From: Virgibacillus senegalensis
GTDB lineage: Bacteria; Bacillota; Bacilli; Bacillales; Amphibacillaceae
NCBI RefSeq assembly: GCF_000821245.2
Contig: NZ_LN611423.1
Location: forward strand, 372,096 to 436,095
Length of the DNA: 64,000 nucleotides
Direction: 5' to 3'
Shown here: positions 1 to 64,000 of the stretch, piece after piece
Layout: each line of letters starts with the position of its first letter
How positions within the stretch are numbered: position 1 is the first letter of the stretch
Position numbers and translations under genes: made by a program
The notes under the pieces: model-generated
Databases searched by the model: none
What the model saw: the letters and a program-made list of their open reading frames with translations, nothing else
Told to the model about the DNA's origin: nothing

Positions 1-1
1 C

Positions 2-121
2 AAAGAAGCGGAAGCCATCATTCCCCTTCTGCCGTTTGACTACCGCCGTGCCGAATTTGACAATTTCCACGGGCTTTTAAAAGACTGGTTTATAGAAAAA
101 AACCAGTCTTTTTGCGTCTAG
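2..121 (+). CDS. C-terminal end of an unidentified protein (partial)
   Basis: An open frame enters from the left edge and runs 39 codons to a TAG. The visible tail is rich in acidic and aromatic residues and ends in FIEKNQSFCV. I do not recognise the family from this fragment. The gene converges on mtnE, and its last codons overlap a terminator hairpin. It reads in frame from base 2 with no internal stop, but the short length leaves some doubt that it is coding. Confidence 0.45.
   Translation, partial: KEAEAIIPLLPFDYRRAEFDNFHGLLKDWFIEKNQSFCV
79..113. terminator. Bidirectional Rho-independent terminator
   Basis: The arms aaaagactggttt and aaaccagtctttt form a near-perfect hairpin with A and T runs on both sides. 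It can therefore end the incoming plus-strand gene and mtnE on the minus strand. Confidence 0.75.
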
Positions 122-124
122 TAA

Positions 125-1300
125 TCAATTAAATAAGTTTAGCTTCGCTATCCGGTCAGCGGCTTCCTCCAACCGTTCTTCCCTGTCCAGCAGGCCAACA
201 CGGATATACCCTTCACCGCTTTCCCCGAATCCGTTCCCAGGAGCCACAGCAACATGGGCTTTTTCCAACAACAAATCGGCAAATTCTTCAGAATTGAATC
301 CGACTGGTACCGGCAGCCAGGTAAAGAAGGTACCTTTCGGCATATCTACCTCCCAGCCGGTTTCACGCAACCTATTGATAAAGCGATCCCTGCGTTTTTG
401 ATAGTTTTTCACCAGTTCAGATACTGCGGTTTGATCACCCGTAAGTGCCTTCGCAGCAGCATGCTGAATCCCACCGAACAAACTGACATACATATGATCC
501 TGCAACAAGTTGATCTGTTCTATCACCGAACGGTTCCCTACTGCAAAAGCCACTCTCCACCCTGCCATGTTATAGGTCTTAGATAGTGTATATATTTCGA
601 CGCCAACATCCTTTGCCCCTTCGGACTGCAAAAAGCTTTGCGGTTTTTCTCCGTCAAATCCCAGTGCGCCATAAGCAAAATCGTGGACGACACACACATG
701 GTACTTGTCTGCATATGCAACCGTCTCGTCAAAGAAACGCTTGCTTGCAATTGCGGAAGTCGGGTTATTCGGATAATTCAAAAACAGCAGTTTGGCTTGT
801 TCCCAAGTCTCGGCATCAATCGTCTGATAATCCGGCAAAAACGCATTTTCTTTCAACAATGGCATACTGAAGGTCTCAGCATCAGCCAAAGCGATGCCTG
901 ACATGTAATCTGGATAACCTGGATCAGGCAGCAAGGCAAGATCTCCTCGATTAAGCAGACATTGGCTCAATTCCACCAGCCCCGTTTTTGCTCCAAACAA
1001 AACCGCAACCTCTGTTTCGGGGTCAAGATCCACCTGATATTCCCTTTTATAGAAGTCTGCTGCCGCCTGCTTTAAAAACGAATAGCCGCGAAATGGTGAA
1101 TACTTGTGATTGGATGGGTTTTCCGCAGCGTCCTGCAGCTCTTTCACAATAGCTTCGGGAGTCGGTAAATCCGGGTTCCCCTGTCCCAAATTGATGACAT
1201 CGTATCCTTTTTCCACCAAGTTTTTTACCTTTGCTACAAGACTGGCGAAAAACTGGTCAGGAAGTCTGTTCAGTAAATCCGATTGCTCAAAATTCTTCAC
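125..1300 (-). CDS. mtnE: PLP-dependent aminotransferase, MtnE-like
   Basis: Class I/II fold-type I aminotransferase of 391 aa. The Schiff-base lysine is K241 in the motif SKTYNMAGWR, the NYPNNPT motif is at 175-181, and D207 (DFAYG) is the expected pyridine-nitrogen contact. The start is a GTG preceded by GGGAG. Family members of this size in Bacillus make methionine from 2-keto-4-methylthiobutyrate in the methionine salvage pathway. That assignment is supported by the divergent neighbour, an S-box-controlled MtnU-type amidase, as in B. subtilis. LL-diaminopimelate or generic aromatic aminotransferase activity cannot be excluded from sequence alone. Confidence 0.75.
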   Translation of the reverse strand: MKNFEQSDLLNRLPDQFFASLVAKVKNLVEKGYDVINLGQGNPDLPTPEAIVKELQDAAENPSNHKYSPFRGYSFLKQAAADFYKREYQVDLDPETEVAVLFGAKTGLVELSQCLLNRGDLALLPDPGYPDYMSGIALADAETFSMPLLKENAFLPDYQTIDAETWEQAKLLFLNYPNNPTSAIASKRFFDETVAYADKYHVCVVHDFAYGALGFDGEKPQSFLQSEGAKDVGVEIYTLSKTYNMAGWRVAFAVGNRSVIEQINLLQDHMYVSLFGGIQHAAAKALTGDQTAVSELVKNYQKRRDRFINRLRETGWEVDMPKGTFFTWLPVPVGFNSEEFADLLLEKAHVAVAPGNGFGESGEGYIRVGLLDREERLEEAADRIAKLNLFN

Positions 1301-1393
1301 TGTGTGTCACTCTCCCGATTAATCGATAAAATTATAGTATTTAATCTTAGCTACTATTCTGTCATTTGTAAAGCTGGACTGTCGGTCGTGTCC

Positions 1394-1422
1394 TTGACAG
1401 GCACTGATGCGGGTGGGATAAT
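1394..1422 (+). promoter_or_regulatory. SigA promoter of the S-box mtnU transcript
   Basis: TTGACA (1394-1399), a 17-bp spacer, then GATAAT (1417-1422). It lies directly upstream of the SAM-I riboswitch. Confidence 0.75.
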
Positions 1423-1440
1423 GCTACCAATTAAATAAAT

Positions 1441-1572
1441 CTTAATCTCTTATCAAGAGAAAGTGGAGGGAATGGCCCTTTGAAACCCGGCAACCGGTGA
1501 ATGCCTCATACGGTGTTAAATCCTGCAGCACAAGATTTTTTCGCGGCTTGCTTCTTCATGGAGAGGAATCTT
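1441..1572 (+). ncRNA. SAM-I (S-box) riboswitch
   Basis: The conserved S-box core is visible: CTTATCAAGAGAAAGTGGAG at the 5' end, then GGGAATGGCCCTTTGAAACC, CGGCAACC, GGTG...TCCTGCA and a 3' GAGAGGAATCTT. The 3' segment can pair with CAAGATT near 1531, which gives alternative structures. I see no clear poly-U terminator before the ribosome-binding site at about 1590, so control could be translational. In this family, S-adenosylmethionine binding turns off methionine and salvage genes. Confidence 0.9.
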
Positions 1573-1603
1573 GGGAAGCAGTTATGAGGAAAGGAGATTA
1601 TTG

Positions 1604-2398
1604 ATGAAACAAACCTATGCGCTTATTCAAATGGATATTGCTTTTGGTGACCCGCAAACCAACTTCCGGCATGCAGAAGAATGGATTAGAAAAGCGGTAA
1701 AAACCAGTACAGCCGATACCATTCTCCTACCTGAGCTGTGGACGACTGGTTATGATTTAACACGGCTCGATGAAATTGCCGACGAAGAAGCTGCGGTGAC
1801 TATTACTTTTTTGAAAAGGTTGGCCAAAGAACTCAACGTAAATTTGATTGGCGGTTCTGTAGCAAATCGGGTCGGCCAGGCAACAACCAACACCCTGCTT
1901 GTTGTATCAAGAAAAGGGGATGTCATCAAACAATATAGCAAAGCCCACCTTTTCCGATTGATGGACGAAGAAAAATACTTGACAGAAGGAAATATGGATG
2001 GCCGTTTTGTGTTGGATAACCAAAAAAGTGCGGCGGTCATTTGCTACGACATCCGTTTCCCGGAATGGATCCGGACCCACATGGTTGATGAAACAAAAGT
2101 TCTCTATGTCGTAGCAGAATGGCCAAAGCAACGGATCGATCATTGGCGCGCTCTTCTGATCAGCAGGGCTATCGAAAACCAATGTTTTGTGGTTGCCTGC
2201 AACCGGGCAGGTACTGATCCAAATAATGAGTTTGGCGGGAATTCGATGATTATCGGACCGTGGGGTGAAATCATTGCAGAAGCAGGGCAAACGGAAACGA
2301 TTTTAACCGGCACAGTTGATGTGGAGGAAGTAGAGAAAATCAGAGCGACCATTCCGATCTACAGCGATCGGCGGACTGACTTATACAAACTGCAATAA
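1604..2398 (+). CDS. mtnU: Carbon-nitrogen hydrolase, MtnU/omega-amidase-like
   Basis: Nitrilase-superfamily protein of 264 aa with the catalytic triad visible: E44 (LLPELWTTGY), K113 (YSKAHLF) and C147 (VICYDIRFPE). The ATG at 1604 is chosen because AAAGGAG lies 8 nt upstream; a TTG at 1571 falls inside the riboswitch 3' strand. In methionine salvage, MtnU-type amidases are thought to hydrolyse the alpha-ketoglutaramate left when the transaminase uses glutamine. The S-box upstream and the divergent mtnE support this role. Other omega-amidase substrates are possible. Confidence 0.8.
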   Translation: MKQTYALIQMDIAFGDPQTNFRHAEEWIRKAVKTSTADTILLPELWTTGYDLTRLDEIADEEAAVTITFLKRLAKELNVNLIGGSVANRVGQATTNTLLVVSRKGDVIKQYSKAHLFRLMDEEKYLTEGNMDGRFVLDNQKSAAVICYDIRFPEWIRTHMVDETKVLYVVAEWPKQRIDHWRALLISRAIENQCFVVACNRAGTDPNNEFGGNSMIIGPWGEIIAEAGQTETILTGTVDVEEVEKIRATIPIYSDRRTDLYKLQ

Positions 2399-2416
2399 AT
2401 GGATTTCAAATAGAAA

Positions 2417-3035
2417 CAAGGGGACTGGGACAAAAACATTATGACCAAATATAAAATCCGAACGATTCCAATCGTTCGGATTTTGGTTAAAAAAAGCATC
2501 CTCTAACATTCACTTTTAAAAAGAGCTCCAATCCACTCCGGCAAGGTACTTCACTTGCCAAGTGGATCTTCAGCTTGCGGTCATCTTGCTGGAGTATGCG
2601 TACCTTGCTTCCGTTGGTGTGAGATACTTTCTCTTTTGGCATGCTTTCCGTGTTATCATTGTCGTTACGGATAGAAAGCGAAGCCACATGAGAACAAGGA
2701 GTACTTCTTTATCCTTTTTATGCTGTTGGTCCGCCCCTCCAATTTTCGAAAAATAAAGGTCTCAGTGACTAAGACGAAAAATGAATATGTGGGGCGGTTT
2801 TGTGCATTTTGGCTTGATCATGCGGAAAGTCAGACCGTGAAAACGTAGTGAAGGCAAGATGCGGAGACTCCTACGGGAACAGCACGAGCTGAAAAGACCG
2901 CAAGAAAGCGTTTGGTGCTTTCTGAGGAAGTTGACGCTGTGCCCGTGGAAAGCGTAGTATCTTGCCGCAGCGATACAAAGCACGCATCAAACAGGCTATG
3001 CTTTTTTCCCGGCCGCTTTGTCCTGACAATCCTAT
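2417..3035. repeat. Decayed Bacillaceae intergenic repeat nest (no gene)
   Basis: This 600-bp gap holds no credible ORF with a ribosome-binding site. It starts with ggggactgggacaaaaac. Positions 2549-2580 read as a degenerate inverted copy of the repeat at 23250-23280 (TCACTTG.CCAAGTGGATCTTC). A second core lies at about 2857-2995, with CGGGAACAGCACGAGCTGAA and a mirrored GCTGTGCCCGTGGAAAGCG. The same paired core occurs at 23224-23345, so the region looks like stacked, degraded copies of one dispersed repeat family. Confidence 0.65.
2453..2484 (+). terminator. Rho-independent terminator after mtnU
   Basis: A hairpin formed by aaaatccgaacgat and atcgttcggatttt. It sits inside the left part of a repeat that begins with gggactgggacaaaaac. 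Confidence 0.7.
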
Positions 3036-3452
3036 TTAGGCTGTTATTGGTGTTTGGGGTTTTCTTACCAATGCCACAATACCAGCGATTAAGTATAACA
3101 GTGCTGGAATCAGACTCATTCCCATAAACAGAACGAACGTCAAAACAGCGGTAATAATCAATAAGATACCTGCTGTTTTTGGTTTTTTGTTTCCCTTCAA
3201 GAATACAACAGCAACGATTCCAAGAATAACTGCCAGCAGAGAAACGATGATTAAATACCAGCTTCCACTAGCAATCATTTGAGAAATATCTCCTCCCATA
3301 TTTTCCATCCCTTGCTCTGCAAACGCATTTTCCATTTCCTGAATAAACGCTTCATTACCTTTCAACGTCATCAAAACGATACCAAAGAACGTGAAAAGAG
3401 CATACAATACCGCCCCGATAACTCCAAGTACGATTTCTGCCGTTCGTTTCAT
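3036..3452 (-). CDS. DUF4064-type small membrane protein
   Basis: A 138-aa protein with four hydrophobic segments (about residues 5-28, 63-85, 92-110 and 112-130) and a short loop containing EMENAFAEQGMENMGGD. The architecture (MKRTAEIVLG start, early transmembrane pair, KPKTAG linker) matches the DUF4064 family of Bacillales membrane proteins of unknown function. ATG is preceded by AGGAGG. It lies 24 bp downstream of the ABC permease on the same strand and may be co-transcribed with it. Confidence 0.7.
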   Translation of the reverse strand: MKRTAEIVLGVIGAVLYALFTFFGIVLMTLKGNEAFIQEMENAFAEQGMENMGGDISQMIASGSWYLIIVSLLAVILGIVAVVFLKGNKKPKTAGILLIITAVLTFVLFMGMSLIPALLYLIAGIVALVRKPQTPITA

Positions 3453-3476
3453 TAACGATTCCTCCTTTTATACCTC

Positions 3477-4418
3477 TTAATGGCCTGCTACATCCCGTTT
3501 CGTGAAAAACAACCAGGACAGGACCATGAAAATAACATAGTAAACTATCAGCACACTAATTGAAAATGACAGCGTCATTCCTTCTATTAGGGGTGTACCT
3601 CTATAATACTGTTCTAAGTTCGTGTTTGCGAATAAAATATATTTTGCCCAATCGTACTGCATGAAAAATCCTATGATTGAATTTCCCGCCATCATCAGGA
3701 AAATGGCAAACCCTATTGCCAGCCCGCTGTTCCTGAAAATCGAAGAAATCATGAAAGCAAAGGTGGCCATCATCACTAGATTGACTAATTTCAGACCATA
3801 AGACCGCCCCATTTCTGCCCAGGCAGACACTTGAATATAGTTATCCTGATTGCGAATCACCAACAACGGATTCCAGCCATCCACACCAAAAAATAATACT
3901 CCCGAAATCCAGGAAAACAAAAGCAAGAATACAAGTGCCGTCAAAGCAAATAACAAGATGGCTGCATATTTTGCAAACAGGATTTTCGTACGGGCAACCG
4001 GCCTGATTAATAACAGCTTGATCGTCCCCCAACGAAATTCATGCGCGATAATTCCCGCCGCTACAATGATGGTAAACAGACTCAACAGGGATGACAACAT
4101 GGCATTATCGATCACGAATTGCCAGACATCATAGCCTCTGGGTTTTATGTCATTATTCAAATAGTAGTTATTTTCCTGGATGCCCCAATGGTTAACGACT
4201 GCTTCCTCACTATTTCCTTCTGCATAATTGGCGTTTTCTTGCTCTAGCTGCTGACGCCAGTCGTCGCCATACTGAGGTTCGTCCAAATCACCGACTGTTT
4301 TACCGATAATCGCGATCCCCAAAATAATCGCTGCAAGAATGCCGAACATGATCCAAGTAGACTTTCTGGCAAAAAGCTTAGCTTGCTCATTATATACGAG
4401 CCCTAAAAAATTACTCAA
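3477..4418 (-). CDS. ABC-2 type transporter permease
   Basis: A membrane protein of about 313 aa with an N-terminal transmembrane segment, a large extracellular loop and five further hydrophobic segments, as in ABC-2 exporter permeases that pair with BcrA-like ATPases. I chose TTG at 4418, which overlaps the stop of the ATPase gene (aTTGAGTAA) and has GGGGAG about 7 nt upstream; a TTG at 4433 is also in frame. The overlap implies translational coupling. Substrate unknown: peptide antibiotics or lipids are common for this class. Confidence 0.85.
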   Translation of the reverse strand: MSNFLGLVYNEQAKLFARKSTWIMFGILAAIILGIAIIGKTVGDLDEPQYGDDWRQQLEQENANYAEGNSEEAVVNHWGIQENNYYLNNDIKPRGYDVWQFVIDNAMLSSLLSLFTIIVAAGIIAHEFRWGTIKLLLIRPVARTKILFAKYAAILLFALTALVFLLLFSWISGVLFFGVDGWNPLLVIRNQDNYIQVSAWAEMGRSYGLKLVNLVMMATFAFMISSIFRNSGLAIGFAIFLMMAGNSIIGFFMQYDWAKYILFANTNLEQYYRGTPLIEGMTLSFSISVLIVYYVIFMVLSWLFFTKRDVAGH

Positions 4419-5331
4419 TCGCGTTCTCCCCAATCACGTCTAAAAATTTCTCCTCAAGTGTCGAGCTTCGCACTTGAACACCAAAAACATCCACTTCCCC
4501 TTCTACAAGGCATTTTACGATTTTCGGAATTTCCCCACGTTTAGCTGTCAGCTTGACAGTCTCTCCTTCGATGGTAGTTTCGATTTGGAATGCCTCCCGG
4601 ATAAGCTCTTTTGCCCTGTTAGCCGGCACAGCTTCAATATGTATCCGATCTTCTTCTGTCTTGGTCAGCGCTTTGACCGTCTCGATAGCAATTAGCTCCC
4701 CGTTCTTAATAATGCCGATACGGTCGCACATCATTTCTATTTCGGAAAGCAAGTGACTGGATACAATCACAGCTACATTTTCTTTTTCCGCCAGATTCCG
4801 GATATATTGCCGCACTTCCCGAATCCCATGCGGGTCAAGTCCATTAGTTGGTTCATCCAGGATCAAAACGGACGGACGATGTAATAATGCTTGGGCAATA
4901 CCCAATCTTTGACGCATTCCAAGAGAATATCTGCCCGCTTTTTCATGAATCGGTTTCTCCAATCCAACCAGCGAAACCACTTCTTTGATTCGATCCTCGG
5001 TAATACCCGGTATCATCCTTGCATAATGGAGAAGATTCTTCCAGCCACTCATGAAGGGGTACATTTCCGGATTCTCCACAATGGCACCAACATGCCGAAT
5101 GGCATCCTTGTAATTGGATTTGATACTGTCCCCCTTGATCAGCACGTCCCCTTCTGTTATTTTCATCAAACCAACCATCATCCGGATTGTTGTCGTTTTC
5201 CCTGCCCCATTTGGACCCAGAAATCCAAACACTTCTCCTGGATTTATATCAAACGTCAATCCTTTGATGATTTGCTTTTTTCCAATACTTTTCTTTATAT
5301 CGATTAACTGCATTGCTGGCTCTGCTGCCAC
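4411..5331 (-). CDS. ABC transporter ATP-binding protein, BcrA/CcmA type
   Basis: A 306-aa ATPase. Walker A GPNGAGKTT lies near residue 40, the signature YSLGMRQRLG near 138 and Walker B VLILDEPTNGLDP near 158, followed by the H-loop SSHLLSEIE. The C-terminal extension of about 90 residues is typical of exporters such as bacitracin-type transporters. The GTG start at 5331 has GGAGG upstream. It forms a transporter with the overlapping permease gene downstream. Cargo cannot be told from sequence. Confidence 0.88.
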   Translation of the reverse strand: MAAEPAMQLIDIKKSIGKKQIIKGLTFDINPGEVFGFLGPNGAGKTTTIRMMVGLMKITEGDVLIKGDSIKSNYKDAIRHVGAIVENPEMYPFMSGWKNLLHYARMIPGITEDRIKEVVSLVGLEKPIHEKAGRYSLGMRQRLGIAQALLHRPSVLILDEPTNGLDPHGIREVRQYIRNLAEKENVAVIVSSHLLSEIEMMCDRIGIIKNGELIAIETVKALTKTEEDRIHIEAVPANRAKELIREAFQIETTIEGETVKLTAKRGEIPKIVKCLVEGEVDVFGVQVRSSTLEEKFLDVIGENAIE

Positions 5332-5473
5332 TAGCTGACCACCTCCGTATTTTTTTCCTTATCCTCTATACGAAACGGGCAGGAAAGATGTTTCATTCAC
5401 GATTACTTTTCTAACGTCCGGCAGCGGCGACTACCCCGGTGGCTTGATCAAACGTTTGTTCAAAAAACATCAA

Positions 5474-5527
5474 AAGAGGCTGCGCACTGGTTCTGAAAAC
5501 TGACCTTTGCGCAGCCTCTTCCTTTTT
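5474..5527. terminator. Bidirectional terminator between pdxK and the ABC operon
   Basis: Perfect 13-bp arms aagaggctgcgca and tgcgcagcctctt, followed by cctttttag on the plus strand and ttttgatgtttttt on the minus strand. Confidence 0.8.
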
Positions 5528-5644
5528 AGAAGCTTCTTCACCATTTCTTAAAGTTAAATTCCGAATCAACGAATACGTGGATTTACTTTGTCCCTTCTGT
5601 TTTATCACGTGACAACAATTCTCCAACCATACGCTTCTAGCCTA

Positions 5645-6445
5645 TTAACGATGTTGAGAGATTCGGTATGCAGCATGATAGGTGGAACCAATTCCTTTTC
5701 CGAAATCGAGTGCATGCTCGATTGCAGCAGTGACATAGGATTTGGCCGTGCTCACCGCTTCCTTCATGGATGCTCCTTTGGCAAGCTCCGCCGTAATCGC
5801 CGCAGAAAAACTACAGCCGGCTCCACTTGTGTGAATGGTATTGATGCGCGGCTGTTCCCACTCGATAAATTCGCTCCCATCATACAATATATCGACCGCC
5901 TCTTCCTTCAATGCTCCGCCTTTCACCACGACATAGTCTGATCCAAAACGGTGAAGCGATTGTGCCGCCCGTTTCATTTCTTCTTTATTTGTAATCGGGC
6001 CACGCTCCAATATTCTTTCTGCTTCATGGAGATTCGGGGTAATGACGGTGGCAAGAGGAAACAACCTTTCCCTCATTTCTTCTATTGCATCATCCTTTAA
6101 AAGCTGTGACCCCATTTTACCGATCATGACAGGATCAACTACTAAGCTTCGGGGCTGGTTCTCTTCCAGCAGCCCGACAACCAGGCTGATAATTTCTTTT
6201 GTAAACAACATCCCCGTTTTGGCAGCATCTACTCCGACATTTTTCACAGCAGTATAAAATTGTGCTTCAACGGCTTCAAGCGAATTGGTGAACATCCCCT
6301 GACTGGTGACTGGATTGTTGGCGACGATGGCTGTGATAGCGGCCATGCCATATACATCCCGTTCCTGGAATGTTTTTAAATCTGCCTGGATTCCCGCACT
6401 TCCCTGGGCGGCGGATCCAGCAATCGTCAATACCCTGGCAATCAT
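5645..6445 (-). CDS. pdxK: Pyridoxine/HMP kinase, PdxK (ThiD family)
   Basis: Ribokinase-fold kinase of 266 aa. The start MIARVLTIAGSAAQGSAGIQ has AAAGGAG 8 nt upstream at 6445; a longer open frame to 6604 has no ribosome site and overlaps the previous gene. The conserved ADLKTFQERDVYGM, DPVM and anion-hole motif TSGAGCSFSAA are present. The glycine/serine-altered N-terminal loop (GSAAQGSAG rather than GTDPTGGAG) resembles the B. subtilis PdxK paralogue rather than ThiD, and a true thiD lies at 10041. Likely role: phosphorylation of pyridoxal/pyridoxine or HMP in vitamin salvage. Confidence 0.8.
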   Translation of the reverse strand: MIARVLTIAGSAAQGSAGIQADLKTFQERDVYGMAAITAIVANNPVTSQGMFTNSLEAVEAQFYTAVKNVGVDAAKTGMLFTKEIISLVVGLLEENQPRSLVVDPVMIGKMGSQLLKDDAIEEMRERLFPLATVITPNLHEAERILERGPITNKEEMKRAAQSLHRFGSDYVVVKGGALKEEAVDILYDGSEFIEWEQPRINTIHTSGAGCSFSAAITAELAKGASMKEAVSTAKSYVTAAIEHALDFGKGIGSTYHAAYRISQHR

Positions 6446-6467
6446 GTTGGAAACTCCTTTCACTTCC

Positions 6468-6797
6468 TTAATTTCCTTCTTCATCACGCATCCATACATT
6501 GATAATAATGCCGGCACCAAGGGAAAAAACCCCTGCGAAAAAGTAGTTAAAAACCCTTCCATACAAAAATTGCTCGACAATGACAAACAAGAAATAAACA
6601 ACACCTGCTGTCAATAACGTAACAGCCGTCCGATACCTCGGCATGCCTTTTCTTATGTACCTTAATTCCACTAAAAACACGATCATGCCAATTAACAGGA
6701 TGATAAGTGCTCCCGCTGCCGCGTTGGTAGTAAGGTAGCTAGTCACTCCAAAAACGATCAAAAAAGTTGGCAGAATCAACGGTATTATATTTTTCAA
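6468..6797 (-). CDS. Small membrane protein of unknown function
   Basis: A protein of about 109 aa with four hydrophobic segments and a charged YIRKGMPRYR loop in the middle. I chose TTG at 6797 because GGAG lies 6 nt upstream; an ATG at 6839 has no ribosome site. It precedes pdxK by 22 bp on the same strand and is probably in the same operon. I do not recognise the family. Confidence 0.6.
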   Translation of the reverse strand: MKNIIPLILPTFLIVFGVTSYLTTNAAAGALIILLIGMIVFLVELRYIRKGMPRYRTAVTLLTAGVVYFLFVIVEQFLYGRVFNYFFAGVFSLGAGIIINVWMRDEEGN

Positions 6798-6912
6798 ACC
6801 ATTCTCTCCTCTGCTAGATGAAATATTCATGTAGATCATGGCAATCTATAGTGTAGCATCCTTTTATCTATTATACTAAAAATGAAAAAACTGTAAGGGA
6901 TGGAGGTAGTCT

Positions 6913-7209
6913 ATGTTGAACTCCCCGATCAGACTGTTCCGGATATTCGGCATGATTGAAGGAACTTCTCTTGTCGTTCTGCTGTTTATTGCCATGCCAC
7001 TTAAATACATAGCAGGGTTTCCTGAGGTGGTCACCCTTATTGGCTCACTTCACGGATTTTTCTTTATCGTCTACCTGCTCGTGATTGCCTATACGACCTT
7101 GAAAATCCGCTGGGCCTTTCGATGGTTGTTCGGCTCGGTATTAGTTGCCTTCATTCCGTTTGGCAACTATGTATTGGATTATCGCTTACAGAAATCGCGC
7201 TATGTATAA
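6913..7209 (+). CDS. DUF3817-family membrane protein
   Basis: A 98-aa protein with three transmembrane segments. The N-terminal motif FRIFGMIEGTSLVVLL and the conserved GSLHGFFFIVYL match the DUF3817 (YdzA-like) family of integral membrane proteins. ATG is preceded by GGAGG. It is followed at once by a terminator, so it is monocistronic. Function unknown. Confidence 0.8.
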   Translation: MLNSPIRLFRIFGMIEGTSLVVLLFIAMPLKYIAGFPEVVTLIGSLHGFFFIVYLLVIAYTTLKIRWAFRWLFGSVLVAFIPFGNYVLDYRLQKSRYV

Positions 7210-7210
7210 A

Positions 7211-7256
7211 GGAAAGCAGCCTCCTTCGCCACTGGCAGGGATAGGCTGCTTTTTCC
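7211..7256 (+). terminator. Rho-independent terminator
   Basis: aaagcagcct pairs with aggctgcttt and is followed by a T run, directly after the DUF3817 gene. Confidence 0.75.
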
Positions 7257-7305
7257 TAAACGGATGAATCTGTAAGCAAGACAGAAGTTTTGTTAGAGGT
7301 TTCTC

Positions 7306-7779
7306 TTAGATGGCAAAGAAAAACCAGATAATCATTATCAACTGAATTACGACTTTGGCCACAGCTCCACCCAGAAATCCCATCAACGAACCTAGTGATG
7401 CCCTCCATGCTTGTCCAGTCGTTTTCTGCTGTATGACTTCCGTCACGAACACAGCGGCAAATGGAACAAGGATAATGCCGAATGGCGGAATAATAAAGGA
7501 ACCAATAATCACTGCAACAGCAGCAACTCTTTCTCCCCATTTTGAACCGCCATATTTTTTCACGAAATAACTATTGGCAATAATGTCTGACACAACCAGG
7601 ATGACAGTAAGCACCACCATCGCGAGCCAGAAAACCATCGATAATTGGCCGTCCATAAAGAAAAAGTACAGCAAAAAGCCAATCCATAGCATTAAAGGAG
7701 CTGGGATCAACGGAAAAATGATACCGGCAAAGCTTAATAGAAAACAGGCTGCGATCAACAGCCAAATGATGATATCCAT
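7306..7779 (-). CDS. DUF456-family membrane protein
   Basis: A 157-aa protein rich in hydrophobic segments with the DUF456 signature: an early PLIPAP turn, SDIIANSYFVKKYGGSKWG, then GSFIIPPFGIILVPF. The ATG at 7779 is selected because GGGAGGT lies 7 nt upstream; 10 extra codons to 7809 lack a site. B. subtilis YqgC is of the same type. Function unknown, cytoplasmic membrane. Confidence 0.78.
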   Translation of the reverse strand: MDIIIWLLIAACFLLSFAGIIFPLIPAPLMLWIGFLLYFFFMDGQLSMVFWLAMVVLTVILVVSDIIANSYFVKKYGGSKWGERVAAVAVIIGSFIIPPFGIILVPFAAVFVTEVIQQKTTGQAWRASLGSLMGFLGGAVAKVVIQLIMIIWFFFAI

Positions 7780-7884
7780 TCTGATAACCTCCCTCTCCGT
7801 AACTGTCAACTTTTGCTAAGGTGACCAGTTATGTCTCTTCCATTCATTTTTCTATTAGATCTACATTCGATTCCCTGACAAGGG

Positions 7885-7919
7885 ACGAAAAAAGAGCTGC
7901 ACAACAATTTGTACAGCCC
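7885..7919 (-). terminator. Terminator downstream of the PfpI-like gene
   Basis: On the minus strand gggctgtacaa pairs with ttgtgcagctc and is followed by tttttt. Confidence 0.7.
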
Positions 7920-7927
7920 GCTTACTA

Positions 7928-8452
7928 TCAGGAGTCGGCAAGTAAATCGGCAAACTCCTTCATATATGGAGGTAAATCCGGCGGACGGCGGCTGGATACG
8001 ATGTGGCCATCGACTACTACCGGCAGGTCTTGCCAATTACCGCCTGCGTTGACCATATCATCTTTGATTCCAGGCGTACTGGTGACATTTCTTCCCCTGA
8101 CAATGTCGGCGGAAATCAGCACCCAGCCAGCGTGGCAGATTTGACCAATCGGTTTTTCGTAATGATCCATATGGCGAAGCATTTCCAATACTTCAGGAAA
8201 GCGACGGATTTTATCCGGAGCCCAGCCTCCTGGAACAAGAATCGCATCATAATCTTCTGCTTTCACGTCAGCATAGGCATAATCGGAGACCGCAGGCACT
8301 CCATATTTCCCAATGTATTCTTCGCCGGCTTTTTCACCGACTAAATGCACAGTCGCTCCCTCTTCCTGAAGACGAAGAATAGGATACCACAGTTCCAGAT
8401 CCTCAAAATCGTGGGCAACGAGTGCAATGACTTTCTTGTCCTGCAAGCGCAT
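7928..8452 (-). CDS. DJ-1/PfpI-family protein
   Basis: A protein of about 174 aa with the class I glutamine amidotransferase-like fold of the DJ-1/PfpI family. The nucleophile elbow is GQICHAGW, with the catalytic-type cysteine, and the acidic residue is in FEDLELWYP near the N-terminus. The start at 8452 has GGAGG 7 nt upstream. Bacillus relatives (YfkM, YraA) are general-stress proteins with proposed protease or deglycase activity. The exact activity is not settled for the family. Confidence 0.82.
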   Translation of the reverse strand: MRLQDKKVIALVAHDFEDLELWYPILRLQEEGATVHLVGEKAGEEYIGKYGVPAVSDYAYADVKAEDYDAILVPGGWAPDKIRRFPEVLEMLRHMDHYEKPIGQICHAGWVLISADIVRGRNVTSTPGIKDDMVNAGGNWQDLPVVVDGHIVSSRRPPDLPPYMKEFADLLADS

Positions 8453-8570
8453 GTTGCAACCTCCTTCAAACATTCTGCCCTTTTAGGCAGCTTATCTATC
8501 TTACAGTTTATCATCAAACGACAAAAATGCGAAAGGAATTACCTATCTTGGGAAATTGGAAAAAGCAACC

Positions 8571-8586
8571 TGTTTCACGTGAAATC
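8571..8586. promoter_or_regulatory. parS-like ParB/Spo0J binding site
   Basis: TGTTTCACGTGAAATC matches the Bacillus parS consensus TGTTTCACGTGAAACA at 14 of 16 positions, including the whole palindromic core. It lies in the intergenic space between the PfpI-like gene and thiE. In B. subtilis such sites cluster in the origin-proximal part of the chromosome. Confidence 0.7.
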
Positions 8587-8607
8587 ACCATACCAGCCGC
8601 TGCAGGA

Positions 8608-9249
8608 TTAGGTTTTCGTTATCCGTCGCTTTAACCGCTGCGCTGCTTCCAAAGGATTGTCCGCCTGGCTGATGGCTGAAATAATCGAAATGCCGTCTGC
8701 TCCGGATTCCATTACAGAAGCCGCATTCCCCTCCTGTATCCCGCCTATGGCAGTCAACGGTGTACTGCCGATCAACCGTCTTATTTCTGTAAGACCTGTC
8801 AGACCGATTGGTGTCTTGGCATCTTGCTTGGTGGAAGTGGCATAAACAGGGCCCGCCCCAATGTAATCAGCGCCTGCAGCAGCGGCCTCTACCGCCTCCT
8901 TTTGATTGGTTGCCGAAACCCCGATGATGAAGTGTTCCGGACAGCGCCGGCGAACCGAACCAATCGGTTCATCTTCCTGTCCGATATGAACTCCATCCGC
9001 CTCTACTTTAATAGCCAGATCGACATCATCGTTTACGAAAAACGGAACATGATGCCGGTGGCACAAATCTTTCATCCGAGAAGCAAGCTCTTGCTTGTCT
9101 GCTCCTGTTTTGGCACCACGGCCTTTTTCTCTGAACTGAAACATGGTAATGCCGCCAGCTAATGCCTGCTCCAGTACGTGTAAAGGATTGCCGGCACCAT
9201 TATTGCTTCCCATTATAAAGTAGACTTGCAAGGACTGACGGATGTCCAT
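8608..9249 (-). CDS. thiE: Thiamine-phosphate synthase
   Basis: A 213-aa TIM-barrel enzyme joining HMP-PP and HET-P to thiamine phosphate. Recognisable elements are FQFREKG near residue 37, FFVNDDVDLAIKVEADGVHIGQED, the phosphate loop GAGPVYATSTKQDA with K-x-DA, and AIGGI. ATG follows the thiM stop by one base, so translation is coupled. It is the last gene of the THI-box operon. Confidence 0.95.
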   Translation of the reverse strand: MDIRQSLQVYFIMGSNNGAGNPLHVLEQALAGGITMFQFREKGRGAKTGADKQELASRMKDLCHRHHVPFFVNDDVDLAIKVEADGVHIGQEDEPIGSVRRRCPEHFIIGVSATNQKEAVEAAAAGADYIGAGPVYATSTKQDAKTPIGLTGLTEIRRLIGSTPLTAIGGIQEGNAASVMESGADGISIISAISQADNPLEAAQRLKRRITKT

Positions 9250-9250
9250 T

Positions 9251-10048
9251 CTATTCTTCCACCCTTTTTAATTGGATTTTTTCCAGCCAATCTTCTTGGT
9301 TCAACTGATACAAGGCATCAAGAAATTTGGATTGAAAACTTCCTGGCCCGGCGCTTTGTAATGCTGCGATTTCGGCAGCAGTACCATAGTAGCTGACAGC
9401 CGCGGCTGCAGCTGGCAGTTTGTTTTTCTCTACTGCCAAGAAGGCAGCAATCACTGAACTGAGCAAGCATCCGGCCCCAGTGATTTTCGTCTGCAGCTGA
9501 TGGCCATTCCCGCTTAGATAAACAGTATTCCCATCTGTTATCACATCTTCTTGCCCGGTAAGAGCCACCGCTGTTTTTAATTGCTTTGCTGCTTTCACAG
9601 CTATCCTTTGTCCATCCCCTTGAAATGCGGAATCGACTCCTTTCATCTCCGCATCTGCTCCGGCAAGAAAGGCGATCTCCCCTGCATTGGCACGGATCAA
9701 GGTTACGTCGATTTCTTCGAGAATCTTCAAGGCAATCATGTTTCGAAAAGGGGTTGCACCGACTCCTACCGGATCCAACACGACAGGAATACCTTTTTGA
9801 TTTGCTGCCTTTCCTGCCTTGATCATCGCATTCACCTGCGGGCTAGTAAGTGTACCGATATTCAATACGAGCGCATCAGCCACCGCTGCCATGTCAGCTG
9901 CTTCTTCTTCCGCATTGGCCATGACCGGCGAAGCTCCCAATGCCAGCAGTCCGTTTGCTGTAAAATTAATCACCACTTGGTTGGTGATATTGTGAATTAA
10001 TGGCTGATTATTTCTTACACTCCTTAGTAGACTGGTAATCTCATTCAA
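9251..10048 (-). CDS. thiM: Hydroxyethylthiazole kinase
   Basis: A 265-aa ribokinase-like enzyme that phosphorylates the thiazole alcohol salvaged from thiamine breakdown. PLIHNITNQVV, LGASPVMANAEEE, LDPVGVGAT and the anion-hole motif TGAGCLLSSV are intact. The start is TTG at 10048, inside the thiD stop region, with AAAGGAG 9 nt upstream (aaaggagctgaatcTATTG); the longer frame to 10180 overlaps thiD and has no support. The 8-nt overlap with thiD suggests coupling. Confidence 0.93.
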   Translation of the reverse strand: MNEITSLLRSVRNNQPLIHNITNQVVINFTANGLLALGASPVMANAEEEAADMAAVADALVLNIGTLTSPQVNAMIKAGKAANQKGIPVVLDPVGVGATPFRNMIALKILEEIDVTLIRANAGEIAFLAGADAEMKGVDSAFQGDGQRIAVKAAKQLKTAVALTGQEDVITDGNTVYLSGNGHQLQTKITGAGCLLSSVIAAFLAVEKNKLPAAAAAVSYYGTAAEIAALQSAGPGSFQSKFLDALYQLNQEDWLEKIQLKRVEE

Positions 10049-10874
10049 TAGATTCAGCTCCTTTCGCCTCACCAGGCAGACCTCGGAGACGCATGCCCCA
10101 ATGATTGGTCGGTCCGTTCCCTTTGCCGATTCCCAGCGTATAACGGATAGCTGCTGTGATGAATTCTTTTCCCGTCGCAACGGCTTCTGGTATTGTTTTT
10201 CCTTTTGCCAGCTCGGCTGTAATCACAGCTGAAAAAGTGCATCCAGTTCCATGAGTATGCCTTGTCTCTGTTCTTTCGGATCGAAACAGATGGAAGTCCT
10301 GCTTATCGTATAAGACATCAACAGCCTCGCCGGACAAATGTCCGCCTTTTACAATTGCCGAGCGAGCTCCGAGCTCTTCGACCATCATTTTCGCTGCACG
10401 TTTGGCATCTGATAGATCTTTTATCGGAGAACCGATCAGTATTTCTGCCTCCGGAATATTCGGTGTAACAATGGTCGCCAACGGAATCAGCTTTTCCCTT
10501 AGCGTTTGTCGTGATTTTTCTTCCATAAGGGTGTGACCGCTCTTGGCGACCATTACCGGGTCCATAACATATGGTCTATTCATTCCTTCTAATTTACCGG
10601 CAAGCAGCTCCATCATCTCCCTGGTAGCGATCATCCCGGTTTTTACCGCATCAGGGACGATATCCTGATAGACGGTATCCAGTTGTTGTTCTATCAACTC
10701 AAGCGGAAGATGTTGGATAGCTTTCACTCCTGTCGTGTTCTGTGCGACCACTGAAGTGACAACGCTCATCCCATATACCTCTCTTTCCTGAAAACTTTTC
10801 AAGTCGGCCTGAATACCGGCTCCACCGGTAGGATCCGTTCCGGCAATGGTTAGTGAACTGGCTATCGCAGACAC
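10041..10874 (-). CDS. thiD: Hydroxymethylpyrimidine (phosphate) kinase
   Basis: A 277-aa kinase that makes HMP-PP for thiamine synthesis. The classical TIAGTDPTGGAGIQADLKSF N-terminus, VMDPVMVAKSG and the GTGCTFSAV anion hole are present, which separates it from the PdxK-like paralogue at 5645. It lies between tenA and thiM in the THI-box operon. Confidence 0.93.
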   Translation of the reverse strand: MSAIASSLTIAGTDPTGGAGIQADLKSFQEREVYGMSVVTSVVAQNTTGVKAIQHLPLELIEQQLDTVYQDIVPDAVKTGMIATREMMELLAGKLEGMNRPYVMDPVMVAKSGHTLMEEKSRQTLREKLIPLATIVTPNIPEAEILIGSPIKDLSDAKRAAKMMVEELGARSAIVKGGHLSGEAVDVLYDKQDFHLFRSERTETRHTHGTGCTFSAVITAELAKGKTIPEAVATGKEFITAAIRYTLGIGKGNGPTNHWGMRLRGLPGEAKGAESIE

Positions 10875-10896
10875 GCTGGTGTCCCCCTTTCTATTT

Positions 10897-11601
10897 TTAA
10901 TGTAATGGCTGTGTCTGTTGGTCGGCAGGCAGTGGAAACGGCCATTCTTCCTGTGTATAGGCCATTTGCCAAAAGCTATATTCCAATTGACAGCTTTTCA
11001 AAAAGGCTTCCGTCGCTTTTTGTTTATCCAGGTCACTTGCGGAAGCAGCCCAACGGTTTATTTTTCTACAAAGCTCATTGGTAACTTCCGCCATTGCTCC
11101 TCCGGCATAGAATGAAATCCATTCATGAAATGGATGAGAAGCATCCGGCTGTTTTTCTTCTGCCAATGCCAACCCAATTTCCAGATAGGTCCACGGGCAT
11201 GGAAGCAATGCAGCCAACGTTTCGCCAATACTTCCGCTGTATGCGGCTTTGCTCATGTGAGCGACATAATGGTTTGCAGTCGGCGGCAACGGATTTCCTT
11301 GCAGGTCGTCATAATCCACCCCTGCTACCCGGCAAAAATTTTCATGCGGATGGATTTCACTGTTGAGGACAAAACCGATTTGTTCCTGGAAGAAGGCCAT
11401 GTCGGATCGGTCTTCGCACTTGGAAATGGCCAGGCCGTAGATACGGTTGAAAGCAGACAAATATTCATAATCCGCCTTTACATAATGGATCAGGGCCTGC
11501 CTTGGTACGCTTCCTTCAGCTATCCCTCTGATAAAAGGATGCCGTAGAATTCCTTGAAAGACTTCATCTGCCAGGGTTCTTAATTGTTCGGAAAATGTCA
11601 T
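10897..11601 (-). CDS. tenA: Aminopyrimidine aminohydrolase / thiaminase II
   Basis: A 234-aa all-helical TenA protein that converts the degraded thiamine product aminomethyl-HMP to HMP for reuse. The motifs FIRGIAEGSVP, FVLNSEIHPHE, LLPCPWTYLEIG with the nucleophilic cysteine, and FHEWISFYAGG are present. ATG at 11601 has GGGAGGAG upstream; the long frame to 11790 runs into the riboswitch and is not coding. It is the first gene after the TPP riboswitch, so the operon looks like a salvage pathway. Confidence 0.93.
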   Translation of the reverse strand: MTFSEQLRTLADEVFQGILRHPFIRGIAEGSVPRQALIHYVKADYEYLSAFNRIYGLAISKCEDRSDMAFFQEQIGFVLNSEIHPHENFCRVAGVDYDDLQGNPLPPTANHYVAHMSKAAYSGSIGETLAALLPCPWTYLEIGLALAEEKQPDASHPFHEWISFYAGGAMAEVTNELCRKINRWAASASDLDKQKATEAFLKSCQLEYSFWQMAYTQEEWPFPLPADQQTQPLH

Positions 11602-11706
11602 GGTAGAAACTCCTCCCTTTGTTTGGAGGAAGTCCAGAAACTTCGGGGAAATGGAGAGGTATTGGACAGGATAAAAAGGCTTAACAGCCGTTCCGTTTCC
11701 CGGAAC

Positions 11707-11741
11707 GCAAAAAACCGCTCCAGGAAACTGGAGCGGTTTGA
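11707..11741 (-). terminator. Attenuator terminator of the THI box
   Basis: On the minus strand aaaccgctccag pairs with ctggagcggttt and is followed by a T run. It lies between the TPP aptamer and tenA, as expected for transcription attenuation. Confidence 0.85.
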
Positions 11742-11785
11742 CGCAATTTTGGCAATGGTTTATCCCAAGATATACGTATCCCGTC

Positions 11786-11875
11786 TCCACTTTCCTACGC
11801 TGGTGCTAACCAGTTCAGGTTCAAAGGGACCAAGGTTTATTCCTTATCTCAGCCATAAAGGCGCCCCTAGTGGAC
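11786..11875 (-). ncRNA. TPP riboswitch (THI box)
   Basis: Read on the minus strand it has ACTAGGGGCGCC, GGCTGAGATAAG, CCCTTTGAACCTGAACTGG and TTAGCACCAGCGTAGGAAAGT, the canonical TPP aptamer. It controls tenA-thiD-thiM-thiE together with the terminator at 11707-11741. Confidence 0.97.
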
Positions 11876-11898
11876 TTCCAAAATATTTAACTACTTTT

Positions 11899-11927
11899 AC
11901 TAAAACATGATTATCCACTGATGTCAA
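11899..11927 (-). promoter_or_regulatory. SigA promoter of the thi operon
   Basis: Minus strand TTGACA, 17-bp spacer, TTTAGT, about 25 nt upstream of the TPP aptamer. Confidence 0.65.
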
Positions 11928-11946
11928 ACGAGCAAAGAAATACCGG

Positions 11947-12975
11947 TTAAGTGAAATATTCAATCGTTGCCTTGGGAAACAGCTTGTGAATGGTTGATTT
12001 CAATACATCTTTGATTTCTTCCTGTTCTTCATCTTTATAGACATACTTGCCTATACCGTACCTGCCCCATTTCCATTTTCGTTTCGATTCGTCCAACTCG
12101 AGTTTCGTCATTGGGTAATTTTTTTCGATGACACGCTTGGCAGGTTGTGTAAATCGATGCTGGATCAATTCAAATGTCAGATCCTTTTTTGCAGACGATG
12201 GCAGTGCATCGGCCAATCTTTCCAACATTTCCGGATAACCTTCCTGCCAGCCTTCATGTAAATAAATCGGCGCGACGATAAAACCGAGTGGATAGCCTGC
12301 TTCTGCCACTTTGACTGCTGCCTCTATCCGTTCGGCAAGCCTGGATGTTCCAGGCTCAAAATACTTGATCACATAGTCGTCGTTAATACTGAACCGGAAT
12401 CGGGTCCTGCCATTATGCTCGGCATCAAGCAGATGATCCACGTGGGCGAACTTTGTTACAAAACGCAGTTTTCCGTAGGTAGATTTTCCAAAGTACTCGA
12501 TGGCCCGTTTCAATGTATGGGTCAGGTGGTCGATTCCGACAATATCTGAAGTACACGAAGCCTCGAAACGAGTGAATTCGGGGGCACGGTCACGCATGTA
12601 TTTTTCAGCGGCGTCAAAAATTTCCTCGGTGTTGACATATGTCCTGATATACGGCTTGCTTCCCATTGTCGTTTGTAAGTAACAATAGTGGCAGTGCCCC
12701 ATGCACCCTGTCGCAAAAGGGATGGCATACTCGGCAGAAGGCTTGGATGTATCGAACTTGAGCGTCTTTCTAATACCTACAACGAGCGTCGATTTTGCAT
12801 TGCGGTATTTTTGAAAATCATTTTCCCCTGGCAAATTACGGACCTGATTATGGGAAGTTGTTTCCCGAATTTCAATTCCCATGCCTTGAAATTTATCGAC
12901 AAGCTCGCGACCAAGCGGGTACTCCAATGCCCTCGGTTCTACATAAACCAGCTGTGGCACGAATGGTTTAACCAT
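11947..12975 (-). CDS. splB: Spore photoproduct lyase
   Basis: A 342-aa radical SAM enzyme that reverses the spore photoproduct (methylene-bridged thymine dimer) in UV-damaged spore DNA during germination. The cluster cysteines C91, C95 and C98 (CMGHCHYC) and C141 (EASCTSD), the hydrogen-donor position known from B. subtilis SplB, all fall at the same numbers as in that enzyme. ATG at 12975 has GGAGG upstream and overlaps the end of splA by 8 nt; the longer frame to 13059 is not needed. Expected to be forespore-expressed. Confidence 0.95.
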   Translation of the reverse strand: MVKPFVPQLVYVEPRALEYPLGRELVDKFQGMGIEIRETTSHNQVRNLPGENDFQKYRNAKSTLVVGIRKTLKFDTSKPSAEYAIPFATGCMGHCHYCYLQTTMGSKPYIRTYVNTEEIFDAAEKYMRDRAPEFTRFEASCTSDIVGIDHLTHTLKRAIEYFGKSTYGKLRFVTKFAHVDHLLDAEHNGRTRFRFSINDDYVIKYFEPGTSRLAERIEAAVKVAEAGYPLGFIVAPIYLHEGWQEGYPEMLERLADALPSSAKKDLTFELIQHRFTQPAKRVIEKNYPMTKLELDESKRKWKWGRYGIGKYVYKDEEQEEIKDVLKSTIHKLFPKATIEYFT

Positions 12976-13228
12976 GTAATCCCTCCGAATCCTCTGTACC
13001 GAACGCGGCCTGGTATGCATGCTCTGCCTCCTGCTCTGAGCGGTAAACTGCCACCTCATCCGTCAGCGGATAGTATGTATCATACAAAAACAACGCAAGC
13101 TCATTACCATTGTCCGGATCGGCCACCACTGCAGCTTCCTGCACATTGGCCACCCCCTGCACATGCGGATTCCGGATGATCACATAAACCACTTCTCCCG
13201 GTTGATAGCCCTGATTATATTCCATCAT
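12968..13228 (-). CDS. splA: SplA, regulator of spore photoproduct lyase
   Basis: A small protein of about 86 aa with the SplA pattern GEVVYVIIRNPHVQGVANVQEAAVV and LALFLYDTYYPLTDEVAVY. SplA is a TRAP-like protein that limits splB expression in B. subtilis. The start is one of the tandem ATGATG codons at 13228/13225; the ribosome site is weak. It overlaps splB, giving a typical splAB operon. Confidence 0.88.
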   Translation of the reverse strand: MMEYNQGYQPGEVVYVIIRNPHVQGVANVQEAAVVADPDNGNELALFLYDTYYPLTDEVAVYRSEQEAEHAYQAAFGTEDSEGLHG

Positions 13229-13256
13229 CACACCCAACTCTCTATCAAGATAACCT

Positions 13257-13286
13257 TATTATCCCAATTCCCCCACAAATTATTAC
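13257..13286 (-). promoter_or_regulatory. Candidate SigG-type promoter of splAB
   Basis: Minus strand GTAATA, 17-bp spacer, GATAATA, close to the forespore SigG pattern (TGMATA / CATACTA). splAB is SigG-dependent in B. subtilis, which supports the reading. The match is partial. Confidence 0.4.
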
Positions 13287-13299
13287 ACGAGATGAGGGG

Positions 13300-13575
13300 T
13301 CGAAATGGGGGGTCAGTCCCCCAAACAAAATCCCAGCCCCGCTCCTTCTTCGGAGGGGACTGACCCCATTTAAACGTCCTCTGCTCCAGAAAGCACCGTA
13401 TGTAGATGTCTTCGATACCAGAATACCCATATATCGATTTTCACATAAACAGGGACTGTCCCCCAGCGTCACTATTTTTCATTATTTCAAGCTTGGGGGA
13501 CTGTCCCCGGAAGCTGTCCCCGGAAGCTGCTGTCCCCAGAAGTGTACCTCGGAGTGGTCCCCCGAAGTCCCGGAA
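13300..13575. repeat. Cluster of GGGGACTGACCCC-type palindromic repeats
   Basis: The gap between splA and lepB carries at least six variants of the G4-ACTG/AGT-C4 motif: GGGGGGTCAGTCCCCC near 13307, GGGGACTGACCCC at 13355-13367, AGGGACTGTCCCCC near 13451, then a run of CTGTCCCCGGAAG units from 13497 to about 13530. No ORF with a ribosome site is present. The same motif fills the gap at 32943-33196. Confidence 0.75.
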
Positions 13576-13600
13576 AGTGTCATCGATGTTGGCTAATTAT

Positions 13601-13637
13601 AAAAAAAGTCCAACCATGTTCGGTTGGACTTTTTTTA
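13601..13637. terminator. Bidirectional terminator downstream of lepB
   Basis: aaaaaaagtccaacc pairs with ggttggacttttttt, perfect arms around a 6-nt loop. Confidence 0.85.
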
Positions 13638-13644
13638 TTCGGGA

Positions 13645-14196
13645 TCATTCGGGAATACCAATGGCTTCCAATGGCCATATTCTCAGTTTTACGTCGCCAA
13701 TCACTGCGTCGTCTTTTATGAAACCAAAGTACCTGCTGTCCTTGCTTACCAGGCGATTATCACCCAGGACAAACAAGCAGCCTTCGGGAACAGTGCTTTT
13801 GCCGGCCACTTCTTTCAGTGTAAAATTATTTGTGAGATACTGGCTTTGCGACAAGTCTTTTTTATACTCTTCCAAGTAAGGCTCTGCCACTTGCTTGTCA
13901 TTGATATAAAGGACGTCTTCCTTCATTTCAACTTTGTCACCGGGCAGACCGATCACTCTTTTCACGTAGGCATCATCAGAGTCAGGTGCCTGAAAGGCAA
14001 TTTCGTCGAACCGTTCAATCTTTCCTACTTTGCTAAGGATAATGCGATCACCATCATGCAAGGTAGGCATCATCGATTCGCCTTCGACAATCGATGGTGT
14101 AATTAAATAATGCCGGCAGACGATGACGATGGTCAGAGCCACGAATATCGTTTTCAGCCAGGACCAAACTTCATGCTTTAAGCTATTGTTATTCAT
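13645..14196 (-). CDS. Type I signal peptidase (SipS-like)
   Basis: A 183-aa membrane-anchored serine peptidase that removes signal peptides from secreted proteins. Transmembrane segment near residues 14-27, catalytic S41 in EGESMMPTL and K79 in YVKRVIGLPGD, then the VLGDNR box near 155-160. ATG at 14196 has GGGGAG 4-5 nt upstream; the longer frame to 14280 lacks a site. Bacillus species have several paralogues, so sip symbol choice is uncertain. Confidence 0.93.
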   Translation of the reverse strand: MNNNSLKHEVWSWLKTIFVALTIVIVCRHYLITPSIVEGESMMPTLHDGDRIILSKVGKIERFDEIAFQAPDSDDAYVKRVIGLPGDKVEMKEDVLYINDKQVAEPYLEEYKKDLSQSQYLTNNFTLKEVAGKSTVPEGCLFVLGDNRLVSKDSRYFGFIKDDAVIGDVKLRIWPLEAIGIPE

Positions 14197-14398
14197 TCTT
14201 CTCCCCAACCTTTTCCAAAAGGAAGCGCATCGAGCAGAATATGGCGCAATGGCTCCCATTCTTTTACTTGAAACGACCATGCAATATATCCGTTTTCATG
14301 ACTGACAACGAACTGATTTGAAATACGATTTTAAAAGTGATCACGTTTTTTGTCGACTAATCGCCTTTTGTATCGTCTTTATTATGGAGGTAATGCAT

Positions 14399-15389
14399 AT
14401 GAAAACATTTAAGTACACGTTCATATTTCTTTTTTTTTCTATTGATTTCCTTTGTCGCAGTCTCCTTTTACACAAGCAGTCCAGAGGAACCGGAAAAAGA
14501 AAAGTCGAAAAAAATCCTATACCGGGACTCCTCTCACAGCGAAGAGGAAATCTTGCTTCCTGACCTTACAATTCATGCAGACGCTGCCATTTTGATTAAC
14601 GCCAATACCCGCCAAATTCTATACGAAAAACAAATCAACCAATCGCTTCCGGTAGCCAGCATGTCAAAAATGATGACGGAATTCCTTGTACTCGAAGCCA
14701 TTGAAAAAGGCACACTCACCTGGGAGCAACAAGTTTCCATCAGTGATTATGCATATATCATTTCTCAGACTCCCGGCTACTCTTCCATCCTGTTAAGGAA
14801 GGAGTTCACCTATTCCGTAAAAGAACTTTTCCACGCCACTGCCATCCATTCTGCCAATGGAGCGGCAATCGCGCTAGCTGAGGCAGTAGCCGGCAGCGAG
14901 CAGGAATTTGTCAGCACCATGAACCACACTGCTAAGGCGTTAGGTATGGAAGATACCGTTTTCGTAAACAGTACCGGGTTGAATAACCAAGACCTCGGTC
15001 CCTACCGCTACGACAATCTGGAGTATTCCGATAATACAATGTCTGTTAAAGATGTAGCGACATTGGCCTTGGCGCTTCTTAATAAGCATCCGGAAATAGT
15101 GGAAGTGTCTTCTCTAGCCAATGATACGATTTCTCATGGCAATCATGACTCTGCAACTTATTATAACACCAATGCCATGCTTCCTGAAATGGATATCGAA
15201 AATATCAGCTACCCTGGTGTCGACGGGCTGAAAACAGGATACACCGATGCCGCAGGCTATTGCTTTACCGGTACCATCAAACGGGATAATGCCCGATATA
15301 TATCCGTAGTTATGGGTACAGACAGTGAAAATGCCCGCTTTTTGGAAACAAAAAAGCTTTATGAAGCGATACCAAAAACAGAACTATAA
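14399..15389 (+). pseudogene. D-alanyl-D-alanine carboxypeptidase, frameshifted in a T9 tract
   Basis: The penicillin-binding domain is intact from about 14570: SMSK (active serine SxxK), HSANGA (SxN) and GLKTGYTD (KTG) are all present. The only start with a good ribosome site (GGAGG, ATG at 14399) is in another frame and encodes the beginning of a hydrophobic signal segment. The two frames meet at nine Ts (14430-14438). With eight Ts the signal would read MKTFKYTFIFLFFLLISFVA and run into the enzyme, giving 329 aa. The protein lacks the usual PBP5 C-terminal domain. Either a real disruption, a slippage switch, or a base-call error. Confidence 0.8.
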
Positions 15390-15521
15390 TTGAAGCAAGT
15401 CATTTTTACATTGATGCGTCGATTCCCTTCTTCTATACTTTATAGGGATAGGTATATGCTTAAAAAGAACTTTTGGCCTGGAAATGTGGATTAGATTTAT
15501 AGAAGGAGATCGATCTTACAT

Positions 15522-16718
15522 ATGATGACAAAATCAACGCATATGGCAAAACCCGTGGGGCATTTCCTGTTGATAAGCGGAATTATCCTGATAGCCTTTA
15601 ATTTAAGGCCGGCAATAACCTCTGTCGGACCATTGCTTGGAAGAATCCGTGATGACATCGGCCTTGCTAATTGGGGAGCGGGAATGATTACGAGCCTCCC
15701 GCTTCTCGCATTTGCAATCATGTCACCCATTGCTCCCCGGCTAAGCAATCGCATCGGCAGCGGCCGTGCTTTACGACTAGGACTGATTTTATTGATTATC
15801 GGGATTGTCAGTCGCTCCATTTCCTTTACGCCGACTCTTTACTTTGGCACTACCCTTGTCGGCTTAGGGATAGCCATCTGTAACGTACTGCTCCCGGGAT
15901 TAATCAAAGAAAAATTCCCTGAAAAGGTAGGACTGATGACCAGTGTCTATTCCACTTGTATGTCTTCTTTTGCTGCGCTTGCCTCCGGGTTGAGCATCCC
16001 TTTGGCTGATGGTTTAAATCTTGGCTGGGAGCTGGGACTTGGAAGCTGGGTGATTTTGGCTGTCATCGGACTGATTGTTTGGTCGATTTACTTGCAATCC
16101 CAAAAAAGCAAGCAGCCAAAACAACTATATTTCGAGCCATCGGCAGCACGACTTACAAAATCAGCACTGGCATGGCAAGTGACCTTGTTCATGGGAATGC
16201 AATCCTTTCTTTTTTATGTGACCATCTCCTGGCTGCCCGAGATTCTTCATGACGTTGGATTGACCATCGGAACGGCAGGCTGGCTTTTATCTTACATGCA
16301 ATTTATCAGTCTTCCCGCTACATTCGTTGCCCCGATTTTGGCAGAAAAGGTTCACAACCAGCAGGGAATCATTTTACTGATCGGTTTCTTTGCTGTCGCC
16401 GGATATGGTGGTTTATTGGCAGAGGGGCCCCTTTGGCTAATGATTATCTCGATCACTTCGATTGGCTTCGCGCTTGGCGCAAGCATTAGCCTCGCACTCG
16501 CCTTTTTGAGTATGCGGGCTGTTGATGCCAAACAGGCTGCAGAACTATCAGGCATGGCCCAATCGTTTGGTTATTTGCTGGCTGCAGCAGGTCCGTTTGT
16601 TATCGGGCTGCTGGTAGATGCTACAGGGCAGTGGAAACTTCCTATTGCCGCTATCCTGGCTGTTTCGATTTTGATGGTTATCGCAGGACTCGGAGCCGGG
16701 CGCAATAAACTTGTATAA
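15522..16718 (+). CDS. MFS transporter, CynX/NimT type
   Basis: A 398-aa carrier with twelve predicted membrane segments. The first helix ends in LIAFNLRPAITSVGPLL, the hallmark of the cyanate/nitroimidazole CynX-NimT family (B. subtilis YycB type). AAGGAG lies 13 nt upstream of the tandem ATGATG. Substrate unknown: small anions or 2-nitroimidazole have been reported for relatives. A terminator follows directly. Confidence 0.88.
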   Translation: MMTKSTHMAKPVGHFLLISGIILIAFNLRPAITSVGPLLGRIRDDIGLANWGAGMITSLPLLAFAIMSPIAPRLSNRIGSGRALRLGLILLIIGIVSRSISFTPTLYFGTTLVGLGIAICNVLLPGLIKEKFPEKVGLMTSVYSTCMSSFAALASGLSIPLADGLNLGWELGLGSWVILAVIGLIVWSIYLQSQKSKQPKQLYFEPSAARLTKSALAWQVTLFMGMQSFLFYVTISWLPEILHDVGLTIGTAGWLLSYMQFISLPATFVAPILAEKVHNQQGIILLIGFFAVAGYGGLLAEGPLWLMIISITSIGFALGASISLALAFLSMRAVDAKQAAELSGMAQSFGYLLAAAGPFVIGLLVDATGQWKLPIAAILAVSILMVIAGLGAGRNKLV

Positions 16719-16719
16719 T

Positions 16720-16764
16720 AAAAGCGACAGTATGTTGGCAGCCACCAATGATACTGTCGCTTTT
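16720..16764. terminator. Bidirectional terminator
   Basis: aaaagcgacagtat pairs with atactgtcgctttt between two converging genes. Confidence 0.85.
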
Positions 16765-16768
16765 GCTT

Positions 16769-17194
16769 TTAATGATTCAGCTCGTTGTAGATGACGACCT
16801 TCATTGCATCCATTTCTTGTTGGGAAAGCTTCCCTTCTATTTTTTCAAGTAGAGCCGTTTGTTCTTCTTGCGTCATCCCTTTGTTGACTGTCTCCCTTAT
16901 TTCCTGGATTTCCCCCACACTGAATTTCTTGACGAGATTTTTTACCGCTCCTTCTTTCGTGGTAAAAGGCAATTGACTTTGATCAATTTGCGGAGCATCT
17001 GCCAGAAATTCCTCTAATGCTGGGTTGCTGTCGATCGATTTTTTTATTTTCCCAGTATTCACATCAGCATACAGCTCCTGTTCGACTTGATCGATCACAT
17101 TATCAGCGATTATCCCTGCGGCAAGATGGTACAGGCCATAACCGACTCCCGCTAAAATAACGGCAACGATAGTCACATTACGTAAAAATCTCAT
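16769..17194 (-). CDS. Membrane-anchored protein of unknown function
   Basis: A 141-aa protein with one N-terminal transmembrane segment (residues 7-30) followed by a charged, helical domain of about 110 residues on the outside. It has no cysteines or recognisable catalytic motif. ATG is preceded by GGAAGG and AAGGAGG-like sequence. I do not recognise the family; similar short anchored proteins occur across Bacillaceae. Confidence 0.72.
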   Translation of the reverse strand: MRFLRNVTIVAVILAGVGYGLYHLAAGIIADNVIDQVEQELYADVNTGKIKKSIDSNPALEEFLADAPQIDQSQLPFTTKEGAVKNLVKKFSVGEIQEIRETVNKGMTQEEQTALLEKIEGKLSQQEMDAMKVVIYNELNH

Positions 17195-17366
17195 TCCCTT
17201 CCTCCTTCTCTATCAAATATATATCTTCCATATCAACACTTCATGACAGTGATTTATCTTGAGTAGCTGCTTCCGCTTTATTATAACAAATCCCCGTGCC
17301 GCTAACATTGCGCATTACTATTATCAGATAACGAAGGATAAACTTTTTGATAAATCAGTAAATAAA

Positions 17367-17392
17367 TGAAACTTTCTACTTATAAAGTCGTA
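17367..17392 (+). promoter_or_regulatory. SigW-type ECF promoter of the flotillin operon
   Basis: TGAAAC (17367-17372), exactly 16 bp, then CGTA (17389-17392), a perfect match to the SigW consensus. The yuaF-floT-yuaI operon of B. subtilis is SigW-controlled, which fits. The rest of 17195-17459 shows nothing else. Confidence 0.8.
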
Positions 17393-17459
17393 AAAATAAG
17401 TAATAGGGTTATTCACCAACCAAAGCCTTACGACATGAAATGGTAAGGGAGGTTATCTT

Positions 17460-17975
17460 ATTGGAGTCTTAGACATCTACTGGTGGTTATTATCGGGAAG
17501 CCTGGCCGCTGCCATTATTTCATTATTTTTAGGAGATGTCCTGGATGGTTTGTTAGAAGGATTTGATGAGTTTTTAAATCCGCTTTTATTGTTCGGAACC
17601 TTGTCTGTAATTGGCGGGTCCGGAGTACTCTTCACTAAATATTCCTCGTTCAATCCTTTTGTGACGCTTCTGCTCAGTGTGTTAATAGGGGCAGCTGCAT
17701 ACTTTGTCATTTATCATTTTCTGGTAATTCCTTTGGCAAATGCCGAAACCTCTACATCGATTTCGATGGCTGATTTAGAAGGTCAAATCGGTGAGGTGAT
17801 CACCACCGTTCCAGCAAATGGAATGGGCGAAGTATTCATCGAATCTCCTAGTGGAAGTAGAAATGAATCAGCGAAAAGTTTTGACGAAAAAGAGATCAAA
17901 CAAGGTACGAGAATCGTCGTTGTACAGGTAAGCACAGATGCTGTTTACGTCTCTGCCTTGGATGATGAATTTTAA
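17460..17975 (+). CDS. NfeD-like membrane protein, flotillin partner (YuaF-like), AUU start
   Basis: The open frame encodes 171 aa when started at ATT 17460, close to the 174 aa of B. subtilis YuaF. GGGAGG lies 7 nt before this ATT. The first in-frame ATG/GTG/TTG is TTG 17550, which would delete the first 30 residues including half of transmembrane segment 1. Two or three membrane helices are followed by an OB-fold NfeD domain (LEGQIGEVITTVP, GTRIVVVQVSTDAVYV). NfeD proteins act with flotillins in membrane microdomains. If one G is missing at 17462-17463, the start would be an ordinary TTG. Confidence 0.82.
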   Translation: MGVLDIYWWLLSGSLAAAIISLFLGDVLDGLLEGFDEFLNPLLLFGTLSVIGGSGVLFTKYSSFNPFVTLLLSVLIGAAAYFVIYHFLVIPLANAETSTSISMADLEGQIGEVITTVPANGMGEVFIESPSGSRNESAKSFDEKEIKQGTRIVVVQVSTDAVYVSALDDEF

Positions 17976-17995
17976 TTAAGGGGGATTTATCTTTT

Positions 17996-19441
17996 ATGGA
18001 TTTTATCATTGTAATCGGGGTTATCATTGCTGTTATTTTAGCATTTGCCATTTTGTTTGCTGTCCGTTATAAAACAGTAGGTGCTGATGATGCCATGATT
18101 GTTACCGGAAGCTTTCTCGGAAGTAAAAATGTACATAAGGCAAATGACGGGAGTGGGATAAAAATTGTTCGGGGCGGCGGTGCCTTTATTCTGCCCATCT
18201 TCCAACAGCAAGAGCGGATCAGTCTTCGCTCCCATAGCTTGGATATTTCAACTCCGAATGTGTACACGGAAAATGGCGTGCCAGTAATGGCTGATGGTAC
18301 AGCCATTATCAAAGTACAAAGCACGACAGAAGGGATTGCTACAGCTGGTGAGCAATTTTTGGGAAAAGACGATGCCGAACTGCGTAAAGAAGCGCAGGAA
18401 GTGTTGGAAGGACATCTGCGCGCCATCCTTGGAACCATGACAGTAGAAGAGATTTACAAAAATCGGGAGCGGTTTGCTCAGGAAGTGCAAACCCAGGCGG
18501 CAGTTGATTTAAAGAAAATGGGACTGCAGATTGTTTCATTCACCATAAAGGATGTTCAGGACGAAAACGGATATCTGGAGGCTTTGGGGAAACCACGAAT
18601 TGCTGAGGTTAAAAGAGATGCTCAAATTGCCGAGGCAAATGCCATGCGTGACGCGCGTATCCAGAAAGCAAGTGCTGAACGGGAAAGTAAAAGCGCTGAG
18701 CTTCAGAGCGAAACGCAAATCGCAGAAGCAACAAAAGAAAAAGAATTGAAAATAGCTTCCTATAAACAAGAACAGGATACTGCCAAAGCTGCTGCCGACA
18801 CGGCATATAAATTACAGGAAGCGAAGGCACAACAACAGGTTATGGAAGAAGAAATGCAAATCCAGCTGGTAGAGAAGAACAAACAAATCGACTTGGATGA
18901 ACGTGAAGTACAGCGAAAGCAACGGCAATATGAAGCAAACATATCGAAAAAAGCGGAAGCAGAACGTTATGCTGCAGAACAAAAAGCCGAAGCAGACAAA
19001 TGGACCCGCGTTAAAAATGCGGAAGCAGAAGCAGAGCAAATTCGCTTGGACGGTGAAGCAGAAGCGGATGCCATCCGTCAAAAAGGTCTGGCGGAAGCGG
19101 AAGCAAAAGAGAAACTCGCCGAAGCCATGGAGAAATATGGGGAAGCAGCCATCTTGGAAATGATTATCAAAATGCTTCCTGAATTTGCCGGTAAAATTGC
19201 GGATCCGGTTCGATCTATCGATAAAGTAACCGTAGTCGATAATGGAAATGGTGAAGGTGATGGCGCTGCCAGAATGAGTAACTATGTTACCAAATTAATG
19301 AGCCAGCTTCCAGAAACATTGAAGGATGTATCTGGCTTTGATCTTAAAGGAATGCTGGACAATGTCGCTTCCAGCAGTGAGACCAAAATAAAGGATCACC
19401 TTTCTCCTTCCCAGACGTCCTCTCCAACTAATGAAAACTGA
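17996..19441 (+). CDS. floT: Flotillin FloT (YuaG)
   Basis: A 481-aa flotillin: an N-terminal membrane hairpin or transmembrane segment (residues 2-24), an SPFH/band 7 domain to about 190, then a long coiled coil of EA repeats (about 200-380, e.g. AEADAIRQKGLAEAEAKEK) and a C-terminal region ending in SPSQTSSPTNEN. It scaffolds functional membrane microdomains. It lies 20 bp after the NfeD-like partner, and both are driven by the SigW promoter. A terminator follows. Confidence 0.95.
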   Translation: MDFIIVIGVIIAVILAFAILFAVRYKTVGADDAMIVTGSFLGSKNVHKANDGSGIKIVRGGGAFILPIFQQQERISLRSHSLDISTPNVYTENGVPVMADGTAIIKVQSTTEGIATAGEQFLGKDDAELRKEAQEVLEGHLRAILGTMTVEEIYKNRERFAQEVQTQAAVDLKKMGLQIVSFTIKDVQDENGYLEALGKPRIAEVKRDAQIAEANAMRDARIQKASAERESKSAELQSETQIAEATKEKELKIASYKQEQDTAKAAADTAYKLQEAKAQQQVMEEEMQIQLVEKNKQIDLDEREVQRKQRQYEANISKKAEAERYAAEQKAEADKWTRVKNAEAEAEQIRLDGEAEADAIRQKGLAEAEAKEKLAEAMEKYGEAAILEMIIKMLPEFAGKIADPVRSIDKVTVVDNGNGEGDGAARMSNYVTKLMSQLPETLKDVSGFDLKGMLDNVASSSETKIKDHLSPSQTSSPTNEN

Positions 19442-19444
19442 TAG

Positions 19445-19476
19445 AAAACCCAGGCGTGTAGTCGCCTGGGTTTCTT
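19445..19476 (+). terminator. Terminator of the flotillin operon
   Basis: aaacccaggcg pairs with cgcctgggttt and is followed by cttt. Confidence 0.8.
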
Positions 19477-19625
19477 TAGGAAAGTTGCTAAATATATTAA
19501 TATGCAAAAATAAATTACCCAGCAAGGGCATCTTCCATCCGGAAATATCGTGTTAAAAAGAGAACGCATCCTAATGCGTGGCCGAGAAAACCAGTGCACT
19601 TTCCTTTATCCTTTTTGCCAATCTC

Positions 19626-20426
19626 TTAGTGGTCCTGCCTGCTCTTCTCCCTGCAGGCTGTAACAGCCTGTTGCATGAGTTGATCGATACCCTTCTCGTC
19701 CAATACACGTAAGCCTGCTGCCGTCGAACCTCCAGGGGTCGCAACCTGGTCAGCCAATTCCGCAGGATCTTCCCCTGTTTGCAACATCGCCGCAGATCCC
19801 GCTATCATCTGTGCGACCAGTTTCCGTGCCTGCTGTTCAGAAATACCGACAGCAGCTGCCTGGTTTTTTAACGATTCAGCAATCCGGTAAATGAAAGCCG
19901 GAGCACTCCCGGTAATCGCCGTTAATTCATAAAGCTGCTCCTCTGTGACGTTTTCGAACGCTCCGATTCCCATTAAAATCTCCTCCAGAAGCTGCTTATG
20001 ATGTAATTCGACATGTTTTCCGGCAGCATAAAGCGTACTTGATTCACTTAATCTGGCGGCTGTATTCGGCATGACCCAGGCTACAGGTGTACCTTCTGGC
20101 AATGCATCTTCCAAAAGAGATGGAGAGATGCCGGCAGCAACCGTTATGACGAGCTGATTGTCGATCAATCGTGCTAAATCTTCCAGCAATGGGGGATGAA
20201 TTTCGGGCGGCATAGCCAGCAGAACGATATCGGAATTGGCAACTTCTTGCCGCCAATCGTTCGATACAGAAATTCCATAGGCGGCCTTAACATAGTGAAG
20301 CCGTTCCTCATTGTCATTGTTTGAAGCAGTAATGGAAAACCGCTCATTCCCTGCTAAACCGCCAATAATAGCTTGGGCCATTCTTCCTGCACCGATAAAA
20401 AGAATCTTTGTTCTCACTTTTGTCAT
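19626..20426 (-). CDS. proC: Pyrroline-5-carboxylate reductase
   Basis: A 266-aa NAD(P)H-dependent enzyme for the last step of proline synthesis, relevant also to osmoprotection. The Rossmann motif FIGAGRMAQAIIGG opens the protein, VMPNTAA and ELTAITGSAPAFIY mark the family, and VATPGGSTAAGL is the conserved C-terminal signature. B. subtilis has several paralogues (ProI, ProG, ProH), and this could be any of them. It starts one base after the GNAT gene stop, so the two are co-transcribed. Confidence 0.93.
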   Translation of the reverse strand: MTKVRTKILFIGAGRMAQAIIGGLAGNERFSITASNNDNEERLHYVKAAYGISVSNDWRQEVANSDIVLLAMPPEIHPPLLEDLARLIDNQLVITVAAGISPSLLEDALPEGTPVAWVMPNTAARLSESSTLYAAGKHVELHHKQLLEEILMGIGAFENVTEEQLYELTAITGSAPAFIYRIAESLKNQAAAVGISEQQARKLVAQMIAGSAAMLQTGEDPAELADQVATPGGSTAAGLRVLDEKGIDQLMQQAVTACREKSRQDH

Positions 20427-20427
20427 A

Positions 20428-20919
20428 CTATTCTCCCCCCTGGTCGCTGATAGAAAAAACCATTGTTCTCGTTTTCGGTATCAATTCCAGTCTTTCTTCA
20501 TAATAATCAATCAATTCCTGATCATATTCCCAAAGCTCGAGTTCTATTTCCGTGGCTTGGATATTGGTAGCAAACTGCTTAATCTTTTCAAACAAATATT
20601 GATCGATCCCTTTGTATTTTTGATTTTGTTTAATGTACAGTTCTTCCACTTTGATAACCCGGCGTTCCTTATACAACGCTGTTTCTGCCTGCTTAATCCC
20701 TTTAAAAACCGTAAATGCCTGAATAGCTCCATCCTTCTCAACGACATATAACCGTTTTCGCTCATCTTCCAATATTTCCGACAGATCTTGCCGGTTGATC
20801 GGTTCCTGACTTTGTTTAAAATATTCCGGCTTCGCTTCGACTCTGCGCTGTTGCAGTTCTTTGTAAATTTCCAGAAGCTCTGGAAAATCATCCAGCCTTC
20901 CTTTCCTTATTTTGAACAT
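20428..20919 (-). CDS. GNAT-family acetyltransferase
   Basis: A 163-aa single GNAT domain: FKIRKGRLDDFPEL at the start, then VEELYIKQNQKYKGIDQYLFEKIKQFA as the acetyl-CoA binding beta4-alpha3, and ELELWEYDQELIDYYEE near the end. The usual R/Q-x-x-G-x-G/A loop reads QKYKGI, which is slightly divergent. Substrate unknown. ATG follows GGGGGAAGG, and the gene is coupled to proC downstream. Confidence 0.8.
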   Translation of the reverse strand: MFKIRKGRLDDFPELLEIYKELQQRRVEAKPEYFKQSQEPINRQDLSEILEDERKRLYVVEKDGAIQAFTVFKGIKQAETALYKERRVIKVEELYIKQNQKYKGIDQYLFEKIKQFATNIQATEIELELWEYDQELIDYYEERLELIPKTRTMVFSISDQGGE

Positions 20920-21371
20920 TTACCTTCCCCCTGTATTATTTTCAATTCTACCAACATATCTCCAAGGAGGGGCACTACACGGTCAGATTGTCCTTGCCAC
21001 TTCTCGTTTAAAAAGGCTGTCTATTCCTGACAGACTAGCATCCCCTTCCTTGTTGGCGGACATTTACTTTGACCAATTCCCTCCCTCTCCTTGCTTATTT
21101 CTGTTCATCTTCTATCTGTGATAGCATTCCATTTATATGATTATGGGGTTTATCCAACACCAGCTCCCTTTTCCAGAGATCTACTGTCATTTAGTTAACT
21201 ACATTGCGGAGGGGACAGTCAAACATCCAATTGCCAAGCGAGCTGAAAACACAACGAAAACCTTCCGCATGAACCTGCATATCCTCCGATTAAATCGGCA
21301 CGTGAACCAAAAAATCGGTATCTACATACAATGAAGAGACATTTTTAAACAGACAGGGGAGTTGTTTAGCA
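20920..21371. other. Gene-free gap with a possible sporulation promoter
   Basis: Several short ORFs lie here, but none has a ribosome site. Near the right end, CATACAAT (21325-21332) matches the SigE -10 consensus and partly the SigK one, placed about 40 nt before the coat-protein gene. I could not assign a convincing -35 element. Confidence 0.35.
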
Positions 21372-21845
21372 TTGGATAAAAAGTTAGCTTGGCATGAATC
21401 ACTTGAACTGCATGAACTTACTGCTTTTAACTCTATTGGGCTGATGAAATTAAAGACCACACTGCCCCATATTAAAAATTCCGAACTGAAAGGATTGTAT
21501 CAGTTAGCAATCAAGGAAATCGAAGCCAGTTTGCACGAGTTGCTGGCATTTTATCCGCTTACGCCAAGAGAGGAAGACGAGGAAAGAAAACAAATGGACG
21601 AAACACTGTTCCAGGGCGATTTGCTCGTTTTGTCTAAAACAGCAGTACGCAATTATAGCATCGCCATTACCGAAACTGCTACACCTGCTTTGAAAAATGT
21701 ACTAGTCAACCAATTAAATAAAATGATTCAACTGCATGATCGAGTTTTCCAATTCATGTATAAACAGGGGAATTACCCTGCTTATGATTTAAATAAGTTA
21801 TTCAAGCATGACATGCTGCTGGCAAAAAAGGCACTAAGCATGTAA
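21372..21845 (+). CDS. CotF-like spore coat protein
   Basis: A 157-aa helical protein of the CotF/YhcQ/YraD type. These proteins carry a ferritin-like four-helix bundle seen here as HESLELHELTAFNSIGLMKLK, LYQLAIKEIEASLHELLAFYP, DLLVLSKTAVRNYSIAITETA and LNKMIQLHDRVFQFMYKQGNYPA. The final KQGNYPAY is typical. TTG start with GGGGAG about 10 nt upstream. Probably made in the mother cell and placed in the spore coat. A terminator follows. Confidence 0.82.
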   Translation: MDKKLAWHESLELHELTAFNSIGLMKLKTTLPHIKNSELKGLYQLAIKEIEASLHELLAFYPLTPREEDEERKQMDETLFQGDLLVLSKTAVRNYSIAITETATPALKNVLVNQLNKMIQLHDRVFQFMYKQGNYPAYDLNKLFKHDMLLAKKALSM

Positions 21846-21861
21846 TCACTTTAATGAAAAC

Positions 21862-21910
21862 AAAAACCAGGATGGCCTGGCTCCTATAGAGCTGGGCCAT
21901 CCTGGTTTTC
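21862..21910. terminator. Bidirectional terminator
   Basis: aaaaccaggatggccTGG pairs with gggccatcctggtttt between the coat gene and ohrB. Confidence 0.85.
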
Positions 21911-21930
21911 CATCTTCCGTCCTGTTTCGT

Positions 21931-22350
21931 TTAAACAGCCTTGGTGTTCAGTTTAACGTTAATATTCCCTCGGGTTGCCTTCGAGTATGGACATACCTTG
22001 TGCGCTTCCTCTACCAGCTTTTCTGCTTCATCTTGGGATACACCTTTGATTTCAGCGTTTAGCGTAACACCAATTTTAAAGCCGTTATCTTCCGGATCCT
22101 TCAGAAAATCAACATCGGCAGTAATAGTGGAATCGATATCCTTCTTTTGCTTGCTGGCCACTAAATTTAACGCCCCGTCAAAACAAGCGGAATAACCGGC
22201 AGCAAATAACTGTTCAGGATTGGATCCTTTCGAAGTAGAATCGTCCGCCGGATTGACTAAATCCAAATCAATCATTCCATCATCGGATTTCACATGGCCA
22301 TTCCTACCGCCTTTTGCTGTGGCATGGGATGTAAACAGTACATCACTCAT
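21931..22350 (-). CDS. ohrB: Organic hydroperoxide resistance protein (Ohr/OsmC family)
   Basis: A 139-aa thiol peroxidase. The redox cysteines lie in GYSACFDGALN and HKVCPYSKATRGN, and the N-terminal FTSHATAKGGRNGHVKSDDG is the usual Ohr pattern. The ATG at 22350 has GGAGGGG upstream; the longer frame to 22434 has none. It detoxifies lipid and organic peroxides in the cytoplasm. No ohrR is adjacent, and a GTTTAA box about 55 nt upstream of the start could be part of a SigB promoter as for B. subtilis ohrB, but its -10 is poor. Confidence 0.93.
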   Translation of the reverse strand: MSDVLFTSHATAKGGRNGHVKSDDGMIDLDLVNPADDSTSKGSNPEQLFAAGYSACFDGALNLVASKQKKDIDSTITADVDFLKDPEDNGFKIGVTLNAEIKGVSQDEAEKLVEEAHKVCPYSKATRGNINVKLNTKAV

Positions 22351-22484
22351 TCGTAAACCCCTCCTCGAAATTTTGTATTCCGTTATAATTTTCCTTTTTT
22401 TTGATACTTTTAAACAGACTGATTCCATTTTCATCTGTGAATAAATTTAATAATGCAGTAAAACCTAATACAGAGGTGAGACAA

Positions 22485-22745
22485 TTGAAGCAACCAGAAG
22501 AAAATCTTGAGACCATCTCCATAGAAGATGAAGCAGGGAACCAACAGGATTATGAAGTAGATGCGGTCATAGAAATGGATAACAAAGAGTACATCCTCTA
22601 CTCATCCGGAAACGAACTTAAGATGAAACGAATTCTCCATGAAGATGACGATGAGTTTTTACTAGATGTTTCCGAGGAAGAAATGGCTAAATTAATTTCG
22701 GCTTACGATGAAGCCATCGCCGAAGAAACAAAAGAAGTTCATTAA
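22485..22745 (+). CDS. DUF1292-family protein
   Basis: An acidic protein of 86 aa with the DUF1292 pattern TISIEDEAGNQQDYEVDAVIEM, EYILYSS and a C-terminal acidic helix (YrzB-like). I chose TTG at 22485 because GAGGTGAG lies just before it; the 28 extra codons back to 22401 have no site. The following helical gene starts 19 bp downstream. Function unknown. Confidence 0.75.
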   Translation: MKQPEENLETISIEDEAGNQQDYEVDAVIEMDNKEYILYSSGNELKMKRILHEDDDEFLLDVSEEEMAKLISAYDEAIAEETKEVH

Positions 22746-22764
22746 TAGCTGGGAGGTGGCAGGT

Positions 22765-23016
22765 ATGAACACGGAATCTAATTTGGTGGAAGCAGCTGCA
22801 ACAGCCGTCAAACGAGCACAACGATGGACAGCGCTTGCCCAGACGGATCCTGCCAAATTTACCGAATCGCAAAACCACCTCAATTATGCCCAGGAACAAG
22901 TGGCGCTCGCCCACCAACAGTTCAGTCTGTTAAAGGAAGAAGAGCAGCATAAACTGCAACAAGCAGATGATTTATTGCGACTCCTTAAACAAACGCAACA
23001 ATCGCTTACCCATTAA
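22765..23016 (+). CDS. Small helical protein of unknown function
   Basis: An 83-aa protein, almost entirely helical and Gln/Ala-rich (VEAAATAVKRAQRWTALAQT, LNYAQEQVALAHQQF). GGGAGGTGGCAGGT precedes ATG 22765, a strong ribosome site; the frame to 22708 is not needed. It follows the DUF1292 gene closely. Possibly one of the small DUF families of Bacillaceae (DUF2564-like), but I am not certain. Confidence 0.65.
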   Translation: MNTESNLVEAAATAVKRAQRWTALAQTDPAKFTESQNHLNYAQEQVALAHQQFSLLKEEEQHKLQQADDLLRLLKQTQQSLTH

Positions 23017-23021
23017 CGAGC

Positions 23022-23417
23022 AAAAAAAGCCGGCTGTCAAAGAGACCACTGAAAAACTGGAGTTTTATGAGAGGTAGAATTTTAAAAAAGCGGTCGGTGC
23101 GGAAATATTCCTTCATTAGTTTAACGATTCGTTTTACGTTTGCAAAAGAGTTGATTTTCTTTTTTAAATCAAAGAAAATCAACTCTTTTTAGATTGGCCC
23201 TTGGTAATTCCACGATGAGCAAGCGGTGGTGACGCCTGCGGGAACAGCGCGAGCCGAAGATCCACTTGGTCAAGTGATTTTCTTGACCAAGTTAGCTGAG
23301 GCCGTGCCCGCGGCAAGAATCCACCGACAAGCGATTCGCGGAATCAACAACGAGCGTTAACGGCCACTTTAGATTAAAAGGACTTTTTCAGTGGCCTCCT
23401 GTCAAAGCCGGTTTTTT
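23022..23417 (+). terminator. Interrupted terminator flanking the inserted element
   Basis: aaaaaaagccggctgtcaaa (left) and gccggttttttt (right) would join into an A/T-flanked CCGGCT/AGCCGG hairpin with loop GTCAA if the element at 23043-23398 plus one direct repeat were removed. It would have terminated the 22485-23016 transcript. Confidence 0.6.
23043..23398. mobile_element. MITE-like inverted-repeat element inserted in a terminator
   Basis: The ends form an inverted repeat (GAGACCACTGAAAAA at the left, the complement of TTTTTCAGTGGCCTC at the right), flanked by the direct repeat CTGTCAAA (23034-23041 and 23399-23406). Outside the repeats lie the two halves of a terminator. Inside is a strong hairpin (aaaagagttgattttctt with its complement, 23144-23189) and the Bacillaceae core CTGCGGGAACAGCGCGAGCC / GGCCGTGCCCGCGGCAAG. 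No ORF with a start and ribosome site is seen, so any movement would be non-autonomous. Confidence 0.7.
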
Positions 23418-23475
23418 TAGCAATTTTTTGTAACAAGTTAACCGAAAAGTTCTCCGAACCGCAATATTTCACTAC

Positions 23476-24573
23476 TTACGCTTGCTCCTCCCCATGATCT
23501 GCCGGCTTTGGTGTGATAAAAAAAGCAAGTGCCACTGCGCTGGCTCCCCCAATCAGTTTTCCTGCTACCACAGCAAACACCATATCCTGATTGACCCCAG
23601 CGACAAATCCCAGATGACCTCCAAAAGCAAAGGCACCACTGACAGCAAAAGCCACGTTGACAACCTTTCCCCTCGGTTCCATCGACTTCAACATGGCCAG
23701 CATCGGGATAACATGCGCAAGCGATGCCAGCATGCCTGCGGTTGAAACCTTATCCATTCCCGCTTTTCTCCCTATATTCCGCAACGTTTTTCCGCCTATT
23801 TTCGTAATAAATGCCATCATGGGAAAAGCGCCGGCCAAGAATAAAGCGATGGCTCCGACAATCTGTATTCCTTCATTGATGGGGAGCATTCCCGGAATGA
23901 TTACCAAACCGGTGAGCGTTTCAACTCCTATCAACGCGAGCCCTGTCACAGCAACCAACTGTACGGCTTTACCAAATAACGAAAAAACAACTAGCACTTT
24001 TTCTTTCCTTCTCCACAATCCGACTGCAATCAAAGCCGCAAGCAGAACGGGCACAACCAAATTTCGAATGATCATCGCAAAATCAAGACCGGCAATCAAA
24101 CCACCGGCAAGGCATCCTACCGGAACGGTAACAATACCAAGCAATATCCCTTTGGCAAAATAGGGATAGTCCTGTTTTTCAATCATTCCTAAGGAAATCG
24201 GTATCGTAAAAGCAATAGTCGGTCCAAGCATTGTACCGAGAAACACCCAGGAAAAAAGCGCTGCCTGTTCTGTTTGTGACATCGCTTCAGCCAAAGCATA
24301 TCCTCCCATATCCAAAGCCAAAATCGTATTGGCAAAAGAAGCAGGATCTGCACCTATCAGACTGTAAACAGGCAATACCAAAGGGGTAAGAATTTTGGCA
24401 AGTACTGGCGCCAATGAAATGATCCCCACCATCGCCAACGCTATCGATCCCATTGTCTGAAATCCCTCACCGAACTTTTCCCCAAGTCCCCATTTGTTGC
24501 CGATACACCTATCAATGGCTCCCAAAACAAAGAACACAGCCACTATGTAAATAATCAATTCGTTGATACCCAT
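23476..24573 (-). CDS. eutH: Ethanolamine permease-like protein EutH
   Basis: An integral membrane protein of 365 aa (376 if started at ATG 24606) with ten or more hydrophobic segments. The family pattern is clear: MGINELIIYIVAVFFVLGAIDR, LALDMGGYALAEAM, FLGTMLGPTIAFTIP, and ASLAHVIPMLAMLKSMEPRG near the end. I favour ATG 24573 (GGTGA 5 nt upstream), the usual EutH start. EutH helps ethanolamine enter the cell, but no eutBC or other eut gene is in the window, so here it acts alone or serves another amine. Confidence 0.85.
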   Translation of the reverse strand: MGINELIIYIVAVFFVLGAIDRCIGNKWGLGEKFGEGFQTMGSIALAMVGIISLAPVLAKILTPLVLPVYSLIGADPASFANTILALDMGGYALAEAMSQTEQAALFSWVFLGTMLGPTIAFTIPISLGMIEKQDYPYFAKGILLGIVTVPVGCLAGGLIAGLDFAMIIRNLVVPVLLAALIAVGLWRRKEKVLVVFSLFGKAVQLVAVTGLALIGVETLTGLVIIPGMLPINEGIQIVGAIALFLAGAFPMMAFITKIGGKTLRNIGRKAGMDKVSTAGMLASLAHVIPMLAMLKSMEPRGKVVNVAFAVSGAFAFGGHLGFVAGVNQDMVFAVVAGKLIGGASAVALAFFITPKPADHGEEQA

Positions 24574-24723
24574 TTCTATCACCAGCTTTTGCATTTGTCC
24601 ATTCATTTTATCAACAGTTAGTCCTTTGGTTCCAGCGATGAATGCCTAGCTTGCCATTTTCCAGTGATAAGTCTTCTTCCCGATGAATAAACTGTACAAG
24701 CGATCCATAAGGGAGAGATAAAA

Positions 24724-25353
24724 GTGGGCATTTTTTTTAGCTACGTATTTTTGGGGCTTTCATTAGCCGCTCCAATCGGACCAATCAATGCGGCGCAATT
24801 AGACAAGGGTATCAAAAGCGGTTTTTTCCACGCCTGGTTGATTGGACTCGGTTCTTTAGCAGCCGATGTCTTGTATATGTTAACCGTTTATTTCGGTATC
24901 GTTCATTTTTTGGAAACTCCATTCATGAAAACGTTCCTTTGGTCATTTGGGTGTTTTGTCTTGTTATATACTGGCTTTGAAAGCCTGCTAAGTGCCGGAA
25001 AGCTATCCAGTAAACAAGACCGTGGAGAAGCGAACGAAGCCTCGAAAACCTTTTTCACCGGATTTTTTTTGGCATTATCCAACCCGCTAACCATTTTGTT
25101 CTGGCTCGGTATATACGGTTCCGTGCTGGCGAAAACGGCGGCTCAATATGATACCACCCATCTTCTGCTTTACAGCAGTGCCGTGATACTTGGATTGATT
25201 ATATGGGACATCTCCATGGCCCTCGTAGCCAGCAGTTTCCGCCGATTCCTGACCGACCGGCTTCTTATCATCATATCCGTCCTGTCCGGACTCTCCCTGA
25301 TTGGCTTTGGTATCTACTTCGGCTGGCAGGCAGCTGCATTGCTATTCCTTTAA
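24724..25353 (+). CDS. LysE-family amino-acid exporter
   Basis: A 209-aa carrier with six hydrophobic segments and the LysE/RhtB signature GLSLAAPIGPINAAQLDKGIKSG at the N-terminus, plus GFFLALSNPLTILFWLGIYG in the middle. GTG start with GGGAGAG upstream. Relatives export lysine, arginine, homoserine or other amino acids; the substrate here is unknown. It is divergent from eutH. Confidence 0.88.
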   Translation: MGIFFSYVFLGLSLAAPIGPINAAQLDKGIKSGFFHAWLIGLGSLAADVLYMLTVYFGIVHFLETPFMKTFLWSFGCFVLLYTGFESLLSAGKLSSKQDRGEANEASKTFFTGFFLALSNPLTILFWLGIYGSVLAKTAAQYDTTHLLLYSSAVILGLIIWDISMALVASSFRRFLTDRLLIIISVLSGLSLIGFGIYFGWQAAALLFL

Positions 25354-25419
25354 GCTAACAATGGACAGTCACCCATCTCCGCTCCTGGTAATAAATTAAC
25401 AGGGAAAGGGTGACGATTC

Positions 25420-26142
25420 ATGAAGCTTTATACAAGCAAGGATTTACTTAAACGACCGGAAGAAATAAGCGACTTCCACTATGCCAACTATCATGCCTTC
25501 CTTGAAAAGTTAGCTGACAAAAAACACCGTTTCCCTTGTATTCCGGCATTACAGGGGGCTGCTTTGCAACATTTTCGGTTTGGATTTCTGCCTGGGCTCA
25601 CCAGCGACCATGCTGTCGATTTGGCGGCAAACCTGCTTGCACAGTATAGTCATTCCTATAAAGAATACGGCCGTTATACTTCTCTCATCCTATTCTTTGA
25701 AGACGATCAACACGATACCGTTCGCGGTTATGAACGCTTATTTTGGAAGCTGTTAACCGATCTCCATCAGCGTGATCCCCTTGATTGGCCTGATGAAATC
25801 CCTGTTCATCCAGCTGAATCCCTATGGGAATATTGTTTTTACGGTGAACGTTATTTTCTATATACGGCTACTCCAAGCCACCAAAAGCGAAAAAGCCGCA
25901 GTTTCCCTTGTTTTCTCCTCGCCTTTACTCCAAGATGGGCATTTGAGCAATTCAACCACCAGCCCTCCTCGCCGTCCATAAAGGAAAAAATCAGGGAAAG
26001 ATTGACGGCCTATGATGAAGTACCTCCTCATCCGGACTTGAATACGTATGGCCAGGAGGATAACTTTGAAGCCAAACAATACTTTTTAAGGGATGATCAA
26101 ACCTCCAGTCAAAGCTGTCCTTTCCACCAACGCCCACGTTAA
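25420..26142 (+). CDS. YqcI/YcgG-family protein
   Basis: A 240-aa soluble protein. The pattern KKHRFPCIPALQGAALQHFRFGF, SLILFFED, ERLFWKLLTDLHQRDPLDWP and SRSFPCFLLAFTPRWAFEQF, ending in SCPFHQRPR, matches the YqcI/YcgG family of unknown function. ATG is preceded by AAAGG. It has its own terminator downstream. Confidence 0.85.
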   Translation: MKLYTSKDLLKRPEEISDFHYANYHAFLEKLADKKHRFPCIPALQGAALQHFRFGFLPGLTSDHAVDLAANLLAQYSHSYKEYGRYTSLILFFEDDQHDTVRGYERLFWKLLTDLHQRDPLDWPDEIPVHPAESLWEYCFYGERYFLYTATPSHQKRKSRSFPCFLLAFTPRWAFEQFNHQPSSPSIKEKIRERLTAYDEVPPHPDLNTYGQEDNFEAKQYFLRDDQTSSQSCPFHQRPR

Positions 26143-26193
26143 CCTAATTACATCTCATCCTTTTTACAGAAAACGTTATTAGGAACTCCATAT

Positions 26194-26222
26194 AAAAACG
26201 GCCTGAAATCAGGCCGTTTTCT
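26194..26222. terminator. Bidirectional terminator
   Basis: aaaaacggcctga pairs with tcaggccgtttt between converging genes; the right arm overlaps the 3' end of the APC permease gene. Confidence 0.8.
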
Positions 26223-27534
26223 GTTTCCATTTCTTTTTCATCGATAAAGTGATCAATCCGATAAGCAGCAAAAAACCTAAACTGATGAAAAATCCTGGTC
26301 TGCTTGATTTATCAAACAATGTTCCGGAAACTGCCAATAAAATTAAGAGCAATCCGAAAAACCTTTTCACCAGCTGCATACCTGTTGGTTTCATTACCTT
26401 CTTATAAGAAAGAAGAATGAACAGCCAGGTGTAGAGCAGCATCAAACCTGCTGCCGTGGTGAAATACTCATAAATCTTGTCAGGCAATAACAACGAAACA
26501 ACGATAGACAAAATTAATCCGCTGGTAGTCAGACAAAGAGCGCGTAGCGGCAGTTCCCTTTTACCAACTTTTTTAGTAAACAATTTAGGAGCATCGCCAT
26601 CCTTTGCTAAGCTGACAAGAATAGTTGTAATTGCATATAAAGATGCCACCATTGTGGAAAAACCTGCAATGATCAGCGCCCCATTAAACACATGGGGAAC
26701 AAAGGCAATATGATATTTATCCAGTGCCAAGATAAAGGGGCTTTCGTCCGTAGAAAATTTGTTCCAAGCCACAAGATGTAAGGCTAGCCACAGAGAGGCG
26801 ATATAGATGACAGTGAGCGATAACAACATAATTTTCCCCGACTTCGGAGCATCCTTCGGTTCTTTTAATTCGTTGGCCATGATTCCCATTACTTCAATGC
26901 CACCGAACGCATAAAATGCAAAAATCAACGCCGTCCAAAACCCTACCAAACCATTCGGGAACAACTCTTGAAAGCCGAAGGAAAAGGAAGGATCCTCTTT
27001 TTGGCCATTTAGCACACCTGAAATCGCCAAAATGGCGATGATGATAAACATGAGAATGGCTGCCACCTTCACTACGGCGAAAATATTTTCAAAACGTTCA
27101 AAACCACTGACGCCAGTGAGAATGACAATCAGCCCCAGCACGCCGAACACCGATGCAAGCACCCACAACGGCACTTTGGGAAACCAAAACTGCGAAAAAA
27201 TACCGAGTGCAGTTAACTGACTGCCCATGATCAGCATTTCTGATGACCAATATACCCAGCCATTACTGAATCCAGCCCAGTGACCGTAAGCTTTTTTGGC
27301 ATAAGAACGAAAAGAGCCTTCAGCCGGGTGCTCTGCAGTCATTCTGGCAAGTGCATCAAATACGACATAGGTACCCACTGCCGCCAACATAAAGGCAAAC
27401 AAAACAGATGGACCGGTCTGTCTGATGGCAATACTGGATCCCAAAAAATAACCGGTACCGATAATACAACCGATACCAATCATGGAAAGCTGCCACCATC
27501 GTATTTTTTTCTGGCTTGATCCCTCTTTTTTCAT
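26209..27534 (-). CDS. APC-family amino-acid permease
   Basis: A 441-aa carrier with twelve predicted helices. The helix-1 motif SMIGIGCIIGTGYFLGSS is the substrate-binding unwound segment of the APC superfamily, and AFYAFGGIEVMGIMANELKEPK is the helix-6 counterpart. ATG at 27534 has GGAGGG upstream; the extra 15 codons to 27579 lack a site. Bacillus relatives (AapA, YbxG, YbgF) carry alanine, threonine or other neutral amino acids. Substrate not determined here. Confidence 0.9.
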   Translation of the reverse strand: MKKEGSSQKKIRWWQLSMIGIGCIIGTGYFLGSSIAIRQTGPSVLFAFMLAAVGTYVVFDALARMTAEHPAEGSFRSYAKKAYGHWAGFSNGWVYWSSEMLIMGSQLTALGIFSQFWFPKVPLWVLASVFGVLGLIVILTGVSGFERFENIFAVVKVAAILMFIIIAILAISGVLNGQKEDPSFSFGFQELFPNGLVGFWTALIFAFYAFGGIEVMGIMANELKEPKDAPKSGKIMLLSLTVIYIASLWLALHLVAWNKFSTDESPFILALDKYHIAFVPHVFNGALIIAGFSTMVASLYAITTILVSLAKDGDAPKLFTKKVGKRELPLRALCLTTSGLILSIVVSLLLPDKIYEYFTTAAGLMLLYTWLFILLSYKKVMKPTGMQLVKRFFGLLLILLAVSGTLFDKSSRPGFFISLGFLLLIGLITLSMKKKWKQKTA

Positions 27535-27750
27535 CTGTATCCCTCCAGCTTTATCTCGTTTATTGTTCGAGAGATACACCGAATTTATACAGAGAAATAG
27601 CTGGCTGGTTTGGCATAGCTCGAGACGACGGCTTTTCCAGTTAACAGGCCGTCAATTAAGGAAGCTGCATGCTTTGTCTATCAGTAACACTGTTGTAGTT
27701 CGCTGAATAATGTACGGAAGAATAGACTTTTGACCAGGAGGGTGGAACGA

Positions 27751-28647
27751 ATGAAGAATGAACTCCATACTAAGCAAGAAGATGAAAAAGTGAAGGCTGG
27801 ATTCCCGCCTCAACACCAAACAAAGCAACCCGGAATCGAAGGGCTGATGAACCCAAGACCGATTGTAGAAAACCCTGATTATTGCGGGTCAGGAAAGCTG
27901 ACCGGAAAGGTTGCTGTCATAACCGGGGGGGACAGCGGTATCGGGGCAGCAGTTGCTATCGCTTTTGCCAAGGAAGGAGCAGACGTCGTCATCGCCTATT
28001 ATTCTTCTTATGAAAATGAAGATGCCTATCGCACCAAACAACGCATCGAGAGTCTAGGTAAGCGTTGCCTGCTCATGGTCGCGGATTTGCGTGAAGAAAA
28101 AAACTGTGTGGCCGTAATAGCGAAAACCATCGAAACCTTCGGAAGGCTGGATGTGCTTGTCAATAACCATGGTGTGCAATTCCCTCAAAACAGTCTTCTC
28201 GACATATCCTCCGAGCAATTGGAGGATACGTTCAAAACCAATATATATGCTTTTTTCTTTTTAACCAAAGCAGCTCTTCCTTATTTACAAGCATCGAGCG
28301 CCATCATCAATACCGCTTCCGTCGTAGCTTATGAAGGAAATGAAAAACTGATCGATTACACAGCGACCAAAGGAGCAATTGTCGGGTTCACACGTGCCTT
28401 ATCCCAAAATCTTGCAAACATACCGATCCGGGTAAATGCCGTAGCTCCCGGGCCAATATGGACGCCGTTAATTCCTTCCAGTTTTTCCGCAGAATTTGTA
28501 ACGACCTTCGGACAGGACGTCCCCTTTCAACGGGCCGGCCAGCCCTATGAGCTTGCCCCGGCCTACGTGTACCTTGCTTCTGATGATGCATCTTACGTTT
28601 CCGGTCAGGTTATTCATGTGAATGGCGGCACGATGGTAAGTTCCTAA
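27751..28647 (+). CDS. SDR-family oxidoreductase, general-stress type
   Basis: A 298-aa short-chain dehydrogenase with the N-terminal extension (HQTKQPGIEGLMNPRPIVEN) typical of B. subtilis YhxC/YhdF/GS39-like stress enzymes. Cofactor loop TGGDSGIGAAVA, DVLVNNHGVQ in place of the usual NNAG, catalytic serine in IINTASVVAYEG, and YTATKGAIVGFTRAL for the Y-x-x-x-K pair. ATG at 27751 has GGAGGG upstream. Substrate unknown. Confidence 0.9.
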   Translation: MKNELHTKQEDEKVKAGFPPQHQTKQPGIEGLMNPRPIVENPDYCGSGKLTGKVAVITGGDSGIGAAVAIAFAKEGADVVIAYYSSYENEDAYRTKQRIESLGKRCLLMVADLREEKNCVAVIAKTIETFGRLDVLVNNHGVQFPQNSLLDISSEQLEDTFKTNIYAFFFLTKAALPYLQASSAIINTASVVAYEGNEKLIDYTATKGAIVGFTRALSQNLANIPIRVNAVAPGPIWTPLIPSSFSAEFVTTFGQDVPFQRAGQPYELAPAYVYLASDDASYVSGQVIHVNGGTMVSS

Positions 28648-28688
28648 TCTAAAGTGATTGAGCGACAGCCTCCTTGATTGTATATTTC

Positions 28689-28734
28689 TTTACAACGATT
28701 TGTGAATTCGTCATTATTGTAGAAAAGGAGGCTG
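28689..28734 (+). promoter_or_regulatory. Candidate promoter and leader of the butanol dehydrogenase gene
   Basis: TTTACA (28689-28694), 17 bp, CATTAT (28712-28717). The half-site TTGTGAA at 28700-28706 within the spacer resembles half of a Rex operator. The ribosome site AAGGAGGCTG (28725-28734) is perfectly complementary to CAGCCTCCTT at 28666-28675. Confidence 0.35.
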
Positions 28735-28740
28735 ATTAAT

Positions 28741-29907
28741 ATGCAAAACTTTACATATTACAATCCAACTAAATTGATTTTTGGTAAGGGACAGTTGGAA
28801 AAGCTTAAAGAAGAGGTACCACAATACGGTAAAAAAGTATTGATGGTCTATGGCGGCGGAAGTATTAAGCGAAACGGCCTTTATGACGATGTAAAAGACA
28901 CATTGGCTGAGATCAACGCGGAAGTTTTCGAACTATCTGGTGTAGAGCCGAATCCAAGAGTATCTACTGCCCGTAAAGGAATTGAAATTTGTAAAAAGGA
29001 AGAGATCGACTTCCTTTTGGCAGTTGGTGGCGGAAGTACAATCGACTGCACCAAAGCGATTGCAGCCGGTGCTAAGTATGACGGCGACGTATGGGATATT
29101 GTCACCAAGCAAGCAGCTGCTACAGATGCCCTTCCATTTGGTACGGTTTTGACCTTGGCTGCTACAGGTTCAGAGATGAACTCCGGTTCGGTTATTACCA
29201 ATTGGGAAACGAATGAAAAGTATGGATGGGGAAGCCCTTATACTTTCCCTAGATTTTCGATATTGGATCCTGTTAATACTTTTTCTGTACCGCGGGACCA
29301 AACCATCTACGGGATTGTCGATATGATGTCTCATGCTTTAGAGCATTACTTCCACAAGGAAAGCAATACCATACTACAGGATCGCATGGTTGAATCCTTG
29401 CTGCTCACCGTCATGGAGACAGCTCCAAAACTGCTTGACAACCTGGAAAGCTATGAGCACCGGGCAACAATTTTATACAATGGAACAATGGCATTAAACG
29501 GTGTCGTCAATATGGGTTACCGAGGTGACTGGGCAACGCATAACCTGGAGCACGCTGTTTCAGCCGTTCATGACATCCCTCACGGAGGAGGCCTTGCGAT
29601 CATCTTCCCTAATTGGATGAAGCATACGATCGATGAAAATCCTGGTCGCTTTAAACAGTTGGCTGTCCGGGTATTTGACGTAGACCCAGAAGGAAAATCC
29701 GATCGTGAAGTCGGGCTGGAAGGGATTGAAAAACTGCGCGAATTCTGGAACAGTATCGGCGCACCTTCTCGCTTGTCAGATTACGATATCCAGGAAGACA
29801 GTATTGACTTAATGGCAGAGAAAACAGTAACTGCCAACAGTGAATACGGCAACTTCAAAAAACTCAACAAGCAGGATTCCCTCGAAATCCTGAAAGCAAG
29901 TTTGTAA
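28741..29907 (+). CDS. Iron-containing alcohol (butanol) dehydrogenase
   Basis: A 388-aa group III dehydrogenase of the YugJ/YugK/BdhA kind. Cofactor motif [14 protein letters not shown] and [17 protein letters not shown]. Metal ligands lie in [15 protein letters not shown] and [24 protein letters not shown] (Asp and three His). It interconverts aldehydes and primary alcohols with NAD(P)H, probably for fermentative or aldehyde-detoxifying reduction. It stands alone with its own terminator. Confidence 0.93.
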
Positions 29908-29958
29908 CAAATAGGATCGCCCTCCAACTGAAGGGGATGCGATTAACTGATAGTAATA

Positions 29959-29988
29959 GAAACCCCGGCCGTAGCGGCCGGGGTTTCC
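29959..29988. terminator. Bidirectional terminator
   Basis: aaaccccggcc pairs with ggccggggttt with a five-base loop. Confidence 0.85.
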
Positions 29989-30710
29989 TATTTTTTCTCT
30001 CCAACGGTTTCAAATGGATAGAAGTGAACCTTCTTTGTTTTCGAATAATGGACTAAAGGAGCTGCAGAAAAGTGTTTCTGCGGAAGAAACGGAACCAAAT
30101 CGTCCATCTCCACCTCTAATTCCGCTTCCTGTAGCTTCCAGGGAGAATGGTTAATCGGACCTTTCAATACTTTATCTCCTTTAATATTGAATAGACAATA
30201 ACGTTCGGCCAACCAGTGCGTCAACGAGCCGAACTTAGCAAAAGAGGCTTGTGAGGTCGGCCGGTAACGAGCATAGAAGCGTGCGGAATGCGCATTTTTT
30301 TGTATACGCTGACTGCGAAATAAAACTTCTTGCATGGTTCTTTTTATGGACATCTTCGCTTTCATATAAGGAAGCGAAACCACTGTTCTTGCTCCTGCCA
30401 CAGCCGCATTGCTGTCTGCATCGAAGGAAAAGAAATATACCCCGGGTTCTCCCTTATAACGAATATATGTCCTGACATTCAATTCCAAAAATGAAGACAC
30501 AAATGGAATCGGTGTCGGCATTCCTCGAAAACGGTTTTTGTTTCCCTGGAAAGGTACAATGCTTATCCAGGCATCTCCATTAAATGTCTCCAACTCAAAC
30601 TGCTCCGGAACATGGGGCCTTAAATCTTCGTATGGAATCGGCCAATGGATAAACAGCAAATCGTCCCATCGTTGCTCTGCTAACCATGGCCATTTTGGTT
30701 GGTCTGTCAA
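29988..30710 (-). CDS. DUF2071 (YqjF-like) protein
   Basis: A 240-aa protein of the acetoacetate-decarboxylase-like fold. WPIPYEDLRPHVPEQFELETFNGDAWISIVPF at the N-terminus, ELNVRTYIRYKGEPGVYFFSFDADS and LTHWLAERYCLF are DUF2071 landmarks. TTG start with GGAGGGTGG upstream. B. subtilis YqjF is the nearest namesake; its function is unknown. Confidence 0.88.
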   Translation of the reverse strand: MTDQPKWPWLAEQRWDDLLFIHWPIPYEDLRPHVPEQFELETFNGDAWISIVPFQGNKNRFRGMPTPIPFVSSFLELNVRTYIRYKGEPGVYFFSFDADSNAAVAGARTVVSLPYMKAKMSIKRTMQEVLFRSQRIQKNAHSARFYARYRPTSQASFAKFGSLTHWLAERYCLFNIKGDKVLKGPINHSPWKLQEAELEVEMDDLVPFLPQKHFSAAPLVHYSKTKKVHFYPFETVGEKK

Positions 30711-30872
30711 AAGCCACCCTCCTTTTCTTTACAAAACTTTAGCCCTTCCTGAGAGTTCTAAAACACAGTCTTCCTCCAATAAAACAAAAAAGACCGCCTG
30801 AGCGCTACTTCACTAAAAAAATTTAGTCGCTTCAGACAGTCCCAAAACTTTGGCTAATCTTTTTCATTTTGT

Positions 30873-31046
30873 CTAGTTTTTTTCTTCCTCTCGATGCTCT
30901 TCGTTTACCGTTTCCTGGCTCGGCGAGTCATCCGGATGCGGATCTACCGTATGTTTATAGGCGTATCCCTTTGAAGTTGTAAGAAGTGATAACCCGATAA
31001 TAAGAGCGACTACGACAACACAAATAGCGGATACAATGATAATCAT
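30873..31046 (-). CDS. YtzI-like small membrane protein
   Basis: A 57-aa protein with one transmembrane segment, then LTTSKGYAYKHTVDPHPDD and an acidic tail. The motif LTTxKxYxYKHTVDP is typical of YtzI-like peptides. I chose ATG at 31046 (AGGAG 10 nt upstream); a GTG at 31085 would add 13 basic residues. Function unknown. Confidence 0.65.
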   Translation of the reverse strand: MIIIVSAICVVVVALIIGLSLLTTSKGYAYKHTVDPHPDDSPSQETVNEEHREEEKN

Positions 31047-31208
31047 AGACAACTTTCTCCTAACTTTAAGTCCGTTCCGTTTCACAGTATACCATCGATT
31101 TACTTATCCGCCTACGGAGAAAGGCGCACGGATTTTCAAAAATTTGTTTTAGAAGCCGTAAATATAGGCAACCTAATCATACAATCCTAAAAAGAAGGAG
31201 CAAACAGT

Positions 31209-31631
31209 GTGGAGCAAAGTAAAATAAGAGACAAAGCAGTCAGTATTCTGGATAGTGACTTGATCGGAACATTGGCAACAGTAAAGGATGGAAAGCCCTT
31301 TTCACGCTATATGACGTTCTTCAACGAAAACTTTACCTTGTTCTCTGCCACGGATAAAGACACCCATAAAGTGGAAGACATCGAGGCAAACAATGATGTC
31401 CATATTTTGCTTGGTTACAAAGGAGAAGGACTCGAAGATGCTTATTTGGAAATAGAAGGAACAGCTGCAATCAAAGCATCACCTGACATCAAGGAAAAAA
31501 TATGGAACGACAAACTGAAAGCATGGTTTGAAGGACCGGACGATCCCAATTTTGTCGTATTGGAAATAAAACCGAGTAAAATCCGGCTGATGAATACGGA
31601 AGAAGGCAGTCCGCAAGTTTTGGAACTGTAA
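31209..31631 (+). CDS. Pyridoxamine 5'-phosphate oxidase-fold protein (GS26-like)
   Basis: A 140-aa split-barrel flavin-binding domain similar to general stress protein 26 of Bacillus. TLATVKDGKPFSRYMTF, FSATDKDTHKVEDIEANNDVHILLG and VLEIKPSKIRLMN are present. GTG start with AAGGAG 8 nt before it. Not expected to be a true PNPox, since the catalytic set of that enzyme is missing. Terminator downstream. Confidence 0.85.
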   Translation: MEQSKIRDKAVSILDSDLIGTLATVKDGKPFSRYMTFFNENFTLFSATDKDTHKVEDIEANNDVHILLGYKGEGLEDAYLEIEGTAAIKASPDIKEKIWNDKLKAWFEGPDDPNFVVLEIKPSKIRLMNTEEGSPQVLEL

Positions 31632-31661
31632 TGTTTCTTTATTTTTGTTTCGAACCATTTG

Positions 31662-31695
31662 GAAACCACCCCAAAGCACAATCGGGGTGGTCTTG
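31662..31695. terminator. Bidirectional terminator
   Basis: accaccccaaagc with the complementary atcggggtggt separates two converging genes. Confidence 0.7.
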
Positions 31696-31715
31696 TTAAC
31701 TTTTAATGATTTTCC

Positions 31716-32849
31716 TTATGGTTTTAAAACGACTTTGATATTACCATCAGATTTTTCATCAAAAATTTTGTAGGCATTGGCAGCGTCCTTTAAATCCATT
31801 CGGTGGGTAATGATATCGGTTGGATCGATATAGCCATTCTCGACCATATTATATAATTCCGGCATTAAATGGATAACAGGGGCCTGTCCCATTTTCAGGG
31901 AAACATTGCGCGAGAAAAAGTCTGCAAGCGGAAAATCGTTCGCATTGCTTCCATACACACCTGTTAATTGTACCGTACCGAATTTACGGACCGCTTGGGA
32001 TGCTGTCACAATCGGACGGATGGTCCCAACCTGATTATCCAGTTCGGAGCCAAACGATTCTCCTTCTGGAACCGTTCCATCCATGCCGACACAATCAATA
32101 ACAACATCTGCTCCGCCCTGGGTTTTTTCCTTAAGCAGGGCACCAAGTTCACTGTTATCGCTGAAATCGTACGTTTCGACTTTATTGACCCGTTTGGCGT
32201 GCTCTAACCGGTGTGGAACCTGGTCCACAGCAATCACGCGATCTGCCCCTTTAAGCCAAGCGAACTTCTGGGTCATCAGTCCGATAGGTCCACAGCCTAA
32301 CACAACTACCGTATCGCCGGATTTCACCCCACTGTGTTCCACGCTCCAATAGGAGGTTGGTATAACGTCTGACAGAAATAAGACACTTTCGTCATCCAAT
32401 GGACTATTTTCGGGAACTTTGAAAGATGTAAAATCAGCATAAGGGACGCGTAAGTATTCCGCCTGGCCACCCGGGTAGTTTCCGAATTGCTCGGAGTATC
32501 CAAACAAAGCACCGGCATCGCCATGCGGGTTGGAGTTATCGCATTGGCTTTCCATTTGGTTTTTACAATAAAAACACTCGCCACAGCCGATATTGAATGG
32601 AATAACCACACGATCGCCTTTTTTCAAATTCTTGACTTCGGAGCCAACTTCCTCGACTATTCCCATCGGCTCATGGCCAATGACATAATCTTCTCCGAGA
32701 GGGATGGTACCTTTCGTCAAATGTAAATCAGAACCACAAATGCCTGTAGCCGTTATTTTGACAATTATATCCGAATTTTCTTGAATGGTCGGATCTTCTA
32801 CCTGCTTAACCTGGATGTTATCCTTTCCCTGAAAAGTAACAGCTTGCAT
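31716..32849 (-). CDS. Zinc-dependent alcohol dehydrogenase, FdhA/AdhB-like
   Basis: A 377-aa medium-chain dehydrogenase. Catalytic zinc ligands in GICGSDLHL and GHEPMGIVEEVG; structural zinc cysteines in CGECFYCKNQMESQCDN; Rossmann motif VVLGCGPIGLMTQ. The C-terminal region SRNVSLKMGQAPVIHLMPELY matches the glutathione-independent formaldehyde dehydrogenase-like group (B. subtilis AdhB). ATG with GGGAG upstream. Likely aldehyde detoxification; the natural substrate is unknown. Confidence 0.9.
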   Translation of the reverse strand: MQAVTFQGKDNIQVKQVEDPTIQENSDIIVKITATGICGSDLHLTKGTIPLGEDYVIGHEPMGIVEEVGSEVKNLKKGDRVVIPFNIGCGECFYCKNQMESQCDNSNPHGDAGALFGYSEQFGNYPGGQAEYLRVPYADFTSFKVPENSPLDDESVLFLSDVIPTSYWSVEHSGVKSGDTVVVLGCGPIGLMTQKFAWLKGADRVIAVDQVPHRLEHAKRVNKVETYDFSDNSELGALLKEKTQGGADVVIDCVGMDGTVPEGESFGSELDNQVGTIRPIVTASQAVRKFGTVQLTGVYGSNANDFPLADFFSRNVSLKMGQAPVIHLMPELYNMVENGYIDPTDIITHRMDLKDAANAYKIFDEKSDGNIKVVLKP

Positions 32850-32942
32850 CGATCAAACACTCCCTTCTAGATTTATACTACTAATTGCCACCCAGCAGCA
32901 GATCTAAACTTAACCACCAAACAAGAACCCATCCAAGTCAAT

Positions 32943-33196
32943 GCGGGGGTCAGTCCCCAAAAGGAGCAAAATCGAGTATTGAAAGGTGTGAGGGGACTGA
33001 CCCTCCTAAGGTTGTTTTGATAAATCCGAGCCTTCGGGGGACTGACCCCCATTAGCCTTCAACCCCGCCGTATCAATAATTACAGAGAACATCGCTTTAA
33101 TTTATAGCCATTTGGGGACTGTCCCCGCTGGAGGGGAAACTGAGTGATTTTCTGTGTATGGGGACTGACCCCGAAAACCGAAAAGCGACCCCGAAA
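32943..33196. repeat. Second cluster of GGGGACTGACCCC-type repeats
   Basis: Six variants lie between the Zn-ADH and SDR genes: CGGGGGTCAGTCCCC near 32944, GGGGACTGACCCTCC near 32992, GGGGGACTGACCCCC near 33036, GGGGACTGTCCCC near 33114, GGGGACTGACCCC near 33160 and GCGACCCCG near 33185. No ORF of its own. It is the same family as 13300-13575. Confidence 0.75.
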
Positions 33197-33285
33197 AGCC
33201 CTGATAAGGACTTCTTCTCATGATTAGTTACAATCCGGGCGGGGTAATGATTGGTATTAGTGATTTACGAAAGGGTGGTTTACAG

Positions 33286-34086
33286 ATGAGTGTTTTTGCT
33301 TCGAATGCATTGCAAGGAGAGCATGCTTTAATAACCGGTGCTACGGGAGGAATCGGTTATGAGACGGCTTTGGCTGTTGCTGAAATGGGCGCCAACCTGA
33401 CGATAACTGGTCGGAATGAAGAAAAGCTCGATAAGTTAAAACAAACAATCATCGATAACTATCCAAACACAAAGGTACTAGCACACCGGGCCGATATCAG
33501 CGATGACCACGAGCGTACCAGCCTTGTAACATCCGCACAACAAGCAATCGGGAATGTCACATTGCTTGTAAACAGTGCCGGTATTGGTGGTGGCGGACTC
33601 GTAGAAGAGCTTGAGCAAGACGAAATAGAAAAAATCATGCACCTCAATTATACGGTGCCCGTCCTGCTTTCTCAGCAGGTTTACAAACAAATGAAAGCTA
33701 AGGGCAAAGGGGCGATTGTCAATGTATCATCTTTGTCAGGTCTAAGAGGTACTCATGGAAACACCGCTTATTCGGCCTCCAAGTTTGCCCTGATTGGGTT
33801 CACCCATTCTTTTTCTCTAGAGGCAATTGAACACGGAGTAAGAGTGAACGCAGTCTGCCCTGGCTACGTGGATACAAGTATGGGACGGAACGCGATCAAG
33901 AATAAAGGGGAAAAACAAAATCGCTCGTTTGAAGAACAGCTGAAAATCGTGGAAGAAGGACTTCCCTCCGGCAGTATTACGAAACCGGAAGAGGTTGCCA
34001 ACACGATTTGCTATTTGCTGACGGATGCAGCCCAAAACATTGTCGGGGAATCCGTTAAAATTTCCGCCGGAAGTGTAAGGCGCTGA
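33286..34086 (+). CDS. SDR-family oxidoreductase, 3-oxoacyl-ACP reductase-like
   Basis: A 266-aa classical short-chain dehydrogenase. Cofactor loop TGATGGIGYETA, LLVNSAGIGGGG, catalytic IVNVSSLSGLRG and YSASKFALIGFTHS, then NAVCPGYVDT. ATG at 33286 with AAGGGTGG upstream; the longer frame to 33220 begins in the repeat cluster and lacks a site. Reduction of a ketone or acyl substrate; pathway unknown. Confidence 0.88.
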   Translation: MSVFASNALQGEHALITGATGGIGYETALAVAEMGANLTITGRNEEKLDKLKQTIIDNYPNTKVLAHRADISDDHERTSLVTSAQQAIGNVTLLVNSAGIGGGGLVEELEQDEIEKIMHLNYTVPVLLSQQVYKQMKAKGKGAIVNVSSLSGLRGTHGNTAYSASKFALIGFTHSFSLEAIEHGVRVNAVCPGYVDTSMGRNAIKNKGEKQNRSFEEQLKIVEEGLPSGSITKPEEVANTICYLLTDAAQNIVGESVKISAGSVRR

Positions 34087-34251
34087 TATTCACAGTAAAA
34101 AAGACATCCCTAGATCTATTACTGTGAAGAAGATGGTATATAAACGTTGGGTGATCCTACCAAACCGCAGTAGATGATTGACTGCACCATCAGTAAGAGT
34201 AAAAAAACTATATAAAATACGCTTTATGCTACTACGGCTGCACATCAGGAG

Positions 34252-34538
34252 TTAGTCAAGTAATTTTCGATTGATATACAAATACACATTTGCCAATAAA
34301 ATTAACATCGCAATTACAAGAACGGTATTTTCATAGGGATACTCAATAATGCTACTTATCACTACTAACAAGCCTAACGGAAGGAAAAAAATCCTCCCAC
34401 CACTTTCCCTAATAACTCTTTATTTTTTATCGCTTTTTCATTGAACCCAGCTAATAAGCCTGTTTGTTTTTTCACCGCTACTAAATAGGATACCAGTAAA
34501 AGCGCTATACCAATAAGTAATAAACCGTAATCCATCAT
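34252..34538 (-). pseudogene. DUF3784-family membrane protein, frameshifted
   Basis: From ATG 34538 (AGGGG upstream) the frame gives a DUF3784 start: one transmembrane helix, then VKKQTGLLAGFNEKAIKNKE. It stops early at 34374. The rest of the family pattern (LPLGLLVVISSIIEYPYENT, then a third helix and INRKLLD) continues in another frame to a stop at 34252. The break is at a run of seven T (minus strand, 34385-34391); eight would restore a 95-aa protein. Either a decayed gene or an indel error. Confidence 0.75.
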
Positions 34539-34705
34539 TACACCCCTAGTTTTGAATTTATTTCCAATACTAAAATTACGGTAAGCAACTAAAAAAGGTT
34601 TCTTTTATTTTACAGCCCTGCCAATTACTTAAAATAACTCTCCCAAACTCCACATCCTTAACTAAACAAATCCCCCTTTTCAATTACCATCCAAGATTTG
34701 CAAAG

Positions 34706-34740
34706 AAAAAACAGTCCAGACTTTGAAAAATCTGGACTAG
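34706..34740 (-). terminator. Terminator downstream of the nucleoside hydrolase gene
   Basis: On the minus strand ctagtccaga pairs with tctggactg and is followed by tttttt. The rest of 34539-34791 shows nothing else. Confidence 0.7.
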
Positions 34741-34791
34741 TACGTTATTTATAGGTTATTCCGTTAACAAGACAAGAACTCTTTTTCGACC

Positions 34792-35727
34792 TCACTTTTT
34801 CGCTAACTCGGCAATATAAGCAAAAAATTGCTCAGCGGCCACATCGTAAACCAATTGGACGGGACGACCACTTTCAACCATTGATATTCTGCCTTGCTTC
34901 GGAAACTCGGTGTGGACTTTACTGTATACGGTCTTTGCTTTGACCAAATCGGGATTTCCGATACAAGCAGTAGTCAAAACATCCCATAAGTAATAGGTCG
35001 AATTTGTTTCATCATAGACCAGCGCTGGAACAGCCGCATATGCCTGGCCGAGAAAATCCATCCCTTCATGGCTACGAAGTGCCGCCCAATCCTTTCTTAC
35101 CTGAGGGGTTAATGGCACCTGCTTCGTACTTTCCAGCGCGACCATGTCGATGGTCAAACTACTTTCCCAAACTCTGGCCACTGCATCCGGATCCCAGAAA
35201 GCATTCCATTCCGCTGTGCCGTCATGTTCAGGATCTTCTACATTGCCTTTGGATTGAAAAGTTCCACCCATCCATACCAGCTTTTCAATTTTGTTTTCAA
35301 TATCCGGCGCTTCATCAAGAGCTCTTGCCAAATCAGTAAGTGGACCTGTGAACAACAGCGTCGTTTTTTCCGGATTGGAGCGAACCTTCTCGATCATATG
35401 CTCATGAGACGGTAAGTAGCTGACAGGTGCCTTCATTACACTTCCTTCATTTAAAATCGGCAGTGCGTCGACATGGAAGGTATGCATCCGCCATTCCTTC
35501 GGAAAAGGATTAACGCCGCGCGAATTAGATTTGGCAACCTGAATAAAGCCACCTTTACCAAACCGGTCGATTATTTTTCGGCTGGCACTCACCCCTGCTT
35601 CCAAATAGCCGTCGGCCGGTATCACGGAAACACCGAGCAATTCGACCTCTTCCATTTTCAACAATAAATATAAGGACACGAGGTCGTCGATCCCAGCATC
35701 GTGATTGAAATAGATTTTTTTGGACAT
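34792..35727 (-). CDS. Inosine-uridine type nucleoside hydrolase
   Basis: A 311-aa hydrolase that splits N-glycosidic bonds of nucleosides. The calcium-binding signature appears as NHDAGIDDLVSLYLLL (canonical DxDxGxDD is changed to NHDAGIDD), with LLFTGPLTDLA, WMGGTFQ, and the ribose-binding EWNAFWDPDA, plus D in LWDVLTTA. ATG at 35727 preceded by GGGG. Replacement of the first aspartate by Asn occurs in some homologues and could affect specificity. Confidence 0.88.
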   Translation of the reverse strand: MSKKIYFNHDAGIDDLVSLYLLLKMEEVELLGVSVIPADGYLEAGVSASRKIIDRFGKGGFIQVAKSNSRGVNPFPKEWRMHTFHVDALPILNEGSVMKAPVSYLPSHEHMIEKVRSNPEKTTLLFTGPLTDLARALDEAPDIENKIEKLVWMGGTFQSKGNVEDPEHDGTAEWNAFWDPDAVARVWESSLTIDMVALESTKQVPLTPQVRKDWAALRSHEGMDFLGQAYAAVPALVYDETNSTYYLWDVLTTACIGNPDLVKAKTVYSKVHTEFPKQGRISMVESGRPVQLVYDVAAEQFFAYIAELAKK

Positions 35728-35798
35728 TCCGCACACCCCTCTATCTTCCTGAAAGATATATTCGTTTCCATCCTATCATACCACCAGGCCAGGTCCAG

Positions 35799-37004
35799 CT
35801 ATTCTACTTGTTGAAGAGCTGCCTGTTTATTTCGCTGCCTTGCTTTTTGTTGATAGAGGAGAAACAGGCCGATTACTGCTACGGGAACAATCGCACAGAG
35901 CAGATAAATGGTTGGAAAATCCATATAAGCTGCAAGCAGACCCAGAACATAGGAACCAAGGGCAATCCCGGAATCATACAAAGTGAAGAATGTTGCTGTT
36001 GCATGGCCGCTGCGGTGAGCAGGTGCAGTTTGGACTGCCATCGTCTGGAAGCTCGGCAGCAGAGATCCATACCCCAAACCGATCAAAGCAGCTGATACTA
36101 GCAGCATCCACGCTGACTGCGTCATACTCAATACTGCCAGTCCGATCCCAAACATCAACAAGCATGGCAAAATGACATATCCCGGGCCTTTCATGTCAAA
36201 CGCTCTTCCCAAATAAGGCCTCGAGAGAATCATGACCAGGGCAAAAACAACGAAAAAGTAACTGGAAACAGCAGACAGTCCCAGAGAGTTGGAGTAGACA
36301 GATATAAACGAAATAATACTGGAGTAAGCGAAAGCCACGAGACAGCTGATCAAGGCTACCGGCAATGCCTTCACCTCGAATAAATCATGTACACTCCATT
36401 TCTGCTTCCCAGCAGGCTTTATCTTGTTCAGCTCCTTAGGCACGTGTACCATAAAAGCGATTACCGTACCGGCTGCCATAATCAGACTCAATGTGAGAAA
36501 CAAATTTTGAAAGGAAGTATAGTGAAGCATAGTCAATCCAATAAAAGGCCCAACTACTATCGCAATGTTCATCGACATAGCGAAATACCCGAGCCCTTCT
36601 CCTCTCCGGGCAGGGGGGATGACATCAGCTGCTATCGCACCGGTTGCCGTCGTTGCAACACCAAATGAAAGCCCATGAAAAAAGCGGAGTACTAGTAAGC
36701 CAGTAAACTGGTCCATCCACATATACAAGCAGGTAGTCACTGCAAACAACAGGACACTGACAACCAGTATTCGTTTTTTACCTGCCGCTTCCAATAATTT
36801 GCCGGAGAACGGGCGGACGATGATGGCCGAAACCAACATAATCGTCACCAACAATCCCCCTTCTGCTTCATTACCGCCAAGTTCCTCCATTACATACATC
36901 GGCAATGTCGTCAATAATGTATAAAACGCGACAAATACCATAAAGTGGGTCAAAGACACACTAATAAAACTCCTGGTCCAAATCGGTTGTCCTTTATTTG
37001 TCAT
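35799..37004 (-). CDS. MFS drug-efflux-type transporter
   Basis: A transporter of about 401 aa with twelve helices: SVSLTHFMVFVAFYTLLTTLP, then the motif-A region PFSGKLLEAAGKKRIL, and LRFFHGLSFGVATTATGAIAADVIPPARRGEGLGYF, typical of the DHA1-like YfkF/YwoG family. I prefer ATG at 37004 (AAGGAG 11 nt upstream); a GTG at 37016 overlaps the marR stop. Co-transcribed with the MarR regulator, so probably efflux induced by a ligand of that regulator. Confidence 0.88.
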   Translation of the reverse strand: MTNKGQPIWTRSFISVSLTHFMVFVAFYTLLTTLPMYVMEELGGNEAEGGLLVTIMLVSAIIVRPFSGKLLEAAGKKRILVVSVLLFAVTTCLYMWMDQFTGLLVLRFFHGLSFGVATTATGAIAADVIPPARRGEGLGYFAMSMNIAIVVGPFIGLTMLHYTSFQNLFLTLSLIMAAGTVIAFMVHVPKELNKIKPAGKQKWSVHDLFEVKALPVALISCLVAFAYSSIISFISVYSNSLGLSAVSSYFFVVFALVMILSRPYLGRAFDMKGPGYVILPCLLMFGIGLAVLSMTQSAWMLLVSAALIGLGYGSLLPSFQTMAVQTAPAHRSGHATATFFTLYDSGIALGSYVLGLLAAYMDFPTIYLLCAIVPVAVIGLFLLYQQKARQRNKQAALQQVE

Positions 37005-37012
37005 TTCATCGT

Positions 37013-37429
37013 TCACTCCTTGTTTCCAACCACCATCAGTAGCTGTATTAGCTCATGCTGCTGTTCTTTTGACAATCCGATCAACATTTCCTCTTCAAAA
37101 GCTTCTACTATTGCCGCAACTTCCACCACCCTTTCATATACGCTATCGGCAATTCCGATTATTTTCTCCCTTTTATCGTCACCCTGTTTTCGATACACCC
37201 AGCCTTTGCTTTCCAGCCGTTTAATCGTCCTGGTTACTGTCGGTGCTTCCACATGCAAGTATTGCCAAATCGCCGTCAACGTCATAGGACCATTATGATA
37301 AAGACAGAAAAGAATCGACCATTGGGAATGGTAGAGTCCGTATTCTCTCAATCTTTCATCCATCTGTTTATTCAAATAACGCACCTTTTGTTTTAACAAG
37401 TGAATAGGTTTGCCGTTCGCCTCCAACAT
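37013..37429 (-). CDS. MarR-family transcriptional regulator
   Basis: A 138-aa winged helix protein. LYHSQWSILFCLYHNGPMTLTAIWQYLHVEAPTVTRTIKRLESKGWVYR spans the HTH and the wing (RKQGDDKREKII). ATG follows AGGGGTGAC. It is the first gene of a two-gene operon with the MFS transporter, and a perfect palindrome lies just upstream, so autorepression is likely. Confidence 0.92.
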   Translation of the reverse strand: MLEANGKPIHLLKQKVRYLNKQMDERLREYGLYHSQWSILFCLYHNGPMTLTAIWQYLHVEAPTVTRTIKRLESKGWVYRKQGDDKREKIIGIADSVYERVVEVAAIVEAFEEEMLIGLSKEQQHELIQLLMVVGNKE

Positions 37430-37440
37430 GTCACCCCTTT

Positions 37441-37458
37441 TATTTACCTAGGTAAATA
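37441..37458. promoter_or_regulatory. Palindromic operator of the MarR-MFS operon
   Basis: TATTTACCTAGGTAAATA is a perfect 18-bp palindrome, 12 bp upstream of the marR start. TTGATT (minus strand) with a 16-bp spacer and TAAAAG place it in the promoter spacer, a typical position for a MarR repressor. Confidence 0.75.
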
Positions 37459-37497
37459 AATCAATAACCCCTACCATACTCCCTTTATTCAAAAAAG

Positions 37498-37523
37498 TAA
37501 AGCCACCCGGTTTGGGTAGCTTA
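37498..37523 (-). terminator. Terminator of the lysozyme-like gene
   Basis: aagctaccc with cgggtggctt and a following T-rich stretch on the minus strand; it overlaps the stop codon. Confidence 0.55.
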
Positions 37524-38213
37524 TTTATTCAACGCTGTCAGTCTCACATCGTCGGTATCTGTTTTGTCTTTGGCATCCTCGTAATAAACGAGTACAGCAT
37601 TTACATAGTAAATATCGCCGTAGCACGCATTCAGCTCCTCGGATTCCTCTCGAATACAACGGAACTCAATGGTCGATTTCAATTTTTCGTACATCTTTTT
37701 TGAGTAGTTAACTGCCAGGTCTTCCGAATATTCTCCACCGCGATCTTTCACATAACCGATAAATCCTCTGCCGAAATTATATGATTGCAGAGCTAGTTTT
37801 ACGTCACCATCGGCTTCATCCAGAGTAGCCGCAAAATACGCAACACCCTGTTTTATCGAGGTTTCGGGATCTTCGATACAACCTCTTTCTCCACAATAGC
37901 TTTCCGAAGCCTGCATTGGATCTGTTCCTCTGCCTCCTGACTCCTGCATCATCAACGCTAAAATTACTCCCGTATATTCTTCCAATTCATACTGTTTCAG
38001 ATACTTTTGTACAAGCGGCTTATATTCAATGACTTCCTCTGACAACTGCTTATCCGATTCAGTCGTGTCCTGACGGTCTTGATGGTTTTCATAAAGCAAA
38101 AACAATCCAGCAAAACAAATAAACATTCCGGCAACCACAGCAAGCGTCTTCAAGCAGCTCCGTGTAAACCGGTATGCCAGCGAACTTTTTCGAAATAATT
38201 TACGTTTCGGCAT
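37521..38213 (-). CDS. Membrane-anchored lysozyme-like hydrolase
   Basis: A 230-aa protein: basic N-terminus, transmembrane segment at about 22-41, then a lysozyme-like domain. EYTGVILALMMQESGGRGTDPMQASES holds the likely catalytic Glu, and IKQGVAYFAATLDEADGDVKLALQSYNFG follows, as in B. subtilis YocA and the muramidase domain of CwlT. It should cleave peptidoglycan outside the membrane. Such enzymes occur on conjugative elements, but no element genes are nearby. Confidence 0.85.
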   Translation of the reverse strand: MPKRKLFRKSSLAYRFTRSCLKTLAVVAGMFICFAGLFLLYENHQDRQDTTESDKQLSEEVIEYKPLVQKYLKQYELEEYTGVILALMMQESGGRGTDPMQASESYCGERGCIEDPETSIKQGVAYFAATLDEADGDVKLALQSYNFGRGFIGYVKDRGGEYSEDLAVNYSKKMYEKLKSTIEFRCIREESEELNACYGDIYYVNAVLVYYEDAKDKTDTDDVRLTALNK

Positions 38214-38330
38214 TATCTCTCATCCTATTACATTCATTTAAAAAAGATTATCAATCTCATTTATTATATCAAAAACAGGATGTTGTTTCGCTGTTAAAAC
38301 ATACCGGCAATATATGTTGTGAGTCCCCCC

Positions 38331-38602
38331 CTATTGCAAGGAATCTATCAATCGAATAAACTGGCTTCGATTTGCTTCGATCGCATTTTCTACTTCCTTT
38401 ACCATTTCGGCAGGCAGCGATTGAGGACCGGACGTCTTTTTTTCGCTTGTCCACAGGTCCCTCCCGCTCTTCATTTCGATAAGAAGCTGCAGAATGGACA
38501 AGTCAATGATTTCTGTGTCCGACAATTCTGTTTCATTTTCCGCAACATACCGGCTGATTGTTCCGGCCAAGACCGGTCATATTTCTTTGTTTGCCAAGCC
38601 AA
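38331..38602 (-). pseudogene. Small gene of unknown function, apparently frameshifted
   Basis: AAGGAGAGG sits directly before TTG 38602, which starts AWQTKKYDRSWPEQ and then runs out of frame. An acidic protein (ISRYVAENETELSD to FIRLIDSLQ) continues in the next frame to 38331. Adding one G at the GG near 38563-38566 fuses the two into 90 aa. It follows the gene at 38617 by 14 bp. I do not recognise the family. The 79-aa frame starting at 38570 has no ribosome site of its own. Confidence 0.5.
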
Positions 38603-38616
38603 TATCCTCTCCTTGA

Positions 38617-39214
38617 TTAAATTTCGCCGCTAATATTTATTTGATTTAAGGCTGTCGTTCCTTTCTTCACCAGGTCGCAATAAACAAATCCTTCTATTAC
38701 CGTGGTGTAATTGTCGTCAGCCTTCCATTTCAATTGAAAATTGGAGAAGGATACGGTTTCTCCAGGAAGCAGCTCGCTATCTCCCATTCTTTTAAACCAA
38801 AAGTCTTCCTCGCTTTCCTGTTCCACTCGTTCCCACTCACTCAACAGGGGACGCGTAGAGACATTGGAATTGGGAAGGTGGTACTTGCCCGAAAAATCAT
38901 AAGGAACAGTAGTCCGTATCCGGAGACACATACTAAGCTCACGAACCGGCTGGGTCCCCGTATTTTTTATATGAAAATCACCGAAAAGGATGTTTTCCTT
39001 TTTCTTGTGATGGGCTGCATGCATGGATGAAGTGAAATAGCTGGTGAGCTGCGGCAATACCGGTTTATGGTGGTGTTCTTCTATTAGCTGGCTGATTTGC
39101 GTTAAATACGCAGCCGTCTCTTGATTCCATGCTGTCAGCTTCTCCTTTAATTCTTCATATCCAGCGATTGGACTCCACCCCCAAGCGGATGTGATTTTTG
39201 CCTGTCTTTTTCAT
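38617..39214 (-). pseudogene. Unknown protein, frameshifted in a G5 run
   Basis: The ORF from 39057 lacks its natural start: the same frame remains open upstream (WSPIAGYEELKEKLTAWNQ, then TQISQLIEEHHHKP) but has no start codon. ATG 39214 begins MKKTGKNHIRLG in the neighbouring frame, and the frames join at five G (minus strand, 39178-39182); four would give 198 aa starting MKKTGKNHIRLGWSPIAGYE. The C-terminal half has beta-strand character (FGDFHIKNTGTQPVRELSMC). Family not recognised. Confidence 0.6.
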
Positions 39215-39361
39215 CCTATGCGGGTAATCAATAGAATATTAACAAGAATGCGGATTTTGAAGAGAATTTAAGAAAGGCAAACTTCAGCCCGTTCAAAACG
39301 TCATGAAGCTTCATATATAAAAGATATAGGGTCTATTTCAGCAAAAAAAGGAGTATGGCAG

Positions 39362-39784
39362 ATGAATTGGAATACTAGCAGGATAGGAACTATCTATCTG
39401 CCAGCAAGATTAAAGGAAAAAATGATCCAGCATACCCGTGAATGCCTGCCTTATGAAACATGCGGACTGCTGAGTGGAACAACGAACCGCGTATCCTCCA
39501 TTTGGAAACTGGAAAGTGAAATCAAACATCGCTACAGGTACTTTGTAAGTAAGGACACCGTGGATAAAACGATGAAGGATATTCAGTCAAAGCAAGAACA
39601 GGTCTTGGCCATCTACCATTCCCACCCTACTGCACCACCGGTTCCTTCAAAGGAAGACATTTTACATCATCCTGAACCACACATCTGTATGCTGATCGTC
39701 TCTCTGCAAGCAAAGTCGACTACCTGGAAGGGATATACGATTGCCCACGGACATTATTATCACCGGCCAATTGTCATTGTGTAA
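39362..39784 (+). CDS. JAMM/MPN-domain metalloprotease (M67-like)
   Basis: A 140-aa protein with a complete JAMM zinc motif: Glu in YETCGLLSG, then HSHPTAPPVPSKED (HxHPx7Sx2D). Bacterial M67 enzymes remove ubiquitin-like or sulfur-carrier tails or process cysteine-containing conjugates. ATG is preceded by AAAGGAG. The next two genes encode tiny GCGC-motif proteins, possible partners or substrates by context only. Confidence 0.88.
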   Translation: MNWNTSRIGTIYLPARLKEKMIQHTRECLPYETCGLLSGTTNRVSSIWKLESEIKHRYRYFVSKDTVDKTMKDIQSKQEQVLAIYHSHPTAPPVPSKEDILHHPEPHICMLIVSLQAKSTTWKGYTIAHGHYYHRPIVIV

Positions 39785-39819
39785 AACACCTGAATATTAC
39801 CAGTCAAGGAGTGATGAAC

Positions 39820-39957
39820 ATGAAGATCGCATATGCCAATACGAAAAAAAAGGTCAAAGCTGTTCCGGTGAATCAACCGGCAACCGGAAATTACGTTGCC
39901 AAAAAAAGCGGAGGCTGCGGTTGTAAAAATTTTGGAACGAAAAAGGTTTATCGCTAA
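39820..39957 (+). CDS. GCGC-motif microprotein 1 (45 aa)
   Basis: A small basic protein starting MKIAYANTKKKVKAVPVNQP and ending CGCKNFGTKKVYR, with the motif KKSGGCGCKN. AAGGAG lies 8 nt upstream of ATG. It follows the JAMM peptidase by 35 bp. The CxC pair could bind a metal or be modified. No family recognised. Confidence 0.7.
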   Translation: MKIAYANTKKKVKAVPVNQPATGNYVAKKSGGCGCKNFGTKKVYR

Positions 39958-40186
39958 CCAGGGCTTTCCCTTCAATATTTTCGAGATGTTTTTTTGCGCC
40001 CTTCCTAAAACTGAAAAGCGGCATATAAAGTAGTGAAGAATTATTTATTTAATCGGAACAGTTGAAGCTAAAACCGACATAGCTAAGCCTCCTCTCAGCA
40101 TCTTCATAAATTTGCATGAACCACCATTGGAAAAAAGGTTTGGAATTGCATTTTTCAAGATTACCATTAAGAAGGAGTGGTCACTA

Positions 40187-40315
40187 ATGACCCAGGAAAC
40201 GGAAAGAAATACAAGGAACAGAAGAAAATTAAGATCAAAAAGAATCCGTGCAGCTGGAAGCAAAAAAGGGTGCGGCTGCGGAAAAAGAACCCGGAGTTTA
40301 GAAAATAATAAATAA
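40187..40315 (+). CDS. GCGC-motif microprotein 2 (42 aa)
   Basis: A very basic peptide (TRNRRKLRSKRIRAAGSKKG) with the motif SKKGCGCGKRTR near its end. GAAGGAG lies 9 nt upstream of ATG 40187; upstream codons back to 40112 have no site. A terminator follows at 40326. Its CGC centre resembles that of microprotein 1. Family not recognised; an RNA/DNA-binding or spore-associated role is only a guess. Confidence 0.68.
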   Translation: MTQETERNTRNRRKLRSKRIRAAGSKKGCGCGKRTRSLENNK

Positions 40316-40325
40316 GAACATACTA

Positions 40326-40362
40326 AAGGAACCCTAGCCGGTTTAATGGCTAGGGTTCCTTT
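40326..40362. terminator. Bidirectional terminator
   Basis: aaaggaaccctagcc pairs with ggctagggttccttt. Confidence 0.85.
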
Positions 40363-40373
40363 CTCCATTCGCA

Positions 40374-40745
40374 TCATCGGTCAGTTTGGCTCAGAAAAAA
40401 GCTGACGATCACTTCCAATATCGAAGAGATGGCAGCCACGGACAAAATGATGATAATCGGCAGGAAGTAAAATGGCCAAAATACATATCCTGCATACAAA
40501 CAGGCTGCCGACCAGATGCCAGTACACCACTGGCAGCTTAATAGTTCGCCAATAAACCTGCGCACGCCTTTTCCTTTTATATAGATAACCACCTCGGTTG
40601 TACCATCAGCCAACGTTTCTTCTTTTTCTTCATGGAAAGGAGCACGTATAAAACTCGTTATCTCATCGTATACAAGCAATCTTGTCAATCGGAATGCGGC
40701 CAGTCCAAGCAGACCCAGGGTAAACCATGAAATCATCCGCTTCAC
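40374..40745 (-). CDS. DUF1360-family membrane protein (YngL-like)
   Basis: A 123-aa protein with an N-terminal helix ending AAFRLTRLLVYDEITSFIRAPF, the conserved GKGVRRFIGELLSCQWCTGIW (cysteine pair CQWC) and a second hydrophobic region. This is the DUF1360 pattern, as in B. subtilis YngL. Function unknown; membrane location. Confidence 0.87.
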   Translation of the reverse strand: MKRMISWFTLGLLGLAAFRLTRLLVYDEITSFIRAPFHEEKEETLADGTTEVVIYIKGKGVRRFIGELLSCQWCTGIWSAACLYAGYVFWPFYFLPIIIILSVAAISSILEVIVSFFLSQTDR

Positions 40746-40826
40746 CTCTGATCAATGTTCTCCTCTATCCTATTCAATGATCAGAAACAAATATACTGTT
40801 TAAGTGAAAAACAGGCTGTTGTCCCT

Positions 40827-41282
40827 TTACGGGGACATTTTCAACATGGTGAGTGAGACACCTTCCTGGACGATCACTTCTTTCATTTTGAAAAATCCCG
40901 ATTTTTCGTAAAAATTAATTGCCGGTGCATTTTCTGTACCGCTGGTAACCGTCACCGGCTTTGAGTTCCGGACTATTTCTTTCATAAAAAAACCGAGAAG
41001 TGCTTTGGCGATCCCCTTTCGAAAATGCTCCGGATCTACGAATAATCTGGAGATAACATAGTCCTCATCTGTCTGTTCATACGCAAGAACGCCAACCAGT
41101 GTTTGCTCCTCCTTAAATCCAATAAATGACTCCTTACTGCTTTGAATCGATTTCACTGTATCATGCAAATAAGGAATCCCGTCAAACTTTATCCGTTCAG
41201 CTTCCTTCCTGTAAGCTGGTATTTGTACTTGTAACAGCTCTTCAGCCGTTTCCTTATTGCCGGGGTCCAAAAAGACAATCAT
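40827..41282 (-). CDS. GNAT-family acetyltransferase
   Basis: A 151-aa GNAT domain: VISRLFVDPEHFRKGIAKALLGFFMKEI contains the acetyl-CoA loop R-K-G-I-A, followed by NAPAINFYEKSGFFKMKEV. ATG at 41282 with AAAGGAAG upstream. Substrate unknown. Confidence 0.85.
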   Translation of the reverse strand: MIVFLDPGNKETAEELLQVQIPAYRKEAERIKFDGIPYLHDTVKSIQSSKESFIGFKEEQTLVGVLAYEQTDEDYVISRLFVDPEHFRKGIAKALLGFFMKEIVRNSKPVTVTSGTENAPAINFYEKSGFFKMKEVIVQEGVSLTMLKMSP

Positions 41283-41309
41283 CCTGTCGCTTCCTTTCAT
41301 TGTATTCTA

Positions 41310-42290
41310 TTAGTAATATAGAATAAAACCGATAAAAAGGATATAACAGGCAACAGCGAACAGGGAAGGAAGCGAATAGGTGAATGTGTTTCTTGTTCTC
41401 TTGCGCTTCAACAGCAGCAAAACGACAAACGTAAGCGCACTGCCAACCGCCGCTGTCCACATGTTCACCACATCACCTGCCGACCAAAGACTGCCTGATC
41501 GGTAAAAAGCGTCAGATACCGTAACCACAAACACATTAAATAAATTACTACCCAATATCGCTCCTATTGCCAGATTGATATTTGCTTTCTTTAATGCCAC
41601 ATAGACGCCGACAGCGTCAGGAAGCGAAGTTGTCATCGCAATGAGTAAAGTTCCTACAGCCGTTTCCGAAATCCCGGTTGTACTTGCCATCCAATCACCA
41701 GAGATACTTAATCCACTGCCTGAGAAAAATATAATGCCAGCGTAAGCAATAAACAAAGCTACTACTTTTCGCATGGCCATCGATTCTTCCGATTCTGGCG
41801 TATCGGCTTGTTTCTTTTTATCGTTTCGCTGTTTCATTGAAATAAGACCGATGCCAATCAAGTAAACAGAGGCAATGATCAAACTGGTTAGTCCTATTCC
41901 CATGTAGGAAGGATCAGGCCGGAAGTAAATCGCCAAACCCGCAATCCCGCCTAATATCAAGGAAAGCAGCCCTGTATGAAAGTGATTGTTCGAGACACGT
42001 AAAAATAATTTATGTTTGCGAAAATAAAGGTCGAGTACAAACAAAACCAGAAAATTGAAGATAATGCTCCCTAATCCGTTACCGATCGCTATATCAGCGT
42101 TTCCGATGGCAGCTGCCGAAACGGTGGCCGTCAATTCAGGAAGAGACGTGGCCACTGCCAGTAGCAATGTACCCGCAAGCATGCCGCCAAGTTTCGTTTG
42201 CTTACTTATTATGTCAGCGTAGGTTGATAGTTTGATAGCTGAGAAAACAGATATTGCAGCTGTCACAAAGAAGATAATCATAGATAGCAA
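41310..42290 (-). CDS. Calcium/sodium:cation antiporter (CaCA family)
   Basis: A 326-aa antiporter with two inverted repeats, each carrying the alpha motif: ATSLPELTATVSAAAIGNADIAIGNGLGSIIFN in the first half and MTTSLPDAVGVYVALKKANINLAIGAILGSNLFN in the second. A cytoplasmic loop (KQRNDKKKQADTPESEE) separates them. Related to YrbG/ChaA-like exchangers; ion specificity unknown. TTG start at 42290 with AAGGGG 9 nt upstream, or ATG at 42281. Confidence 0.9.
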   Translation of the reverse strand: MLSMIIFFVTAAISVFSAIKLSTYADIISKQTKLGGMLAGTLLLAVATSLPELTATVSAAAIGNADIAIGNGLGSIIFNFLVLFVLDLYFRKHKLFLRVSNNHFHTGLLSLILGGIAGLAIYFRPDPSYMGIGLTSLIIASVYLIGIGLISMKQRNDKKKQADTPESEESMAMRKVVALFIAYAGIIFFSGSGLSISGDWMASTTGISETAVGTLLIAMTTSLPDAVGVYVALKKANINLAIGAILGSNLFNVFVVTVSDAFYRSGSLWSAGDVVNMWTAAVGSALTFVVLLLLKRKRTRNTFTYSLPSLFAVACYILFIGFILYY

Positions 42291-42449
42291 AACAAACTGC
42301 CCCTTTTCAACATGAACTGATTTTCTAAGATACCCTTCGAGCTACAGTCGCAAACTACTGTCTTTTTTAGCGAATGGTTTTTGTTTACAATTGGGATTCC
42401 TTGTATTATCATTTGTTGTTACATACGACAGTGAAGGAGGTGAGGGAAA

Positions 42450-42791
42450 ATGATGAAAAGAGCACATTTCATACTCGGTTTTGTCATCTTTTTATCTACC
42501 TTGTCCATCTCCCTTTCCCCTCAAAGCAATATCCACCCCTCCAAAGGGCTTATCGATGAAAGCACTATTTTGTTGCTAGATGTCCACATGACACCAGACA
42601 ACGAAAAAAACTCCAAGGATTCTAAACTTTTTGCGCTGTCCATTTTGGCTTTTATAGCGGCAGCAATCCGAACATCTAATCAATTTAGCAGAAAACACAC
42701 AGCCATCAGGCAATGGTATCCGCATTATGTTACTGTCTTTTATCAATCGTCCTATTTCGGCCAACACCGCTTCGACCTTAGAACCGTTTAA
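42450..42791 (+). CDS. Small membrane protein of unknown function
   Basis: A 113-aa protein: N-terminal hydrophobic signal or anchor (FILGFVIFLSTLSISLS), a short polar stretch, a second hydrophobic helix (LFALSILAFIAAAI), and a basic-aromatic tail. AAGGAGGTGAG immediately before ATGATG is a very strong ribosome site. It precedes a 37-aa hydrophobic gene. Family not recognised. Confidence 0.65.
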   Translation: MMKRAHFILGFVIFLSTLSISLSPQSNIHPSKGLIDESTILLLDVHMTPDNEKNSKDSKLFALSILAFIAAAIRTSNQFSRKHTAIRQWYPHYVTVFYQSSYFGQHRFDLRTV

Positions 42792-42811
42792 ATAAAGGAG
42801 GTTGAACAGCG

Positions 42812-42925
42812 ATGTTCGCATTGGTGCGCTTTTTGTTGATTGGAGCTTTTTCACTCTCAGCTATTTGCCTTTTCACCTATCAGGGAATTGAAATCTTCCA
42901 ATCCATTCGAACGTTTTTTAAATAA
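42812..42925 (+). CDS. 37-aa hydrophobic microprotein
   Basis: ATG is preceded by AAAGGAGGTTGAACAGCG, a strong site. The product is one membrane helix (RFLLIGAFSLSAICLFTY) with a basic end (RTFFK). It follows the 113-aa membrane gene by 20 bp, so the pair is a mini-operon ending at the terminator at 43000. Function unknown. Confidence 0.65.
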   Translation: MFALVRFLLIGAFSLSAICLFTYQGIEIFQSIRTFFK

Positions 42926-42999
42926 GCTAGTTTCCTAGCCCGGATATTTGCTGTCAAATCAGGCTCTTCCACCATGATTTTCCAGCAGTAAGGAAAATA

Positions 43000-43038
43000 A
43001 AAAGCAGAGGTCATTCAAACAACGGCCTCTGCTTTTTT
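43000..43038 (+). terminator. Rho-independent terminator
   Basis: aaaagcagagg pairs with cctctgctttt and is followed by a T run. Confidence 0.85.
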
Positions 43039-43090
43039 TGGTACGAAAAGCCTATTTCTGTACCAAGGAAGAGAAATTCTCTCTTCGCTA

Positions 43091-43120
43091 TTGCAAATGA
43101 TTCTCATTATCATTTATAAT
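43091..43120 (+). promoter_or_regulatory. SigA promoter overlapped by a Fur box
   Basis: TTGCAA (43091-43096), 18 bp, TATAAT (43115-43120). The spacer contains TGATTCTCATTATCA (43098-43112), which matches the Bacillus 7-1-7 Fur box at 12 of 14 informative positions. Iron-replete Fur would block this promoter. Confidence 0.65.
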
Positions 43121-43126
43121 AACTTA

Positions 43127-43281
43127 TGTAATACACTTTCCTATGCTTACTTTTGCAGAAGATAAAGGTACTCCTATCTTACGTGATGGCTTTTGTTACC
43201 CCCCAAAAATAATAAATGTTTCATCCCCCGGAGTTCCTTGATCTTCCTTTAAGACTGTCATTAGACAGTCTTTTTTTTTTG
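43127..43281 (+). ncRNA. Candidate Fur-controlled small RNA (FsrA-like)
   Basis: From the Fur-boxed promoter to the terminator AAGACTGTC-ATTA-GACAGTCTT followed by a ten-T run (43251-43281) there are about 155 nt. The only ORF (ATG near 43143) lacks a ribosome site. The RNA has single-stranded C tracts (CCCCCC at 43199-43204, CCCCC near 43225), the feature FsrA of B. subtilis uses to pair with ribosome sites. Existence of the transcript is inferred. Confidence 0.5.
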
Positions 43282-43402
43282 AACCTACTCGCCAGACAAT
43301 CTTATTTATCATTCATGTTCCTTTAATCGATAATCCGCCTTATTTCAGACATAAGGAACGCTTGTAAATCATACGATCCACTAAATAGAAACATCGTTTT
43401 GT

Positions 43403-43417
43403 TTAAAATCATTATAA
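43403..43417. promoter_or_regulatory. PerR box upstream of katA
   Basis: TTAAAATCATTATAA matches the PerR consensus TTATAATnATTATAA at 13 of 14 defined positions. It ends 8 bp before the katA -35 element. Confidence 0.75.
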
Positions 43418-43424
43418 TTAAACA

Positions 43425-43452
43425 TTGATTTTTAGTAAATTTATATTATAAT
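43425..43452 (+). promoter_or_regulatory. SigA promoter of katA
   Basis: TTGATT (43425-43430), 16 bp, TATAAT (43447-43452). Confidence 0.7.
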
Positions 43453-43488
43453 TGAACATGTACTAAGTTAAGGAGAGGTGTTAAATAG

Positions 43489-44946
43489 ATGGCAAATGAA
43501 AAAAGATACTTAACAAATGCTGCCGGTGCCCCAGTCGGTGATAACCAAAATTCCATGACTGCCGGCCACCGTGGTCCGACGTTGATTCAAGACGTACACC
43601 TGCTTGAAAAGCTGGCTCATTTCAACCGAGAAAGAGTACCAGAACGCGTCGTTCACGCAAAAGGTGCCGGAGCTCATGGCTACTTTGAAGTTACAAACGA
43701 CTTATCTAAATATACAAAAGCTGCTTTCCTACAAGAAGTCGGTAAAAAAACTCCAATGTTCATCCGTTTTTCTACTGTTGCCGGTGAATTGGGTTCAGCC
43801 GACACAGTCCGTGACCCACGAGGATTTGCGGTGAAGTTTTATACAGAAGAAGGAAACTATGACTTAGTGGGTAACAACACCCCTGTCTTTTTCATCCGTG
43901 ATGCAATTAAGTTTCCGGACTTCATTCACACACAAAAACGCAATCCGGCAACACACTTAAAAGATCCGAATGCTGTATGGGATTTCTGGTCTCTATCACC
44001 TGAATCACTTCATCAGGTGACTATTCTGCATTCCGATCGTGGTATTCCTGCAACTTATCGCCATATGGACGGATTTGGAAGCCATACATTCAAATGGACC
44101 AATGCGGACGGCGAATCTGTTTGGGTGAAATACCACTTCAAAACAAATCAAGGCATTAAAAACCTTGATCCAGCATTGGCAACAAAAATTGCTGGCGAAA
44201 ATCCGGATTACCATACAGAAGATCTATATAACGCTATCGATTCCGGCGACTTCCCTGAGTGGACAGTATATGTCCAAATCATGCCGATCGAGGATGCCAA
44301 TACTTACCGTTTCGATCCTTTCGATGTCACCAAAGTATGGTCCCATAAGGACTATCCATTGATCGAGCTAGGAAAAATGGTATTGAACAAAAATCCAGAA
44401 AACTACTTCGCTGAAGTAGAACAGGCTACGTTCTCTCCAGGAACACTTGTACCTGGCATTGAACCATCTCCTGACAAAATGTTGCAAGGTCGTCTATTTG
44501 CCTATGCGGACGCACATCGTTATCGCGTCGGTGCCAACCACCAGGCATTGCCGATCAACCGTGCTCATGTTGAAGTAAACAACTATCAGCGCGACGGTCA
44601 AATGCGTTTTGACGGAAATGGCGGCGGTTCCCTTAACTATGAGCCAAACAGCTTTGGCGGACCGCAAGAAGCTTCTGAAACCAAGCCGGCAGCTTATGAA
44701 GTAACCGGAATGGCTGACAGTGTAGCTTATGATCATAACGATCACTATACTCAAGCCGGTGACCTATACCGCTTGATGAGCGAAGAAGAGCGTACTCGTC
44801 TTGTTGAAAATATCGTAGAAGGCATGAAGCCTGTCGAAAAAGACGAAATCAAATTACGTCAAATCGAGCACTTTTTCAAAGCTGACCCTGAGTATGGAAC
44901 TCGTGTAGCTGAAGGTCTTGGTTTGTCAGTACCTGTGAAAGCATAA
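43489..44946 (+). CDS. katA: Vegetative-type catalase KatA
   Basis: A 485-aa monofunctional heme catalase. Distal histidine H56 in [12 protein letters not shown], then [39 protein letters not shown], and the proximal tyrosine region [17 protein letters not shown]. Small-subunit clade 3 length. AAGGAGAGG lies before ATG. It removes hydrogen peroxide; the upstream PerR box predicts peroxide induction. Terminator at 44982. Confidence 0.97.
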
Positions 44947-44981
44947 GCAACAATTAACATCTAATCCATTCCAAATAACTT

Positions 44982-45010
44982 GCCGCCCATCTTTTGGGTG
45001 GCTTTTTTTT
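44982..45010 (+). terminator. Terminator of katA
   Basis: gccgccca with tgggtggc, then eight Ts. Confidence 0.85.
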
Positions 45011-45121
45011 GCACACTGTACAAACTCCCATTAAGGCACTGTTATTGCTCATTGCAACCATACTGTGTATCATGCAATTAAAGAAATTTGTAAGCCAACT
45101 ACTAGTTAGGAGTTTTAGTGA

Positions 45122-45730
45122 ATGAAATCGGAACAGGATACCTTTGCTCCCTTGCCACTAGAATTTTATGACCAGCCAACCCTGCAACTTGCCCCTGCCC
45201 TATTAGGATGTTTGCTCATCAAAGAAACACCGGAAGGCAGCGCGTCCGGTATCATCGTAGAAACGGAAGCTTATAAAGGGCCGGTTGATCAGGCCGCCCA
45301 TAGCTTCAAAAACCGGCGGACAAAACGTACCGAAGTCATGTTTGGCGACTCCGGCTATGCCTACACCTATGTGATGCATACGCATTGCCTTGTTAATGTT
45401 GTCAGTGGCGGAAACGATGTTCCGGAAGCAATCCTGATTCGTGCTGTCGAACCATACTCCGGCTTACCCTTGATTCGCTCCCGTCGCCCGAAAATAAAAA
45501 AGGAACGTGAGCTGACCAATGGGCCAGGAAAGCTCTGCAAAGCGTTAGGGATTACCATGGAGGATTACGGTCATCTTCTTACCCAGCCTCCCCTTTGGAT
45601 TGCCTCCGGTCCGGAAAATGTCCCATTCATCACGGAAACAGGACCGAGAATCGGCATCGACAACGCAGGAGAAGCAAGATTTTATCCATGGCGTTTCTGG
45701 ATTAAAGACAACCCCTTCGTATCGAAATAA
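45122..45730 (+). CDS. DNA-3-methyladenine glycosylase (AAG/MPG type)
   Basis: A 202-aa DNA repair glycosylase removing alkylated purines. APALLGCLLIKETPEGSASGIIVETEAYKGPVDQAAHS contains the catalytic Glu, then GYAYTYVMHTHCLVNVV and the minor-groove motif GPGKLCKALGI. ATG with TAGGAG upstream. Its stop is followed immediately by a tandem hairpin repeat. Confidence 0.93.
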   Translation: MKSEQDTFAPLPLEFYDQPTLQLAPALLGCLLIKETPEGSASGIIVETEAYKGPVDQAAHSFKNRRTKRTEVMFGDSGYAYTYVMHTHCLVNVVSGGNDVPEAILIRAVEPYSGLPLIRSRRPKIKKERELTNGPGKLCKALGITMEDYGHLLTQPPLWIASGPENVPFITETGPRIGIDNAGEARFYPWRFWIKDNPFVSK

Positions 45731-45956
45731 GAAAAGCGCAAGCGCCTTGCTCACCCCCGACAAGCTTAAGTCTAACCCCGCTGTGGCGGCTTTTTTGCCA
45801 CAAAGAGGTTAGCCTTAAGACCTCGAGGGGGTAGGCGCTGAAGCTAGACAATGAAAAGCGCAAGCGCCTTGCTCACCCCCGACAAGCTTAAGTCTAACCT
45901 CGCTGTGGCGGCTTTTTTGCCACAAAGAGGTTAGACTTAAGACCTCGAGGGGGGCT
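45731..45956. repeat. Tandem pair of Bacillaceae hairpin repeats (122-bp period)
   Basis: Two nearly identical units start with gaaaagcgcaagcgccttgc at 45731 and 45853. Each folds into a long stem: aagcgcc with ggcgct (first unit only), ccccc with ggggg, and cttaagtctaacc with ggttagacttaag around GTGGC/GCCAC. The second unit lacks the 3' closing arm and ends in ggggggctcc. No gene in 45731-46040. Confidence 0.85.
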
Positions 45957-46040
45957 CCTTATTAGGAACAGATTGTTATTTGAATTCGTTCAGCAGTAGT
46001 TCACTTTTCCATTTATTTGGAACTTCAGGTTACAACTCTT

Positions 46041-46493
46041 TTAAGAGAATGAGTGCCTCTTTTCGACATCTCCGTTTTGCTTATGAATGACTGCTTCCGT
46101 TCCCTTGTTTTCAGCAATTTCTTTCGCCCGTTCGACGGCATCCGATTTCTTTTCGAAAACCTTTGAAGGTTTTTTGGCGTCTTTGGCTTGTACAGCCCAG
46201 CCATTTTCATGCGGTACGACATGTTCCCCTTCATCCATTAATTCAGGACGTTTATCATACTGCTCGTCTTTTTTGGAACGAGTTCGAGGATCACCTTCGT
46301 CCATGTACTCCTCTATTTCTTTTTTGGAAGCATTATCGAACCATTCCTTTGCCTGATCTGTAGCAATCGGAATCGCTCTTCCTTCCTCATATCCTTCATC
46401 AAGCATGGCATTGGCTATATCAATGGCTTTTTTTCTGATAACCGGTTCGAAATTCTTTAACGAAGCAGGATAATCATTCATCGTCCAAGGCAC
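46041..46493 (-). CDS. DUF2188-domain protein
   Basis: A 150-aa soluble protein in two parts. The N-terminal half (NDYPASLKNFEPVIRKKAIDIANAMLDEGYEEGRAIPIATDQAKEW) resembles a conserved leader of stress-type proteins. The C-terminal half is DUF2188: HVVPHENGWAVQAKDAKKPSKVF and RAKEIAENKGTEAVIHKQNG. I chose GTG 46493 (AAGGAG 8 nt upstream, giving MPWTMNDYP). Function unknown; divergent from ectABC. Confidence 0.8.
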   Translation of the reverse strand: MPWTMNDYPASLKNFEPVIRKKAIDIANAMLDEGYEEGRAIPIATDQAKEWFDNASKKEIEEYMDEGDPRTRSKKDEQYDKRPELMDEGEHVVPHENGWAVQAKDAKKPSKVFEKKSDAVERAKEIAENKGTEAVIHKQNGDVEKRHSFS

Positions 46494-46639
46494 TTTCACC
46501 ACTCCTTTTAACGATTATATATAATTGTTTTCCCCCTTCCAGTACCCCTAAACCTTTAAACAGTCCGTTTTACCATGCTTGTCTGCTTTCCACGCGGCAT
46601 ATTATCTCCTGTGTTCCCAAATTGTCCTGATAAATTAAA

Positions 46640-46660
46640 ATTGTTAGAAAAATTAACAAT
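46640..46660. promoter_or_regulatory. Inverted repeat upstream of ectABC
   Basis: ATTGTTA-GAAAAAT-TAACAAT, with another half ATTGTTA near 46776. It lies about 170 bp before ectA in the 335-bp gap 46494-46828 and could be an operator. A GATAAT at about 46718 may be a -10, but no confident -35 is seen. Confidence 0.4.
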
Positions 46661-46828
46661 GCCAGAGCATTCTTTTGTTTTTGACTAGCTGTTTGCTCCT
46701 CAACATGTTTAAGCATTGATAATCCCTGCTAATCAAGTTTATTGTGATTTGAGTAAAATTACCAACTCTCCTATTATTGTTAATGTGTTTTGAAAAAACT
46801 GAAAATAACGCAAAAGGAGGCACAAACT

Positions 46829-47350
46829 ATTAACAGTTCAAGCGTAACTGCGACCGTAGAAGCAGCTGGCAAACTGACTTTCAGCAAACCAGCTGTTGAA
46901 GATGGCGCAGCAATGTGGGAATTGGTAAACAATTCGACGCTCGATCAAAACTCTGTATATAAATATATAATGATGAGTGAGTTTTTTGCTGAGACTTGCG
47001 TAGTTGCCAAAGAGAATGATAAATTAGTTGGCTTCGTTACTGCATTTATTCCTCCAGAGCGTCAAGACGTCGTGTTCGTATGGCAGATCGGTGTTTCTTC
47101 TGATCAAAGAGGAAAGGGAGTCGCTTCTCGACTGCTCCAAGAATTAATCAGCCGTGATGCCTGCCGGGATGTACACTTTATCGAGGCAACTGTAACCCCT
47201 TCCAATGAGGCGTCTCAATCCTTATTCCGCGGCCTGGCCAGGAAGTACGATACAGACTGCCAAGTGGAGGAGTTGTTTCCAGAAGAGCTGTTTCCTGAAG
47301 ACGATCATGAAGAAGAGTTAAACTTCCGAATCGGACCAATCAATAAGTAA
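46829..47350 (+). CDS. ectA: L-2,4-diaminobutyrate acetyltransferase, AUU start
   Basis: A 173-aa GNAT enzyme for the second step of ectoine synthesis. LTFSKPAVEDGAAMWELVNNSTLDQNSVYKYIMM, then FVWQIGVSSDQRGKGVASRLLQEL with the acetyl-CoA loop QRGKGVA, are typical EctA. The strong ribosome site AAAAGGAGG (46812-46820) sits 8 nt before ATT 46829. The in-frame TTG at 46790 lies upstream of that site and has none of its own, so AUU appears to be the real start. First gene of ectABC. Confidence 0.93.
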   Translation: MNSSSVTATVEAAGKLTFSKPAVEDGAAMWELVNNSTLDQNSVYKYIMMSEFFAETCVVAKENDKLVGFVTAFIPPERQDVVFVWQIGVSSDQRGKGVASRLLQELISRDACRDVHFIEATVTPSNEASQSLFRGLARKYDTDCQVEELFPEELFPEDDHEEELNFRIGPINK

Positions 47351-47409
47351 AGACAGCTAGTGCCCGGAACACTCGTGACGAATTTACTAAAACCAAGGAG
47401 GAAATGTAA

Positions 47410-48678
47410 ATGAGCCAAACGGATTTATCAATTTTCGACAAACTGGAATCAGAGGTAAGAAGCTATGTGCGAAGCTTCCCAGCTGTTTTTAATAAGGCAA
47501 AGGGTGAAAAAATCTGGGATGAAGACGGAAACGAATACTTAGACTTTTTCTCAGGAGCCGGCGCCCTCAATTACGGCCATAATGACAACAAAATGAAAGC
47601 AAAGTTGATTGATTATATTATGGAAGATGGTATCACCCATTCCTTAGATAAAGCTTCTTCAGCCAAAGCCTCATTTCTTACTAAGTTTCACGATGTCATC
47701 TTGAAACCGCGTAACCTGGACTACAAAGTAATGTTCCCCGGACCAACAGGAACGAACACAGTCGAAAGTGCGCTGAAGCTGGCAAGAAAAGTTACCGGCC
47801 GTACGGATGTAATCAGCTTTACAAATGGCTTTCACGGAATGACGATAGGATCGCTGTCCGTTACAGGAAATTCCTTTAAACGGAAAGGTGCAGGGGTACC
47901 ACTGCAAAATGTGGTTACCATGCCATATGATAATTTTGTAAACGATGACTTGGATTATCTTGAGCGATTCCTGGAGGAAGCTGGCAGTGGTGTTGCCATT
48001 CCAGCAGCGATGATTTTGGAAACAGTTCAAGGCGAGGGCGGAATCAACACGGCCCGTTTTGAATGGTTAAAACGTGTGGAAGATATTTGTAAGCGCTGGG
48101 ACATCCTGCTGATTATTGACGATGTGCAAGCAGGGGTAGGCAGAACCGGAACGTTCTTCAGTTTTGAACCAGCAGGCATCAAACCGGATATCGTTTGTCT
48201 TTCTAAGTCGCTAAGCGGCTACGGACTTCCGTTTGCCGTCACCCTTATCCGCCCTGATTTGGATATTTGGGAGCCGGGGGAGCATAACGGAACTTTTCGC
48301 GGAAACAACCATGCTTTTGTCACCGCAACAGCTGCATTGGAGTACTGGGAAGATGCAGACTTTGAAAAGAACGTCCAGGTGAAGGCCAAAATGGTGCGGA
48401 ACTTCCTGGATAACATGGTTGAGAAATACCCGGAATTAAAAGGAGAAGTACGCGGAAGAGGACTGATGATAGGCATTGCGTCAGAAGTGGATGGACTCGC
48501 AAATAAAGTTGCGGCAAAAGCTTTTGAAAACGGCTTGATCATGGAAACTTCCGGTCCAAAGGATGAAGTTTTCAAGCTCTTCCCACCGCTGACAATTAAA
48601 GAAGAAAACTTGGAAAAAGGTTTTGCCATCATTGAAGAAAGCATTAAAAACCTGGTAAAAGAACCAGTTGCCAACTAA
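47410..48678 (+). CDS. ectB: Diaminobutyrate-2-oxoglutarate transaminase
   Basis: A 422-aa class III aminotransferase making L-2,4-diaminobutyrate from aspartate semialdehyde, the first step of ectoine synthesis. [32 protein letters not shown] with D237, and the PLP lysine K266 in [13 protein letters not shown] are visible. AAGGAGG is directly upstream. Lies 59 bp after ectA. Confidence 0.97.
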
Positions 48679-48740
48679 CCGCTAAACGCCACAAAAGGGA
48701 TCTATGAATCGAACAATTAAAATCTGGGAGGAAAGTAAAA

Positions 48741-49127
48741 ATGAAGGTTGTCGCTTTAAAAGATGTAATAGGAACGGAACATGACGTAGACGGAGGCAAT
48801 TGGGTCAGCAGACGCCTGATCAAAAAGGACGATGGCATGGGATACTCTGTCAACGATACGATAATCAAGGCTGGTACAGAAACACACATTTGGTACAAAA
48901 ACCATTTAGAAGCTGTTTACTGCATTGAAGGAGAAGGCGAAGTCGTTACCCTGAAGGATAATAAAGTATGGCCAATTAAGAAAGATGAACTATATGCACT
49001 TGATGAACACGATGAACATCTGCTTCGCGCCCGGACAGATATGCGAATGGTATGTGTGTTCAATCCGCCGCTTTCCGGAAAAGAAGTCCATGATGAAAAT
49101 GGAGTTTACCCTGTAGATGAGGATTAA
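48741..49127 (+). CDS. ectC: Ectoine synthase
   Basis: A 128-aa cupin that cyclises N-gamma-acetyldiaminobutyrate to ectoine. The start [38 protein letters not shown] with cupin ligands, [13 protein letters not shown] and [19 protein letters not shown] are diagnostic. GGGAGG lies before ATG. No ectD hydroxylase or lysC follows; a terminator ends the operon. Confidence 0.97.
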
Positions 49128-49136
49128 TCATTCACA

Positions 49137-49170
49137 AAAAACAGCAGGCCGCTAAAAGGCCTGCTGTTTT
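49137..49170. terminator. Terminator of ectABC
   Basis: aaaaaacagcaggcc pairs with ggcctgctgtttt; it also suits the converging gene. Confidence 0.85.
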
Positions 49171-49176
49171 CCATTA

Positions 49177-49800
49177 TCAAGAAGCGTTCCCTTCGGGTGG
49201 AATGGGTTGTTGTTGAAAGATACGGGCCAGGTGGACAAGGTTATGGGCAGCCATCTGAACATTTGATTTGGTAAATTCATTGTTGTACCCTTCAGCTTCT
49301 ATGAAGGATGGTCCCGGACCGGCTTCTCCTACCCAATAGGCGATAGGATTTGGCGGGATCGCATAACCGATTTGAGATAATCCGAAAATCAGGTCTCCCG
49401 CTGCATTTTTAGCCCCGTCTTCATTCCCTGTAACCACTGCTCCTGCCACCTTGTTATAAAATACAGGTTGTCCTTTTTCATTTTTCACCGTAGAGGATCC
49501 ATTAAAGCGTTCCAGCACTTTTTTGGATACACTGCTTTTCTCGCCAAGCCATACCGGTGTTCCCATCAACAAGATGTCTGCTTCTTTGATTTTCTCAAAT
49601 AACTGCGGCCATTCATCTCCATCCCCCATATCCTCTGCTATTCCGTATGCAATATCGTAATCGACTACCCGAACCAGTTCAGATTCTACTTGTTCGCCAT
49701 CAAATACTTTTACAAATTGATTCAATAACGCATCTGTGTTCGAAGTTTCGTCTGAATTTTTCAATGAGCAGTTCAACATCAGTGCTTTCAATGAAGCCAC
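49177..49800 (-). CDS. Flavodoxin-fold NAD(P)H-dependent oxidoreductase
   Basis: A 207-aa flavoprotein: ALMLNCSLKNSDETSNTDALLNQF is the FMN phosphate loop, ILLMGTPVWLGEKSSVSKKVLERF the second FMN contact, and AGAVVTGNEDGAKNAAGDLIFGLSQIGYAIPP the third. It belongs to the NADPH-dependent FMN reductase/flavodoxin family. ATG follows GGAGGGATAAG. Substrate (quinone or other) unknown. Confidence 0.87.
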   Translation of the reverse strand: MASLKALMLNCSLKNSDETSNTDALLNQFVKVFDGEQVESELVRVVDYDIAYGIAEDMGDGDEWPQLFEKIKEADILLMGTPVWLGEKSSVSKKVLERFNGSSTVKNEKGQPVFYNKVAGAVVTGNEDGAKNAAGDLIFGLSQIGYAIPPNPIAYWVGEAGPGPSFIEAEGYNNEFTKSNVQMAAHNLVHLARIFQQQPIPPEGNAS

Positions 49801-49885
49801 CTTATCCCTCCTCGAATTCTATTCTTCTAATGCTCTACCCTTTCAAAGGAAAAGATATGCAGCATTGCCTGAATTCCAGGAATAC

Positions 49886-49911
49886 GTTTTACGAGGCTGA
49901 ATAAAGGATAC
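49886..49911 (+). promoter_or_regulatory. Candidate SigB promoter of the CBS gene
   Basis: GTTTTA, 14-bp spacer, GGATAC; near the SigB consensus GTTTAA / GGGTAT (9 of 12). Confidence 0.4.
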
Positions 49912-49957
49912 TTAATAAATATAAGTCAGTTCTTAAACCCAAAAGGAGGATTAGCTT

Positions 49958-50380
49958 ATGACAGCTGTTCAACAAGTGATGACAGAGAATGTAGCTGCAG
50001 CTAAGCCCGGTGACAGCTTAGAAACATTAGCACAGGAAATGGATGCTCATGATGTCGGCTTCCTTCCGGTCGTCGATGAAGATAAGCTTGTCGGTGTGGT
50101 AACCGACCGTGATATTGTTCGAAGAGGACTGGCGAAAGACTTTAAATCAAATGGCGTCTCAGCAGAACAAATCATGACCGAAAAAGTCATTACCGTACTG
50201 CCTGATATGCAAGTGGAAGAAGCTACCCGCTTGATGCAGGATCACCAGATCAAGCGATTGATTGTTGCAGAAGACAGAGCAATAAAAGGCGTTGTTTCTC
50301 TAGGTGATTTAGCAGTCTCCAATCAAGAACAATCTGCCGAAAATGCCTTAGGTGAAATCAAAAAATCGAGCAATGGATAA
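49958..50380 (+). CDS. CBS-domain pair protein
   Basis: A 140-aa protein made of two CBS motifs: VMTENVAAAKPGDSLETLAQEMDAHDVGFLPVVDEDKLVGVVTDRDIVRRG and IMTEKVITVLPDMQVEEATRLMQDHQIKRLIVAEDRAIKGVVSLGDLAV. Similar to B. subtilis YhcV. Such pairs bind adenine nucleotides and sense energy or stress. AAAAGGAGG precedes ATG. Confidence 0.9.
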   Translation: MTAVQQVMTENVAAAKPGDSLETLAQEMDAHDVGFLPVVDEDKLVGVVTDRDIVRRGLAKDFKSNGVSAEQIMTEKVITVLPDMQVEEATRLMQDHQIKRLIVAEDRAIKGVVSLGDLAVSNQEQSAENALGEIKKSSNG

Positions 50381-50394
50381 GCGAGGTGTTCTAA

Positions 50395-50556
50395 ATGGCT
50401 GAAAACAAAAAAGAAGAACTCTTTGATAATCATGAAAACAATTCCCCGGAACAGGAAAAGAAGCGGAAGGATCCAAATAAGGATCCAGACCCGCAACGCG
50501 AAGTAGAAGGAAACACCAATAAGAAACCGGAGAAAAACCCGGATGATTTTGAGTAA
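50395..50556 (+). CDS. Small acidic/basic repeat-rich protein (53 aa)
   Basis: A hydrophilic protein with no predicted fold: alternating Glu, Lys, Asn and Pro (KKRKDPNKDPDPQREVEGN), starting MAENKKEELFDN. GCGAGGTG lies 7 nt before ATG. It starts 14 bp after the CBS gene, probably co-transcribed, and ends at a terminator. Disordered, stress-type microprotein; family not recognised. Confidence 0.6.
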   Translation: MAENKKEELFDNHENNSPEQEKKRKDPNKDPDPQREVEGNTNKKPEKNPDDFE

Positions 50557-50567
50557 TGGAGATAAAC

Positions 50568-50595
50568 AAGAGACCGGAAAACTTCCGGTCTCTTG
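50568..50595 (+). terminator. Terminator
   Basis: aagagaccggaa pairs with ttccggtctctt, then gttctt. Confidence 0.75.
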
Positions 50596-50688
50596 TTCTT
50601 ATGCATAGTTATCAGTCGTCTATTCCATATTAAAAAGGAATAAGCAGCTGATCTTATTCCTCAGACCTGTGTGGAAAGGATGAAAGAA

Positions 50689-50847
50689 ATGGACGACAAC
50701 AAACAAGCCGAGAAAGCCTTGAAAAACATTGAAAAAACAGAAGAAGTAGAGTTTTCCTATGAATTGGCTGATTCGGAAGATAAAGAAGCAATGGAACGGA
50801 TGAAGCAGGCGAATCAGCGGCAGCGCAATCACCAATCGAGAGAGTAA
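50689..50847 (+). CDS. YfhD-like small protein (52 aa)
   Basis: A small hydrophilic protein with VEFSYELADSEDKEAMERM followed by KQANQRQRNHQSRE, resembling the YfhD pattern (FS.ELAD..D.EA..R...A..RQ). AAAGGA lies 8 nt before ATG 50689. It ends just before the converging mscL gene. Function unknown. Confidence 0.55.
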   Translation: MDDNKQAEKALKNIEKTEEVEFSYELADSEDKEAMERMKQANQRQRNHQSRE

Positions 50848-50865
50848 GGAAAAACGAGTGCTGTC

Positions 50866-51339
50866 TCATGGCACTCGTTTTTTTACGTTAACCAACATCC
50901 TCCTGCTATCTTCTCCATTTTTACTGTCCTCCATTAAGGTAGAGCCGCAGTGGGCACACCGGACTGCATGGACCGGGATGGACATGCGACAATAGGGACA
51001 TTCTTTCTTCTGCATGGCAACGCCGGGATGCTGATCAGGTTTTTTCCATCGATTCATTTGCCTGATGATTAGAAACAGGGCAAAAAAAATAATCAGGAAC
51101 CGTATAAGTGCTGTAAGAAACAAGCCATAATTAATCGTCACAGCACCTGCAGCCTGGGCTTCTGCCAGTGTTTCAAATCGACCGCTCCCTAATACCACAT
51201 ACATGTTGGAAAAATTCATTTGGGAAAGCAGCAATCCGACCGGGGGCAGGAGCACGTCCGTTACAAGCGAATCAACAATACTGCTGAAAGCAGCGCCCAG
51301 AACCATCCCAATCCCCATATCGGCCGCATTTCCCCGCAA
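50866..51339 (-). CDS. mscL: Large-conductance mechanosensitive channel with C-terminal zinc ribbon
   Basis: MscL releases solutes on hypo-osmotic shock. The first helix (GNAADMGIGMVLGAAFSSIVDSLV), periplasmic loop and second helix (LFLTALIRFLIIFFALFLI) are clear. The tail adds a four-cysteine ribbon, CPYCRMSIPVHAVRCAHC. The TTG at 51339 leaves out the usual N-terminal helix: the frame continues upstream as LNEFRQFI to an ATA at 51366 after GGAGGG. So either a rare AUA start is used, or one T is missing near 51352 and ATG 51361 is the start. Confidence 0.85.
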   Translation of the reverse strand: MRGNAADMGIGMVLGAAFSSIVDSLVTDVLLPPVGLLLSQMNFSNMYVVLGSGRFETLAEAQAAGAVTINYGLFLTALIRFLIIFFALFLIIRQMNRWKKPDQHPGVAMQKKECPYCRMSIPVHAVRCAHCGSTLMEDSKNGEDSRRMLVNVKKRVP

Positions 51340-51542
51340 GATAAATTGGCGAAACTCATTAAGTATTGCCGATTGTTTCCCTCCTCCCTTTTTGGGATAT
51401 CTATATGCTTGTTTGGGACAGCCTATGAAGAGAAAGAGAGGATCCGTTAATTTACCCCCATCCTTTCTAAACCATTACGTCCAATTTATAATAGACAGGC
51501 AACCGACAATGGCAAGAACGATTGTTGAAAAGGAGCATCAAG

Positions 51543-51989
51543 ATGAGCAAACGAAATATGGAAGACTATTTAGAAGAGGGCCTATATGGGGCAAAGCAGA
51601 CAAAACCCGCTGAGCGAAAAAAATACTTAGGCACTTTAAGGGAGAGGATTCTGCTTGCTTTGAAAAAATCCCAGGTAATGCAGCAGCAAGGATTCGCGGA
51701 ATTAGAGGCAGAGATGAAAGCACATCCGAACGCAAAGTTATTGCTGAACGGTAAGATCAATTCCCGTTTTTTCAAGGCTTATAAGAAGCTGGCCAAGCAA
51801 CATAACATCGCCTATACTTCGGTCACTAATAACGAGGCAGACACCGATATCGGGGCTGTCTTAACAAGTAATTCAGCAGTGGACCGTGAATCGATTTTTG
51901 TGGAAGAAAAGGAACAACAATCTGCTTCTCAACAGAAAGACACGCCTCAAGGAGTAAAAGCTCGGTTTAAGAAATGGTTTGGATTGTAA
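51543..51989 (+). CDS. DUF1694 (YueI-like) protein
   Basis: A 148-aa protein: MSKRNMEDYLEEGLYGAKQTKPAERKKYLGTLRERILLALKKSQV, HPNAKLLLNGKINSRFFKAYKKLAKQHNIAYTSV. This is the YueI family (L7Ae-like fold). ATG at 51543 with AAAAGGAG upstream; the ORF from 51522 adds codons without a site. Function unknown. Confidence 0.85.
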   Translation: MSKRNMEDYLEEGLYGAKQTKPAERKKYLGTLRERILLALKKSQVMQQQGFAELEAEMKAHPNAKLLLNGKINSRFFKAYKKLAKQHNIAYTSVTNNEADTDIGAVLTSNSAVDRESIFVEEKEQQSASQQKDTPQGVKARFKKWFGL

Positions 51990-52111
51990 GACAATCCTAT
52001 AATCTTTCATTACAATTGGATAACATCTATCAGAAAAAGTTTACCACCTCGTGAATGGTGAAATAGATAAGTGTGATAGAAAAGTTCAAAAATTTACCGG
52101 AGGTGTTAAAT

Positions 52112-52297
52112 ATGGCTGAAAACCGTTTGAAAACCGGAGAGAACGTACCAGAATCAGGCAAGTATAAGGTAGACGGATTTGTCCACGAAGAAGACGCTTC
52201 CCAACAAGATGATACAGAAATCAGTGTGGAGGAAGGAGAACAGTTTCCGCCGTCCCCAACCTCCCACAAAGCAGTATACTGGAAGAAAACTTCTTAA
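52112..52297 (+). CDS. YjzC-like small protein (61 aa)
   Basis: A 61-aa protein MAENRLKTGENVPESGKYKV... ending VEEGEQFPPSPTSHKAVYWKKTS. The GE.VP.SG.Y and V..GE.FPP......W elements resemble YjzC-like proteins. GGAGGTG lies 8 nt before ATG 52112. Function unknown. Confidence 0.65.
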   Translation: MAENRLKTGENVPESGKYKVDGFVHEEDASQQDDTEISVEEGEQFPPSPTSHKAVYWKKTS

Positions 52298-52329
52298 AAC
52301 AAACTATTAAAGACAAACATTACAGAAAA

Positions 52330-52368
52330 ATACTGTGCAAGGTGACAAGCACTTGCACAGTATTTTTT
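52330..52368. terminator. Terminator
   Basis: atactgtgcaag pairs with cttgcacagtat, then tttttt. Confidence 0.8.
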
Positions 52369-52374
52369 ACATCG

Positions 52375-53265
52375 TTATAAAAGCCTGATTTTCAGGCGTT
52401 CAGCCACACGCTGCCGCAGCTTATCTAATTCGCTGATTCCTTTGAAATTAGCCAGCAAGCCTTGGATCAAAAACTTTTTAGGATCTGGCTTGTTAATCTC
52501 AGCAAATAAATAATCGATCGCTCCCTGTAATTCATCCGTCTTGGCCGGAGGGATATCCAGTTGTTGAACCACATCGAGCATTTCAGTCAGCATTTTTTCT
52601 ACTTCCTGCCTAACCAAGTTTGGAGCGAGATCGACCTGATCCGCTGATTCGAGCAGCTGTTTGGTTATCACGGGTTCTTCACCGCTGCCTGCCATGCCTT
52701 CAACCATATCATCCATACGTCGGACAAGAAATACAGCCATTTTATGAAGATCAAGTTCAACATTATACTTGATGCTCAATTGCATATAATTCGACAGCAT
52801 CCCCTCCGCCATGATACCTAAGTCGGTAACATATCCTTCTACTTTATCTCCATATATGTTGAATAAATTTTCCTCATACCAACGTTTTATTTCCATATCT
52901 TTTTGTTTAATAAATTCGAATAATTCCTCATTGAGAGAAATCGTCTGTTCTCGAAACTGAGTAATGATAAAGTCTTTATGTTTTAACACCTCTTCCAACT
53001 GGACATGAATCTGTTTAATAAAGCTTTCTCTCGCCGACAAATTCTCCTGTTGTACTTCTTCCATTTTTCTGTTCATCAAATCATAATAATATTCGAAGAT
53101 ACGAAACATTAATTCGTCTTTGGAACGGAAATGGAGATAAAAGGATCCTTTAGACAAATTGCTCTTATCGACAATTTCCTGAATCGAAGTAGCATAGAAC
53201 CCCTTTTCAGCAAAAAGCGCAATGGAAGCTTCGATTATCTTTTTCTTCTTTTCGTTCAATACCAT
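52375..53265 (-). CDS. TetR-family regulator (YerO-like)
   Basis: A 296-aa regulator with an N-terminal TetR HTH: IIEASIALFAEKGFYATSIQEIVDKSNLSKGSFYLHFRSKDELM, and a long C-terminal ligand domain (about 230 aa), as in B. subtilis YerO. ATG at 53265 (GTG one codon before). No efflux gene is adjacent, so the target is unknown. Confidence 0.88.
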   Translation of the reverse strand: MVLNEKKKKIIEASIALFAEKGFYATSIQEIVDKSNLSKGSFYLHFRSKDELMFRIFEYYYDLMNRKMEEVQQENLSARESFIKQIHVQLEEVLKHKDFIITQFREQTISLNEELFEFIKQKDMEIKRWYEENLFNIYGDKVEGYVTDLGIMAEGMLSNYMQLSIKYNVELDLHKMAVFLVRRMDDMVEGMAGSGEEPVITKQLLESADQVDLAPNLVRQEVEKMLTEMLDVVQQLDIPPAKTDELQGAIDYLFAEINKPDPKKFLIQGLLANFKGISELDKLRQRVAERLKIRLL

Positions 53266-53368
53266 CACTTCCCTGGCTCCATCATTCTTTTCCTATGTTC
53301 ATCTCTCTTTTATTTTGTCTTTTTACTAACTATCAGTCAAGCCGAAGTCCTCCCTTTCGATTGGAAAA

Positions 53369-53408
53369 AAGCAGCATCCAGTCGATAGGAAGGACTGGAT
53401 GCTGCTTT
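53369..53408 (-). terminator. Terminator of the amino-acid ABC operon
   Basis: gcagcatccagtc pairs with gactggatgctgc, followed by tttttt on the minus strand. Confidence 0.85.
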
Positions 53409-54155
53409 TTACGGGTTGAGGATCCTCTGCAAGAATTGCTGTGTTCTTTTTTCTTTAGGTGCTTTTAATACCTTTTCTGGCGGTCCCTGTTCAATGATAT
53501 ATCCGCCATCCATGAAAATTACTTCATCGGAAACCTGTTCAGCGAACTGCACCTCATGAGTAACGATCACCATGGTCCAGCCTTCATTGGCCAGCTCCTT
53601 GATCACTCCGAGTACTTCCCCGATTAATTCCGGGTCTAGAGCGGAAGTAGGTTCATCGAACAGCATGAGCTCCGGCTCGATGGCAAGCGCACGTGCTATT
53701 CCCACCCGCTGTTGCTGCCCACCGGAAAGCTGATGCGGATATAAGTGCATTTTCTCCCGCAAACCAACCTTGGAAAGCAGCTGTTCCGCCATTTCACGGA
53801 CCTCATTTTTGTCACGCTTTTGGACAATGATCGGCCCCTCCGTCACATTTTCCAGAGCTGTTTTATGAGGAAATAAGTTGTAGGATTGAAAAACCATGCC
53901 TGATTTTCGTCTAAGCCGCAACCAATCCTGCTTACTTACCTTCTTGTCAAAATCGAGTCCAAACCCATCCTCAAAGGTGAACGTACCACCGCTTGGTTCC
54001 TCAAGGGCGTTCAAGCAGCGAAGCAGCGTCGTTTTCCCGGATCCTGACGGCCCCATGATCGTCAAAACCTTCCCCTTTTCCACGTGAACATCTATATCTT
54101 TCAATACCTTCAATTCACCGAAGGATTTCGATAATCCTTTTATTGATAAATACAT
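53409..54155 (-). CDS. Polar amino-acid ABC transporter, ATP-binding subunit
   Basis: A 248-aa ATPase: Walker [15 protein letters not shown], signature [16 protein letters not shown], Walker [15 protein letters not shown], and H-loop IVTHEVQFA. Typical of PAAT transporters (GlnQ, TcyC, ArtM). The ATG at 54155 has GAGGAAGG upstream; the frame to 54245 overlaps the permease gene. Last gene of the operon. Confidence 0.92.
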
Positions 54156-54169
54156 TGCTACCTTCCTCT

Positions 54170-54874
54170 CTACCTTGCCGTGTATCGCGAAAGACGTCTT
54201 TCGATTACTTCCTGTACAAGTGACAGGATGAAACATATTATCCAATACAGGATGGCAGCTTCAACGTATATAAGCATGAAATCATACGTCCTCGCAGCTA
54301 TTTCCTGTGCCCGCCGAAACAGCTCTGTAACGAGAATCAAAGAAGCCAGCGATGTATCTTTGACCAGGCTGATAAACGTATTGGACAGCGGGGGAATGGA
54401 TACTCTTGCTGCCTGCGGAAGAATGATCCGCTTCAAGGTAGTAGTATGAGACATCCCGACGGTATAGCCGGCCTCCCATTGGCCTTTTGGAATCGATAAA
54501 ATAGATGCACGGATAATTTCGGAAGCATAGGCCCCTACATTTAAGGAAAAAGCGATAATTGCACTTGGAAACGGATCGATCGTTATATTCAGACTGGGCA
54601 TGCCATAAAACACGATAAATAGCTGTACCAGCATCGGCGTCCCTCTGATTGCCGAGACATAAGCGACAGCAGGCGCCCTTAAAATCCTGGAATTGGACAA
54701 CCGCATCATTGCCGTCAACAACGCCAGTGCCAATCCTACCGCAAAGGAAATCAGCGTCAGTGGGATGGTGTATTTAATCCCTCCAGTGATCATCGGGAGC
54801 AGGGAGTTTTTAAACAGCTCCCAGCCCCCCATGTCCGCTGTGATGGTAAACAACACATTATTGAGAAGAGACAT
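54170..54874 (-). CDS. Polar amino-acid ABC transporter, permease subunit
   Basis: A 234-aa permease with the EAA loop as [46 protein letters not shown], the strong His/Glu permease signature. About five membrane helices. The start ATG 54874 lies inside the end of the binding-protein gene (GGTGAAG upstream), so translation is coupled. Confidence 0.92.
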
Positions 54875-55697
54875 CTTCACCAAACCATTCTTTGGAGATT
54901 TCCGCTAAGCTTCCATCTTCTCTCATGGCTTCCAGTTGCTCGTTGACAGCGTCTACTAATTCTTCGTTCCCTTTATTGAAAGTAAAGGCTGTTTCGGAAA
55001 CATCATCCTGTTCCGCTGCTATTTTGATGCTTGCATCACCCTGTTGGTTGATATAATCAAGAACTGCAAGTTTATCGTTAACGGTGACATCGGCTCTGCC
55101 TTGCTTGATCAATTCGATGGACTGTGCCAAACCTTCAACACTGACCAATTCCGCACCACTTTCCTCTGCGATTTCTCCATAGTTACTGGTTAACGACTGT
55201 GCAGATTGCTTGCCTTCTAAATCTTCAAAAGAATTGATGTCTGTATTGTCTTTTGGTACTACCACAACCGCGGAAGAATACGTATATGGATTGGAAAAGT
55301 CGTAGTTCTCCAGACGGTCTTCATTAATGCCTACCTGATTGGCAATGACGTCAAAACGTTCGGCATTCAATCCCGCAAACATCGAATCCCATTGCGTTTC
55401 TTCGAATTCCACTTCAATTCCCATGCGGTCTGCCACTTCTCGAATTACTTCCACATCATAACCGGTCAGTTCTCCTTCATCATTGTGAAAAGTGAATGGT
55501 GCATAGGTGCCTTCTGTTCCTACTGTCATAACCCCTTCCTCAACGATCTGATCATAAAGGGAAGCGGACTCTTCAGAGCCATTATCTGAACTGCCGTTGT
55601 TCTCGTCAGCGCCGGACTCCCCCTCTTGGTTATTTCCACATGCTGCCAAAACAGCGATCAGGCTGATTAAGACCAGCCAAGCACTAAATTTTTTCAT
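54858..55697 (-). CDS. Polar amino-acid binding lipoprotein
   Basis: A 279-aa extracellular solute-binding protein (SBP family 3). Lipobox LAAC at about residue 20 with a following acidic linker; GTYAPFTFHNDEGELTGYDVEVIREVADRMG is the ligand-domain start, and GLNAERFDVIANQVGIN and YSSAVVVVPKD follow. First gene of the operon. Cystine, arginine, glutamine or another polar amino acid could be the ligand. Confidence 0.92.
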   Translation of the reverse strand: MKKFSAWLVLISLIAVLAACGNNQEGESGADENNGSSDNGSEESASLYDQIVEEGVMTVGTEGTYAPFTFHNDEGELTGYDVEVIREVADRMGIEVEFEETQWDSMFAGLNAERFDVIANQVGINEDRLENYDFSNPYTYSSAVVVVPKDNTDINSFEDLEGKQSAQSLTSNYGEIAEESGAELVSVEGLAQSIELIKQGRADVTVNDKLAVLDYINQQGDASIKIAAEQDDVSETAFTFNKGNEELVDAVNEQLEAMREDGSLAEISKEWFGEDVSSQ

Positions 55698-55742
55698 ATT
55701 TTAAACCCCCAGTGATTTTATCGGAATTATTGTCCAGACGTG

Positions 55743-55771
55743 ATTATACCCCAGTGAAGATTGGTTGTAAA
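55743..55771 (-). promoter_or_regulatory. SigA promoter of the amino-acid ABC operon
   Basis: Minus strand TTTACA, 17 bp, TATAAT, with a leader of about 40 nt. The rest of 55772-56021 has no gene; it has the inverted segments cccctcc and gagggg, but I cannot assign a riboswitch. Confidence 0.75.
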
Positions 55772-56021
55772 ACAATTAATCTTTGGATGAACCTTTCGTG
55801 TAAAGTATTCCCGAACCACACTAAAATATTGGCGGGACACAAAAGAAGAAGACTCGTCCTGTGTGATGTACACAAAGTAACTCGTCCCCTTTTAAGGATC
55901 CGTATATCTTTTCCCCTCCAGGCAGATATCCAATCGCTTACTTTTTCGACTGGAGTCCAAAGAGGGGAAGCCAATATTGTGATACAGCAAAACTTCTCCA
56001 CTTCCTTTTCCACATCCAGAA

Positions 56022-56633
56022 TCAACCGGTTTCGTTCAAAGACCTTCTCAGTCTTTTAAGTGCTTTTTTATGACTCTTGGAAACAGCTTGTTGTGATTTT
56101 TTCAGAATTCCAGCTATTTCTGTGTCGCTAAGTTCATGCACGTATGCCAAGTTTAAAATTTTCTTCTGGTTCTCTGTCAATTTGGTAATGGCGTGATACA
56201 GCTTTTCATCTACCACCATATCCTCAAGGGAATAATTCCTTCCCTGCGAAAGTACGACCTCCAGACTCGTATTCTGCTGTTTATCTTCGATAAGATCTTT
56301 TAGCGTGTACTCGGAATCATCTGTTAAAGGGGAGTCAAGGATGAGCTGATTTCTCATTTTCAGGTTCTTATATTTTTTATCATAATTTATGGCATTGAAA
56401 TGTAGGGTATTAGAGAGAAATGTGGTCAGCCTGATATTAAAGTAGTAAGCGCGGAATTTATCATCAAGCTTTTTGGTGTTGGCATGGGATGGGTAACAAA
56501 TAGTCTGGACGAACAACTGGTAATTATCTTTCTCTTTCAAAAAAGCGGACACTATATTATTTTTGAAAAACTCCTGGTGCTCTTCTAGATACTTCTTCAC
56601 TTCAGAGGTACAAGGATCTTCTTTTTCTTCCAC
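56022..56633 (-). CDS. SigO-like sigma factor subunit
   Basis: A 203-aa protein with a clear C-terminal sigma region 4: YHAITKLTENQKKILNLAYVHELSDTEIAGILKKSQQAVSKSHKKALKRLRR. The N-terminal part (CTSEVKKYLEEHQEFF, IRLTTFLSNTLHFNAINYDKKYKN) is weakly region 2-3-like. GTG at 56633 with GGGGAGGG upstream. The two genes before it are YvrJ-like and RsoA-like, as around sigO-rsoA in B. subtilis, where the two subunits together make one sigma factor. Confidence 0.75.
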   Translation of the reverse strand: MEEKEDPCTSEVKKYLEEHQEFFKNNIVSAFLKEKDNYQLFVQTICYPSHANTKKLDDKFRAYYFNIRLTTFLSNTLHFNAINYDKKYKNLKMRNQLILDSPLTDDSEYTLKDLIEDKQQNTSLEVVLSQGRNYSLEDMVVDEKLYHAITKLTENQKKILNLAYVHELSDTEIAGILKKSQQAVSKSHKKALKRLRRSLNETG

Positions 56634-56678
56634 CAACTAACCCTCCCCTTCTGTTCCCCGGAGATGAGGTGAGCCTCT

Positions 56679-56834
56679 CTACTTCTGGGAAAGCTTCACC
56701 GAGAGCTCGTTGATAACAGTCTCCAGATTTTCAATTTTTCGTTCAAAGCGAAAGAACAAATAAACAGTGACTGCGATAGGAAAACCGAAATTCCCCAACA
56801 ACGTGACCCAAAGCGGAAAGTCAAAAGTATTCAT
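56679..56834 (-). CDS. yvrJ: YvrJ-like membrane microprotein (51 aa)
   Basis: ATG follows GGGAGGCGATCAA. The product has one membrane segment (LWVTLLGNFGFPIAVTVYLF) and an amphipathic helical tail (FERKIENLETVINELSVKL), the pattern of YvrJ peptides. It lies between the RsoA-like and SigO-like genes and is too short for many gene finders. In B. subtilis yvrJ belongs to the SigO-RsoA regulon; its function is unknown. Confidence 0.75.
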   Translation of the reverse strand: MNTFDFPLWVTLLGNFGFPIAVTVYLFFRFERKIENLETVINELSVKLSQK

Positions 56835-56860
56835 TTGATCGCCTCCCTGTTATAATGTAA

Positions 56861-57106
56861 TCAAATCATGTTGCTCTCTACCTGAACTTGAAAGTCGAAA
56901 AATCCGGGAACTTTGGATATATCATAACTGGTAATGGCTTCTACCATTTTCAACTGTAAATCCTGGTACATATCTTCCCTGTTTTTTTCTTCGGTCTGGT
57001 AAAGGGATTTTTTGACTTTTGGCTCGAACGAATCGAGAATGGCTACCAAGGCGGACGGGTTACTCTTAGACTCAGTCGTTAATTGATACAATGACTTTTC
57101 CTCCAT
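56861..57106 (-). CDS. RsoA-like sigma co-factor
   Basis: An 81-aa protein MEEKSLYQLTTESKSNPSAL with LVAILDSFEPKVKKSLYQ and NREDMYQDLQLKMVEAITSYD, resembling sigma region 2-like helix-turn-helix subunits such as RsoA (79 aa) of B. subtilis. ATG 57106 is preceded by GGGGGG; the longer frame to 57175 is not needed. First gene of the rsoA-yvrJ-sigO-like operon. Confidence 0.72.
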   Translation of the reverse strand: MEEKSLYQLTTESKSNPSALVAILDSFEPKVKKSLYQTEEKNREDMYQDLQLKMVEAITSYDISKVPGFFDFQVQVESNMI

Positions 57107-57457
57107 ACAGATAACCCCCCTAAATGATATTGACTTGCTTACTTTATAAAGAAGCCCTCCTCTCCCATCTAACAACCTATGTCTATAAAATTTCCCATTT
57201 ACTTTATTTTACAAAAAGAACGAACGTTTGGGTATTGGGACTTTCTCTCGTTAATCCCGGCAGTTAGCGGCTTGATGGCATTCCATCTTTCCTCTAAGAA
57301 AGCATAATTAGTTAAATAGTCTGTGAAAGCTATGACAAACTTTGATGATAATTGGCTATTGGTCAATAGACACCAGGGCTTGTAGCATGTTCCTTTTGTA
57401 GCAGGGTTTTGTCTGATATATTTTAAATGACACACAATAAACGGTAAGGATGATAGA
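57107..57457. other. Divergent promoter gap
   Basis: This 350-bp space separates the sigma-factor operon from the DAO-type oxidase gene. It is AT-rich with no ORF having a ribosome site. I could not assign a confident promoter on either strand. Confidence 0.4.
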
Positions 57458-58573
57458 ATGAAAAAATTCATTATAGTCGGTGCCGGAATACTGGGAGCTT
57501 CCACCGCTTATCGCCTAGTAAAGGCAGGTGCGGAAGTAGTGATTGTCGATCGGAATGATTCCGGCCAGGCTACAGATGCAGCTGCAGGAATTATCTGCCC
57601 CTGGCTCTCCCAGCGGCGAAATAAGGCCTGGTATCAGCTGGCCAAAGGTGGAGCTCGTTATTACCCGGATTTAATAAATGAACTAAAATCAGATGGAGAG
57701 ACAAACACGGGATACACACAATCAGGTGCCATCAGCCTCCACCATGAATCAAAAAAGCTAGATGCTATGGAAGAACGTGCCTTTAAGCGGCGTGAAAGCG
57801 CTCCGGAGATGGGGGAAATCAGCCGACTGTCAGCAGATCAAGCGAAAGATTTATTCCCTCCGCTATCCGGGGAAATGGGAGCCGTCCATGTCAGCGGAGC
57901 TGCTCGTGTCGATGGACGTTTGCTGCTTAACGCTTTATTGCGTGCATCTGAAAAACACGGGGCCAAGCGAATAAACGGAAGTGCCTCTTTGCTAGTCAAA
58001 AATCAAAAAGCATATGGTGTAAGCGTGGAGAAGGAAGTCATCACTGGGGACAAAGTAATCGTAACAGCAGGTGCCTGGGCTCGTAAACTACTTGAGCCAT
58101 TGGGGATTTCGTTCCAGGTCAGCTTCCAAAAGGCCCAAATCCTGCATTTGGAACTTCCTGATGTCGAGACAGGCAATTGGCCGGTCGTAATGCCACCGAA
58201 AAGCCATTACCTGCTTGCATTCGAACGTAACCGGGTAGTTGCCGGTACTACCCACGAAGATACAGCCCGTTACGATACAAGGGTTACTGCCGGAGGGATA
58301 CAGGAGATACTCGAAAAAACCTTGCAGACAGCACCTGGTTTATCTGACAGTACATTGCTGGAAACAAGAGTTGGCTTTCGACCGTTTACTCCCGGATTTC
58401 TCCCGGTCATCGGTACAGTCCCTGGATTTGAAGGTCTTTTGACAGCGAATGGACTTGGGGCATCCGGCCTAACAATGGGGCCGTATATCGGCTCTCAACT
58501 TGCTAAATTGGCATTAGAGGAAGCTACCGAAATTGATCTAAGTCTTTATGATGTATCGGGTGCATTGGCATAA
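57458..58573 (+). CDS. FAD-dependent DAO-family oxidoreductase (YurR-like)
   Basis: A 371-aa enzyme with FAD motif VGAGILGASTAYRLVKAGAEVVIVDR, ATDAAAGIICPWLSQRRNKAWYQLAKGG and C-terminal GFRPFTPGFLPVIGTVPGFEGLLTANGLGASGLTMGPYIG, as in glycine oxidase/D-amino-acid dehydrogenase relatives (B. subtilis YurR). Oxidises an amine or D-amino acid; substrate unknown. AAGGATGA lies upstream of ATG. A terminator follows, then alaT converges. Confidence 0.88.
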   Translation: MKKFIIVGAGILGASTAYRLVKAGAEVVIVDRNDSGQATDAAAGIICPWLSQRRNKAWYQLAKGGARYYPDLINELKSDGETNTGYTQSGAISLHHESKKLDAMEERAFKRRESAPEMGEISRLSADQAKDLFPPLSGEMGAVHVSGAARVDGRLLLNALLRASEKHGAKRINGSASLLVKNQKAYGVSVEKEVITGDKVIVTAGAWARKLLEPLGISFQVSFQKAQILHLELPDVETGNWPVVMPPKSHYLLAFERNRVVAGTTHEDTARYDTRVTAGGIQEILEKTLQTAPGLSDSTLLETRVGFRPFTPGFLPVIGTVPGFEGLLTANGLGASGLTMGPYIGSQLAKLALEEATEIDLSLYDVSGALA

Positions 58574-58603
58574 TGCAGCCAAACCAGCCAATTTTCAATT
58601 ACA

Positions 58604-58637
58604 AAAAGAGCCTTTGCCTGGCTGGCAAGGCTCTTTT
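58604..58637. terminator. Bidirectional terminator
   Basis: aaaaagagcctt pairs with aaggctctttt between converging genes. Confidence 0.8.
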
Positions 58638-58639
58638 CT

Positions 58640-59815
58640 TTATAAACGCTTTTCTACAAACCGACCGATCCGTTCGACCGCTGTCTGCAAGGCTTCCATA
58701 GATGCTGCATAAGAGCAGCGTACGTGCCCTTCCCCGCCTGCACCAAATACGGATCCAGGAACGACTGCTACTTTTTCTTCCTGCAGTAATTGTTCAGCAA
58801 ACTGCTCGGAGGTCAAGCCTGTTTCCCTGATGGACGGAAACGCGTAAAAGGCTCCCCCCGGCATATGGCAAGGCAAACCGATACGGTTGCTTGCCTTTAC
58901 AAAATAGTTTCGACGCCTGCGATAGCTTGCCACCATCTTATCGACATCCTCACGGCCATTCCGTAAAGCTTCCAATGCTCCATGCTGTGCAATCGTCGGG
59001 GCGCACATCATCGTGTACTGATGGATTTTCAGCATCGCCTGCAACAACGGCTCTGGTCCTGCTAAGTAGCCAAGCCTCCATCCAGTCATGGCAAACGCCT
59101 TGGAAAACCCAGAAATAACAACGGTCCGTTCTGCCATATCCGGCAGTGCCGCTATACTATAATGCGGCCGGTCATAGCTTAGCTCCGCATAAATTTCATC
59201 AGAAAGCACCAATAAATCATGGCGGCTTACAACTGCTGCCAGTTTCTCAAGCTCTTCTCTTTCCAATGTTGCACCTGTAGGATTATTAGGAAAACAAAGC
59301 AAAACCAATTTTGTTTTTTCACTGATACAGCTATTCAGCTGTTCCGCCGTCAATTTAAATTGGTTTTCTGCAGAAGTCGGTACTGGTACAGGGACGCCGC
59401 CTGCGAGCTGAACAATCGGGGCATAGGCTACAAAGCCCGGTTCTACAATCAACACTTCATCACCTGGATCAACCAATGCCCGGAACGCAAGGTCGATCGC
59501 CTGGCTTGCACCGGTTGTGACAATGATTTCTTTCTCCGCCTGATACATAAGTTGAAAGTGTTTTTGTAAATAAGCAGAAATTTCCTGACGTAACTCTAAT
59601 AGACCGGCATTGGCTGAATAGGAAGTATAACCGCTCTCCATAGAAGCATACGCCGCCTCACAAATGTTCCAGCTGGTCACAAAGTCAGGTTCTCCTACAC
59701 CGAGGGAAATCACTCCTTCCATTTCGTTTGCCAAATCAAAAAATTTTCGGATTCCCGATGGTTTTATGCTTCTTGCTGTTTCCGAAAGATATCTTTTTTT
59801 AGAAAGCTGTGTCAT
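58640..59815 (-). CDS. alaT: Aminotransferase, AlaT/PatA-like
   Basis: A 391-aa class I aminotransferase: ISLGVGEPDFVTSWNICEAAYASMESGYTSYSANAGLLELR, LCFPNNPTGATLEREEL, SDEIYAELSYD and PLP lysine in SGFSKAFAMTGWRLGYLAGP. It overlaps the Lrp-type regulator gene by 4 nt (ATGA), the arrangement of B. subtilis alaRT (yugGH), where the enzyme makes alanine from pyruvate. The closely similar PatA (acetyl-diaminopimelate aminotransferase) is the alternative. Confidence 0.85.
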   Translation of the reverse strand: MTQLSKKRYLSETARSIKPSGIRKFFDLANEMEGVISLGVGEPDFVTSWNICEAAYASMESGYTSYSANAGLLELRQEISAYLQKHFQLMYQAEKEIIVTTGASQAIDLAFRALVDPGDEVLIVEPGFVAYAPIVQLAGGVPVPVPTSAENQFKLTAEQLNSCISEKTKLVLLCFPNNPTGATLEREELEKLAAVVSRHDLLVLSDEIYAELSYDRPHYSIAALPDMAERTVVISGFSKAFAMTGWRLGYLAGPEPLLQAMLKIHQYTMMCAPTIAQHGALEALRNGREDVDKMVASYRRRRNYFVKASNRIGLPCHMPGGAFYAFPSIRETGLTSEQFAEQLLQEEKVAVVPGSVFGAGGEGHVRCSYAASMEALQTAVERIGRFVEKRL

Positions 59816-60306
59816 GGTGACACCACAACCCGTTTATCTTTATGCTCCGGCTCAAAAATAACCCCATCATGTTTATACTTTTTCAAGAGAAAATGGGTAG
59901 TAGTAGAAAGGACAGAATCGAGTGTCGACAGTTTCTTTGAAACAAAGAAAGCGACCTCCTTCATGGTTTTCCCTTCAATTTGAACCGACAAATCATAGGC
60001 GCCGGACATCAAATAGACCGCTTTCACTTCCGGAAAGCGATAAATCCGTTCTGCGACACCGTCGAAGCCGATTTCCCGTTTTGGCGCTACTTTTACATCT
60101 ATCATAGCTGTTACCCCATCATTCGACGGAACCTGGTCCCAATTGATCACAGCTTGATAATTGAGAATGATATCCCGCTCTTCCAAGGATTTGATCATCC
60201 CTTCTATTTCCTGCTTCTCCATTTCCATCATATCCGCGATGGTTTCCAATGGAGTCCGCGCATTTCCCTCGAGAATCTCCAAAAGCTCCAATTCTTTTTC
60301 ATTCAT
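59812..60306 (-). CDS. alaR: Lrp/AsnC-family regulator (AlaR-like)
   Basis: A 164-aa regulator: an N-terminal winged HTH (ELLEILEGNARTPLETIADMMEMEKQEIEGMIKSLEERDIIL), then an RAM domain (VAERIYRFPEVKAVYLMSGAYDLSVQIEGKTMKEVAFFVSKKL). ATG follows TTGGGGG. It overlaps the aminotransferase gene, so it probably regulates it in response to alanine, as AlaR does. Confidence 0.87.
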   Translation of the reverse strand: MNEKELELLEILEGNARTPLETIADMMEMEKQEIEGMIKSLEERDIILNYQAVINWDQVPSNDGVTAMIDVKVAPKREIGFDGVAERIYRFPEVKAVYLMSGAYDLSVQIEGKTMKEVAFFVSKKLSTLDSVLSTTTHFLLKKYKHDGVIFEPEHKDKRVVVSP

Positions 60307-60412
60307 CTTTATGCCCCCAATTTTAGTCGATATGAATCAAAGGTTGGTATATACTGCACACTAATTTTTCATTTACCCTGATTGCCAGTTAAGTAAAAGC
60401 AAACAAAAATAG

Positions 60413-60484
60413 TTAAAACGATTTGGCTGTTTTACAGCTCAGAATACTCGCGAAGCATTCTGCCAGATCGAGTTCAAGTTCCAA
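60413..60484 (-). CDS. Possible 23-aa leader ORF upstream of alaR
   Basis: TTG 60484 has AAGGAGGAG 4 nt upstream and starts MELELDLAECFASILSCKTA, ending after KSF. It lies about 105 nt before alaR on the same strand. It might be a leader peptide or chance. Nothing else recognisable is in 60307-60760. Confidence 0.3.
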   Translation of the reverse strand: MELELDLAECFASILSCKTAKSF

Positions 60485-60762
60485 GTTCTCCTCCTTATAA
60501 ATTAGAGGGGCACTGGCTCGCCGTTTCTTTCCAACTATCCCGTTTAAGATTTAAGCTAAATTATATCACAATCACAAGCTGTTCATGCAGGGATTTTTTG
60601 CGAAAACCGGACCAACGATTTACAGAAAACCACCAATGGATTGTGATCGGATACCAAGCGATTTGCCCTTAATTAATATTTGTAACTACACCGATAATAA
60701 GAAGCTTCGTAAAGCCCTGACGCATTTTTAGGGGGAGGTGTATTTAAGATGATCCTAAAACA

Positions 60763-60800
60763 AAAAACACCTGATTCCTCTAAGGAACCGGTGCTTTTTG
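60763..60800 (-). terminator. Terminator of ilvD
   Basis: On the minus strand aaaaagcaccggttcctta pairs with a matching gaatcaggtgtttttt segment, ending in a T run. Confidence 0.75.
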
Positions 60801-60812
60801 CCATATCCCTGT

Positions 60813-62495
60813 TTATTCAAAATGATCCGTTACTGCTCCTTTCGACGAACAAGAAACGGTGTGTGCATACTTGCCAAGCACCCCTTTGTTATAAAGAGGC
60901 GGCGCAGTCCATTGCTTCCTGCGATTTTCGAGCTCTTCCTCTGGAACGTCCATGACGATTTCCTGTTTATCCGAGTCAATCGTGACGGTATCGCCTTCCT
61001 TCAATAAAGCGATTGGTCCGCCTGCCTGGGCCTCCGGAGCAATATGACCAACAACCAGGCCGTGCGTCCCGCCAGAGAAACGACCGTCTGTCAGCAGTGC
61101 CACCTTTTCGCCGAGCCCTTTCCCGACTAAAATTGCAGAAATCGAAAGCATTTCCGGCATACCTGGACCGCCTTTCGGTCCTTCATATCGGATAACCAGC
61201 ACATCGCCTTCGTTTATCTCGTTGTTGATAACAGCTTCTGTCGCCTCTTCTTCCGTGTCGAAAACACGAGCAGGGCCGGTATGCCGTTTCACTTTCACCC
61301 CTGAAACTTTGGCTACTGCGCCGCTCGGTGCCAAATTCCCTTTCAAGATAACCAATGGTCCGTTTTTCCGTAAAGGCTTGTCTAGCGGCAGGATAATTTC
61401 TTGTCCTTCCGACAAGTCTGGAGCTTCCGCTGCATTTTCAGCTACTGTTTTTCCGGTGACAGTAATACAGTCGCCGTGCAGGTAACCAGCTTCATAGAGA
61501 AACTTCATTACTGCTGGCACTCCACCAACCCTGTGTAAATCCTCCATCACATACTTACCGCTTGGCCGCAGATCAGCGAGATGTGGTACCTTCTTCTGAA
61601 TCCGGTCAAAATCGTCGATGGTGACATCGACTTTGATTGAATGGGCAATTGCCAGTAAATGAAGGACAGCGTTAGTAGATCCGCCAAGCGCCATAACAAC
61701 AGTGATGGCATTCTCAAAAGCTTCTTTGGTCATAATATCTTTTGGGTAAATTCCCATTTCCAGCATCTTGTAGGCCGCTTCACCGGCTTCCATACAATCA
61801 TTCCGCTTCTCTTCCGATTCAGCAGGATTCGACGAGCTGCCCGGGAGACTCATTCCCAATGCCTCGACCGCAGAAGCCATCGTGTTCGCCGTGTACATCC
61901 CACCGCAGGACCCGGCACCTGGGCAGGCATGGCACTCAATTCCATGCAACTGTTCATCACTGATATCGCCATTGTTATGTTGGCCGACTCCCTCAAAAAC
62001 GGAAACGATATCCAGTTTCTTCCCTTTATGGAAACCCGGGGAGATCGTACCGCCATAAACAAAAACAGCGGGAACTTCTGAGCGTGCGATGGCAATCATA
62101 CAGCCTGGGATATTCTTATCACAACCTCCAATTGCTACATATGCATCAAGGTTTTCTGCTCCCACTACTGTTTCGATGGAATCTGCGATAACGTCCCGGC
62201 TCGGAAGGGAGTATCGCATTCCCTGCGTCCCCATGGAGATACCGTCCGACACTGTAATCGAATTAAATATCAGCGGTACGCCTCCTGCTTCCCGGGCTCC
62301 TTCTTTAGCTTTTACGGCTAAATCATGAAGATGGATATTACAAGGCGTCACTTCACTCCAAGTACTTGCCACGCCGATCATCGGCTTCTTAAAGTCTTCA
62401 TCCGTAACCCCTACCGCACGAAGCATAGCCCGGTTGGGTGCCCGCTTAGGGTCGTCACTGAACACTTTACTTTTAATTCGTAAGTCTTTTTCCAT
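60813..62495 (-). CDS. ilvD: Dihydroxy-acid dehydratase
   Basis: A 560-aa Fe-S enzyme of valine, isoleucine and pantothenate synthesis. Cluster cysteines appear in [11 protein letters not shown] and [20 protein letters not shown], and the C-terminal region has [25 protein letters not shown] at 62495 with GGGAGG upstream; 10 further codons to 62525 overlap the promoter. No other ilv genes are adjacent. Confidence 0.97.
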
Positions 62496-62524
62496 TATGT
62501 ATGCCTCCCTCTTTCTTTCTAACA

Positions 62525-62553
62525 ACTATAATAGCTTTTTCGGGAGGTTTCAA
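62525..62553 (-). promoter_or_regulatory. SigA promoter of ilvD
   Basis: Minus strand TTGAAA, 17 bp, TATAGT, 30 nt before the ilvD start. Confidence 0.75.
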
Positions 62554-62562
62554 TATATTTAT

Positions 62563-62577
62563 TCTATTCTGAAAAAT
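62563..62577. promoter_or_regulatory. Candidate CodY box upstream of ilvD
   Basis: TCTATTCTGAAAAAT matches the CodY consensus AATTTTCWGAAAATT at 11 of 15 positions and abuts the -35 element. ilv genes are CodY targets in B. subtilis. Confidence 0.45.
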
Positions 62578-62635
62578 TTATCTATTCCTGTTGCTTTTTT
62601 TGGATTTTCATCGAAATAGCAACTCCACGGAAAAA

Positions 62636-62673
62636 ACGGGCCTGTCCCATAAGTGGAACAGGCCCGTTTTTAA
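62636..62673. terminator. Terminator
   Basis: aaacgggcctgtcc pairs with ggaacaggcccgttt around cataagt; T run on the plus strand. Confidence 0.8.
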
Positions 62674-62677
62674 GCTA

Positions 62678-62746
62678 TTAAAGCAGGGAGATAATAAAAC
62701 TAATTACAACAATGGCCCCTATAATCATCAAGATTGTTCGTAGCAT
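62678..62746 (-). CDS. 22-aa hydrophobic microprotein
   Basis: ATG 62746 is preceded by AAAGGGTGAATGGA. The product LRTILMIIGAIVVISFIISL is a single membrane helix. A strong terminator follows at 62636-62673. A possible regulatory or toxin-like membrane peptide, or chance. Confidence 0.4.
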   Translation of the reverse strand: MLRTILMIIGAIVVISFIISLL

Positions 62747-62859
62747 TCCATTCACCCTTTCTTCTTTAGCAACTTTCTTTAGCAACTAGTTATCTTTTCC
62801 TTATTTAGATAGCGAGCAAACGACTTTCCTGCATATGGTTATGATTACCACCGGACAGG

Positions 62860-63636
62860 CTACTCCAATTGAGAAGGATACAGGGTCATACCACCATCAA
62901 CAAACAGAGTAGTCCCTGTTACATATCCCGCTTCTTCAGACACCAGCCAGGCAGCTGCTGCCGCAATCTGATCCGGCTTTCCTATTTTGTTCATAGGGAT
63001 TTTCTGCAGCGTCGCTTCTTTCTCTTTCCCTTGTTTTTCTTCTGCAGGGTTGGCAGGCGTTTCAATGGTTCCTGGAGCGATTGCATTTACACGGATTCCG
63101 CGACCGGCATATTCCAATGCCAATGTTTCTGTCATCATCTTCAATCCGCCTTTAGTCGTGGAGTAATGCACATTATGGACCTTCGGTATTTGTGGGTGGA
63201 CACTGGAAATATTGATGATGCTTCCATTGATATCATGGTCAAGCATGTACTTGATTGCTTCCCTGGAACCGAGAAACGCTCCGGTTAAGTTCACTTCGAG
63301 CACCCTCCGCCAATCCTGGAGGCTTAATTCGTGGGAAGGGCACCCGTTGCTAAACCCGGCATTGTTCACCATTACCTGAATAGAACCAAACCGTTGGATT
63401 GCGGCATCGATCAATTGGCGCATTCCTTCTTCCCGGGAGACATCTGCTTCCACAGCAATCGCATCTCCGCCGTGTTCTTTAATCAAACGGACTGTTTCCT
63501 CTGCACCATTTGGATCGCTATGGTAATCGACGACCACATTCATCTTTTCCTTTCCAAACCGTACAGCGATTCCCTGACCGATTCCTTTCGAAGACCCTGT
63601 AACAATAGCTGTTTTTCCCGACAGATCCGGATACAT
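62860..63636 (-). CDS. SDR-family oxidoreductase, glucose 1-dehydrogenase-like
   Basis: A 258-aa classical SDR: TGSSKGIGQGIAVRFGKEKMNVVVDYHSD, NNAGFSNGCPSHE, IINISSVHPQIPKVHNVHYSTTKGG for the catalytic Ser/Tyr/Lys, and NAIAPGTIETPANP. Related to glucose 1-dehydrogenases of Bacillus. ATG at 63636 with AAGGAG 8 nt upstream; the frame to 63789 has no site. Substrate not proved. Confidence 0.88.
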   Translation of the reverse strand: MYPDLSGKTAIVTGSSKGIGQGIAVRFGKEKMNVVVDYHSDPNGAEETVRLIKEHGGDAIAVEADVSREEGMRQLIDAAIQRFGSIQVMVNNAGFSNGCPSHELSLQDWRRVLEVNLTGAFLGSREAIKYMLDHDINGSIINISSVHPQIPKVHNVHYSTTKGGLKMMTETLALEYAGRGIRVNAIAPGTIETPANPAEEKQGKEKEATLQKIPMNKIGKPDQIAAAAAWLVSEEAGYVTGTTLFVDGGMTLYPSQLE

Positions 63637-63839
63637 GTTTATCTCTCCTTCACGTGATGGTTGATAATGTATAAGTACCCGTGAAAGACACGAAAGAAAC
63701 AATCCCTTCAGATCGCTGCTACCTGAGATCAACAAATGCAATTGTTGTCGGTATTCTTTGAATTGTGATAATCTTTCAAGTGTGTGCATGAAAGCATCTG
63801 CATCTTAAGACAATTTAGACAACGAAGGGAATCGGATAG

Positions 63840-64000
63840 GTGAAAGTCAATATACTAGTATGGCTGATCATACTGACGGCTTGCGTCCTGTTTATTGTGT
63901 TCTATATAGAAAAAGAAAATACAGCGTTAGACCCCTTGAATGAAGAGATAAAGGAAAACGGCGAGTTGCCCGAAGAACTGCACCCAATCGTAGAAGAAAA
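63840..64000 (+). CDS. CwlK-like M15 peptidase (N-terminal part)
   Basis: The window ends inside this gene. GTG 63840 has AAGGGA upstream. The visible 53 residues show a membrane anchor (ILVWLIILTACVLFIVFYI), a linker, and ELPEELHPIVEEK, which resembles the start of the peptidase domain of B. subtilis CwlK (LHPIVKQ). If so, it is an L-Ala-D-Glu peptidase acting on peptidoglycan. The catalytic part lies outside. Confidence 0.55.
   Translation, partial: MKVNILVWLIILTACVLFIVFYIEKENTALDPLNEEIKENGELPEELHPIVEE

Follow-up and report, generated by a model that had tools for sequence, protein, structure and literature searches.

Iron-sparing small RNAs such as RyhB, PrrF, FsrA and IsrR seem to have arisen repeatedly without a common sequence. 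FsrA of Bacillus subtilis is described, in the portion of PMC8464778 that was available, as a Fur-repressed, C-rich RNA of 84 nt with reported effects on sdhCAB, citB and qcrA; its one pairing proven in vivo, with gltAB, did not involve the C-rich regions. A 2025 paper says, in an available passage that carries no sequences, that FsrA homologues are widespread in Bacilli, Staphylococci and Listeria (PMC12871923). IsrR of Staphylococcus contains three C-rich regions, and loss of a C-rich region abolished reporter control, according to the accessible part of PMC9410917. Extracts of two further papers name katA of S. aureus as a direct IsrR target (PMC12607789) and place the predicted IsrR-katA contact ahead of the ribosome site, within the 5' UTR (PMC11257911). 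In the retrievable parts of the literature on small RNAs in Gracilibacillus, on Virgibacillus and Fur, on Terribacillus, and on iron-sparing sRNAs and katA, no RNA like the one described below was found; the accessible text of the Terribacillus paper reports no sRNA genes beyond four identified with Rfam (PMC9366552).

The locus considered here lies upstream of a catalase gene in the window, meaning the whole 64,000-nucleotide stretch of DNA that was analysed, and its features are collected in Table 1. Comparison of 27 loci, with a covarying structure and an invariant C loop, supports a real and conserved RNA. Conservation, covariation and target complementarity likewise support a Fur-controlled, C-rich RNA aimed at the ribosome sites of iron enzymes. 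We assign a probability of about 0.8 to the reading that this is a trans-acting, Fur-repressed iron-sparing sRNA that would act like FsrA and IsrR. We class it as a new family within a known kind of RNA, matching no Rfam family and set apart from IsrR by description only. The result adds a further, probably iron-sparing family with members in the window's genus as well as in Gracilibacillus and Aquibacillus; its loop is exactly complementary to the aconitase ribosome site, and this complementarity is conserved.

Table 1. Features of the RNA locus and of the adjoining katA gene, in window positions
Feature	Position	Strand	Basis or remark
Hairpin and T run upstream of the RNA promoter	about 43001..43039	+	read by eye; weak terminator-like Rfam matches overlap
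Sigma-A type promoter, TTGCAA-18-TATAAT	43091..43120	+	10/12 consensus letters; block kept in relatives
Fur box, two overlapping 7-1-7 matches in the promoter spacer	43092..43112	+	motif match
Predicted small RNA, about 155 nt	43127..43281	+	start and end predicted from promoter and terminator
Outer long-range stem, 5' arm	43158..43174	+	fold prediction, covariation
Inner hairpin, UUUGUUA-loop-UAAUAAA	43192..43216	+	C6 in loop; GUUACCCCC is the proposed seed
C6 tract, in the inner-hairpin loop	43199..43204	+	sequence and predicted fold
C5 tract, unpaired in an internal loop of the predicted fold	43225..43229	+	variable among relatives
Outer long-range stem, 3' arm	43230..43246	+	fold prediction, covariation
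Intrinsic terminator	43251..43281	+	9-bp stem at 43251-43272, ten T; crude scan: 24/27 loci
katA's own promoter, TTGATT-16-TATAAT, with PerR-like box TTAAAATCATTATAA	43403..43452	+	motif match
katA, haem catalase	43489..44946	+	best NCBIfam match is to a catalase model (E 2e-162) but falls short of its cut-off

The transcription unit and its catalase neighbour

A promoter with a Fur-like spacer and a perfect 9-bp hairpin followed by ten Ts were the core of the original prediction, and both are confirmed at the positions in Table 1; the span between them agrees with its estimate of about 155 nt, longer than the 84 nt of FsrA. The better Fur-box match, TGATTCTCATTATCA at 43098-43112, agrees with TGATAATNATTATCA in 13 of 15 letters, and a second, overlapping match begins at 43092 with 3 mismatches. 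With up to three mismatches allowed, the window holds 14 Fur-box matches against 4.8 expected; with up to two it holds three, of which those at 7326 and 19155 fall within ORFs and the one in the RNA promoter falls outside ORFs. A motif scan, with the window's own locus counted, finds a Fur box that matches 13 or more of 15 letters before the RNA in 27 of 27 loci.

Two of the terminator's ten T pair with AA at the foot of the stem. A scan of 1.4 kb returned one terminator against a shuffle mean of 1.0 and five promoter-like sites against 3.2 expected, without excess in either case, and since these counts are close to chance, consensus matching by itself is weak. What raises the RNA unit above chance is its fold (z -5.6) together with the recurrence of the entire unit in 27 loci. 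The hairpin upstream of the promoter would shield the RNA gene from upstream transcription, and with this hairpin and T run on one side and the katA promoter on the other, the stretch forms its own transcription unit.

The position beside katA, also part of the original prediction, turns out to be more than incidental. katA lies immediately downstream on the same strand in 27/27 loci, while the upstream neighbour (longest frame, judged by eye) varies, being antiporter-like in the window's genus, g1 (5 loci), ABC-ATPase-like in 20 loci and another gene in g23 (2 loci). The catalase gene was also seen in 11 of the 12 named stretches; in the remaining one, L076, the stretch stops 115 bases from the hairpin. 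This constancy despite three upstream contexts favours reading the unit as a cis element of katA, that is, a leader under Fur control in which the terminator would serve as an attenuator with conditional read-through. However, a separate katA promoter stands between the terminator and katA in all 27 loci, each time with a PerR-like box that matches 12 or more of 15 letters, and similar promoter and PerR-like sequences also precede katA genes that have no RNA. The loop, moreover, fits the ribosome sites of aconitase and qcrA and not that of katA, which ranks 420 of 869 for loop pairing and offers no convincing loop target. A leader function is accordingly judged very unlikely, and a trans-acting RNA with its own promoter and terminator is preferred. 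Pairing with the katA leader computed by duplexfold gave long broken duplexes that were uninterpretable and was set aside.

A functional tie to the adjacent catalase is possible, if on balance doubtful. At low iron the RNA would lower the katA product in addition to aconitase and the Rieske protein, through a contact outside the katA ribosome site, and Fur and PerR would converge at the locus. Such a tie, if true, would account for the fact that all 27 loci found adjoin katA despite the changing neighbour on the other side. The arrangement raises the question of why a probable iron-sparing sRNA family is locked to a catalase gene.

Several other elements were seen around this locus or its counterparts. 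Ahead of the RNA gene, at 42812-42925 (+), lies a 37-codon ORF with a good ribosome site (MFALVRFLLIGAFSLSAICLFTYQGIEIFQSIRTFFK) and a close counterpart before katA in L084, a relative that has no RNA; its product is a conserved small protein, membrane-like by eye. In loci L092-L101 of genus g16, which have no RNA, a conserved ORF of about 24 codons (MWKTNL...) with a strong ribosome site lies about 260 bases before katA in 10/10 loci and is a different conserved small gene in a position equivalent to that of the RNA. Three ORFs at 46790-49127 (+) are ectABC-like by eye (ectoine synthesis), consistent with a salt-tolerant organism. The window's only gathering-level Rfam match is a TPP riboswitch at 11775-11878 (-).

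Fold, reading frames and distribution among relatives

The C6 and C5 tracts named in the original prediction are both present, and they differ in their conservation and predicted setting (Table 1). The pattern TT(T)ACCCCC is found in 27/27 loci, and the hairpin of the relatives shows GUU(U)ACCCCC in its loop despite little sequence identity elsewhere; many Gracilibacillus members carry three C runs. At full length, terminator included, the predicted RNA reaches its z of -5.6 against dinucleotide shuffles, a value that owes part of its size to the terminator, and the cores of seven relatives without terminator give a weaker z of -1.9 to -3.5. Changes in one arm of the outer stem are matched in the other: the window's pair of arms, AGAAGAU.AAGG and CCUU.AUCUUC, corresponds to GAAACAUCC and GGAUGUUUC in Aquibacillus kalidii and to GAAAACACUUU and AGAGUGUUUUC in genus g23. 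Two-sided changes occur in five of the nine modelled outer-stem pairs.

Counts of covariation were made on an alignment of 27 rows fitted to the covariance model (A5). There, 92.5% of cells are paired, two-sided changes occur in 8 of 17 pairs, and 28 two-sided cells compare with 8.5 +/- 2.3 in shuffles; the covariation score is 0.250 against 0.159 +/- 0.012 for shuffles and 0.055-0.120 for slid structures. The measure of "further pair types" on A5 shows no excess over shuffles, 403 of 500 of which reach the observed value. A trimmed MAFFT seed of ten sequences (A3), not fitted to structure and itself the source from which the structure was read, gives 87.6% paired cells and 21 two-sided cells vs 8.9, although an offset of about three columns persists for L007 (outer stem) and for the window's genus (inner stem). 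It replaced a first MAFFT alignment that included the terminators (A2) and was misaligned on its 3' side. RNAalifold on A5 returns the outer stem only (7 pairs, -2.6 kcal/mol), and the inner stem is based on single-sequence folds and pair counts. In L061, from Gracilibacillus dipsosauri, an additional hairpin of about 50 nt follows the inner hairpin and precedes the outer 3' arm.

The transcript might alternatively code for a small peptide, as the window's RNA contains a 32-codon ATG frame starting at 43143 and some of the Gracilibacillus loci share a frame, MKHSLYTYLLLPPINKS. A Shine-Dalgarno sequence was looked for ahead of the 32-codon frame and none was found, and by a crude motif test the longest frame lacks one in 25 of the 27 loci. 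These longest frames run from 20 to 61 codons, their starts differ between genera, and they break even inside the window's genus, whereas the paired positions covary as RNA. A coding function is scarcely credible on this evidence. The original view that there is no credible ORF has thus held up, with no frame conserved over the 27 loci, and the non-coding, trans-acting reading stands.

The covariance model built from the ten sequences of A3 (R1) was run over 146 genomes of the window's family and gave 28 matches. Credible loci number 27, the window's own included, and fall in 6 of 46 genera: 16 in g4, 5 in g1, 2 each in g17 and g23, and 1 each in g12 and g146. Members include Gracilibacillus dipsosauri (G007, g4), Aquibacillus kalidii (G015, g12) and Aquibacillus koreensis (G020, g17). 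Match L065 was removed before the 27 rows were counted, as it has merely a 12/15 Fur-like match elsewhere, no katA and another context. A katA-like gene is present in 131 of the 146 family genomes, so the majority of katA-bearing genomes have no model match.

Reading of 20 further katA loci revealed one with a member of the family (L088, genus g33), which lies upstream of katA, was recognised by eye and stands outside the 27. It was missed by R1 and by R2, the model built from the 27 loci; because the models miss at least this one member, absence by model elsewhere in a genome is not proof. Another of these loci, L091 of the same genus, may hold a copy of the RNA gene in decay: before katA it keeps GTTACCCCCC, a GTGTTTCC arm and a hairpin with a T run, and there is no Fur box of at least 12/15 in that position. 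Five more katA upstream regions, that of G416 included, contain neither a Fur box nor ACCCCC. In G416 (L264, genus g4), katA is present with no RNA before it and no model match, and this genome, one of 17 examined in the Gracilibacillus group, is a loss within the genus.

Other searches gave a similar picture. BLAST of the unit against 60 relatives matched nearly its full length in three of the four genomes from the window's genus, with 87-88% identity; beyond the genus it returned short matches, mostly of the promoter, many of which resemble other Fur-boxed promoters before ORFs and some of which, once read, led to true relatives. A strict hairpin pattern found 12 stretches, 10 from Gracilibacillus and 2 from Aquibacillus, in a collection of 84,980 species that may omit the window's own relatives. 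With Infernal's strict filters, R2 found no match outside the window's family among 348 genomes of the class. A relaxed R2 search of 19 genomes, one of them (G148) outside the family, gave 15 weak matches in 10 genomes, the best with E 0.13 and none credible; the context of seven was examined and showed no Fur box (best 10/15). On a tree of AcnA and SdhC (FastTree, modest support at deep nodes), the RNA occurs in two lineages, G033 and g149 are nested among RNA carriers, and G329 is the sister of g1.

Predicted targets and proposed mechanism

Pairing of the C tract with ribosome sites, proposed in the original prediction, was assessed on 850 kb of the own genome, where 869 ORF starts, predicted mechanically, were ranked by duplex energy with the loop segment. 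Aconitase AcnA (AAAGGGGGTAACATAAAG) ranks 5 and the Rieske protein qcrA ranks 6, in line with that proposal, and sdhC would rank 5. The 850-kb stretches were chosen to include qcrA, which was known earlier from a pattern search, so the rank of qcrA is not blind and that of aconitase is. No iron enzymes are recognisable by eye at ranks 1-4, where rank 1 is siderophore-permease-like and rank 2 HisF-like. The NCBIfam names of aconitase (E 1e-11, first 60 residues used) and of the Rieske protein (E 6e-17) are both below the curated cut-off. GGGGGTAAC, the aconitase ribosome site, is an exact complement of the loop and is found at only one of the 869 starts, that of aconitase. Shuffling the flanks around C6 gave a better rank for aconitase in 1 of 20 trials and for qcrA in 6 of 20. 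Over the whole own genome, GGGGGTAA close before ATG occurs 9 times against 15 for the reversed pattern, showing no enrichment, and the Rieske Fe-S protein is among the matches that start long frames.

The comparison of target sites covers 30 genomes, 16 of the 27 that bear the RNA and 14 others, picked before the sites were seen. In all 14 RNA-less genomes the region upstream of katA was read and contains no RNA, four of these regions being among the five additional ones described above, and R1 and R2 find no credible copy elsewhere. The exact aconitase site is present in 16/16 genomes with the RNA against 2/14 without it, or 6/6 against 2/9 by genus. It is fixed in carriers while the surrounding bases vary, and the letters after its G run, which are unneeded for a Shine-Dalgarno sequence, nevertheless stay fixed. 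The complement of the loop at this site, GGGGGUAAC, covers the ribosome-binding core, which fits direct occlusion. The qcrA site GGGGGGTAA occurs in 16/16 genomes with the RNA against 4/11 without, three RNA-less genomes giving no qcrA match.

At sdhC, GGGGGGTA is found in 15/16 genomes with the RNA and 10/14 without, and sdhC was rejected as a discriminating target because the G6 site is also frequent in genomes without the RNA. Genera that have no such RNA also conserve GGGGGGTAACAC or a near variant in their sdhC leaders (e.g. L247, L239, L249), a hint that a different C-rich sRNA may be at work in them. For aconitase, the RNA-less G329 and G033 keep the exact site and g149 has lost it. Since the RNA-bearing genomes are related and these two RNA-less genomes keep the site, there are few independent contrasts, and the association between RNA and aconitase site is suggestive, resting on few independent events. 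Conservation of the aconitase site inside the RNA-bearing set is firm.

These observations are consistent with a simple mechanism. With iron present, Fur would occupy the box in the promoter spacer and block transcription; when iron falls, the RNA would be transcribed and end at its own terminator. The outer stem would then present the hairpin with its loop exposing GUUACCCCC(C), an arrangement that the comparison of relatives supports. The pairing partner of this loop would be GGGGG(G)UAA(C) in the ribosome sites of mRNAs for iron-rich enzymes, first those of aconitase and the Rieske protein qcrA and probably also that of sdhC, and the pairing would stop their translation and save iron. The family may offer a clean case for how iron-sparing RNAs find targets beyond the Shine-Dalgarno core.

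Relation to described iron-sparing RNAs

The label "FsrA-type", under which the RNA was originally predicted, suits its probable mode of action and fails for family membership, as the Rfam model, the length and the fold all differ. A covariance search with the Rfam FsrA model (RF02273), the check put forward alongside that label, gave no gathering-level match in the window and none up to E 10 in 42900-43500; the best match in the whole genome reaches 13.5 bits, elsewhere, against a cut-off of 80. No Rfam family of any kind matches at gathering level at the RNA locus or in the loci of seven relatives.

A highly diverged true FsrA or IsrR, in place of an independent family, is nonetheless worth weighing, since the regulator motif and a C-rich segment for binding are shared and the targets (acnA/citB, qcrA, sdhC) overlap. 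IsrR, too, is described in the available extracts as having C-rich loops and binding katA mRNA, and the accessible passage of PMC12871923 states that FsrA homologues exist across Bacilli, Staphylococci and Listeria. Yet the Rfam FsrA model finds nothing above noise, FsrA has 84 nt, and the printed part of its Rfam consensus, CCCUCUAUCAGAUCAAG, is unlike the conserved core, while descent from IsrR is at odds with a neighbour that is katA and not arlR and pgpB. Common descent with either RNA is improbable, and an independent family that would act in the same manner is the preferred reading.

Compared with the proteobacterial RyhB and PrrF, the RNA shares Fur control, iron sparing and an equal physiological logic; those RNAs are Hfq-dependent according to the accessible part of PMC9410917, whereas here no Rfam family is matched. 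FsrA of B. subtilis is Fur-regulated, its C-rich segment is proposed to pair with ribosome sites, and there is overlap between the targets reported for it (citB, sdhCAB and qcrA) and those predicted here, as far as the available portion of PMC8464778 describes them. Its 84 nt contrast with about 155 nt here, where the Rfam FsrA model finds no match, the C tract sits in a hairpin loop inside a long-range stem, and the gene adjoins katA. FsrA also works with FbpA, FbpB and FbpC, which are chaperone-like proteins. Staphylococcal IsrR is likewise Fur-repressed, has 174 nt with C-rich regions in loops, and counts acnA and katA among its targets, in the accessible text of PMC9410917. Two of its three C-rich regions lie in hairpin loops. 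Its gene lies between arlR and pgpB, whereas the RNA described here is flanked by katA and an antiporter-like or ABC-ATPase-like gene (by eye). Compared by description only, IsrR has two Fur boxes and three stem-loops, H1-H3, whereas the present RNA has one hairpin nested in a long stem.
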